Source of the DNA: an uncultured Verrucomicrobia subdivision 3 bacterium
GTDB taxonomy: Bacteria; Verrucomicrobiota; Verrucomicrobiia; Limisphaerales; UBA11358
Length of the DNA stretch: 36,835 nt
Direction of reading: 5' to 3'
Assembly: GCA_903870815.1 (NCBI GenBank)
Contig: CAIQEI010000049.1
Location: 1 to 36,835 of the forward strand
Shown here piece by piece: positions 1 to 36,835 of the stretch. Below the pieces are notes generated by a model. That model did no database searches, had not been told where the DNA came from, and saw only the letters and a program-made list of their open reading frames with translations. The stretch's first letter is position 1; each line of letters begins with the position of its first letter. Both the position numbers and the translations under genes were made by a program.

Positions 1-499
1 GAAAAACGCCGAAAGGCGGACAAAAGGAGCGGACGCATCGGGAAGAACACGGGAACTCGGCAGGTTCCGTGAAAAACTTCCAAGCGCCGGCGATGTTAAA
101 AACGACACCGCTGGACTGTGAGATAAAAGGCAACTTGAGAGAGAAGAGGCGAGACCCGTGGCCCCGGGCGAACGCACCGTCAAAAACGGTGGCTGACCCG
201 GAGCCAGTGGTCAAGACGCGAACGAAATCGCAGGCGTGTCTTGACCTGGTTTGCAGGCCGGTGGCGCAACCACCAGCCGAAGCGAGCTGAAAAGCCTCAC
301 TCGAAATCCAACCGCCGCAAGGCGGTGGACGGCCCTGCTACGAGGCCGATAACTCCGCTTGCCGTGGAGAATGGCGTCGGGAAGCCGGCAGCCCCGCAAG
401 GGCGCGCCTAATGCTGGCTCGGGAAAGAGAGAGTGGCGAACTCCCATCCCCCATTTGTCCCGGTTCGACCGCAAGGTCGGGCCGGGACTTATTGTTTTT
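1..499 (+). ncRNA. Candidate structured RNA (3' part; 5' end outside window)
   Basis: No reading frame here looks like protein, but hairpins are dense. Visible stems: 7-18 (CGCC, GAAA loop), 48-71, 87-114 (one G-U pair and one mismatch), 175-191, 204-249 (about 12 bp, GGTCAAGAC with GTCTTGACC), 256-278 (CGCAA loop), 312-325 (GCAA loop), 373-408 with an inner GCCC/GGGC hairpin, and 458-487 (13 bp, GCAA loop). The GNRA-type loops read as such only on the plus strand, and the last stem is followed by a T-rich run, so a plus-strand transcript is favoured. I compared it from memory with RNase P RNA, tmRNA, SRP RNA and group II intron domain V and found none of their conserved cores. The identity is unknown, and a degraded mobile element is possible. 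Confidence 0.38.
458..499 (+). terminator. Terminator-like hairpin ending the structured region
   Basis: TCCCGGTTCGACC (458-470) pairs with GGTCGGGCCGGGA (475-487) across a GCAA tetraloop, giving 13 continuous pairs with two G-U wobbles. The T-rich CTTATTGTTTTTA follows. It lies about 185 bases before cysK and would end any transcript coming from the left edge. Confidence 0.5.
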
Positions 500-683
500 A
501 TGGCCGGGGAAACATTCAAAGCCTAACTCCGAATCAAAGCCGGCGTTCGAAATGCGATTCCTTAAAGGTTCGGCGGGGAAGGTTGAAGGTTCAAGTTTTC
601 CCAATTGATTTAATCCTTGCCCGGGAACATCTTTTCGCCAAGATTTCTGAACGCGAAACTGAATCATTTAATCAAATAAAATT

Positions 684-1667
684 ATGGGACGCATTTATAA
701 CAACATCATTGAAACCGTCGGCCGCACGCCGCTGGTCAAATTGAACAAGGTCACCGCCGGCGTGGACGCCAACATCCTGCTCAAGTGCGAATTCTTTAAT
801 CCGCTCGGCAGCGTCAAAGACCGCATTGGCATGGCGATGATTGAAGCCGCCGAAAAGAGTGGCGCGCTGAAGAAAGACACCGTCATCATCGAGCCGACCA
901 GCGGCAACACCGGCATCGCGCTCGCCTTTGTCGCGGCCGCCAAGGGCTACAAGCTCATTCTCACGATGCCCGAAACGATGTCGCTCGAACGCCGCACGCT
1001 GTTGGCGATGCTCGGCGCGAAACTGGTTTTGACGCCCGGTGCGGAAGGCATGAAGGGCGCGATCGCCCGTGCCGAGGCGCTGGCGAAAGAGACACCGAAC
1101 TCCTGGATCCCGCAGCAGTTTGAAAACCCGGCCAACCCGGCCATCCATTCCAAGACCACGGCCGTGGAGATTTGGGAGGACACCGATGGCAAGGTGGACA
1201 TTCTGATTTCCGCCGTGGGCACCGGCGGTACCATCACCGGCGTCACCGAAGCCCTCAAGCCGAAGAAACCGTCGTTTCAGGCCATCGCAGTGGAGCCGAA
1301 GGATTCGCCGGTCATTTCCCAGACGCTCGCCGGTCAGCCGGTCAAGCCCGGCCCGCACAAGATTCAGGGCACCGGCGCGGGTTTTGTACCGAAGAATCTG
1401 CATTTGAAAGACAGCGCCGGCAATCCGCAGATCGTCGAATGCGTTCAGGTTTCCAATGATGATGCGTTTGCGATGGCGCGCCGGCTGGCGAAGGAAGAGG
1501 GCATCCTCGTCGGCATCTCGACGGGCGCGAATGTCATTGCCGCCATCGAAGTGGCCAAGCGTCCGGAAAACAAGGGCAAGACCATCGTGACGATCGCCTG
1601 CTCGACCGGCGAACGCTATTTGAGCACCGCGCTCGCCGCCGAGGCCCGCGCCGAAGTGGGCGGTTGA
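684..1667 (+). CDS. cysK: Cysteine synthase A (O-acetylserine sulfhydrylase)
   Basis: A PLP enzyme that makes L-cysteine from O-acetylserine and sulfide in the cytoplasm. The 327-residue length is normal for CysK. The PLP lysine is K45 in SVKDRIG, the substrate loop TSGNTG is at 72-77, and the phosphate-binding GTGGT is at 179-183. Near the C-terminus a Ser/Thr-Gly-Glu-Arg-Tyr segment at about 308-312 contacts the pyridine ring in this family. The ATG at 684 is the natural start because homologues begin a few residues before the TVGRTPLV block. No good Shine-Dalgarno is visible. The gene stands alone, with a long leader upstream and a strong terminator downstream. Cystathionine beta-synthase is less likely because there is no C-terminal CBS domain. 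Confidence 0.96.
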
Positions 1668-1690
1668 TTTTAGGGCCCTAGGCATATCCG

Positions 1691-1727
1691 AAAACCGCCC
1701 GCAGTTTCTGCTGCGGGCGGTTTTTTA
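1691..1727 (+). terminator. Intrinsic terminator of cysK
   Basis: AAAACCGCCCGCAG (1691-1704) and CTGCGGGCGGTTTT (1711-1724) form a perfect 14-bp stem around a 6-base loop, followed by a T run. It starts 23 bases after the cysK stop and separates cysK from rho. Confidence 0.95.
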
Positions 1728-1990
1728 GTTGGGCCAAGGCGCGATACTGCAGTTGTTACTGGGGGCTATGATCGGTCGCCGCGTGGCGGCTTCGGTTGGG
1801 CGTGATTTAATTCTGCGTTCACCGGTGTCAGCTGCGGCTAAAAATAATTATTGCATTTCGAGGCATTTGCCCGTAATTAAGGGACCGTCGAAGGTTCAGG
1901 TGGCGGCTTCTGGTGCCGCTGACATTTTCCAAAGTTCACTTTTCCAACAATTTTTCGGAAGGGTTTCAGCCTTCGGCCACAACATTTTTT
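1728..1990 (+). other. Leader region of rho
   Basis: A 263-base gap between the cysK terminator and the chosen rho start. It contains an A/T-rich block at about 1838-1880 that could hold a promoter (TTGCAT at 1851 and TAATTA at 1874 are 17 bases apart, but the second is a poor -10). A GGAAGG at about 1968 is too far from the rho ATG to be its ribosome-binding site. The rho frame stays open back to an ATG at 1913, but those 26 extra residues do not look like Rho. Confidence 0.3.
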
Positions 1991-3136
1991 ATGAGCGAAA
2001 CACAGGCGAACGGCGACAAGCCGAATTCCAACTACGGGGCCGGCTTTCTCGAAATCTCCGAGAAGGGCTTCGGTTTCCTGCGTACGGCGCAGAACCATTT
2101 TCATCCCAAGCCCACGGACATTTTCGTGACGCCGGACACCATCCGCCGCAGCTTCCTGCGCGAGGGTAGCTTCGTCGAGGGCGCCACCCAGCCGCCGCAT
2201 CGCGGCACCAGCCCGCAGCTCAAGACGGTGGACAAGGTCAACGACATGGCGTTCCAGGATTACACCAAGGCTGTGCGCTTTGAGAACCTGACGAGCATCG
2301 ACCCCATCGAGAAATTCAAGCTTGAGACCACGCCGGAACTCATCGAGACGCGCGTCATCGACCTCGTCACGCCCATCGGCAAAGGCACGCGCGGCATCAT
2401 CGTTGCGCCGCCGCGGACGGGCAAGACCACCATCCTCAAGCAGATTTGCAACGCCATCACCACCAACCATCCGGAAGTCCACGCGATGGTGCTGTTGATT
2501 GACGAGCGCCCGGAGGAAGTCACCGATTTCCAGCGCTCGGTGTCAGCCGAGGTCGTGGCGTCCTCCAACGACATGGATCTGGACACGCACGTCCGCCTCT
2601 CGCGCTTCATGATCGAGCGCTGCCGGCGCATCGTGGAATCCGGCAAGGACGTCTTCGTGCTGCTCGACTCGCTCACCCGCGTGGCCCGCGCCTACAACAG
2701 CGTGCACAGCGGCAGCGGTCGCACGATGTCCGGCGGCGTGGACGCCCGCGCGCTGGAAATCCCGCGCAAGATGTTCGCTTCCGCCCGCAAAATTGAAGGC
2801 GGCGGCTCACTGACCATTATCGCCACGGCGCTGGTGGACACCGGCTCCCGCATGGATGAGCTGATCTTCCAGGAATTCAAGGGCACCGGCAACATGGAGC
2901 TGATCCTCGATCGCAAGCTATCTGACCGCCGCCTGTATCCCGCGCTCGACATTCCGAAGTCCGGGACGCGCAAGGAGGAAAAGCTGTTCCCTGCGAAAAA
3001 CCTTGAGGCCATCCGCAAGCTCCGCCGCACGATGGTGGACTTGAACCCCATTGAGGCGATGGAAACGCTCACCGCCGCGCTCAAGAAATTCAAGACGAAC
3101 GACGAGTTCCTGGCGAAGATGGAAAAAGGTTCGTGA
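1991..3136 (+). CDS. rho: Transcription termination factor Rho
   Basis: A hexameric RNA-dependent ATPase that ends transcription by translocating along nascent RNA. Starting at ATG 1991 gives 381 residues; the family has about 420, so the N-terminal domain is short. The cold-shock-like RNA-binding fold is at about 18-70. The Walker A motif APPRTGKTT is at 139-147, the catalytic glutamate lies in DERPEEV (171-177), Walker B VFVLLD is at 221-226, and the Q- and R-loop region runs through SGRTMSGGVDARALEIP and TALVDTGSRMDE. The start at 1991 is preferred over 1913 because the family-like sequence begins just after it. The WYL regulator starts 34 bases downstream and may be cotranscribed. Confidence 0.96.
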   Translation: MSETQANGDKPNSNYGAGFLEISEKGFGFLRTAQNHFHPKPTDIFVTPDTIRRSFLREGSFVEGATQPPHRGTSPQLKTVDKVNDMAFQDYTKAVRFENLTSIDPIEKFKLETTPELIETRVIDLVTPIGKGTRGIIVAPPRTGKTTILKQICNAITTNHPEVHAMVLLIDERPEEVTDFQRSVSAEVVASSNDMDLDTHVRLSRFMIERCRRIVESGKDVFVLLDSLTRVARAYNSVHSGSGRTMSGGVDARALEIPRKMFASARKIEGGGSLTIIATALVDTGSRMDELIFQEFKGTGNMELILDRKLSDRRLYPALDIPKSGTRKEEKLFPAKNLEAIRKLRRTMVDLNPIEAMETLTAALKKFKTNDEFLAKMEKGS

Positions 3137-3169
3137 TTCGCCGGGGGTTGGATCGTTAAATCGGATTCC

Positions 3170-4165
3170 ATGCCACGATTCAACGATTCAACGAAATCCG
3201 ACTTTCCCCACGCTCGTCCGCCGCTGGAGCGGATGCTCCGGATTCACCAGACCCTTCAGGCCGGAGGCTATCCCAATGCCAGCCAGCTGGCGCGCGAGGC
3301 CGAGGTTTCCACCAAGACCATCCACCGCGACATTGAGTTCATGCGCGACCGCCTGAACCTCCCGATTGAATTCGCGTCCAGCAACAACGGCTATTATTAC
3401 ACCGGCGAAGTCAGCGCGTTTCCCACGATGCAGATCACCGAGGGCGAGATCTTCGCGCTCGTCGTCGCCGAAAAGGCGCTCCAGCAGTATCGCGGCACCA
3501 GCTTTGAGAAGCCGCTCCTCTCCGCCATCCGCAAGATGGAGCAGGCGCTGCCCGACACGATCTCGCTGAACCTCGCCGACATCGAACGCACCATCTCCTT
3601 CCGCACGCGCGCCGAGCCGATTTTGAACCTGGAGATTTTTGATGCCCTCGCCAGAGCCGTCGCGCAGCGCCAGCAGCTTGAATTGCATTACCGCAAACCC
3701 GGCCACCCCGCCGAAAAGCGTCTCGTGGACGCGTATCACCTGGCGAACATCAATGGCGAATGGTATCTCTTTGCCTACGACCATGCGCGCAAGGCTCTGC
3801 GAACCTTCGTGCCCGCGCGCATCCAGTCCGTCAAGTCCACGGGTAAAACCTTCGAGCGCGCCAAAAAATTCTCGCTGGAGAAACGCCTGCGCGACAGTTT
3901 TGGCGTCCACGCCGGCGAAGGTGAATTTGAAGTGGTCATCCGCTTTACGCCGCGCGCCGCCGACTACATCCGTGAAAAGAAATGGCACGCCTCGCAGGCG
4001 CTGCGCGACTTGAAGGGCGGGGGAGCCGAACTGCGGATGAGGCTGTCCAGCCTGGCTGAAGTGCAGCGCTGGGTCTTGAGCTGGGGCGGCGATGCGAAAG
4101 TTTTGAAACCGCGCGAACTGGTGGAATCCGTCCGCGGTGCCGCGCAACGAATCCTCGAGTCATAA
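3170..4165 (+). CDS. WYL-domain transcriptional regulator
   Basis: A predicted DNA-binding regulator of 331 residues. An N-terminal winged helix-turn-helix of the DeoR/HTH_11 kind is at about 18-75. The WYL domain follows at about 150-225, with the literal Trp-Tyr-Leu at 198-200 and the conserved Arg-Thr-Phe and Pro-Ala-Arg-Ile stretch after it. The C-terminal WCX region is at about 240-325. WYL domains are ligand-sensing modules in bacterial regulators, often linked to DNA damage or defence, but no target is evident here. It follows rho by 34 bases on the same strand and meets the tgt group convergently, so no regulated partner can be named. Confidence 0.88.
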   Translation: MPRFNDSTKSDFPHARPPLERMLRIHQTLQAGGYPNASQLAREAEVSTKTIHRDIEFMRDRLNLPIEFASSNNGYYYTGEVSAFPTMQITEGEIFALVVAEKALQQYRGTSFEKPLLSAIRKMEQALPDTISLNLADIERTISFRTRAEPILNLEIFDALARAVAQRQQLELHYRKPGHPAEKRLVDAYHLANINGEWYLFAYDHARKALRTFVPARIQSVKSTGKTFERAKKFSLEKRLRDSFGVHAGEGEFEVVIRFTPRAADYIREKKWHASQALRDLKGGGAELRMRLSSLAEVQRWVLSWGGDAKVLKPRELVESVRGAAQRILES

Positions 4166-4387
4166 CTTGTTACCCGCCGGGTGTGTCGCCTCTGACAATT
4201 CTCGGCAGCAAACCGGGCCTCTTTCGTCTAGCGGAAGATTGCGCGCCTGCGGAATGTGAACTTCCACGAACTCCACCCGTGTCCGCACATGAATGACCGG
4301 CGCCGTTGGCTGCGCCGCGAGAATGGTTGCAGTTGGACCGGCGTGGTGGTTTTGGTGGCGGCAAATCCAGCGCGTCCACTTCCTCAA
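4160..4387 (-). pseudogene. Rhodanese-domain remnant
   Basis: A 75-codon minus-strand frame directly after tgt. Its middle, VIHVRTRVEFVEVHIPQARN followed by LPLDE, matches the first beta-alpha-beta unit of a rhodanese (usual pattern DVRxxxEFxxGHIPGARNxPL). The sequence then runs into unrelated residues and stops. The second half of the domain, with the active-site CxxxxR loop, is missing. There is no good start: only a TTG at 4387 touching the tgt stop. It is probably the decayed remains of a sulfurtransferase gene once cotranscribed behind tgt. A chance match is possible, but the similarity runs over about 25 residues. Confidence 0.5.
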
Positions 4388-5526
4388 CCGACTGTAGCCG
4401 GCTTGCGGCCGGCCAGCACCTTGCGCGAAGGTGTGAACCCGGCGATGAATTCCCGGTAGTATTCCGCGAATGTCCCCGCGGCGAGATGCGCCCGGGCATC
4501 GGCCATCGTTTTCAGATACATGTGCGAGTTGTGAACGCTCAACATGCGCAGGCCGAGAATTTCATTCACGTTCAGCAGATGCCGCAGATAGGCGCGCGTG
4601 AAGCGCTGGCAGGCGAAGCAGTTGCAGCCATCCTCAATCGGCCGGAAATCAGCCTTGAACTGGCCGCCCTTGATGCCGATGGCGCCGCGCCGGGTGTAGG
4701 CGGTGCCGTTGCGCGCGACGCGGGTGGGCAGCACGCAATCGAACATGTCCACGCCGCGGGCGATGAGCTCGAGCATTTGCGCGGGCGTACCCAGACCCAT
4801 CGCGTAGCGCGCCTTGTGCGCGGGCAGATGCGGCACGGTGAATTCGATGGCCTGCAACATCTCCGGCTCCGGTTCGCCGACGCTCACGCCACCGATGGCG
4901 TAGCCGTCAAAATCCATCGGCACAATCGCCTTGGCGCATTCCTCGCGCAGCGCGGCGTTGTTGCCGCCCTGGACGATGCCGAAAACCTTCTGGCCATCGG
5001 CGCGCGGCTGTTCGCGGCATTCGCGGGCCCAGCGGATGGTGCGCTCGACGGCATGGCGCTGCTCCTTTGCGGGCGCATCGTGTGGCGGGCATTCGTCGAA
5101 CACCATGGCAATGTCCGAGCCAAGCACGCGCTGGATTTCCATGGATTCCTTCGGGCCGATGAACAGCAAGGAGCCGTCAAGATGCGAACGGAACTCAACG
5201 CCATGCGCCTTGATCTTGCGGATTTTGGCGAGGCTGAAAACCTGGAAACCGCCGCTGTCGGTCAGGATCGGCATCGGCCAGTTCATGAACTGATGCAGGC
5301 CGCCGGCGGCGCGGATGATGTCCAGGCCGGGCCGGATATTGAGATGGTAGGTGTTGCCGAGGATGATCTGCGTGCCCATCTCGACCAGTTCGCGGGGGTC
5401 GAGCGCCTTGACGCTGGCCTGCGTGCCAACCGGCATGTACACCGGCGTGTCCACGACGCCGTGTGCGGTGGTCAATTTGCCGAGACGCGCTTTGGTCGCC
5501 GGGTCGGTTTTGAGGAGTTCAAACAT
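4384..5526 (-). CDS. tgt: Queuine tRNA-ribosyltransferase (TGT)
   Basis: Exchanges guanine-34 for the queuosine precursor preQ1 in tRNAs with GUN anticodons. The 380-residue length fits bacterial TGT. The general-acid/substrate loop DSGGFQ has D90. The nucleophile is D263 in MFDCVLPTR. The zinc site is C301, C303, C306 and H332. The ATG at 5526 aligns with family starts. It lies 30 bases behind the ACT-domain gene on the same strand and is probably the third gene of a small operon. The yajC-secD genes that often follow tgt are absent; a rhodanese remnant is there instead. Confidence 0.97.
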   Translation of the reverse strand: MFELLKTDPATKARLGKLTTAHGVVDTPVYMPVGTQASVKALDPRELVEMGTQIILGNTYHLNIRPGLDIIRAAGGLHQFMNWPMPILTDSGGFQVFSLAKIRKIKAHGVEFRSHLDGSLLFIGPKESMEIQRVLGSDIAMVFDECPPHDAPAKEQRHAVERTIRWARECREQPRADGQKVFGIVQGGNNAALREECAKAIVPMDFDGYAIGGVSVGEPEPEMLQAIEFTVPHLPAHKARYAMGLGTPAQMLELIARGVDMFDCVLPTRVARNGTAYTRRGAIGIKGGQFKADFRPIEDGCNCFACQRFTRAYLRHLLNVNEILGLRMLSVHNSHMYLKTMADARAHLAAGTFAEYYREFIAGFTPSRKVLAGRKPATVG

Positions 5527-5556
5527 CGCGCGAGGTGAGATTGAAAAGCGCGGAAT

Positions 5557-6087
5557 TTATTTGCCGGAAATTTCGGCAAAAGAAACATCCACCAGCAAAT
5601 CGGCGGCGATTTTTTCCAAATCCGTCTTCAGCGCGGCCAGATCGCAGTGGTCAGGCAACCGCAAACGCGCGACCGCCTTGAACAGGATTTCGCCGGACAT
5701 CGGCGCGCTGACAACTTCGCTGGAAAATTCCTCAACGTTCACGCCGGCCCGGGCGAGCGCACTGGTAATTTCACGGACGATGCCCGGACGGTCGCTGCCG
5801 ACGATTTCCAATTTGGTTTGTTTGCCGGAAGCTTTCGCCGCAGCGGCAGCATCATCGCGGACGAGGATTTGCAGGCCGTTCGCCTGAAGTTTTTGGAGGG
5901 CGACCAGCAGCGCTGGTTTTTTCTCCGCCGGGATTTCGATGCGCAGGATACCGGCAAATTCCCCGCCGAGCCGGCACATCCGGCTTTCCAGCCAGTTGCC
6001 GCCGTGATCGGCCACGGCCCGGGCAACCGCTTCGACCAGACCGGTCCGGTCCGGTCCGATAATGGTCATGGCCAGGGGGATTGGCAT
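5557..6087 (-). CDS. Tandem ACT-domain protein (GcvR-like)
   Basis: A 176-residue protein made almost entirely of two ACT domains, at about 5-75 and 91-170. Each opens with the typical segment (IIGPDRTGLVEAVA and IVGSDRPGIVREIT). The arrangement matches the GcvR group, in which paired ACT domains sense glycine or other amino acids and act through protein contacts; no DNA-binding domain is present. The start is ATG 6087, 8 bases after the upstream DUF1232-like gene, and tgt follows 30 bases later. An amino-acid-responsive regulatory role is inferred from the fold only, and the partner is not visible. Confidence 0.83.
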   Translation of the reverse strand: MPIPLAMTIIGPDRTGLVEAVARAVADHGGNWLESRMCRLGGEFAGILRIEIPAEKKPALLVALQKLQANGLQILVRDDAAAAAKASGKQTKLEIVGSDRPGIVREITSALARAGVNVEEFSSEVVSAPMSGEILFKAVARLRLPDHCDLAALKTDLEKIAADLLVDVSFAEISGK

Positions 6088-6095
6088 GGAAAGGC

Positions 6096-6500
6096 TTAGG
6101 CCAGACTGGTGATCTGCCGCCAGTCCACGCCCTGCTTGCCGGCATAGATGGCAAAGGCCTGCTCGTTCTGGATCAATACGGCGCGGACGACGCTGGAGTC
6201 ATCCGCCCGGCCCAGTTCCAGAATGCCTTCAGGAATGATGCCCATTTTCTTGTGCGCATAAAGAAGTGCGAACACGGCCTGCGCGATGGCGACAAAGGGC
6301 AGTTCCTTGTAGGCGCCCTCGACGGCGTCCTCAACGGCGTCGGCGAGAAATTCAAGCTGGTCCACCAAGTGCGGAAACTTCGGCGCGTTGATCTGCGTGA
6401 ACTCGAGTTTCCATTGCGGCAGATGGCGCAAAACATTCTCCGCGACGGACGGCGTGATGGAGGTCGCCCCCCGGTTGACGAATTTGGCGATTTCGGACAT
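6096..6500 (-). CDS. DUF1232 (YkvA-like) family protein
   Basis: A 134-residue protein whose C-terminal half resembles the DUF1232/YkvA signature. The family usually shows a Y-x-x-x-P-x-D-x-I-P-D run, then a G-x-x-D-D-x-x-V pattern. Here the corresponding segment is YAHKKMGIIPEGILELGRAD followed by DSSVV, so the Pro-x-Asp part is changed but IPE and the DD-like turn are kept. There is no signal peptide and at best one weak hydrophobic helix (about 70-85). It is the first gene of a minus-strand group with the ACT protein and tgt. It diverges from argB across 157 bases. The function is unknown. Confidence 0.6.
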   Translation of the reverse strand: MSEIAKFVNRGATSITPSVAENVLRHLPQWKLEFTQINAPKFPHLVDQLEFLADAVEDAVEGAYKELPFVAIAQAVFALLYAHKKMGIIPEGILELGRADDSSVVRAVLIQNEQAFAIYAGKQGVDWRQITSLA

Positions 6501-6657
6501 GCCGGCAATCTAGTGAATGCCGCGCCCGGGCAAAAGGCAAATATGTCAGGCCAGATCCGCGCACGACGGTTGGGCCAGGCCAAGGTTATTGAGTCATTCT
6601 GCCCTGAGCCCAAACAATTCTTTTCACAACGCGCCCGGCAACTGTTAAAAATTCCGC

Positions 6658-7539
6658 GTGCAAGATCTGATTTCCAAAGCCGCCACGCTCCTCGAGGCGC
6701 TGCCCTATATCCAGAAATTCAGCGGCGAGACGTTCGTCGTGAAATACGGCGGCAGCTTCATGGATTCGCCGGACGACAGCGTCCGCACGAGCGTGGCGCG
6801 CGACATTGTTTTTCTGGAAGCCGTTGAGATCAATCCCGTCGTCGTCCACGGCGGCGGCAAGGCCATCACCCGCGCGATGGAAAAAGCGGGGTTGAAAGCC
6901 GATTTCATCCAAGGCCAGCGCGTCACCGACGAAGCCACCGCGAAAATTGTCGATGAGGTTTTATCCCGCGAAATCAATCCCGAGGTGGTCAAAACCATCA
7001 ATGCGCTGGGCGGCCAGGCCATCGGATTTGCCGGGCCGGACATTTTTAAATGCAAAAAACTATTCCTCGAAGACAAAGACCATCCCGGCCAGAAGATTGA
7101 TATTGGCTACGTCGGTGAAGTGATCGAGGTGAACGTCGCGCCATTGAAGGAATGCATCTGGTGCGGTCACACGCCGGTCATCAGTCCGACCGCGCGCGGC
7201 GAAGACGGCAAAATATACAACTGCAATGCCGACGTCGCTGCCGCCATGTGCGCCATCGCGCTTAACGCCAAACGGCTCGTTTTTATGAGCGACGTGCCCG
7301 GTTTGATGCGCGATCCGAAAGATGTTTCCACCGTGATCGCGCATTTGCAGACCGGCGAGGTGCCCGCACTCAAGGCCGCCGGCATCGTGGACAAGGGCAT
7401 GATTCCGAAAGTGGACAGCGCCGTCGCCGCAATCAAATCCGGCGTGGAAAAAGTCTCCTTCGTGGACGGCCGCACGCCGCACGCCGTCATGCTGGAAATC
7501 TTCACGGACCGGGGCGTCGGCACCGAAGTAGTCTTGTGA
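6658..7539 (+). CDS. argB: Acetylglutamate kinase
   Basis: Phosphorylates N-acetyl-L-glutamate, the second step of arginine synthesis. It has 293 residues from a GTG start at 6658. The phosphate-binding lysine is K29 in KYGG, the second glycine loop HGGGK is at 64-68, and the nucleotide-binding region includes NADVAAA and the later KGMIPKV motif. About 25 residues precede the first strand. In arginine-inhibited hexameric enzymes this position holds the interlacing N-terminal helix, so feedback inhibition is likely (inference). It is the first gene of the cluster argB-argD-glycosylase-argF, and a short heptamer repeat begins inside its stop codon. Confidence 0.96.
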   Translation: MQDLISKAATLLEALPYIQKFSGETFVVKYGGSFMDSPDDSVRTSVARDIVFLEAVEINPVVVHGGGKAITRAMEKAGLKADFIQGQRVTDEATAKIVDEVLSREINPEVVKTINALGGQAIGFAGPDIFKCKKLFLEDKDHPGQKIDIGYVGEVIEVNVAPLKECIWCGHTPVISPTARGEDGKIYNCNADVAAAMCAIALNAKRLVFMSDVPGLMRDPKDVSTVIAHLQTGEVPALKAAGIVDKGMIPKVDSAVAAIKSGVEKVSFVDGRTPHAVMLEIFTDRGVGTEVVL

Positions 7540-7565
7540 TTTCCGATTTCCGATTTACGATTTAC
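7538..7565. repeat. Four tandem heptamers (GATTTMC)
   Basis: GATTTCC, GATTTCC, GATTTAC and GATTTAC lie head to tail. The first overlaps the argB stop codon. It is a short intergenic tandem repeat between argB and argD. Confidence 0.75.
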
Positions 7566-7573
7566 GCGCGACT

Positions 7574-7600
7574 TCCGAGGTTCCAATCACCTCGGATTTT
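7574..7600 (+). terminator. Weak intrinsic terminator or attenuating hairpin between argB and argD
   Basis: TCCGAGG (7574-7580) and CCTCGGA (7590-7596) pair around a 9-base loop, followed by TTTT. The stem is short and the T run brief, so partial read-through into argD, 19 bases later, is likely. Confidence 0.4.
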
Positions 7601-7618
7601 GTAAATTCAATACCGCAA

Positions 7619-8902
7619 ATGAAAGAAATTGTTCCAGCGCCGCCGGCGATTGTCCGCAACGACTACGAATCCATCCGGGAACTGTTCACGAAAAACGTCG
7701 TGCCCAGTTATGGGCGCTTTGAAATCGTGCTGAGCCACGGCGCGGGCAGCCACGTTTTTGATGTCGCGGGCAAACGCTACCTGGATCTCGGCAGCGGCAT
7801 CGCCGTCTGTTCGCTGGGCCACGCGCATCCGGCCATCACCGAGGCGCTGGTCGAACAGTCGAAAAAGCTGATCCACGTCTCGAACTTGTATTTCACCGAA
7901 CCGCAGGGCCGGCTTGCCGCCGAGCTCGTGAAACGCATCGGCCCCGGCAAGTGCTTCTTCGCCAACAGCGGCGCGGAGGCCAACGAAGGCCTGTTCAAGC
8001 TCGCGCGCAAATTCGGCCACGACGAGGGCCGCTTTGAAATATTGACGGCGACCAATTCCTTTCACGGGCGGACCCTCGCCGGTATCGCCGCCACCGGCCA
8101 GGAAAAAGTTAAAAAAGGGTTTGAGCCGATGATGCCAGGCTTCCGGCACATTCCCTATAACGACCTGGCCGCCGCGCGCGCCGCGATTTCGCCCGCGACC
8201 GTCGCCATCATGATCGAAGGCGTGCAGGGCGAAGGCGGCGTCACGCCGGCCACGCCGGAATACCTCCTTGGCCTCCGCGCGTTGTGCGACGAAAAGAAGC
8301 TCCTCCTCCTTATGGACGGCGTGCAGTGCGGCCATTATCGCACGGGCCGGTTCCAAAGCTTCCAGCGCATTCTGGAAGGCGTCCCGGGCGGCGAAACGTT
8401 TCTGCCCGACGGCCTATCGATGGCCAAGTCGCTGGGCGGCGGTTTTCCGATCGGCGCTTTCTGGGTGCGCGCCCCCTTCGCGGATTTGCTCGGGCCGGGC
8501 ACGCATGCCACGACTTTCGGGGGCACGCCGCTCGCTTGCGCCGTCGCATTGAGAATCCTGGCGGTCATCGAAGAGGAAAAGCTTGGTGACCAGGCGCGCG
8601 AACTCGGCGGCTGGTTGAAAACCGAACTGGAACGGCTGGGGAAAGCCTATCCGGGCGTGGTCAAAAGTGCGCGCGGCCTCGGCTTCATGCTGGGATTGGA
8701 ACTGGCGGAAAATATTCCCGCGTTCGCCGCCAGTGACAAGCCGGCGGCGCTCCAATTTGTCAACCGCCTGCACACCGCCGGCGTGCTGACCATCCCCGCC
8801 GGGACCCAGGTCATCCGGCTGCTGCCGGCTTTGAACTTGAAGCCGCAGGAGGCCGCCGAGGGCATCGATAAGATCGAAGCCCTCGTAAAATCCATCGCAT
8901 GA
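7619..8902 (+). CDS. argD: Acetylornithine aminotransferase (class III, PLP)
   Basis: Converts N-acetylglutamate semialdehyde to N-acetylornithine in arginine synthesis. It has 427 residues, slightly longer than the usual 390-410. The PLP lysine is K270 in SMAKSLGGGFPIGA, and the PLP-phosphate site includes NSGAEANE (116-123). The usual Asp-Glu-Val-Gln-x-Gly motif is here DGVQCG (233-238), and about 20 extra residues (244-265) separate it from the lysine. Ornithine or other omega-aminotransferase activity cannot be excluded from sequence, but argB upstream and argF downstream favour ArgD. The last four bases, ATGA, overlap the start of the next gene. Confidence 0.92.
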   Translation: MKEIVPAPPAIVRNDYESIRELFTKNVVPSYGRFEIVLSHGAGSHVFDVAGKRYLDLGSGIAVCSLGHAHPAITEALVEQSKKLIHVSNLYFTEPQGRLAAELVKRIGPGKCFFANSGAEANEGLFKLARKFGHDEGRFEILTATNSFHGRTLAGIAATGQEKVKKGFEPMMPGFRHIPYNDLAAARAAISPATVAIMIEGVQGEGGVTPATPEYLLGLRALCDEKKLLLLMDGVQCGHYRTGRFQSFQRILEGVPGGETFLPDGLSMAKSLGGGFPIGAFWVRAPFADLLGPGTHATTFGGTPLACAVALRILAVIEEEKLGDQARELGGWLKTELERLGKAYPGVVKSARGLGFMLGLELAENIPAFAASDKPAALQFVNRLHTAGVLTIPAGTQVIRLLPALNLKPQEAAEGIDKIEALVKSIA

Positions 8903-9522
8903 CCACGGTCGCGCTCAAACATTTGTCCGCTGCCGACCCGGTGATGCGTCGGCTCATCCGCGAAATCGGGCCCTGCCGGCTCGAGCACGAGCCGTGGCGC
9001 TCGCCTTTCCAATCACTTGTCCAGGCCGTCGCCCACCAGCAACTCCACGCCACGGCGGCCGGCAACATCCTGGCGCGATTCAAGCAACTCTTTCCCCGCC
9101 GGCGTTTTCCCAAGCCCGAGGACCTCGCCGGCGTTACGGACGCGCAACTCCGTGCCTGCGGTTTCTCCTTCGCCAAAATCCGGGCCATCCGCGACATCGC
9201 GGAAAAGACCCGGTCCGGCGTCGTCCCCACGCCGCGGCAGATCGTGAAATTGTCCGATGACGAAATCATCGCGCGGCTGACGGAGGTGCGCGGCGTCGGG
9301 CGGTGGACGGTTGAGATGCTTTTGATTTTCCAGCTCGGCCGCAAGGATGTGCTGCCCGCCGATGATTTCGGCGTGCGGAACGGCTTCCGGATCGCCTACA
9401 AAAAACGCGAAATGCCGAAGCCGAAGGTTCTGCTTCAGTTCGGCAAACGCTGGCGTCCCCACGCCACCACCGCGGCGTGGTATCTCTGGCGCGCCGCCGA
9501 TGCCGCGAAGAAAAAGGAGTGA
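8899..9522 (+). CDS. DNA-3-methyladenine glycosylase II (AlkA-type, HhH-GPD)
   Basis: Removes alkylated bases from DNA in base-excision repair. It has 207 residues and consists of the helical HhH-GPD core without the N-terminal AlkA domain. The helix-hairpin-helix is at about 127-142 (LTEVRGVGRWTVEM). The catalytic aspartate is probably D156 in PADDFGV. There is no 4Fe-4S cysteine cluster, which argues against an EndoIII/MutY enzyme. The start ATG at 8899 overlaps the argD stop (ATGA), so the two are likely translationally coupled although their roles are unrelated. argF follows 63 bases later. Confidence 0.88.
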   Translation: MTTVALKHLSAADPVMRRLIREIGPCRLEHEPWRSPFQSLVQAVAHQQLHATAAGNILARFKQLFPRRRFPKPEDLAGVTDAQLRACGFSFAKIRAIRDIAEKTRSGVVPTPRQIVKLSDDEIIARLTEVRGVGRWTVEMLLIFQLGRKDVLPADDFGVRNGFRIAYKKREMPKPKVLLQFGKRWRPHATTAAWYLWRAADAAKKKE

Positions 9523-9585
9523 CGGCGCCACGCGGTTCGGTTATAAAATTTCCTTTGGTTGGAAACCTCCCAAATTGGTCGAGAC

Positions 9586-10482
9586 ATGAAACATCTGTTG
9601 TCATTGGAAAAACTGCCACGCGCGGACTTTGAAACCATTCTGCGCGACGCCACGGGGTTCAAGCGCGAACGCGGCGCGCACCCGACGCAGCCGCTCGCCG
9701 GCCAGACCTGGGCGCTGATCTTTTCCAAGTCGTCCACGCGCACGCGGGTTTCGTTCGAGACCGGCCTCCGCGAGCTCGGCGCGGGCGTGATGTTTCTCAA
9801 CGCGAATGACATCCAGCTTGGCCGCGGCGAACCGATCAAGGACACCGCGCGCGTGCTGGGCCGGATGATCCACGGCGCGGTCATCCGCACGTTCGCGCAA
9901 AGCGACGTTGAAGATTTCGCAATCTACTCAAAAATACCGACCATCAATGCGTTGACCGATGAAGAGCATCCCTGCCAGGTGCTGACGGACATTTTTACAT
10001 TTGAAGAATTGCGCGGACCGATCGCGGGCAAGGTGGTTGCTTTCATCGGCGACGGCGCGTGCAATATGCCGGCATCCTGGATTTTTGCGGCGGCGAAACT
10101 GGGATTCGAACTGCGCATTGCGGCACCGAAAGCATTTCAGCCGGCCGCGGAATGCCTGAAACGTGCGGGCGGAAAAATCATCGTCACCGAAGACCTCCTG
10201 TCCGCCGCGACCGGCGCCGACCTGCTTTACACGGACGTCTGGGTTTCCATGGGCAAGGAAGCGGAAGCGGCCGAGCGACTGAAGATTTTCGCTGGTTATC
10301 AGATCAACCAGAAGCTGGTGGAGCGCGCCAAGCCCGGTGCCCTCGTGATGCATTGCCTGCCCGCGTATCGTGGCAAGGAGATCGACGCAGCGACGTTTGA
10401 AGCGCATGCGGACACCATCTTCACCCAGGCCGAAAACCGGCTCCATGTGCAGAAGTCCATTTTGAACTGGGCGGTTTCCTGA
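9586..10482 (+). CDS. argF: Ornithine carbamoyltransferase
   Basis: Joins carbamoyl phosphate to ornithine to give citrulline. It has 298 residues from ATG 9586; the frame extends to a TTG at 9559, but homologues start near the later ATG. The carbamoyl-phosphate loop SSTRTR is at 49-54, HPCQ at 128-131, and the ornithine-specific HCLPAYRG at 256-263, with its cysteine separating it from aspartate carbamoyltransferase. The region at about 217-224 (DVWVSMG) supports OTCase over the acetylornithine type. It is the last gene of the arginine cluster and ends facing the RluA-type gene with 35 bases between. Confidence 0.95.
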   Translation: MKHLLSLEKLPRADFETILRDATGFKRERGAHPTQPLAGQTWALIFSKSSTRTRVSFETGLRELGAGVMFLNANDIQLGRGEPIKDTARVLGRMIHGAVIRTFAQSDVEDFAIYSKIPTINALTDEEHPCQVLTDIFTFEELRGPIAGKVVAFIGDGACNMPASWIFAAAKLGFELRIAAPKAFQPAAECLKRAGGKIIVTEDLLSAATGADLLYTDVWVSMGKEAEAAERLKIFAGYQINQKLVERAKPGALVMHCLPAYRGKEIDAATFEAHADTIFTQAENRLHVQKSILNWAVS

Positions 10483-10517
10483 TTCACCGCCCGGCGCAGC
10501 GGGAGATTTGGGAAATT

Positions 10518-11366
10518 TTATTCCAGCCCGGCTTCGGGTTCGTCGTCGCGGAGGCCGCGACGGCCGGGGCCGGTCGCAAACTGGCGCAGATATTTCACCG
10601 CCACTTTCAAATCTTTCGGCCATTCGCACTGGATGACCACGGTTTCGCCGGTGACGGGATGCGGCAGGCTTAATTCCTCCAAGTGCAAGGCTGCGCGCGC
10701 CAGCAGCGGACGTTCGTCGCGACCGGGTTTGAGGTAAAAATCCTTTTTCAAACGCGAAAGCCAGAGTTTTTTCCCCCCGTAAAGCTCGTCGGCGACCACC
10801 GGATAGCCGGCATGCTTGAGATGGACGCGGAGCTGGTGAATCCGGTCCGTCAGCGGCGAACCACGCAGCAGCACCCAGTCGGAAAACTGTTCGAGGACCT
10901 CAAATTCGGTCTTCGACTTTTTGCCGGCGAGGGTATCCACGCCCATCTGGCCAACCTTCACGGGATGCGGCGCGAGTTTGGCGTCCACCGTGAAATTTTT
11001 CGCCGGGGGAATTCCCCAGGCCAGGGCGACGTATTTCCGCAGGGGTTTTTCCGCGCCAAAAATATTCGCCAAAGCAATGAGCGCCGGTTTGCTCTTGGCC
11101 AGCAGGAGAATTCCGCTGGTCTCGAAATCCAGCCGGTGGACGTTGCTCAAATAAGTCAGGTTGCGTTCGCGGGCCCACGGCTTGCCGGCGGCGAGGCCGC
11201 CGAGTAACAGCTTCATCAGGCTGGGGCGCTGCTCGTCGTGACGATCGGGCGAGGTGAGCAGGCCGGCGGGCTTGTCCAGCGCGAGCAGATGCTCGTCTTC
11301 AAACCGGACGGGAATTTCCCAAAACTCGCGGGTGGCGGGCGACGACAGTTTAATGGCCGCGCTCAC
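10518..11366 (-). CDS. RluA-family RNA pseudouridine synthase
   Basis: Isomerises uridine to pseudouridine in rRNA or tRNA. It has 282 residues from GTG 11366. The catalytic aspartate is D80 in HRLDFETSG. The RNA-binding motif appears as DRIHQLRVHL (about 195-204), where most relatives have Gly-Arg-x-His-Gln-Ile-Arg. There is no N-terminal S4 domain, so it is closer to RluA/RluC-type catalytic cores without S4 than to RluD. The target uridine cannot be told. It starts only 3 bases after the PpiD-like gene, so the two form an operon. Confidence 0.9.
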   Translation of the reverse strand: MSAAIKLSSPATREFWEIPVRFEDEHLLALDKPAGLLTSPDRHDEQRPSLMKLLLGGLAAGKPWARERNLTYLSNVHRLDFETSGILLLAKSKPALIALANIFGAEKPLRKYVALAWGIPPAKNFTVDAKLAPHPVKVGQMGVDTLAGKKSKTEFEVLEQFSDWVLLRGSPLTDRIHQLRVHLKHAGYPVVADELYGGKKLWLSRLKKDFYLKPGRDERPLLARAALHLEELSLPHPVTGETVVIQCEWPKDLKVAVKYLRQFATGPGRRGLRDDEPEAGLE

Positions 11367-11369
11367 GGA

Positions 11370-13043
11370 CTATTTCGCCGCGCCGGCCGCCGCCATCTTT
11401 TGGAAGAACGGTGTGGCGCGCAGCTCGCGGTTGGCCTCGGCCTGCAGCCAGAGGTTAAACGCCTCGTTCTGACGGGCGCGGCGGACCTGCCCGAGGAACC
11501 TCGGCATGCCCGCCTTTTTTTCCGTCTCGTCGATCGGCAGCAGCTGCTGAACAAACAGGACGAAACCACCATCCCGGGTTGGCTGGAAATTGCTGATATG
11601 TCCGGGCGGCGTGGTGAACGCGGCCTGCTTGATCTGGCCGAGTTCGGCGCGGTCGCCAAGCCCGGGCAATTCTTGCGAGCTCAATGAAAACGGCGGCAGG
11701 ACCTGCGGCGACTGGGCGTTGGCCACGGCGGTCTGTGCAAAAGACTTGCCCACGGCCATCTGCACGGAGGCATTGTAGTAGAAGTTCGTGCCGTCGCGCC
11801 GGGCCAGCGACACGGCCGCATAATCCTCAAAGTCCCGGGTCACGCGGGGAAGGATTTGTTCAAGTTTAGGAATCGCGCTCTGGAGCTGGCCGGCCAGCGC
11901 CATGACGTAAACGCCATCGGCCTCGACCACCGGATTGGCGAACGGCTCGTCCGCGCTCAATTGAAACGCGTTCCGGACGAAGGCGGGCGAGGCGTTGAAT
12001 TCTTCCGGGCCGATCCGGGCCGAGAAGGGCGCGGTGGTGCGGGTCACCAAGCCCTTTTGTTTCGCATAAGCGGCCAGATTTTCCGGCTTCACCGGCTCCA
12101 TGGCGAACACCGCCGCGGCAAAATCATTCGCCGCCTGGCGCGCGTCCGCAAGGGCGCGGTTGCGGTAAAGCACGCCGCGAATCCGGGCCTTGGCCTCATC
12201 CGGGGTCTTGGCGTCGGCAAACTCCGTCGCGCCGTATTGCCGGTAAGCCGAGTCCACATAACTTTCGAAATTCGTCCTCGCCAGCTCGGCGGTTTTGGCC
12301 GCGGCGAGGAAGTTGGTGACATTGAACCAGGCGTAGCTCACCTGCACGCGATCCGGTTCGCGATAGACGGCCATGCTGTTCGTGTAAAACTGCGCGACGG
12401 CGGCGGGTGTGACCGAAACCTGGGCGAGATAATTCGACGCGGCGAAAAACACCGCCTGCGCGGAGATTTCCTGATTTTCACGGTCGTAAAGCTGGCTACC
12501 TTCCTGCGGGGTGACCAGCGCGCCGGACAGGCCGAGCACCTGGATCATCTGTTGCACGACCAGTTCATTGCGAAGAAAGTTTTCCAGATCCGCCACGCCA
12601 AGGCCTTTCGGGGCCAGGACTTGCGCCACGAATTTGTCCATCGCCACCGGTTGGCCTTTGCCGCTGATGGAACGGAGAAATTCGGCCGCGGCGGTGACCA
12701 GCGCGTCCTCGTCAACGTGGATGTCCAACTGACGGGCTTTCTGCGCCAGCAGCAGGCGGATGTAGATATCGCGCTCCATGTCATCGCGGGAGACGTTGGC
12801 GCTGGTGTCCGGCCAATGGCCGTCGCTGCGCGTCCAATAATAAATGTAATATTCCGCCTGCGCCTCCTGGAAGTCCTGCGCCGTGATGGTCCGGCCGTAA
12901 ATCACGCCAAAATTTCCGCTGGAACCACTGCCGCCGCCCTTATTGGCTCCCGGAACCGACATGAAATAGACGAATGAAATGATAGTGAGGCCGGCGATGA
13001 TCCACCACAGCCAGCTAGAATGTTTGCGAATTGTTCCGATCAT
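11370..13043 (-). CDS. Membrane-anchored PpiD/SurA-type folding factor
   Basis: A 557-residue protein with one N-terminal membrane helix (about 9-30, rich in Trp/Ile) and a long periplasmic part. Residues about 60-190 resemble the SurA/PpiD N-terminal chaperone domain. A degenerate parvulin-like unit is at about 340-430, with VVEADGVYVMALAGQ as the usual closing strand. Such proteins help outer-membrane proteins fold after export. The start is taken as ATG 13043 because the TM helix follows directly; an upstream in-frame codon at 13097 would add 18 Cys/Arg-rich residues that do not look like a signal. Prolyl isomerase activity is uncertain because the rotamase motifs are weak. Confidence 0.75.
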   Translation of the reverse strand: MIGTIRKHSSWLWWIIAGLTIISFVYFMSVPGANKGGGSGSSGNFGVIYGRTITAQDFQEAQAEYYIYYWTRSDGHWPDTSANVSRDDMERDIYIRLLLAQKARQLDIHVDEDALVTAAAEFLRSISGKGQPVAMDKFVAQVLAPKGLGVADLENFLRNELVVQQMIQVLGLSGALVTPQEGSQLYDRENQEISAQAVFFAASNYLAQVSVTPAAVAQFYTNSMAVYREPDRVQVSYAWFNVTNFLAAAKTAELARTNFESYVDSAYRQYGATEFADAKTPDEAKARIRGVLYRNRALADARQAANDFAAAVFAMEPVKPENLAAYAKQKGLVTRTTAPFSARIGPEEFNASPAFVRNAFQLSADEPFANPVVEADGVYVMALAGQLQSAIPKLEQILPRVTRDFEDYAAVSLARRDGTNFYYNASVQMAVGKSFAQTAVANAQSPQVLPPFSLSSQELPGLGDRAELGQIKQAAFTTPPGHISNFQPTRDGGFVLFVQQLLPIDETEKKAGMPRFLGQVRRARQNEAFNLWLQAEANRELRATPFFQKMAAAGAAK

Positions 13044-13162
13044 AGTGAAAAAGTGAACGCGAAGCCTAACTTGCCGGCAACAGCATTGCAAACGCAAAAG
13101 CGCGAGGATTCAGCTGGAAACCTTAATCGTAAGCTGCGGATGAAAGCGAATTTGGATTGCGA

Positions 13163-14149
13163 TTATGAGGATTTCAGCCACTTCGCCGCGTCCATCGCCG
13201 CGTAGGTGATAAGGATATCCGCACCCGCCCGGCGCATCGCGAGCAAGCTTTCCAGCGTAACGTTGCGCTCGTCAATCCAGCCGTTCGCCGCCGCCGCCTT
13301 GATCATCGCGTGTTCGCCGCTCACGGCGTAGGCGGCGGTGGGGAGACCGAATTCTTTTTTCACGCGGTGGATGATGTCCAGATACGCCAGCGCCGGCTTG
13401 ACCATCACCAAGTCCGCGCCTTCCTGAATGTCCTGAGCCACTTCGCGCAAAGCCTCGTTGCCATTGGCCGCGTCCATCTGGTAGCTGCGCCGGTCGCCGA
13501 ACTGCGGCGTGGACTCGGCCACTTCACGGAAGGGCCCGTAAAAGGCGGACGCAAACTTGGCCGCGTAGCTCATGATCGGCGTGTCGGCGAAGCCTTCAAG
13601 GTCCAATTTCGCACGGATGGCGCGGACGCGGCCGTCCATCATGTCGCTCGGTGCGACGATGTCTGCGCCCGCCGCCGCGTGGCTGGCCGCCGTGCGCGCG
13701 AGCAGCGCAAGCGTCGGGTCGTTCAGGATTTTTCCACCGTTTACTAGGCCGCAATGGCCGTGCGCCATGTATTCGCACAGGCACACGTCCGTGATGACCA
13801 GCAGCGACGGCAGTTCCCGCTTCAGCAAACGCACCGTCTGCTGCACGATGCCGTTCCTGGCGTAGGCGCCGCTAGCCTTCGCATCTTTGGTGTCCGGAAT
13901 GCCGAAAAGCAGGACGGCGGGGATGCCGAGCGCGTGGGCCGCCGTGGCCTCGCGCACGATCTCATCCGGCGACAACTGGAATACGCCGGGCATGGCCGCC
14001 ACCGGCCGGCGGAGTTTCTTGCCGGAGCGCGCAAAGAGCGGCAGGACGAACTGCGAGACATTCAGAGAATTTTCCGCGACGAGGCGGCGCAACGCCGGCG
14101 ACGTGCGCAGACGGCGCGGACGGTTGACTGGAAATCCGGGCAAATTCAT
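13163..14149 (-). CDS. hemB: Delta-aminolevulinic acid dehydratase (porphobilinogen synthase)
   Basis: Condenses two 5-aminolevulinate molecules to porphobilinogen in haem synthesis. It has 328 residues. The two Schiff-base lysines are K198 (YAAKFASAFYGPF) and K251 (MVKPALAYLD). The zinc-cysteine site is C123, C125 and C133 in DVCLCEYMAHGHCG, so this is the zinc-dependent type rather than the aspartate-rich magnesium type. The ATG at 14149 fits family starts. It is divergent from prfB across 130 bases and is a separate unit from the PpiD-like gene (119 bases downstream). Confidence 0.97.
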   Translation of the reverse strand: MNLPGFPVNRPRRLRTSPALRRLVAENSLNVSQFVLPLFARSGKKLRRPVAAMPGVFQLSPDEIVREATAAHALGIPAVLLFGIPDTKDAKASGAYARNGIVQQTVRLLKRELPSLLVITDVCLCEYMAHGHCGLVNGGKILNDPTLALLARTAASHAAAGADIVAPSDMMDGRVRAIRAKLDLEGFADTPIMSYAAKFASAFYGPFREVAESTPQFGDRRSYQMDAANGNEALREVAQDIQEGADLVMVKPALAYLDIIHRVKKEFGLPTAAYAVSGEHAMIKAAAANGWIDERNVTLESLLAMRRAGADILITYAAMDAAKWLKSS

Positions 14150-14279
14150 GGCGACAGTCTAGGTTTTGCCGGGCGCGGGCAAAAGCGGAAAGTGCGCCCG
14201 GATCCAATTCCGGGCCGGCGCGCCCCGCGGGCCATTTTCCATCTTCCATTCGCCGGCCGTGTTCGGCTACTCTTTTCAG

Positions 14280-15429
14280 ATGTTCGACATCGTCCGCCCG
14301 CAGATCACGACCGCCGCCGACAAGCTCACGCACCTGCGGAGGTTTCTTTGACGTCTCCAGATTGAACCAGCGCCAGGCCGAACTGGAGGCGCAGATGACC
14401 GGTGAAACGTTCTGGAACAACCAGGATGCCGCCCAGAAGGTCATCAACGAGACGAATGATATTCGCGGCAAGATTGATCCGCTCGTCCGCTTCGGCAAAC
14501 AGGTTGAAGATTTGCAGGTGATGCTTGAGCTGGCGGCCGCCGAGCCGGAAGCCATGCAGGTCAAGTTGGAAGCCGAGCTGGCGGCCGACCTTGGGAAATT
14601 ATTCGCCGAACTCGACAATTTCGAGCTAAAGACTTTCCTGAGCGGTCCGCATGACAAGTGCAATTGTATCTTCACCATCAACGCCGGTGCCGGCGGCACC
14701 GAGGCGCAGGACTGGGCGGAAATGCTCTCGCGCATGTACGGCCGCTGGTTCGATTCGCGCGGCTGGAAATGGGAGGTCACTGACGCGCTCGCCGGCGACA
14801 CGGCGGGGCTGAAGACCGTCACCTTCCGCGTCGAGGGCGAGAATGCCTACGGCTTTTGCAAGGCGGAACGCGGTGTGCACCGGCTGGTGCGCATCTCGCC
14901 GTTCGATTCCAACAAGCGGCGGCACACGAGTTTTTCCAGCGTGGACACCGTGGCCGAATTGAGCGATCTGCTGGAGACGGATATCGTCATTCCCAAGACG
15001 GAAATCTTGCGCGACACGTTCCGTTCCGGCGGCAAAGGCGGCCAGAACGTTAACAAGGTGGAAACCGCCGTGCGTCTTACGCATATCCCGACCGGACTGG
15101 TCGCCGCGTCGCAGGCGCAGCGCAGCCAGGTGCAGAACGAGGCCACCGCGATGGCGATGCTCGTCTCGAAACTTTACGCGCTGAAACTGGATCAGGCCAA
15201 GAGCGAGATGGAACGTTTTTACGGCGACAAGGGCAGCATCTCGTGGGGCAATCAGATTCGCAGCTACGTTTTCCAGCCCTATCGCATGGTGAAGGATCTG
15301 CGCACCGGCGAACAGTCCAGCGATGTGCAGGCCGTGATGGACGGCGCGCTCGACCCGTTCGTGAACGCCTGGCTCCGCGCCGGCTGCCCGCTCAAGCGGA
15401 TGCAGGGGGTGAAGGATGAGGAAGAATAA
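14280..15429 (+). CDS. prfB: Peptide chain release factor 2, with programmed +1 frameshift
   Basis: RF2 ends translation at UGA and UAA. Frame one runs from ATG 14280 for 23 codons to an in-frame TGA at 14349-14351. Coding then continues in the +1 frame from 14350 to 15429, giving 382 residues. The shift site is CTT TGA C, preceded by CGGAGG acting as an internal Shine-Dalgarno, as in E. coli prfB. The stop-codon-reading SPF is at 206-208 and the peptidyl-hydrolysis GGQ at 253-255, very close to the E. coli positions. Low RF2 favours the shift, giving autoregulation (established for the family). Automated callers may start it falsely at TTG 14362. Confidence 0.96.
14340..14352 (+). promoter_or_regulatory. 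RF2 +1 frameshift site
   Basis: AGG TTT CTT TGA C: the zero-frame TGA (14349-14351) follows the slippery CTT codon. The SD-like CGGAGG is at 14337-14342, just upstream. Ribosomes paused at TGA slip forward one base to GAC. In E. coli the site is AGGGGGTATCTTTGAC. Confidence 0.95.
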
Positions 15430-15435
15430 ATTGAC

Positions 15436-15497
15436 GGCAGAGACCCCGAGCCGCCGAGAAGGAATCTTTACTCTGCGCCCCGGCGTCTCGGCGGTAA
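15436..15497. repeat. Dyad-symmetric intergenic repeat between prfB and trpC
   Basis: CCGCCGAGA (15451-15459) and TCTCGGCGG (15486-15494) are perfect inverted arms. CAGAG (15438-15442) and CTCTG (15471-15475) form a second, interleaved pair. The composition resembles the CAGAG/CGCCGAG intergenic repeats seen in several environmental bacterial phyla. There is no T run, so a terminator role is weak. Confidence 0.5.
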
Positions 15498-15500
15498 AAA

Positions 15501-16307
15501 ATGAGCGTGAACATTCTCGATAAGATTGTAGAACAGAAGAAACGCGAAGTTGCGCAACTGCCCGCGCGGCTGATCGCCGCCGGCGATTTGCGCGATGCGA
15601 TGCTGGAGCACGGCGAACGGCGCGATTTCATCGCCGCGCTGAAAAATCCGCGCCTTGGGAAAATCGGTTTGATTGCCGAAGTGAAGAAGGCCTCGCCGTC
15701 CATGGGCGTGATTTGCCAGAATTTTGATCCCGTCCGCATCGCCAAAGAATACGAGGCGGCGGGTGCGAGCTGCCTGTCGATTTTGACGGACGAACGATTT
15801 TTTCAGGGCTCGCTGGATTACCTCCGCCAAATCCGCGCCGCCGTGAAACTGCCGCTGCTGCGCAAGGACTTCATCATTGATGAACGCCAGATTCTCGAAG
15901 CCATCGAATGGGGCGCGGACGCCATCCTGCTCATTGTCGCGATTTTGACGGATGAGCAACTGGCAAAATTTCATGCGCTCGCCGTCGAAGCCGGGCTGGC
16001 CGTTTTGGTCGAGGTTCATGACGAGGCAGAACTGGAGCGGGCGCTAAAAATTTTCCCGAAGCTGATTGGCGTGAACAACCGCGATTTGAAAACCTTCAAG
16101 GTGGACCTGGCGACGACGGAAGGGATTGCGGAGAAACTTCATGGATCAAAAAATGCCGCCGGCAGTTTACTAGTCGCCGAAAGCGGCATCCATACGCGGG
16201 CGGACGTGGAGCGTTTGAAAAAGTGCGGGGCGGGTGCGATTCTCGTCGGCGAATCGCTGGTGAAACAAGGCGACATTGGCGCGAAGGTGCGCGAGTTGAT
16301 TGGCTAA
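15501..16307 (+). CDS. trpC: Indole-3-glycerol phosphate synthase
   Basis: Closes the indole ring from carboxyphenylaminodeoxyribulose phosphate in tryptophan synthesis. It has 268 residues, the usual length of a stand-alone enzyme, and a TIM barrel. Visible family blocks are AEVKKASPSMG (59-69, catalytic Lys/Glu), RKDFI (121-125, the general-acid lysine), the EVHDE strand (171-175), IGVNNRDLKTF (189-199), LVAESGI (224-230) and GAILVGESL (245-253, phosphate site). It follows prfB after 71 bases containing a palindromic repeat. No other trp gene is in the window, so the pathway genes appear dispersed. Confidence 0.96.
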   Translation: MSVNILDKIVEQKKREVAQLPARLIAAGDLRDAMLEHGERRDFIAALKNPRLGKIGLIAEVKKASPSMGVICQNFDPVRIAKEYEAAGASCLSILTDERFFQGSLDYLRQIRAAVKLPLLRKDFIIDERQILEAIEWGADAILLIVAILTDEQLAKFHALAVEAGLAVLVEVHDEAELERALKIFPKLIGVNNRDLKTFKVDLATTEGIAEKLHGSKNAAGSLLVAESGIHTRADVERLKKCGAGAILVGESLVKQGDIGAKVRELIG

Positions 16308-16313
16308 ATTGCG

Positions 16314-16381
16314 GGAGTCGAGATGACGGGTCTCGTTTTAATTCTGCCCGGTTAGTTAGAGACTCGTCACCGCGTCTCCTA
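16314..16381. repeat. REPIN-like inverted repeat at the 3' ends of trpC and pdxA
   Basis: Two 22-base arms face each other: 16314-16335 on the plus strand and 16358-16379 on the minus strand. They agree at 17 of 22 positions (GGAGxCGxGxTGACGxGTCTC). Each arm has its own GAGxC/GTCTC half-palindrome, as in REP sequences. The TAG stop of pdxA lies at the edge of the right arm. No REP-associated transposase gene is present in the window. Confidence 0.55.
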
Positions 16382-17371
16382 CTTCTTATTGGCCGCCAAC
16401 TGCTTCGCCAGGCGGATCGCCGCAATCATGCTGCCGGGATTTGCGATCCCTTTGCCCGCGATGTCGTAGGCCGTGCCGTGGTCGGGTGAGGTGCGGATGA
16501 AGGGCAGACCGAGCGTCCAGTTGATGCCGCTGTCGAAGGCGACGGCTTTCAGCGGCGCAAGCCCCTGGTCGTGATACATCGCGACGACGGCGTCAAATTC
16601 CCCTTTCAGCGCGTAGTGAAAAACCGTGTCGCCGCTCAGCGGACCGATGACATCGTAGCCGCATTTCTGTGCGGCCAGAACCGCCGGCGCAATCGTCGTA
16701 ATTTCCTCATCGCCAAATTCCCCGCCTTCGCCGGCATGCGGATTCAGCCCGGCGACGGCGATTTTTGCGCGCGGCAAGCCGAGGTCGCGGCAGGACTGTG
16801 CGGCCAGTTCAATGGCAAGCGTGATTTTCGCCGCCGTCAATCGTTCGGGAATCGACTTGATCGCAATGTGGACGGTTGCCAGCGCGACGCGCAGCCAGCG
16901 GCCGCGCTCATCGGTGCCCAGCAGCATCATGGCCGTGCGCTGCGCGCCAGCCAGTTCGGAGAGGAATTCCGTCTGCCCGACGAATTTATGGCCGGCGCGG
17001 ATGATGGCCTGCTTGTTGACGGGCGCGGTGACGAGCGCGTCGAGTTCGCCGCGCAGGCAGCGGTGGCCGCCCTCATGCAAGGCCGCGACGGCGGCGTTGG
17101 CGGCGAGCGGTGCACCGGCGGGCAGCGATTCGGGCAGCGTTTCAGCCAGCGGATTGAAGATGAAAAATCGGCCGGGGTCTTGGTAGCTGGAAAATTGTTT
17201 CAGCGGGAGATCCAGCGAAAATTCCCCATTCAGCCGCCGGAGAATTTTGGGATCGCCGATGAGCAGGTATCGCGTTTCATCCTGGCCGGCTTCGGCGGCG
17301 ATGGCTTTGAGCGCAACTTCCGGCCCGACGCCGGTGGCGTCGCCGAGGGAAATGCCAATCCAGTTCTTCAT
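16379..17371 (-). CDS. pdxA: 4-hydroxythreonine-4-phosphate dehydrogenase
   Basis: Oxidises 4-phosphohydroxy-L-threonine in the DXP-dependent route to pyridoxal phosphate. It has 330 residues, normal for PdxA. The metal-binding histidines are H168, H212 (GLNPHAGEGG) and H267 (MYHDQGL), matching E. coli H166, H211 and H266. The N-terminal GDATGVGPEV corresponds to the family GDPAGIGPE; the Asp-Pro to Asp-Ala change is mild. It lies 60 bases after the surA-like gene on the same strand, the same pairing as in enterobacterial surA-pdxA. Its C-terminus ends Lys-Lys-stop where a palindromic repeat begins. Confidence 0.96.
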   Translation of the reverse strand: MKNWIGISLGDATGVGPEVALKAIAAEAGQDETRYLLIGDPKILRRLNGEFSLDLPLKQFSSYQDPGRFFIFNPLAETLPESLPAGAPLAANAAVAALHEGGHRCLRGELDALVTAPVNKQAIIRAGHKFVGQTEFLSELAGAQRTAMMLLGTDERGRWLRVALATVHIAIKSIPERLTAAKITLAIELAAQSCRDLGLPRAKIAVAGLNPHAGEGGEFGDEEITTIAPAVLAAQKCGYDVIGPLSGDTVFHYALKGEFDAVVAMYHDQGLAPLKAVAFDSGINWTLGLPFIRTSPDHGTAYDIAGKGIANPGSMIAAIRLAKQLAANKK

Positions 17372-17431
17372 GGTGACGGCTGACCGGCAGCGGGTGACTT
17401 GTCAAGGGGCACCCGCCCCGTCCGCATATTT

Positions 17432-18388
17432 TCAAAAGTAGCGGATGAAGGTTTTTTTCTTGAGTCCTTCAATCCAATCCTTCTGCAATCTGGCCTGCTG
17501 CTTGAGCCGGAGATTTTTTTCGATATCGATGGCGACTTCCGTCAGCGGGCGGACATGCGCCGGCTTTTTTTCTTCAATCAGAATGAGGTAGCAGGTTTCG
17601 GGTGTGTCAATCACATCGCTGACCTGGCCGGGCGCAAGCTTGTCGGCGGCGGTGGCGAGTTCCTGGCGGAGAATGGAGCGCCGCTGCCAGCCCGCATCAC
17701 CCGCCTGGTTTTTCTGGGAGCCTTGGGAATAAATGGACGCCATCTCGGCGAAGGGGGCACCGTCCTTGATCTTGGCCTGGATTTCGTGGGCGAGATTGAC
17801 GGTGTTGGTGTCGTCCGGCGCGGATTTGGTGAGGACAATCATGCGGAGCTTGACCTGATCTTCGACGCGGAACTCGTCCTGGTTGGCGAGGTAATATTTT
17901 TCAATCTGGTAGGGCGAAATGAAAATCTCCCGCTGCACGTTCTGGTTGCGGAGGGCGGCTTCGATGTATTGCTCGCGCACCTGTTTCCGGAATTGTTCCA
18001 CAGTCATGCCCTGCGCCTGCAGCGTTTTCATGAACGTGACCCGGTCGCCAAAGCGGTCACGGATGCGTTCCTGAACCAGCTCGTCCACGACGGCATCGGG
18101 CAGCTTGTATCCCTCGGTATCGAAACTGCGGAGGATGAGCGCCCGTTCGACCAGTTGCTCCAGACTGTCATTGAGCGTCTCGTTGAGCTTTTCCTGAAAA
18201 ACGCCCGGCTCCGCGGAATATTGCCGGCGGAGCGCGTCGGCGGCGGGCCGGGAATAATCCTCCACCTCGGTGCGGGTGACAACGCGGCTGCTGACGACGC
18301 CCTGGATGCCGTCGATGACCATCGGTTCGGCCCCGGCGGAAAGGGCGGCGCCGATCACCAGCCAGGAAATGAAAGGAAAGGACTTCAT
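17432..18388 (-). CDS. surA: Periplasmic SurA-like chaperone/peptidyl-prolyl isomerase
   Basis: A 318-residue secreted protein. The signal peptide is about residues 1-21 with a probable cut after SAGA. The SurA N-terminal domain spans about 24-165 (opening with IDGIQGVVSSRVVTRTEVED, the usual start of mature SurA). A single parvulin domain is at about 170-275, including FAEMASIYSQGSQKNQAGDAGW and a closing LAPGQVSDVI. E. coli SurA has two parvulin domains and about 430 residues. The role is outer-membrane protein maturation. The ATG at 18388 is preferred over the adjacent TTG at 18391. pdxA follows 60 bases later. Confidence 0.87.
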   Translation of the reverse strand: MKSFPFISWLVIGAALSAGAEPMVIDGIQGVVSSRVVTRTEVEDYSRPAADALRRQYSAEPGVFQEKLNETLNDSLEQLVERALILRSFDTEGYKLPDAVVDELVQERIRDRFGDRVTFMKTLQAQGMTVEQFRKQVREQYIEAALRNQNVQREIFISPYQIEKYYLANQDEFRVEDQVKLRMIVLTKSAPDDTNTVNLAHEIQAKIKDGAPFAEMASIYSQGSQKNQAGDAGWQRRSILRQELATAADKLAPGQVSDVIDTPETCYLILIEEKKPAHVRPLTEVAIDIEKNLRLKQQARLQKDWIEGLKKKTFIRYF

Positions 18389-18435
18389 CAAATTTTGGGC
18401 ATGGTAACAACCCCGGTCGCGCGGTCAAGCGCCGC

Positions 18436-18612
18436 TCACATTTTCAGGTGCGCGTGCCACCACATTGCGAACGCCAGGGCCAGGCCGGAAGCCAGCGCCA
18501 CGGTAAATGCCCAGCGTCGGAAAATTTTCTGCTTCCGACGGAAGCTGCGTCCGCCCTGCCCCGGGAGCAGGTAAAAGCGTTCCCGTGGTTTATTAGATTT
18601 GAAGCCGAACAC
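18436..18612 (-). CDS. Small single-span membrane protein (58 aa)
   Basis: A 58-codon frame from GTG 18612. The N-terminal half is polar and strongly basic (RERFYLLPGQGGRSFRRKQK at about 10-29, then IFRR). One hydrophobic helix follows (about 35-51, Ala/Leu-rich), ending in Trp-Trp-His. The positive-inside pattern suggests a cytosolic N-terminus. There is no other start, because a stop lies two codons upstream of the GTG. It ends 48 bases before the surA start on the same strand and could lead that operon. I do not recognise a named family. The basic Gly-rich motif plus a clean TM helix makes it more likely real than chance. Confidence 0.5.
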   Translation of the reverse strand: MFGFKSNKPRERFYLLPGQGGRSFRRKQKIFRRWAFTVALASGLALAFAMWWHAHLKM

Positions 18613-18691
18613 ACGTTATTTTTAGCATGCGGGCCGCGGCTCCACAAGCCGCGCGCTTGCGATTGGAAATTTTTTCGCTAACGTTTTGCCC

Positions 18692-19513
18692 GTGCAACTT
18701 GAAGATCATCCCGGCGACATCATCCGCAAAGCCTGCGTGATGAACAACATTACCACTCCGACTGCCGCCAGCGCGGCCGGGCTATCCGGGGGCGAATTTG
18801 CGGCGTTCGGCGAAACCGGCCAGTCCGCAAGGAAAATCAATTTGGCCGCCCTGGCAAAACTGACCGGTTTGAATCCGGCCAAGCTCGAAGCCATCGCCAA
18901 CGGCTGGCTGCCATCGCCCAAGGATTTGTCCGGCTGGCGGGATCTCCGAGTGTTCACCTCCAAAAAAGACGACCTGTCGGTCAATTGCTACCTGGTCTGG
19001 GACGAAGTCACCCGCGACGCCGCGGTGTTTGACACCGGGCTGGATGCGCAGCCGGTGCTGGACACCATTGCGGCAGAAGGTTTAACGCTGCGGCATATTT
19101 TCATCACGCACTCGCATTGGGACCACATCGAAGCGCTGCCGCAATTCCGCACGGCGTGGCCGAAGGCGCGCTTGCACAGCGGCTCGAAAAACGCGCCGGT
19201 GGATCAGCGCAACAAGCCGGCGGAAATCATCCCGCTTGGCGGCCTTCGCGTGACGCACCGCGAGACGCCTGGCCACGCGGAGGACGGCGTGACGTATCTC
19301 GTTGGCAACTGGCAGGAAGACGCGCCGCACGTCGCCATCGTGGGCGACGCGATTTTCGCCGGCTCGATGGGCAACGGCAACGGCCACTGGGAACTCGCAA
19401 AACAGAAGGTGCGCGAACAGATTTTATCGCTGCCGGCGGCAACCTTGATTTGTTCCGGCCACGGCCCATTGACGACGGTCGAGGAGGAAAAAGAACACAA
19501 TCCATTTTTCTGA
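18692..19513 (+). CDS. HTH + metallo-beta-lactamase-fold hydrolase fusion
   Basis: A 273-residue protein starting at GTG 18692 (a TTG two codons upstream is less likely). Residues about 1-75 form a small helical domain starting LEDHPGDIIRKA, similar to the first helix of HigA/XRE-type HTH domains. A metallo-beta-lactamase fold follows from about 85. The metal motif is H140-S-H142-W-D144-H145, with a further His in TPGHAEDGV, Asp in GDAIF and a final SGHGP. Glyoxalase II, persulfide dioxygenase and other thiol-ester hydrolases share this fold, and the substrate cannot be told. The helical domain may no longer bind DNA. The gene stands alone. Confidence 0.8.
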   Translation: MQLEDHPGDIIRKACVMNNITTPTAASAAGLSGGEFAAFGETGQSARKINLAALAKLTGLNPAKLEAIANGWLPSPKDLSGWRDLRVFTSKKDDLSVNCYLVWDEVTRDAAVFDTGLDAQPVLDTIAAEGLTLRHIFITHSHWDHIEALPQFRTAWPKARLHSGSKNAPVDQRNKPAEIIPLGGLRVTHRETPGHAEDGVTYLVGNWQEDAPHVAIVGDAIFAGSMGNGNGHWELAKQKVREQILSLPAATLICSGHGPLTTVEEEKEHNPFF

Positions 19514-19794
19514 TTCCGCCAGCCCAATGGCTCGGGAACGTAAATTGACCAACGGCGACCGCATCCATTTCCGAACGACCTGACGCTTTAGATCAAGCCA
19601 TCCCTCGGTGAAAATATTCCGCCTTGTCCTTCGGGCGGGATTTAGATTATGGCGACGGCGGCGACCAAAACTCCAACTTGCTCGCCCAGTCCGACGGTCG
19701 CGCCGACATACATTCTCGGCGGGCGGACGCAGTCATTTTTTTGCGGTCAATATTTGCAATTCCCAAACCCTTCGGTAGCCGGTAAATTTGTCGG
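19514..19794. other. Intergenic region, no supported gene
   Basis: A 281-base gap. A weak hairpin, CCGCC (19619-19623) with GGCGG (19634-19638), is followed by only a short T stretch and might terminate the upstream gene. A 62-codon open frame at 19649-19837 is Pro/Thr-rich and overlaps the next gene out of frame; I regard it as chance. Confidence 0.4.
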
Positions 19795-20904
19795 ATGTCC
19801 GAACCGGTTCCCTACCTCGACCTGCGCGCCCAATTAAAACCGTTGCGTGCGGAAATTGACGCCGCCATCGCCCGCACGCTCGACAACTGTTCCTTCTGCC
19901 TCGGCCCGGACGTGGCGCAGTTTGAAAAGGATTTTGCCGTATTTTGCGGTGCGCAGCACGCACTCGGGTTCAACAGCGGCACCTCCGCGTTGCACGTCGC
20001 GATGCGGCTGCTCGGCGTCGGGCCGGGCGACGAGGTCATCACGACCCCCTATACGTTCATTGCGACGAGTTGGGCGATTTCCTACTGCGGCGCGAAGCCG
20101 GTCTATGTGGATATTGACGATGCGACGTTCAATCTTGATCCAAACCTAATCGAACGCGCCATCACGCCGCGCACCAAGGCGGTTTTACCGGTGCATCTTT
20201 ACGGCCAGCCGTTCGACGTGGACGCGGTGGCGGCCATCTGTCGCAAGCACAAGCTGCCATTCGTCGAGGACGCGGCGCAGGCGCACGGCGCAAAATTCAA
20301 GGGCAAGACGGTCGGCTCGCTCGGGGACATCGCGTGCTTCAGTTTTTATCCGGCTAAAAATCTCGGCGCTTGCGGCGAAGGCGGCGCGCTGGTGACGAAC
20401 AACGCCGCGTTAGCCGCCCGGGCGAAAGCATTGCGCGAACATGGGTCCACCGTCCGGTATCACCATGACGAGGTGGGCTACAATTACCGGCTGGAAGGAA
20501 TCCAAGGAGCGGTGCTGGGCGTGAAGCTGAAGCATCTGGGGCGTTGGACGCGTGAGCGCCAGCGCGTGGCGGATCGCTACGCGGAACTGCTGGGCGACAC
20601 GCCGCTGAAACTGCCGGTGGTTGCCGCCGGCAATGAAAGCGCATGGCATCTCTATACCGTGCGCCATCCGCGCCGGGAGGAACTGAAGAAATTTCTGGAC
20701 GCAAACGGCATCGGCAACGCGGTGCATTATCCGCTGCCGCTGCATCTGCAGAAGGTTTATGCGCCGCTCGGCCACCAGCCGGGCGATTTTCCGGTGGCGG
20801 AAAAAGCGGCGCGGGAATGCCTGAGTCTGCCGATGTTTCCGGAACTGACCGACGCGCAGATCCAGCGCGTGGCGGCGGTGGTGAAGGATTTTTTCCGGTC
20901 ATAG
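19795..20904 (+). CDS. DegT/DnrJ/EryC1/StrS-family aminotransferase
   Basis: A PLP-dependent aminotransferase of the kind that makes amino sugars from keto-sugar nucleotides for surface polysaccharides. It has 369 residues. The PLP lysine is K188 in FYPAKNLGACGEGG, the ring-binding aspartate is D159 in EDAAQAHGA, and the phosphate-binding NSGTSAL is at 60-66. The YHHDEVGYNYRLEGIQGAVL block is typical of the family. The ATG at 19795 puts PYLDLRAQ at the expected N-terminal place. No sugar-nucleotide genes lie beside it, so the substrate is unknown. It ends 133 bases before the aldolase gene. Confidence 0.92.
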   Translation: MSEPVPYLDLRAQLKPLRAEIDAAIARTLDNCSFCLGPDVAQFEKDFAVFCGAQHALGFNSGTSALHVAMRLLGVGPGDEVITTPYTFIATSWAISYCGAKPVYVDIDDATFNLDPNLIERAITPRTKAVLPVHLYGQPFDVDAVAAICRKHKLPFVEDAAQAHGAKFKGKTVGSLGDIACFSFYPAKNLGACGEGGALVTNNAALAARAKALREHGSTVRYHHDEVGYNYRLEGIQGAVLGVKLKHLGRWTRERQRVADRYAELLGDTPLKLPVVAAGNESAWHLYTVRHPRREELKKFLDANGIGNAVHYPLPLHLQKVYAPLGHQPGDFPVAEKAARECLSLPMFPELTDAQIQRVAAVVKDFFRS

Positions 20905-20953
20905 GCAAAGGGTTGAGAGCTGGATTCCCGTGGTTGCGAAACGGACCGATTTT

Positions 20954-20985
20954 TTGATTTTCTTCCGGCGGAAAATGCTTATAAT
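20954..20985 (+). promoter_or_regulatory. Possible promoter of the aldolase gene
   Basis: A perfect -10 hexamer TATAAT is at 20980-20985, 52 bases before the fba ATG. The best -35 candidate, TTGATT (20954-20959), is 20 bases away, longer than the usual 17, so only the -10 is well supported. Confidence 0.35.
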
Positions 20986-21037
20986 TTCGGGTGTTGGAGA
21001 AACCCGGGCCGTTCGTCCCAAAAAATAGATCAAATTT

Positions 21038-22000
21038 ATGCCACTGACACACACCAAAGAGCTGTTCGCCAAGGCGCTTAAAGGCAAGTACGCCCTCGGC
21101 GCATTCAACGTCAACAACATGGAACTCATCCAGGCTATCGTCGAGGCCTGCGAAGAGGAGAAAGCGCCGTTGATGCTGCAGATTTCCAAAGGCGCGCGCC
21201 AGTACGCCAACCCGGTTTACCTCAAAAAACTCATCGAGGCTGCCGTCAGCGTGTCCAACGTGCCGATCGCCGTCCACCTCGACCACGGCGACACATTCGA
21301 ACTCTGCAAACAGTGCATTGACGAAGGTTTCACCAGCGTGATGATCGACGCCAGCCACGAGACGTTCGAGAAGAACGCCGAGATCACTCGAAAAGTCGTC
21401 GAATACGCGCACAAATACAATTGCTCCGTGGAATCAGAACTCGGCCATTTGGTCGGCGCGCAGTTTGACGAAGGTGAAGAAGGCGGCGCCCACTCGACCA
21501 GCGGCCACTACACGAATCCGGAGGAAGCCGTCAAGTTCGTCAAGGAAACCGGCTGCGATTCCCTCGCGATCGCCATCGGCAACAGCCACGGTGCCTATAA
21601 ATTCAAGGGCGAACAGCACCTTGACCTCGAACGACTCAAACTCATCAAGCAGGCGCTGCTCGAGGCAAATCTGGGCGATTACCCGCTGGTGCTGCACGGC
21701 GCGTCCAGCGTACCAAAGTATCTTGTGGACGAAATCAACAAATACGGCGGCAAGATGCCCGACGCGCAAGGGGTGCCGGAAGCCGACATCGAGGTTGCGC
21801 GCCGCGTGGGTTGCACCAAGGTCAACATTGATACCGACCTCCGCATGGCCATGACCGCGGGAATCCGCAAAGTGTTCGCCGAAAAACCGGGTGAATTTGA
21901 TCCGCGAAAATATCTCGGGCCCGCCCGTCAGGCCGTCAAAGACCTCGTCCGCCACAAGGTGAAAGACGTCCTGTGCTGCGCCGGCCACGCATTCGACTGA
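21038..22000 (+). CDS. fba: Class II fructose-bisphosphate aldolase
   Basis: Zinc-dependent cleavage of fructose-1,6-bisphosphate to two triose phosphates in glycolysis and gluconeogenesis. It has 320 residues. Catalytic D82 and zinc ligand H83 lie in HLDHGD. E134 and H184 (SHGAYKF) are further metal-site residues, and H220 is in LHGASSVP. The phosphate-binding VNIDTDLR block is near 278-285. Related tagatose-bisphosphate aldolases (GatY/KbaY) share these motifs, but the lack of galactitol genes favours FBP aldolase. It has its own likely promoter and a strong terminator, so it is monocistronic. Confidence 0.94.
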   Translation: MPLTHTKELFAKALKGKYALGAFNVNNMELIQAIVEACEEEKAPLMLQISKGARQYANPVYLKKLIEAAVSVSNVPIAVHLDHGDTFELCKQCIDEGFTSVMIDASHETFEKNAEITRKVVEYAHKYNCSVESELGHLVGAQFDEGEEGGAHSTSGHYTNPEEAVKFVKETGCDSLAIAIGNSHGAYKFKGEQHLDLERLKLIKQALLEANLGDYPLVLHGASSVPKYLVDEINKYGGKMPDAQGVPEADIEVARRVGCTKVNIDTDLRMAMTAGIRKVFAEKPGEFDPRKYLGPARQAVKDLVRHKVKDVLCCAGHAFD

Positions 22001-22016
22001 ATTGATTCCGACTAAT

Positions 22017-22053
22017 CCCCCGGGTCTGGAAAAGGCCCGGGGTATTTTTTTTT
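22017..22053 (+). terminator. Intrinsic terminator of the aldolase gene
   Basis: CCCCGGG (22018-22024) pairs with CCCGGGG (22036-22042), followed by TATTTTTTTTT. It starts 17 bases after the fba stop. Confidence 0.92.
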
Positions 22054-22303
22054 GCGGGGAGACGGACTAAGAAAGGCAAAACCTGCAAATCATCGGTATA
22101 AGCCCAATCGGGAAGAGGTGATGTATATAATGCGTCAAAGCTGCCTAGGACTCGAGGCACATCCGGAGCATCAGGACAGCAGCACCAATGGCATATATTG
22201 ACTGCATTCAGGGGAGAAGGAACAAAATTAAACGTGAAAATTAAACCGAAGAAATCACTAATAAAAATGAGGGTTTAATCCACTTTCTCTCCCATTAAAA
22301 CCG
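22054..22303. other. Intergenic region between fba terminator and tRNA-Leu
   Basis: 250 bases, more AT-rich than the surroundings. A TATAAT at 22126-22131 has no matching -35 and no gene to drive on the plus strand. I see no coding frame. The stretch next to the tRNA would be its 3' trailer, since the tRNA is on the minus strand. Confidence 0.5.
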
Positions 22304-22388
22304 TGGTGCGCATAGCAGGACTTGAACCTGCACGCCTTGCGGCACTACCACCTCAAAGTAGCGTGTCTGCCAATTCCACCATATGCGC
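22304..22388 (-). tRNA. tRNA-Leu (anticodon GAG)
   Basis: An 85-base class II tRNA with encoded CCA. The acceptor stem GCGCATA pairs with TATGCGC. The D stem is GTG/CAC with the GG-containing loop. The anticodon stem CTACT/GGTAG encloses TTGAGGT, so the anticodon is GAG (at 22354-22352). The long variable arm is a GCC-GCAA-GGC hairpin, typical of leucine tRNAs. The T arm is GCAGG-TTCAAGT-CCTGC, and the discriminator is A. It reads CUC/CUU leucine codons. Confidence 0.97.
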
Positions 22389-22600
22389 AACCAGATGAAA
22401 ACAATAGGGGATTGTGCGGTTCTAGTGAAGTAAAAAGTGACGCCGTTCCAACCTCTGTTCATTCCTGGAGCAAAAAATCCAAAAAACAACGTCGGTTTTC
22501 AGCGGGTTGGCTAGGAGTTGTTTCGGTTCCAGCGGACGGCGAGCTTAACGGCCTAAACCGAGGATTAATCTTCCCAGACGATCCTGCAGTGACAAATTAT
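22389..22600. other. Intergenic region between tRNA-Leu and the outer-membrane gene
   Basis: 212 bases with no supported gene. It serves as 5' flank of the tRNA and 3' flank of the outer-membrane protein gene, both on the minus strand. No clear hairpin terminator was found. Confidence 0.4.
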
Positions 22601-23809
22601 TCATCGGCCCAGCAGCCAGTTCCAGCCGCGCCACTGCGTGGGCTGGGTGGAACTGAAACCGTCGCCGTGCGGCTTTTCCAAGTCAATCTGGAGCAGGAAG
22701 GTGAGGCTGCTCGCGCCGCGTTCGCCATCGCGGATGGCGTTGAAACCATAGCCGTAGCTTGCGATGAAGCGGAATTTGTCCGATGGCGCGCGGTATAAAA
22801 TCCCCCCGCCGACGCCGCTAACCGAGTTGCCGGACTGGCCGGTGCCGGGCAGGTAGTCGATGACGGCGGTGGCGGCGTTGAAGTCGAGGTTCCAGCGCTC
22901 GTTGGGCGCGATGGGCAGCAGATAGCTGGCGTTCAGCAGCACGAACTGCTTGGCGCTGAATTCCTGATAATAATAGCCGGGCAGCGTCAGCGGGTATTCC
23001 GCGACGAGCGGGAGAAAGCCGCCGAGCCGGTAGGCGCTCAGGCGGTCGGCGTCCACGGTGGTGCCGCCGACGAGGCGCGCGTAAAAATTTTGTTTGCTGT
23101 CGGGCAACGTATAGGACAGCGCCGCCGCGCTCCAGAACTGGTGCGCGGATCGTTCGATTTGCCGGTCGTCATTAAAACCATAGCCGCCGGGGTTCGCGCG
23201 GAAGTAACCTTCATACCAGATGGAAATTTCCATCGCGAGCGCAGGAAACAGCGTCGGCTCGATGCCGCCCCAACGCAGGCCGGTGCGCACGCTGTAGGTC
23301 ATGCCGGTTTTTGGAAGTTGAAAATCGTTGGCGGTGGTGTCGTTGCGTTCGTAGGCGGAATAATGCGCTGCGCCGCGCAGGACATAGTTTAGCGGAATCA
23401 GGTCGCCCGGGTTGAACAGGTGATAGACGCTGGCCGAAACCTCGCCGTCGTTGCCATCGAAGGACTGGGCTTCGATGTATTTGCCGCCGTCGACCTCGCT
23501 GTAGCTGTCCGCAAAACCGCCGCCGGCCGCGCCGATGGCGAAATCAGTGTTCGGCCCGAGCAGGTGGTTGAAGCCGAGTTCGGTATCGAGATAGACCGGC
23601 GCAAGCGCGAGCCGCCAGGTGAGGTTGGTGCGGATGAAGTCCGGCTGGTTATGGTAATAAAACCCGTAGGCGCCGAGCGGCGAAACGCCTTCGAGCGGCT
23701 GGTCGTAGCCCATCTGGATGAGGTCGCGCTTGACTGGGTCAATTTGCGCGGTGGCGGTAAGCGGGAGCAAGAGCGCCAGCCACCACCAGCCTTTTCCGAT
23801 TGACCGCAT
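22601..23809 (-). CDS. Predicted outer-membrane beta-barrel protein
   Basis: 402 residues starting with a signal peptide (Trp/Leu-rich core, cut probably after TATAQ at about 22). The mature part has many alternating aromatic and small residues (for example YYYQEFSAKQFVLLNASYLL), Gly-rich turns and repeated 10-12 residue strands, which suggests a barrel of the porin or transport-channel type. No named family was recognised. The ATG at 23809 is chosen because the signal peptide follows it; the frame continues upstream to 23926 without signal character. The start codon lies in a perfect 12-bp inverted repeat. The gene diverges from carB across 107 bases. Confidence 0.65.
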   Translation of the reverse strand: MRSIGKGWWWLALLLPLTATAQIDPVKRDLIQMGYDQPLEGVSPLGAYGFYYHNQPDFIRTNLTWRLALAPVYLDTELGFNHLLGPNTDFAIGAAGGGFADSYSEVDGGKYIEAQSFDGNDGEVSASVYHLFNPGDLIPLNYVLRGAAHYSAYERNDTTANDFQLPKTGMTYSVRTGLRWGGIEPTLFPALAMEISIWYEGYFRANPGGYGFNDDRQIERSAHQFWSAAALSYTLPDSKQNFYARLVGGTTVDADRLSAYRLGGFLPLVAEYPLTLPGYYYQEFSAKQFVLLNASYLLPIAPNERWNLDFNAATAVIDYLPGTGQSGNSVSGVGGGILYRAPSDKFRFIASYGYGFNAIRDGERGASSLTFLLQIDLEKPHGDGFSSTQPTQWRGWNWLLGR

Positions 23810-23838
23810 GGCGATGTCATAAAGCAATCGCCATGCGG
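23804..23838 (-). promoter_or_regulatory. Perfect inverted repeat covering the outer-membrane gene start
   Basis: CCGCATGGCGAT (23804-23815) and ATCGCCATGCGG (23827-23838) are exact reverse complements separated by 11 bases. In the minus-strand mRNA, the AUG (23809-23807) is in the 3' arm and would be base-paired. It could be a translation-controlling hairpin or a dimeric-protein operator. Confidence 0.55.
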
Positions 23839-23916
23839 CGGCAAGCGCGTTTGCGCCATACTTTCTGGACACGCGGAAAAAATTCCGGCTTACTGTTGCG
23901 AATTTAATTTCGCCGA

Positions 23917-25707
<1,791 letters not shown>

Positions 25708-25758
25708 TTTCGCGACGCTACTTGTAACGGCGGCACGGCGGATGCCGTCCAAGCCTTG

Positions 25759-26919
25759 ATGAATTTCCGCGCCATCATTGCCGCTACCATTCTGTTCGCC
25801 GTTCAACCGGCACCGGCGCAAACCAATCAAGCCCTCGCCTTTTCCGGCGCGGAAGGATTTGGCCGGTTCGCCACCGGCGGACGGGGCGCAGAAATAGTTC
25901 ACGTCACGACCCGGGCGGATTCCGGCGCGGGTTCCTTCCGCGACGCGGTCAGCAAGCCCGGCCGAACGGTCGTTTTTGATGTCGGCGGCGTGATGCGGTT
26001 GAAGTCGAACGTCCCGGTCAGCAGCGACATCACCCTTGCCGGACAAACTGCGGCTGGCGACGGCATCACGCTTTACGGCCGCTCCGTCTCGTTCAGCGGA
26101 CAGAAAAATATCATCGTCCGCTATTTGCGTTTTCGCGAGGGTATTACCGGCGACCGGGGGAAATGTTCGGTGAACCTCGCCGGCGGCGGCGGCATTATTT
26201 TTGACCATTGCAGCATTGAGTGGGGCCGCTGGGACTGCCTCGGTCTTACCCGCGGCAGCCACGATATCACGTTTCAATTTTGCATCATTGGCGAGGGCGT
26301 GGATCCGCAGCGCTTCGGCGCGCTCTCTGATGCCGTGAACAACATCACCTTCACGCACAACCTCTGGATCAACAACCAGAGCCGCAATCCCAAGGCCAAG
26401 GGCCGGATCCAATACATCAATAACGTGATTTATAACTGGGGCGTTGGCGGTCTCGTCGGCGGGCATTCGCAGGCGGATCATTATCTGGACGCCATCGGAA
26501 ATTATTTCATCGCCGGGCCAAACTCCGGCGCGCGCGCCATCGGCGAATTCAAATCCACCGACCATGTTTTCCAGCAGGATAATTTTGCCGACCTGAATAA
26601 AAATGGAAAACTGGATGGCCGGCTGCTCGTGCCGGAAGATTTCGGCAGCGGCGAGAACGCCCCGACGATTTTGAACCACGCCGGCGTCGGGCCGCTGGCT
26701 AATGTGGCGATTGAATCCGCCCAATCCGCAGTTTCAAACGTCCTGGCCCAAGCCGGCTGTTCGTTGCACCGCGATGCCGTGGACGCGCGGCTGATTGACG
26801 CCGTGCAGTCTTTTGGCACGCGCGGGAGAATCATCCACTCCGAGCGTGAGGCCGGAGGGCTGGGTGAACTGAAGGAAGTCCACGCGCCCGCCAATCTGAA
26901 CGCAGTTGACCTGGAATAA
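25759..26919 (+). CDS. Secreted pectate lyase-like protein (polysaccharide lyase family 1 type)
   Basis: 386 residues with a signal peptide (about 1-20, cut near APA-Q). The body is a right-handed beta-helix. SGAEGFGRFATGGRG near the N-terminus is the usual opening of bacterial PL1 relatives. FDHCSIEWG (148-156) and the segment FTHNLWINNQSRNP (198-211), with likely catalytic R209 followed by NNVIYNWG, are lyase signatures. It probably cleaves pectate by beta-elimination outside the cytoplasm, but the exact glycan is unknown. The ATG at 25759 is preferred over a TTG one codon earlier. It lies 51 bases after carB; a functional link to it is unlikely. Confidence 0.85.
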   Translation: MNFRAIIAATILFAVQPAPAQTNQALAFSGAEGFGRFATGGRGAEIVHVTTRADSGAGSFRDAVSKPGRTVVFDVGGVMRLKSNVPVSSDITLAGQTAAGDGITLYGRSVSFSGQKNIIVRYLRFREGITGDRGKCSVNLAGGGGIIFDHCSIEWGRWDCLGLTRGSHDITFQFCIIGEGVDPQRFGALSDAVNNITFTHNLWINNQSRNPKAKGRIQYINNVIYNWGVGGLVGGHSQADHYLDAIGNYFIAGPNSGARAIGEFKSTDHVFQQDNFADLNKNGKLDGRLLVPEDFGSGENAPTILNHAGVGPLANVAIESAQSAVSNVLAQAGCSLHRDAVDARLIDAVQSFGTRGRIIHSEREAGGLGELKEVHAPANLNAVDLE

Positions 26920-26995
26920 TTCTAATACCTCACAAAAACAATTGCTCGTATTCTAATTTTCTCGACAGGCGGAACACCGGGATTATTTTGCACGA

Positions 26996-29176
26996 GTGAA
27001 AACCATCGCACCCGAACTGCTCCCGCTGCTAAAGCAATACTTCGGTTTCACCTCGTTCCGTCCGTTGCAGGAAGAAATCATCCGCGATTCGCTCTCGGGC
27101 AAGGATGTCTTCGCGCTGCTGCCCACCGGCGGTGGCAAATCGCTTTGCTTCCAGCTTCCCGCGCTCACCCGCGACGGTCTTACCGTGGTCGTCTCGCCGC
27201 TCATTGCGCTGATGAAAGACCAGGTGGACGCCCTGCAGGCTGGCGGCATTCCTGCGACGTTTCTGAATTCGTCGCTCGCCGCTGACGAGTCGCGGAAACG
27301 CCTGCGCGGACTACACAACGGCGAGTTTCGCCTGCTCTACGCCGCGCCGGAGCGACTGATGCTATCCGGTTTTCTCGAAGATTTGCAGCGCTGGAATGTC
27401 CGGCTCATCGCGGTGGACGAGGCGCATTGTATTAGCGAATGGGGCCACGATTTTCGCCCCGAATACCGCCAGATTTCCGACCTGCGAAAATTATTTCCTG
27501 ACGTCCCTTTCATGGCGCTCACTGCCACCGCCACCGGCCGCGTGCGCGAGGACATCGTCAAACATTTAAAATTGCGCGAGCCGAAATGCTACGTCGCCAG
27601 CTTCAACCGGCCGAACCTGACCTATCGCGTCATCCCGAAGAACAAGCCGTATGACCAGTTGCTGCAATTTCTCCGCGCGCGGCCCAGGGAAAGCGGCATC
27701 GTCTATTGCCAGTCGCGCAAATCCGCCGAGCGCGTCGCCGCCAATCTCACGGAGGACGGCGTGCCGGCGCGGCCGTATCATGCCGGCCTCACGCCGAAGG
27801 AGCGCAGCGGGAACCAGGAACTCTTCCTGCGCGACGAAGTGCGCGTGATCTGCGCGACCATCGCCTTCGGCATGGGCATCAACAAGCCGAACGTCCGCTT
27901 CGTCGTCCACTATGACCTGCCGAAAAATATCGAAGGCTATTATCAGGAGACCGGCCGCGCGGGTCGCGACGGCCTGCCGAGCGAATGTGTCCTGCTCTTC
28001 AGTGCCGGGGACGTGGTGAAACAAACCGGTTTCATTGACGAAAAACCCGATCCGCAGGAACAAAAAATTGCCCGCGAACAATTACAGCAGATGGTCCACT
28101 ATGCCGAGTGTGCGAGCTGCCGACGCGTGGAATTGCTCGCTTATTTTGGTGAGACGTTTGACGCGCAGGAGAATTGCGGCGCGTGCGACAACTGCCTCTC
28201 GCCGCGCGCCACATTCGACGGCACACTGGCGGCGCAGAAATTCCTCTCCTGCGTCTATCGCATCCGTGAGAAAAACGGTTTCGGCGTCGGCCTGAACCAC
28301 GTGGTCGAGGTTCTCACCGGCGCGGACACGGAAAAAATCCGCAAATGGAATCAGGCGGAGCTTTCGACTTACGGCATCGGCCGGGAACACAGCCGTTCCG
28401 AATGGGCGGCCATCGGCCGCGAACTGGTGCGGCTCGGTTTTCTCCGGCAGACGGCGGAAAAATTCAGCGTCCTGGAACTGACGAACGAAGGCCGCGCCGC
28501 GCTCAAGGAACGCCGAAAAATCACGCTCATCAAACCCGTTACCGCGCCGGAAACGAAAGTCCACCACGTCGGTGAAATCGCCTGCGACGAAGGATTATTC
28601 GACCGCTTGCGCCAGCTCCGCAAACAACTCGCCGATGAACGTGATGTGCCGGCCTACATCGTTTTCTCCGACGTCGCCCTGCGGCAGATGGCTCGGAATT
28701 ATCCGGCGAACGAAAGCGACTTCACCCGCATCAGCGGCGTCGGGGAGAAAAAGCTGCGCGAGTTCGGCGAGATTTTCCTCGGCGAGGTCGCGGCCTATTT
28801 GCAGATGAACGCCCGCCAGATTTTTGCCGATGATTCTTTCACCGCATCCGCAGCGCCGCCGCCGTCGCGCGGCAACCTGGGCGATTCCGCGCGCGAAACG
28901 CTGCGCCGGTTCCGCACCGGCCAGACAGTCGCGCAAATCGCCCGGGAACGCGGCGTGACGGCGGGCACGATTTATGGCCACCTTGCCGAGGGCGTCGAAC
29001 GCGACGAGCCGGTGGATTTGCAGCAAATCTTCACCGTCGCGGAACTGGCGGCGGTCGCTGCCGCCTTTGGCCGGAGCGGATTTGGCGCGCTTGGTCCGGC
29101 GTTCGAATTGCTGGGCGGCAAAATTGATTACGGCCGGCTGCGACTTTTCCGGGCCGCAGCGAATGCAAAAAAGTAG
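26996..29176 (+). CDS. recQ: ATP-dependent DNA helicase RecQ with C-terminal HTH
   Basis: A 3'-5' helicase for recombination and fork repair. It has 726 residues, longer than E. coli RecQ (about 610). Walker A LPTGGGKS is at 42-49 and DEAH at 141-144, followed by the RecQ aromatic-rich loop (WGHDFRPEY). Helicase motif VI is QETGRAGRDG. The zinc cysteines (ECASCRR then CGACDNC) lie at about 370-400, with RQC at about 410-515 and HRDC at about 535-605. The extra tail (about 620-720, SARETLRRFRTGQTVAQIAR then GVTAGTIYGHL) is a helix-turn-helix of the kind found on RecQ in several phyla. The GTG start is at 26996. The stop is supplied by a palindromic repeat. Confidence 0.96.
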   Translation: MKTIAPELLPLLKQYFGFTSFRPLQEEIIRDSLSGKDVFALLPTGGGKSLCFQLPALTRDGLTVVVSPLIALMKDQVDALQAGGIPATFLNSSLAADESRKRLRGLHNGEFRLLYAAPERLMLSGFLEDLQRWNVRLIAVDEAHCISEWGHDFRPEYRQISDLRKLFPDVPFMALTATATGRVREDIVKHLKLREPKCYVASFNRPNLTYRVIPKNKPYDQLLQFLRARPRESGIVYCQSRKSAERVAANLTEDGVPARPYHAGLTPKERSGNQELFLRDEVRVICATIAFGMGINKPNVRFVVHYDLPKNIEGYYQETGRAGRDGLPSECVLLFSAGDVVKQTGFIDEKPDPQEQKIAREQLQQMVHYAECASCRRVELLAYFGETFDAQENCGACDNCLSPRATFDGTLAAQKFLSCVYRIREKNGFGVGLNHVVEVLTGADTEKIRKWNQAELSTYGIGREHSRSEWAAIGRELVRLGFLRQTAEKFSVLELTNEGRAALKERRKITLIKPVTAPETKVHHVGEIACDEGLFDRLRQLRKQLADERDVPAYIVFSDVALRQMARNYPANESDFTRISGVGEKKLREFGEIFLGEVAAYLQMNARQIFADDSFTASAAPPPSRGNLGDSARETLRRFRTGQTVAQIARERGVTAGTIYGHLAEGVERDEPVDLQQIFTVAELAAVAAAFGRSGFGALGPAFELLGGKIDYGRLRLFRAAANAKK

Positions 29177-29261
29177 GACAAGCGTCGCGTCGGTCTCATA
29201 TTAACAAACCTCCAGAAATTTTATTTGCAAAGATGAAGTTAGCGCTACGCCTGTCCTACTT
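29171..29261. repeat. 91-bp inverted-repeat element between recQ and msrB
   Basis: The arms 29171-29189 (AAGTAGGACAAGCGTCGCG) and 29243-29261 (minus: AAGTAGGACAGGCGTAGCG) match at 17 of 19 positions. Each arm contains, in frame, the TAG stop of the adjoining gene: recQ on the left and msrB on the right. It has the structure of a REPIN or small MITE. No target duplication is obvious. Confidence 0.65.
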
Positions 29262-29795
29262 TATCTCCGCCGTTTTCGACGCCGTTGCATTGGTATCCGA
29301 AAAATCAATCGAGGCGGAATTGATGCAGTAACGCAATCCGGTCGGCTCGGGGCCGTCGTCAAAAACGTGGCCGAGATGGCTGCCGCAATTCGCGCACAAC
29401 ACTTCCGTCCGTTTCATGCCCAGGCTGTCGTCCTCGCGCGTGATGACTTTGCCCTGCGCGGCGATTTCCGAGAAGCTTGGCCAGCCGCACCCGGAATCAA
29501 ACTTGTTGTCCGACTTGAACAGAATCTCCCCACAGGCGGCGCACCGATAGACCCCCGGCTCCTTGGTGTTCCAGTATTTGCCGGTGAAGGCGCGTTCGGT
29601 GCCGGCTTCGCGCAGGACGTGATATTGTTCTGGCGTCAGGAGCTTGCGCCATTCGGCCTCGGTTCGTTGGAGCGGGAATTTCATGGTGGAATTGGTTGAG
29701 TTGTTCATGGCAGCCGGGCTGTTCGTCGGGCCGGCCGAGCAGCCGGCGGCAAACAGGGTCGCACCCAATGCGATCAGAATAAAAGTCGGTTTCAT
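29256..29795 (-). CDS. msrB: Peptide-methionine (R)-S-oxide reductase, lipoprotein form
   Basis: Repairs R-methionine sulfoxide in proteins. It has 179 residues. A lipoprotein signal peptide ends in LFAAGC with C19 as the lipidated cysteine, so this copy acts in the periplasm or at the outer membrane. A short Asn/Ser/Thr-rich linker follows. The catalytic domain runs about 40-165, with zinc cysteines C85, C88, C134 and C137, resolving-type C103 in CGWPSF, and catalytic C157 in LRYCINSAS. The gene faces recQ with an inverted repeat between their ends, and its stop lies in that repeat. The 203 bases upstream separate it from the divergent GH3 gene. Confidence 0.95.
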   Translation of the reverse strand: MKPTFILIALGATLFAAGCSAGPTNSPAAMNNSTNSTMKFPLQRTEAEWRKLLTPEQYHVLREAGTERAFTGKYWNTKEPGVYRCAACGEILFKSDNKFDSGCGWPSFSEIAAQGKVITREDDSLGMKRTEVLCANCGSHLGHVFDDGPEPTGLRYCINSASIDFSDTNATASKTAEIK

Positions 29796-29998
29796 GTATC
29801 CATCTTCATTATTGCCGCCCTTAACCTATGCCATGCCTGGGTGCGCCCGTCAAATGGTCGGGCATTCAGATTTGACTCCCGCGCATGCATCTGGCACCGT
29901 GCCGGCGCAATCCATTTCCTGCCAGCAATCGCAACGTTTGGGCGCTTGCCATTGGAACCGGTGTTGGTGTTCAATTTAGTATCTGCCATTTAATTGAT
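29796..29998. other. Divergent intergenic region between msrB and the GH3 gene
   Basis: 203 bases that must carry promoters for both genes. One small hairpin, GCCCG (29845-29849) with CGGGC (29859-29863), is visible. The GH3 frame is open back to 29885, but those residues lack signal-peptide character. Confidence 0.35.
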
Positions 29999-32668
29999 AT
30001 GAAAAATAATACGCATAAAATTCTGGGTGTAACCGCACTGCTTTTGGGTGTGCTCCTCTCGGGGGCCGGTCGCGGGATGGCTCAGGAAACATCCTTCCCG
30101 TTCAAAAATCCAAAACTGCCGATTCCCCAGCGCGTGGATGACCTGGTCTCACGGATGACGCTTCAGGAAAAAGTCGCGCAAATGATGAGCGGCGCGCCGG
30201 CCATAGAGCGCCTGGGAGTTCCCGCTTACGAATGGTGGAGCGAGGGGCTGCACGGCCTGTGGAATTCGCCGGCAACCGTCTTTCCAGAGCCGGTTGGCCT
30301 GGCCGCCACGTTCGATTTGTCATTGGAAAAGCAGTTTGCGGATGCGATTTCCGACGAGGGCCGCGCCTGGTATAACTGGGCCAACCAGGGGCAGAAGGAT
30401 AATTTCCACGCCCACGGCCTGACTTACTTTGCGCCCAACATCAATATTTTTCGCGACCCGCGGTGGGGCCGCGGTCAGGAGACTTATGGTGAGGATCCGT
30501 TTCTCACCAGCCAGTTCGGCGTTGTTTATGTGCAGGAAATGCTGGGGACGGATCCGAAATACATCAAGCTCATCGCCACGCCCAAACATTTTGCCGTGCA
30601 CAGCGGGCCGGAGAACGAACGCCATGGATTTAATGCCCGCCCTTCGCTCTACGACCTCAATGACACCTATCTGCCGGCCTTCGAAGCCTGCGTCCGCGAT
30701 GGCCACGCCCAGTCGGTAATGAGCGCCTATAGCGCGCTTTTCGGCATCCCGGACAGCGTCAGCCCGCTGCTCATTCAGCAGAAGCTCCGCCGGGATTGGG
30801 GCTTTGACGGCTATGTCATTTCCGACTACGGCGCGGTCTTTGATATTTATCAAGGCGGCAACCTTAAAGGCCATTATTACACAAAATCCATGGCGGAAGC
30901 CGCTGCGGCTGCCGTCAACAACGGGTGTGACCTGACTTTTTACCACGAATACGACGCGCTGCCCGAGGCGGTCAAGCAAGGCCTCGTCACGGAGGCGCAG
31001 ATTGACGTTTCGGTGAAGCGCCTGTTCACCGCCCGGATGAGACTCGGCATGTTCGATCCGCCGGCATTGATTCCATATACCAAGATTCCGGTGAGCGTGA
31101 TTGACAGCCCGGCCCATCGCAAAATCGCCCTGCAGGCGGCGCGGGAATCCATTGTATTGCTCAAGAATGACAGCCAGCTTCTGCCGTTAAGCACGAACAT
31201 TCACTCTCTAGCTATCATCGGACCCAATGCCGACAACAATGACACCCAAGGCGGCAATTATCCGGGTCGGTCCTCCAAATCCGTCAGCCTGCTGGAAGCC
31301 CTCCTGACCCGCGCCACCAATGCCGGCATCCGCCTCGAATATGTCAAGGGCTGCAGCGTGCCGGATTTAGGTCAGGATCAAGAAGCCCTGGTGACCATTC
31401 CAACGAGCGCCCTCAACAGCGGCGGCCAGCCGGGTTTGACCGGTGAATACTACGACAACGTGGAACTGGCAGGTGCTCCCGTCGGCACCAACCAGGATGC
31501 GACCGTGGATTTTAACTGGTCTCAAACCCCGCCAATGGGATTGTCGCATGACAATTACAGCGTGCGCTGGTCCGGCACGCTCACCGCGCCGCAGGACGGA
31601 GATTATACGCTCGGTGTCCGTGGCGATGACGGCTTCCGGCTCTTTGTCAATGGCCAGAAAGTTGTGGATGATTGGTCGCCTCATCCGGCGGCGACGCAGT
31701 CGTATGTGGTCAATCTCAAGGCTGGCCAACCCGTTCCCATCCGATTGGAATATTATCAGGCAACCGGAAATGCGGAGATATCCCTGCTCTGGGGGCAACC
31801 GAATCCCGAGCCGTTTCCGGCGGCGGTCGCCGCCGCCAAACGCGCGGATGCGGTCATATTCGCCGGCGGCATTTCTTCGCAAATCGAAGGCGAAGAAGGC
31901 ACCCCCTACGGCGGAGACCGGCAAACCATGGATTTGCCGCCGGTGCAGGATCGACTTTTGAAAGCCCTGTCGGCCACCGGCAAACCGATCATCTTCGTAC
32001 TGATGAGCGGCAGCGCCATGTCCATCAACTGGGCGCAGGCCCACGTCCCGGCCATCTTGGAAGTTTGGTATTCCGGCGAGGAAGGCGGCAACGCCATCTC
32101 CGATGTGCTCTTTGGCGATTACAACCCGGCCGGCCGTCTGCCCGTCACCTTCTACAAAGGACTGGAGCAGCTTCCTGATTTCCATGATTACTCCATGACC
32201 AACCGCACTTACCGTTACTTCAACGGCGAACCCTTGTATCCGTTTGGGTATGGCTTGAGCTATACGCAATTCCGATACAGCGACCTGAAAGTTCCAGCCA
32301 CCGCCAAGTCGAACCAGCCGGTCACGGTCAGGGTAAAGATCGAGAATGTCGGGGAACGCGCCGGTGACGAGGTGGTGCAGCTTTATTTGCGTCCGGCTCC
32401 CGATGCCAAAGTCCGTGAAATCGTTCCGGGACAACCGATGCCACGACTGGTGCTGGCGGGTTTTCAGCGGGTCAATCTTGCGGCCCATGATAGCAAAACA
32501 GTGAAGTTCACACTCAAACCTGAACAGTTGCTGCTGGTGAATGCCCAGGGTGTGCGCGCGTTGCAGCCAGGAACCTGGCAGATATTTGTCGGTGGCGGAC
32601 AGCCTGACCTCTCCGGCGCCGCGACCGCTCTCAGCCCCAATCTCTCCGCAATACTGACTTTGCGCTAA
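29999..32668 (+). CDS. Secreted GH3 glycosidase with inserted PA14 domain
   Basis: 889 residues from ATG 29999, starting with a signal peptide cut near GMAQ. The GH3 N-terminal TIM-like domain is at about 45-360; the nucleophile is D276 in GYVISDYGAV, and KHF/RHGF substrate-binding residues lie near 196-211. The second GH3 domain begins at about 385 and is interrupted by a PA14 module (about 478-602: GLTGEYYDN to ISLLWGQP). The GH3 acid/base region (EGEEGTPYGGDRQTMDLP) follows at about 630-647. A fibronectin-III-like domain closes the protein (about 760-885). Such architecture is known for beta-glucosidases and beta-xylosidases. With the PL1-like lyase nearby it suggests plant polysaccharide use. 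Confidence 0.93.
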   Translation: MKNNTHKILGVTALLLGVLLSGAGRGMAQETSFPFKNPKLPIPQRVDDLVSRMTLQEKVAQMMSGAPAIERLGVPAYEWWSEGLHGLWNSPATVFPEPVGLAATFDLSLEKQFADAISDEGRAWYNWANQGQKDNFHAHGLTYFAPNINIFRDPRWGRGQETYGEDPFLTSQFGVVYVQEMLGTDPKYIKLIATPKHFAVHSGPENERHGFNARPSLYDLNDTYLPAFEACVRDGHAQSVMSAYSALFGIPDSVSPLLIQQKLRRDWGFDGYVISDYGAVFDIYQGGNLKGHYYTKSMAEAAAAAVNNGCDLTFYHEYDALPEAVKQGLVTEAQIDVSVKRLFTARMRLGMFDPPALIPYTKIPVSVIDSPAHRKIALQAARESIVLLKNDSQLLPLSTNIHSLAIIGPNADNNDTQGGNYPGRSSKSVSLLEALLTRATNAGIRLEYVKGCSVPDLGQDQEALVTIPTSALNSGGQPGLTGEYYDNVELAGAPVGTNQDATVDFNWSQTPPMGLSHDNYSVRWSGTLTAPQDGDYTLGVRGDDGFRLFVNGQKVVDDWSPHPAATQSYVVNLKAGQPVPIRLEYYQATGNAEISLLWGQPNPEPFPAAVAAAKRADAVIFAGGISSQIEGEEGTPYGGDRQTMDLPPVQDRLLKALSATGKPIIFVLMSGSAMSINWAQAHVPAILEVWYSGEEGGNAISDVLFGDYNPAGRLPVTFYKGLEQLPDFHDYSMTNRTYRYFNGEPLYPFGYGLSYTQFRYSDLKVPATAKSNQPVTVRVKIENVGERAGDEVVQLYLRPAPDAKVREIVPGQPMPRLVLAGFQRVNLAAHDSKTVKFTLKPEQLLLVNAQGVRALQPGTWQIFVGGGQPDLSGAATALSPNLSAILTLR

Positions 32669-32845
32669 AACGTAAGAAATTTACACCGACCAAGCGCCGC
32701 TCAGTTGAAGAAGCTAGCGTGGAATCGGAGTTGCAAAAAAAGCTGATTGGCCGTTCTGCTAATTTGCTGTGGGTTGGAACGGCATTTCCAAATTGTCGTT
32801 GTCAATAATGGCAACGCGCGACAGGTCACGGATCGCCTGCGGAGA
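32669..32845. other. Intergenic region between the GH3 and grpE genes
   Basis: 177 bases between convergent genes. No clear terminator hairpin and no supported gene. A short frame on the minus strand (to about 32781) has no start and is not claimed. Confidence 0.35.
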
Positions 32846-33388
32846 TTAGGCATGGTGGTGTGGCTTGGAATACGTCAGGTCGTTCACCACCACTTTGGCT
32901 GGGCGAATAATCTTCGCACCTCGGCGGTAACCGCGCTGAACAACTTCAAGGATGGCATGGTCGGGTTGAGCCGGATCATGACCCTGCGAAAGCGCTTCAT
33001 GTCGGTGCGGGTCGAAGGGTTTGCCGACCACATCCTCACTCTCGACGCCGTGCTGACGTAGCAACTGTTGCAGTTGCTGCAATGTCATCTCCACGCCCTG
33101 ATGAAACTCGGCAGAGTCGTGCGATGAGCCGGCGGCCAACGCCCGGTCGAGGTTATCCATGACCGGCAACAACTCAATCATAAATGATTCCTTTTGCGCC
33201 ACTGCACGGGCCTCGCTTTCTTGCCGGCTGCGCCGCTTGAAATTCTCAAAGTCAGTGGCCAGGCGCAAATGCAAATCTTTTTGCTCGGCAAGGTTTTTCA
33301 GGAGCGCTTCCGATTCGGTGGCTGCGGTTTCATTGGTGACAGTGGAATCAAGTGCCGTCGCCGGCGGGATTTTGGATTGGGTGTTCAT
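32846..33388 (-). CDS. grpE: GrpE-type nucleotide exchange factor
   Basis: The co-chaperone that releases ADP from DnaK. It has 180 residues. The N-terminal 25 residues are disordered. A long coiled helix at about 26-75 includes the typical LRLATDFENFKRRSRQE segment. A helical stretch with ELLPVMDNLDRAL follows at about 72-84, and the C-terminal beta domain at about 115-175 (FDPHRHEALSQ, then VVQRGYR and PAKVVV). No dnaK or dnaJ lies beside it, and the neighbours are accessory genes, so it may be a second copy rather than the housekeeping gene (inference). A His-rich tail (PHHHA) ends the protein. Confidence 0.93.
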   Translation of the reverse strand: MNTQSKIPPATALDSTVTNETAATESEALLKNLAEQKDLHLRLATDFENFKRRSRQESEARAVAQKESFMIELLPVMDNLDRALAAGSSHDSAEFHQGVEMTLQQLQQLLRQHGVESEDVVGKPFDPHRHEALSQGHDPAQPDHAILEVVQRGYRRGAKIIRPAKVVVNDLTYSKPHHHA

Positions 33389-33397
33389 GGATTGGCA

Positions 33398-33586
33398 TTA
33401 TTTTAAATCGTGATTCTTCCGGCCGGAGCCGCTTTTCTTGCCACCGCCAGAAAGGTTGTTCACGGTGGCCCAAGCTCTCGCCTCCGCCGTTTTTATGCTC
33501 GCGCCGCGTTGCTCGTAGCTGGCCTCGATGTGGGCCGCCTGGCGTTTCTGTTTGTCGGTGTAGCTGGATTTATCGCCTTTGGGCAT
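33398..33586 (-). CDS. Small basic protein, plasmid-stabilisation-like family
   Basis: 62 residues from ATG 33586, which has one of the few clear Shine-Dalgarno sequences in the window (AAGGAAG, 4 bases before the ATG). The protein is very hydrophilic: MPKGDKSSYTDKQKRQA, a short helix, then ARAWATVNNLSGGGKKSGSG. This pattern (Asp-Lys-x-x-Tyr-Thr-x-Lys-Gln-Lys-Arg, then Ala-Trp-Ala-Thr-Val-Asn, and a Gly-Gly-Gly-Lys-Lys-Ser-Gly tail) recurs in a family often labelled plasmid stabilisation protein, but I know of no firm function. It lies 9 bases upstream of grpE on the same strand, so the two are probably cotranscribed. Confidence 0.75.
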   Translation of the reverse strand: MPKGDKSSYTDKQKRQAAHIEASYEQRGASIKTAEARAWATVNNLSGGGKKSGSGRKNHDLK

Positions 33587-33864
33587 GGATCTTCCTTGCT
33601 TGGATTTGCTTGTAACCGCAGGCGGCGGAGTATACCCTGATAGTGTTTTCAATCACTTCACGCTTTTCATCGGCGACCTTTCGAATCCGGCCAACAATTT
33701 CGTTTCCGGGAATGATTGGCACAATCGGATCGGGCAATTTACTGGGGCATTTCACATTTGTGACGATGCCGGGGGTTGTCTTCATTTTACAATTGGCGTG
33801 ATCACGTTGCCGCTGGCTGTTATTCGCGTGGGCCCGTGACCGGGATATTTGCCATTGATCAGTT
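33587..33864. other. AT-richer intergenic region
   Basis: 278 bases, visibly more AT-rich than the genes around it. A minus-strand frame from ATG 33785 (71 codons, ending at 33570 inside the next gene) contains PIVPIIPGNEIVGRI, reminiscent of the N-terminal PGHEIVG stretch of zinc alcohol dehydrogenases. The cysteine motif that should precede it is absent. At most it is a decayed fragment. Confidence 0.35.
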
Positions 33865-34458
33865 TTACGGCGTGGCTGTCGGCTTGCTCAAATCGGCTTC
33901 GACATTGATGAGAACATCCACGGTGTTGCCGATGGCACCTTGATCCGCCGTGATGTTAAAATCACGCCGGTCGAGCGCCAGCGTGGCTTGCCAGCCTGAA
34001 ATCGCTGCTCCGTTCATACCCGGGCCAAAGCCCAATGAGGTGACTTTGAGCACCACTTCCTTCGTCACGTTCTTCATGGTGAGAACGCCAGCGACATCGT
34101 AAGTGTCACCACCGGTGCTCTTCCAAGACTTGCTCTTAAAGGTCATCGCCGGAAAGGCGGCGGCGGCGAAGAAATTGGTGGAGCGCAGGTCGTCATCGCG
34201 CATCTTCGTATTCGTGGTGATGCTGGCCACCTCGATGAGGGCTTCGACGGTACTGTTTTCTAGGTTGCTGCGATCCACCACGATGGTGCCTTTCACCTTG
34301 CTGAAATAGCCGGGTACTTTGGTAAAGAAATGCGAGACGGAAAATCCAACCCAGGTATGCACTGGATCGATGCTGAAGGTTTCGACGGCGGCCTGAACGG
34401 ATGCCATCGAGCCGAGCACAAGGCTGGCAACAATAAAAGGGAATAGGGAGCGCTTCAT
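33865..34458 (-). CDS. YceI-family periplasmic protein
   Basis: 197 residues with a signal peptide (1-23, cut after VQA). The YceI lipocalin-like barrel fills the rest, about 27-190: FSIDPVHTWVGFSVSHF at the start, the central KVKGTIVVDRSNLENS, the MRDDDLRSTNFFAAAAFPAMTFKS segment, and a final ADLSK strand. Family members bind isoprenoid lipids. Some respond to acid or base stress, but the role here is unknown. Its ATG overlaps the stop of the upstream SDR gene by four bases (ATGA), so translation is probably coupled. Confidence 0.92.
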   Translation of the reverse strand: MKRSLFPFIVASLVLGSMASVQAAVETFSIDPVHTWVGFSVSHFFTKVPGYFSKVKGTIVVDRSNLENSTVEALIEVASITTNTKMRDDDLRSTNFFAAAAFPAMTFKSKSWKSTGGDTYDVAGVLTMKNVTKEVVLKVTSLGFGPGMNGAAISGWQATLALDRRDFNITADQGAIGNTVDVLINVEADLSKPTATP

Positions 34459-35369
34459 GGTTTTGAATTTGTTTTTGTTGTTTGGACTATTTTACATTTT
34501 TTTGATTCTTCTTTTGGGTAGTCAGCGCCGCGCGCAATTTTTTCAACGGCTGAGAAATCCTTCCGCAACTCTTCAAGCTTGGCCATGGCCCCTTCGTAAG
34601 CATCGTTACCCAGCAACAGATGGCGCGGTGGCTTCGGTGACTCGACCGCGGTGATGAGGGCTCCAACAGCACGCACCGGGTCACCGGGTTGCTTGCCTGA
34701 ATCGGCGCGAATTTCATGGCGCCACTCGCCCGCCGTTTTCGCGTAATCGGCAATTTGCTTTTTGCTTTCATTGGCCGACCGGCCGGCCCAGTCGGTGCGG
34801 AAACCGCTTGGTTCAACCACGATGACCTTGATGCCCAGCGGTTCCACTTCCTGCAACAGCGCGCCGGACAATCCTTCAACCGCAAACTTGGTCGCATTAT
34901 AAAACCCCAGCGACGGCGCGGAACGCAGCCCGGCGAGCGAAGAGATATTGACGATGCATCCTTTGCGCCGCTGACGCATCCCCGGCAGCACTGCTTGAAT
35001 CATCCGGCTCATGCCGAAAACATTGATCTCAAACATTCGGCGTACTTCGATTTCTTCACCTTCTTCAATCGCGGCGAAATAACCAATGCCCGCGTTGTTT
35101 ACCAGCACGTCAATGCCGCCGAACTTTGCCTCGGCGGCTATGATGGCCGCGTCAATCTGGCTTTGATCGGTGACGTCGAGTTTCAGCACCAAAGCATCGC
35201 CTTTGGCTGCCAATGCTTCTACCTGCTCCGGTTTACGGGCTGTCACCGCCACGCGAAAGCCGCGTGCTAACACCTGGGTTGCCAACTCACGTCCGAATCC
35301 AGTCGAACAGCCGGTGATAAACCAAACCGGGTTTTCGGAGGGCGTGATTTTTTTATTTTTTGTGGACAT
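34455..35369 (-). CDS. Short-chain dehydrogenase/reductase
   Basis: 304 residues from ATG 35369. A Rossmann fold with the NAD(P) motif TGCSTGFGRE (19-28), NNAG (91-94), a catalytic Ser at 143/144, Y157 and K161 in YNATK. After strand one the TARKPEQ region has Arg, hinting at NADP preference. The C-terminal 80 residues match the classical group often called oxidoreductase or YbbO-like. The substrate is unknown. An upstream in-frame ATG at 35396 would add nine residues and is less likely. It overlaps YceI (ATGA). The aldehyde dehydrogenase gene lies 36 bases upstream on the same strand, so the three once formed an operon. Confidence 0.9.
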   Translation of the reverse strand: MSTKNKKITPSENPVWFITGCSTGFGRELATQVLARGFRVAVTARKPEQVEALAAKGDALVLKLDVTDQSQIDAAIIAAEAKFGGIDVLVNNAGIGYFAAIEEGEEIEVRRMFEINVFGMSRMIQAVLPGMRQRRKGCIVNISSLAGLRSAPSLGFYNATKFAVEGLSGALLQEVEPLGIKVIVVEPSGFRTDWAGRSANESKKQIADYAKTAGEWRHEIRADSGKQPGDPVRAVGALITAVESPKPPRHLLLGNDAYEGAMAKLEELRKDFSAVEKIARGADYPKEESKKCKIVQTTKTNSKP

Positions 35370-35405
35370 GGAAATAATTCTTTTAAAGGATCGCATACAT
35401 TTCTA

Positions 35406-36665
35406 TCAGGCTGGCGCGTCAATGGAACTGACGCGCACCAGTTTTTTATTCACAAACTCCTGAATGCCCAGGCTGGAAAGTTCACGTCCGTAGCCGGAGT
35501 TCTTGATGCCGCCGAATGGTAAATCGCATGCCGTCCAGGTCGGGTGGTTAATGAACACCATGCCGGTGTCAATGTGGCTCGCCACGCGCTGGCCACGCGC
35601 GATGTCCTTGGTGAAGACCGAGCCGCCCAAGCCAAAATCAGAATCGTTGGCGAGCGCGATGGCTTCGTCCTCATTTTTCACACGGAAGAAAAGCGCGACT
35701 GGGCCAAAGAACTCTTCGCGGTACGCGGGGTTGCCGGGTTTGATTTCGGTGATGATGGTCGGCTCCATAAACGAACCTGGGCGATCAATCCGATTGCCCC
35801 CCAGCAACACCTTGGCCCCCTTGGCTACGGCGCGCTTGATCTGACCGAGCAACTGCACCAGCGCCGCTTCGGTGGACAGCGGACCGAGGGTTGTCGCTTT
35901 GTCCATCGGATTGCCCGCTTTGAACGTCGCCAGCGCCGCCCGAAACTTTTCCAGAAATCTGTCGGCCAGTTCTTCGAGCACGATGAAGCGTTTCGCCGCG
36001 ACGCAACACTGGCCCATGTTGTTCATCTTGGCCCAGACCGCCCACTTGACCGTCGCATCGAGGTCGGCGTCTTCCAGCACGATGAAGGCGTCGCTGCCGC
36101 CTAGTTCCATCGTGGACTTCTTTAGATTTTGTCCGGCTCGCGTCGCCACACTTTTTCCGGCCTCCACGCTGCCGGTCAACGCCACGCCTTTGATGCGGGG
36201 ATCATCAATCACGCGGCTGACTTGTTCGTGGGAAATGAGCAGGTTGGTGTAAGCGCCAGCCGGCGCCCCGGCATCGCGCCACAATTTCTCAAAGGCAATG
36301 GCGCATTGCGGCACACAACCCGCGTGCTTCACCATGATGACATTGCCCGCCATCAAATTCGGCGCGGCAAAACGTGCGAGCTGGTAGTATGGAAAATTCC
36401 ACGGCTGCACGCCGAAGAGCACACCGATTGGCGTGCTTTGAATGACGGCATCCCCTGACTTCGGCTTGAGGTATTGTGGCGCGAGGAAATCCTCGGCGTT
36501 CCAGGCGTAATAATCAATGATGTCTGCGCTTAGCGCCACTTCGCCCAGCGACTCGCCAATCAACTTGCCCATTTCGAGCGTCACCGGCTTGGCAAATTCG
36601 TCCGCGCGCTCCCGCATGATCGTGGCGGCCTTCGTGGCAATGGTCGCTCGTTCACCAAAGCTCAT
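35406..36665 (-). CDS. Aldehyde dehydrogenase (succinate-semialdehyde type), 5'-truncated by an IS
   Basis: 419 residues from the first available ATG (36665). Relatives are about 455 long and start about 35-45 residues earlier. Catalytic residues are present: E187 in MELGGSD and C221 in GQCC, with PWNFPYYQ (88-95), K113, the NAD loop TGSVEAGK (164-171) and C-terminal PFGGIKNSGYGRE. The frame is open and family-like upstream of the ATG (AATCFETWRQ before MSFGERA), then meets IS sequence at about 36698 and a stop a few codons on. The N-terminal part and original promoter are therefore lost. Catalysis is doubtful because part of the oligomerisation/NAD region is missing. Confidence 0.85.
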   Translation of the reverse strand: MSFGERATIATKAATIMRERADEFAKPVTLEMGKLIGESLGEVALSADIIDYYAWNAEDFLAPQYLKPKSGDAVIQSTPIGVLFGVQPWNFPYYQLARFAAPNLMAGNVIMVKHAGCVPQCAIAFEKLWRDAGAPAGAYTNLLISHEQVSRVIDDPRIKGVALTGSVEAGKSVATRAGQNLKKSTMELGGSDAFIVLEDADLDATVKWAVWAKMNNMGQCCVAAKRFIVLEELADRFLEKFRAALATFKAGNPMDKATTLGPLSTEAALVQLLGQIKRAVAKGAKVLLGGNRIDRPGSFMEPTIITEIKPGNPAYREEFFGPVALFFRVKNEDEAIALANDSDFGLGGSVFTKDIARGQRVASHIDTGMVFINHPTWTACDLPFGGIKNSGYGRELSSLGIQEFVNKKLVRVSSIDAPA

Positions 36666-36697
36666 CTGTCGCCAGGTTTCAAAACAAGTCGCCGCCC

Positions 36698-36835
36698 TGA
36701 CGTGACTTCACTTTTTCGGGCCACCTGATGTGTTAGTCTGAGACGCAAGAAAGGACCAGACGCATGAAAGGCAAACGATACACGACGGAAGACAAGATTC
36801 GCATCCTGCGGGAGGCGGATCGCGGTGAAAAAAGC
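36698..36835 (+). mobile_element. Left end of an IS3-type insertion sequence (runs off window)
   Basis: Family similarity of the dehydrogenase gene stops abruptly here. The next bases start TGACGTGACTTCACTTTTTC, a TG-starting end like many IS3-family terminal repeats. A transposase orfA begins 66 bases inside. The right end and any target duplication are outside the window. Confidence 0.7.
36764..36835 (+). CDS. IS3-family transposase OrfA, N-terminal fragment
   Basis: 24 codons reach the window edge. They read MKGKRYTTEDKIRILREADR followed by GEKS, the standard opening of IS3-family OrfA proteins (Lys-Arg-Tyr-Thr-x-Glu-x-x-Ile-x-Ile-Leu-Arg-Glu-Ala), which carry an N-terminal helix-turn-helix that binds the IS ends. 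AAGGA lies 8 bases before the ATG as a ribosome-binding site. The OrfB integrase domain would follow outside the window, usually by -1 frameshift. Confidence 0.85.
   Translation, partial: MKGKRYTTEDKIRILREADRGEKS

Follow-up and report, generated by a model that had tools for sequence, protein, structure and literature searches.

A MISL RNA gene of Verrucomicrobiota and a probable link of its transcription to DnaA

The first 499 nt of this contig are rich in hairpins and lie directly before a cysteine synthase gene (cysK), which raises the question of what RNA they encode and whether it belongs to cysK or stands on its own. The window analysed here is the whole stretch of 36,835 nt. A sequence-only reading had proposed a hairpin-rich, non-coding RNA on the plus strand, either undescribed and lineage-specific or the tail of a known RNA that starts left of the window. 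The region is a member of the catalogued MISL family. We consider it probable that it is part of a complete MISL gene of ~860 nt with its own promoter and terminator, producing a trans-acting folded RNA whose transcription is coupled to DnaA.

Identity and extent of the gene

The Infernal search against Rfam that the sequence-only reading had suggested gave a clear answer. With cmscan, RF03079 (MISL RNA) matches window 1-444 on the plus strand at 378.2 bits (E 4.3e-113); the gathering cut-off is 274.6 bits, so the window part alone scores above it. The match covers model positions 296-751, which is about the 3' 60% of the model, and is flagged as cut at its 5' end. This means that the RNA is not undescribed; it is indeed the tail of a known RNA beginning further left, and the term lineage-specific was apt, as matches occur in Verrucomicrobiota. 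No other Rfam family reaches its cut-off in window 1-499. A P26 match on the minus strand (20 bits, cut-off 36) was dismissed as chance. RNase P RNA had been excluded from the letters, and rightly: RF00010 sits on contig C89 of this genome, with no match in the window. The 6S RNA (RF00013) was likewise set aside, as it sits on contig C144. The family was reportedly described by Weinberg et al. in 2017 (NAR). Among 5.39 million open papers, the sole listed use of MISL is in Ribonanza, where it serves as an example for chemical mapping.

The left edge of the window is artificial, since base 1 is the end of contig C49 and lies inside the RNA. An exact overlap joins it to contig C101, on which the promoter and the 5' portion of the RNA lie (Table 1); exact overlaps at two contig ends are a typical trace left by an assembler at a branch. 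Reading C101 on its minus strand into the window yields one joined gene of ~860 nt, with the RNA start at ~C101:484 on the minus strand. The full RF03079 model (1-751) is thereby recovered, its 5' part on C101 and positions 296-751 in the window, and over the model's full 751 positions the two contigs read together agree with MISL in sequence as well as in secondary structure. Contigs of three relatives (G012, G028 and G056) also break inside MISL. Such breaks probably arise where co-occurring species share long identical MISL stretches, owing to the strong conservation of the RNA; like rRNA genes, MISL is likely to cause trouble when metagenomes are assembled and binned.

The gene extends beyond both ends of the Rfam model. 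In an alignment of 31 sequences, conservation starts ~57 nt 5' of Rfam position 1, at AGTTCATTGAAAGAAC, and stops at a hairpin with a T-rich stretch, ~50 nt past Rfam position 751. The model stops short of this 5' block and of the terminator hairpin, which both belong to the gene; thus its length is ~860 nt. The pairs of the terminator hairpin are standard in 89% of cases, versus 37-60% when slid. The sequence-only reading had described this last GCAA hairpin and its T-rich tail correctly, giving it 13 bp where there are 14. On the 5' side, a -10-like element, which reads TAGAGT in this genome and TATGAT in others, precedes the RNA start, and the putative start site is placed at the conserved 5' block. 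The true gene ends will be useful for anyone producing MISL RNA for structural work.

Table 1. Coordinates of features of the MISL gene and its surroundings (window coordinates unless C101 is named)
Feature	Position	Strand	Remark
122 nt shared exactly with one end of contig C101 (L003)	1-122		C101 holds RNA 5' part and promoter
Long-range helices 139-149/295-302 around a multibranch domain	139-302	+	pairs standard in 99.8-100% of cells
Stem-loop 162-168/197-203 and 175-180/186-191	162-203	+	compensatory changes in 5/7 and 6/6 pairs
10-bp hairpin	211-244	+	compensatory changes in 9/10 pairs
16-pair hairpin	249-287	+	compensatory changes in 13/16 pairs
Adjacent hairpins 307-329, 330-348, 353-369	307-369	+	compensatory changes in 8/9, 2/5, 5/6 pairs
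Last two Rfam hairpins, 384-418 (GCAA loop) and 429-443	384-443	+	compensatory changes in 7/7 and 3/4; 1/3 pairs
Intrinsic terminator, 14-bp hairpin 457-470/475-488, GCAA loop, T-rich TTATTGTTTTT at 489-499	457-499	+	conserved
Cysteine synthase (cysK), separate downstream gene outside the RNA	684-1667	+	neighbour unconserved beyond related lineage
DnaA-box-like 9-mer array	C101 (L003) ~480-690	-	positions fixed; conserved over several Verrucomicrobiota families

Conserved structure and distribution

Window 1-499 folds at -224 kcal/mol, versus -187 kcal/mol in dinucleotide shuffles (6 sd; 0 of 100 shuffles as good), and with the plus-strand RF03079 match this bears out a hairpin-rich, non-coding RNA on that strand. 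The GNRA-type loops noticed earlier are present (GAAA at 11-14; GCAA at 317-320, 396-399 and 471-474), while the earlier count of about nine stems was too low: between window 7 and 443 the model has 16 helices with 100 base pairs in total. The one long open frame on the plus strand (3-290, open at the contig edge) spans covarying RNA helices and is taken as chance.

The covariation check, which had also been suggested, was carried out by counting pairs over 130 dereplicated full-length homologues at the 100 Rfam pairs within the window. The alignment was made from sequence only and is thus not fitted to the structure. Standard pairs fill 87.8% of the pair cells, versus 35-42% in controls with the 3' partner slid by 1 to 3 bases; at 76 of the 100 pairs at least two sequences are changed on both sides, versus 41-51 pairs in the slid controls. 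The compensatory changes are spread over the arms listed in Table 1. The long-range helices that enclose the multibranch domain are nearly invariant and thus carry little covariation information; the most conserved core (TGAGAG..AAGAGGCGAGACCCGT) lies within this domain. Arms that covary around a core with almost no variation suggest an RNA that acts through its shape, such as a particle, a ribozyme or a protein sponge, rather than a short antisense RNA.

Among 59 close relatives, 38 have a MISL match above the cut-off, nearly always as a single copy and, at full length, with up to 618 bits. Across the phylum it was found in 23 of 288 sampled genomes, mostly in single copy, and none of the 14 control genomes had it. 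A search with a 20-base pattern from the core, which divergent members elsewhere could escape, hit at least 117 stretches in 84,980 species genomes; among the matches listed, all but two carry verrucomicrobial names, the exceptions being recorded as 'bacterium' and 'Proteobacteria bacterium'. Two copies occur in some Opitutales assemblies, namely G213 (L179, L193) and the contig pairs L061/L113, L072/L161 and L105/L153. A phage origin was considered and rejected: just two of 2.9 million viral contigs carry the MISL core (L168 and L169), both are short, and they are probably host DNA.

The DnaA-box-like array and its possible readings

The MISL promoter region on C101 contains repeated TTGTTCACC and GGTGAATAA words. 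With the pattern T[TC][AG]T[TC]CAC[AC], counted in the 300 nt before the RNA start, there are 2.13 boxes per 300 nt upstream of MISL (145 loci) versus 0.046 downstream. After dereplication, 131 upstream regions hold 276 boxes, versus a mean of 4.05 and a maximum of 9 in dinucleotide shuffles; at least one box is found in 119 of the 131 regions and at least two in 91. The background, sampled over 1.52 Mb of four complete relatives, is 0.036 boxes per 300 nt, with no 300 nt holding three. The enrichment does not depend on the chosen pattern, because TTATTCAC ranks first in an unbiased 8-mer count (105 of 131 loci, 1.1 expected). By the strict pattern, 12 of the 131 non-redundant loci have no box; none is found at the G117 locus or at one of the two G213 copies, the second copy in G213 also having the lower score.

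The boxes keep their places relative to the RNA start, with peaks at -63 (46 loci; 13 more at -64), -81/-82, -93, -114, -151 and -184; this genome has them at -184, -151, -82 and -63. Most of the distant members (families f26, f34, f36, f37 and f46) retain one to three. The array consensus has the form TTRTTCAC[CA], and the commonest MISL box, TTATTCACC, ends in C; the classic DnaA-box consensus TTATCCACA, as given in a review (PMC8203912), ends in A.

The regulator that binds these sites is probably DnaA, judging from the boxes before dnaA and from the protein itself. First, MISL-type 9-mers stand before dnaA in all 15 MISL-bearing genomes examined, at ~-300 to -350 in 14 and at -10 to -44 in 8 of them, with constant orientation, and none stands before dnaA in G079 and G082, which belong to the same class and lack MISL. 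According to PMC8203912, dnaA autoregulation through such a box is an established mechanism. This promoter test rests on relatives, since dnaA was not found in the genome under study. At the dnaA loci L194-L212, TTRTTCAC[AC] boxes often occur as two copies ~270-300 nt apart. Second, domain IV of DnaA from MISL-bearing genomes matches Pfam Bac_DnaA_C strongly, and its recognition motif reads GGRDHGTV, with RDHGTV in 14 of 14 genomes inspected. The E. coli motif is GGRDHTTV; one may speculate that the change might account for tolerance of C as the last base of the box.

It is unlikely, though worth weighing, that a different transcription factor, one that controls dnaA as well, uses these sites, for instance a growth or cell-cycle regulator new to this phylum. 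The commonest words do differ, the C-ending TTATTCACC prevailing at MISL and the A-ending TTATTCACA at dnaA. However, the word departs from the known DnaA box by only one or two letters, a place before dnaA is the classic one for a DnaA box, and the altered motif in the strongly matching domain IV could relax one base.

We give a still smaller chance to the array being a DnaA titration or reactivation locus, comparable to E. coli datA and DARS, alongside which MISL would merely be transcribed, with a function unrelated to replication. A dense array off the origin, with several boxes extending as far as 184 nt upstream, would suit such a locus; against it, the spacing of the boxes from the RNA start is constant across orders even though the genes alongside differ, which indicates that the array and the RNA move together as a single unit.

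That the array is the chromosomal origin, with MISL as an origin-borne RNA like CcnA of Caulobacter (PMC8959179), is very improbable. Clustered DnaA-box-like sites would be expected there, but the GC skew, sampled along four complete genomes, puts the origin at ~4.15-0.05 Mb with MISL at 2.45 (G076), at 0.7-1.55 Mb with MISL at 4.39 (G157), at 3.5-3.85 Mb with MISL at 1.67 (G149) and at 1.15-1.4 Mb with MISL at 3.14 (G332). The circular distance is at least 1.5 Mb in each, and all four have MISL in the half of the chromosome on the side of the terminus; along a 153-kb contig, too, the skew does not switch at MISL. With MISL so far from the skew origin, the array is not oriC, which leaves a promoter or a titration site. 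In the same four genomes, dnaA also lies away from the skew origin. Nor does it adjoin MISL, the nearest case observed being ~63 kb away (G016) and the distances in complete genomes ranging from 155 kb to ~2 Mb.

The genes around MISL vary between lineages. Clustering by sequence gives 69 groups for the nearest upstream frames (136 loci) and 57 for the nearest downstream frames (130 loci, with the frame on the opposite strand in 49). These counts are approximate, as some of the groups are spurious antisense frames, yet the turnover of neighbours is plain. cysK as a neighbour belongs to this lineage, and Opitutales loci have other neighbours. With neighbours that differ by lineage and a terminator of its own, MISL is free-standing and not a cysK leader; the label 'upstream of cysK' in the sequence-only reading holds as a position here and not as a functional link. 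A cis-regulatory, riboswitch-like role for MISL before cysK is scarcely credible. In this genome cysK starts 185 nt past the terminator, and some 30 related loci have it downstream, but the RNA has a conserved terminator of its own at its 3' end, and in other lineages it is followed by a typA-like GTPase and other genes or by the opposite-strand frames counted above. After cysK there is a strong terminator-like hairpin (window 1690-1725, ACCGCCCGCAG...CTGCGGGCGGTTTTTT), and a tRNA gene lies at 22307-22388 on the minus strand.

Proposed role in relation to DnaA

We propose that the MISL promoter lies under the box array, its nearest boxes at -63 and ~-52 from the RNA start. By binding at the array, DnaA would link the transcription of MISL with the initiation of replication or with the cell cycle, in the way it does for its own gene. 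Boxes at these two positions adjoin the upstream side of the promoter, which would fit activation; such boxes can also repress. The MISL RNA itself may be a stable structured particle, acting in trans as a scaffold, a ribozyme or a sequestering RNA, the dose of which would track DnaA activity.

Several known systems bear comparison. OLE, GOLLD and ROOL are likewise single, non-coding genes of several hundred nucleotides with dense conserved structure; they have no Rfam match in the window, and MISL is chromosomal in Verrucomicrobiota. DnaA-regulated promoters, for which dnaA autoregulation is an example (PMC8203912), have boxes of the same kind, and these also stand before dnaA in the MISL-bearing genomes, yet the array at MISL is denser than that at dnaA. 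By a term search, that review names no small RNA among the DnaA targets. In the literature searched for DnaA-linked non-coding RNAs, the nearest case is CcnA of Caulobacter crescentus (PMC8959179), which has DnaA and CtrA boxes and is wired to cell-cycle regulators; it is only 182 nt long and sits at the replication origin, whereas MISL is off the origin, and we claim no homology. The DnaA-box promoter of MISL appears to be undescribed in the literature searched, which did not include the first description of the family.

More tentatively, and as a possibility that we would not yet favour, MISL may be part of a DnaA replication-control circuit of Verrucomicrobiota, feeding back on replication timing or on DnaA. 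If this is true, MISL would become the first of the large ornate bacterial RNAs to be assigned a place in the cell cycle. MISL has been a catalogued orphan; its putative DnaA-box promoter makes the control of this RNA testable and points to replication or growth control.
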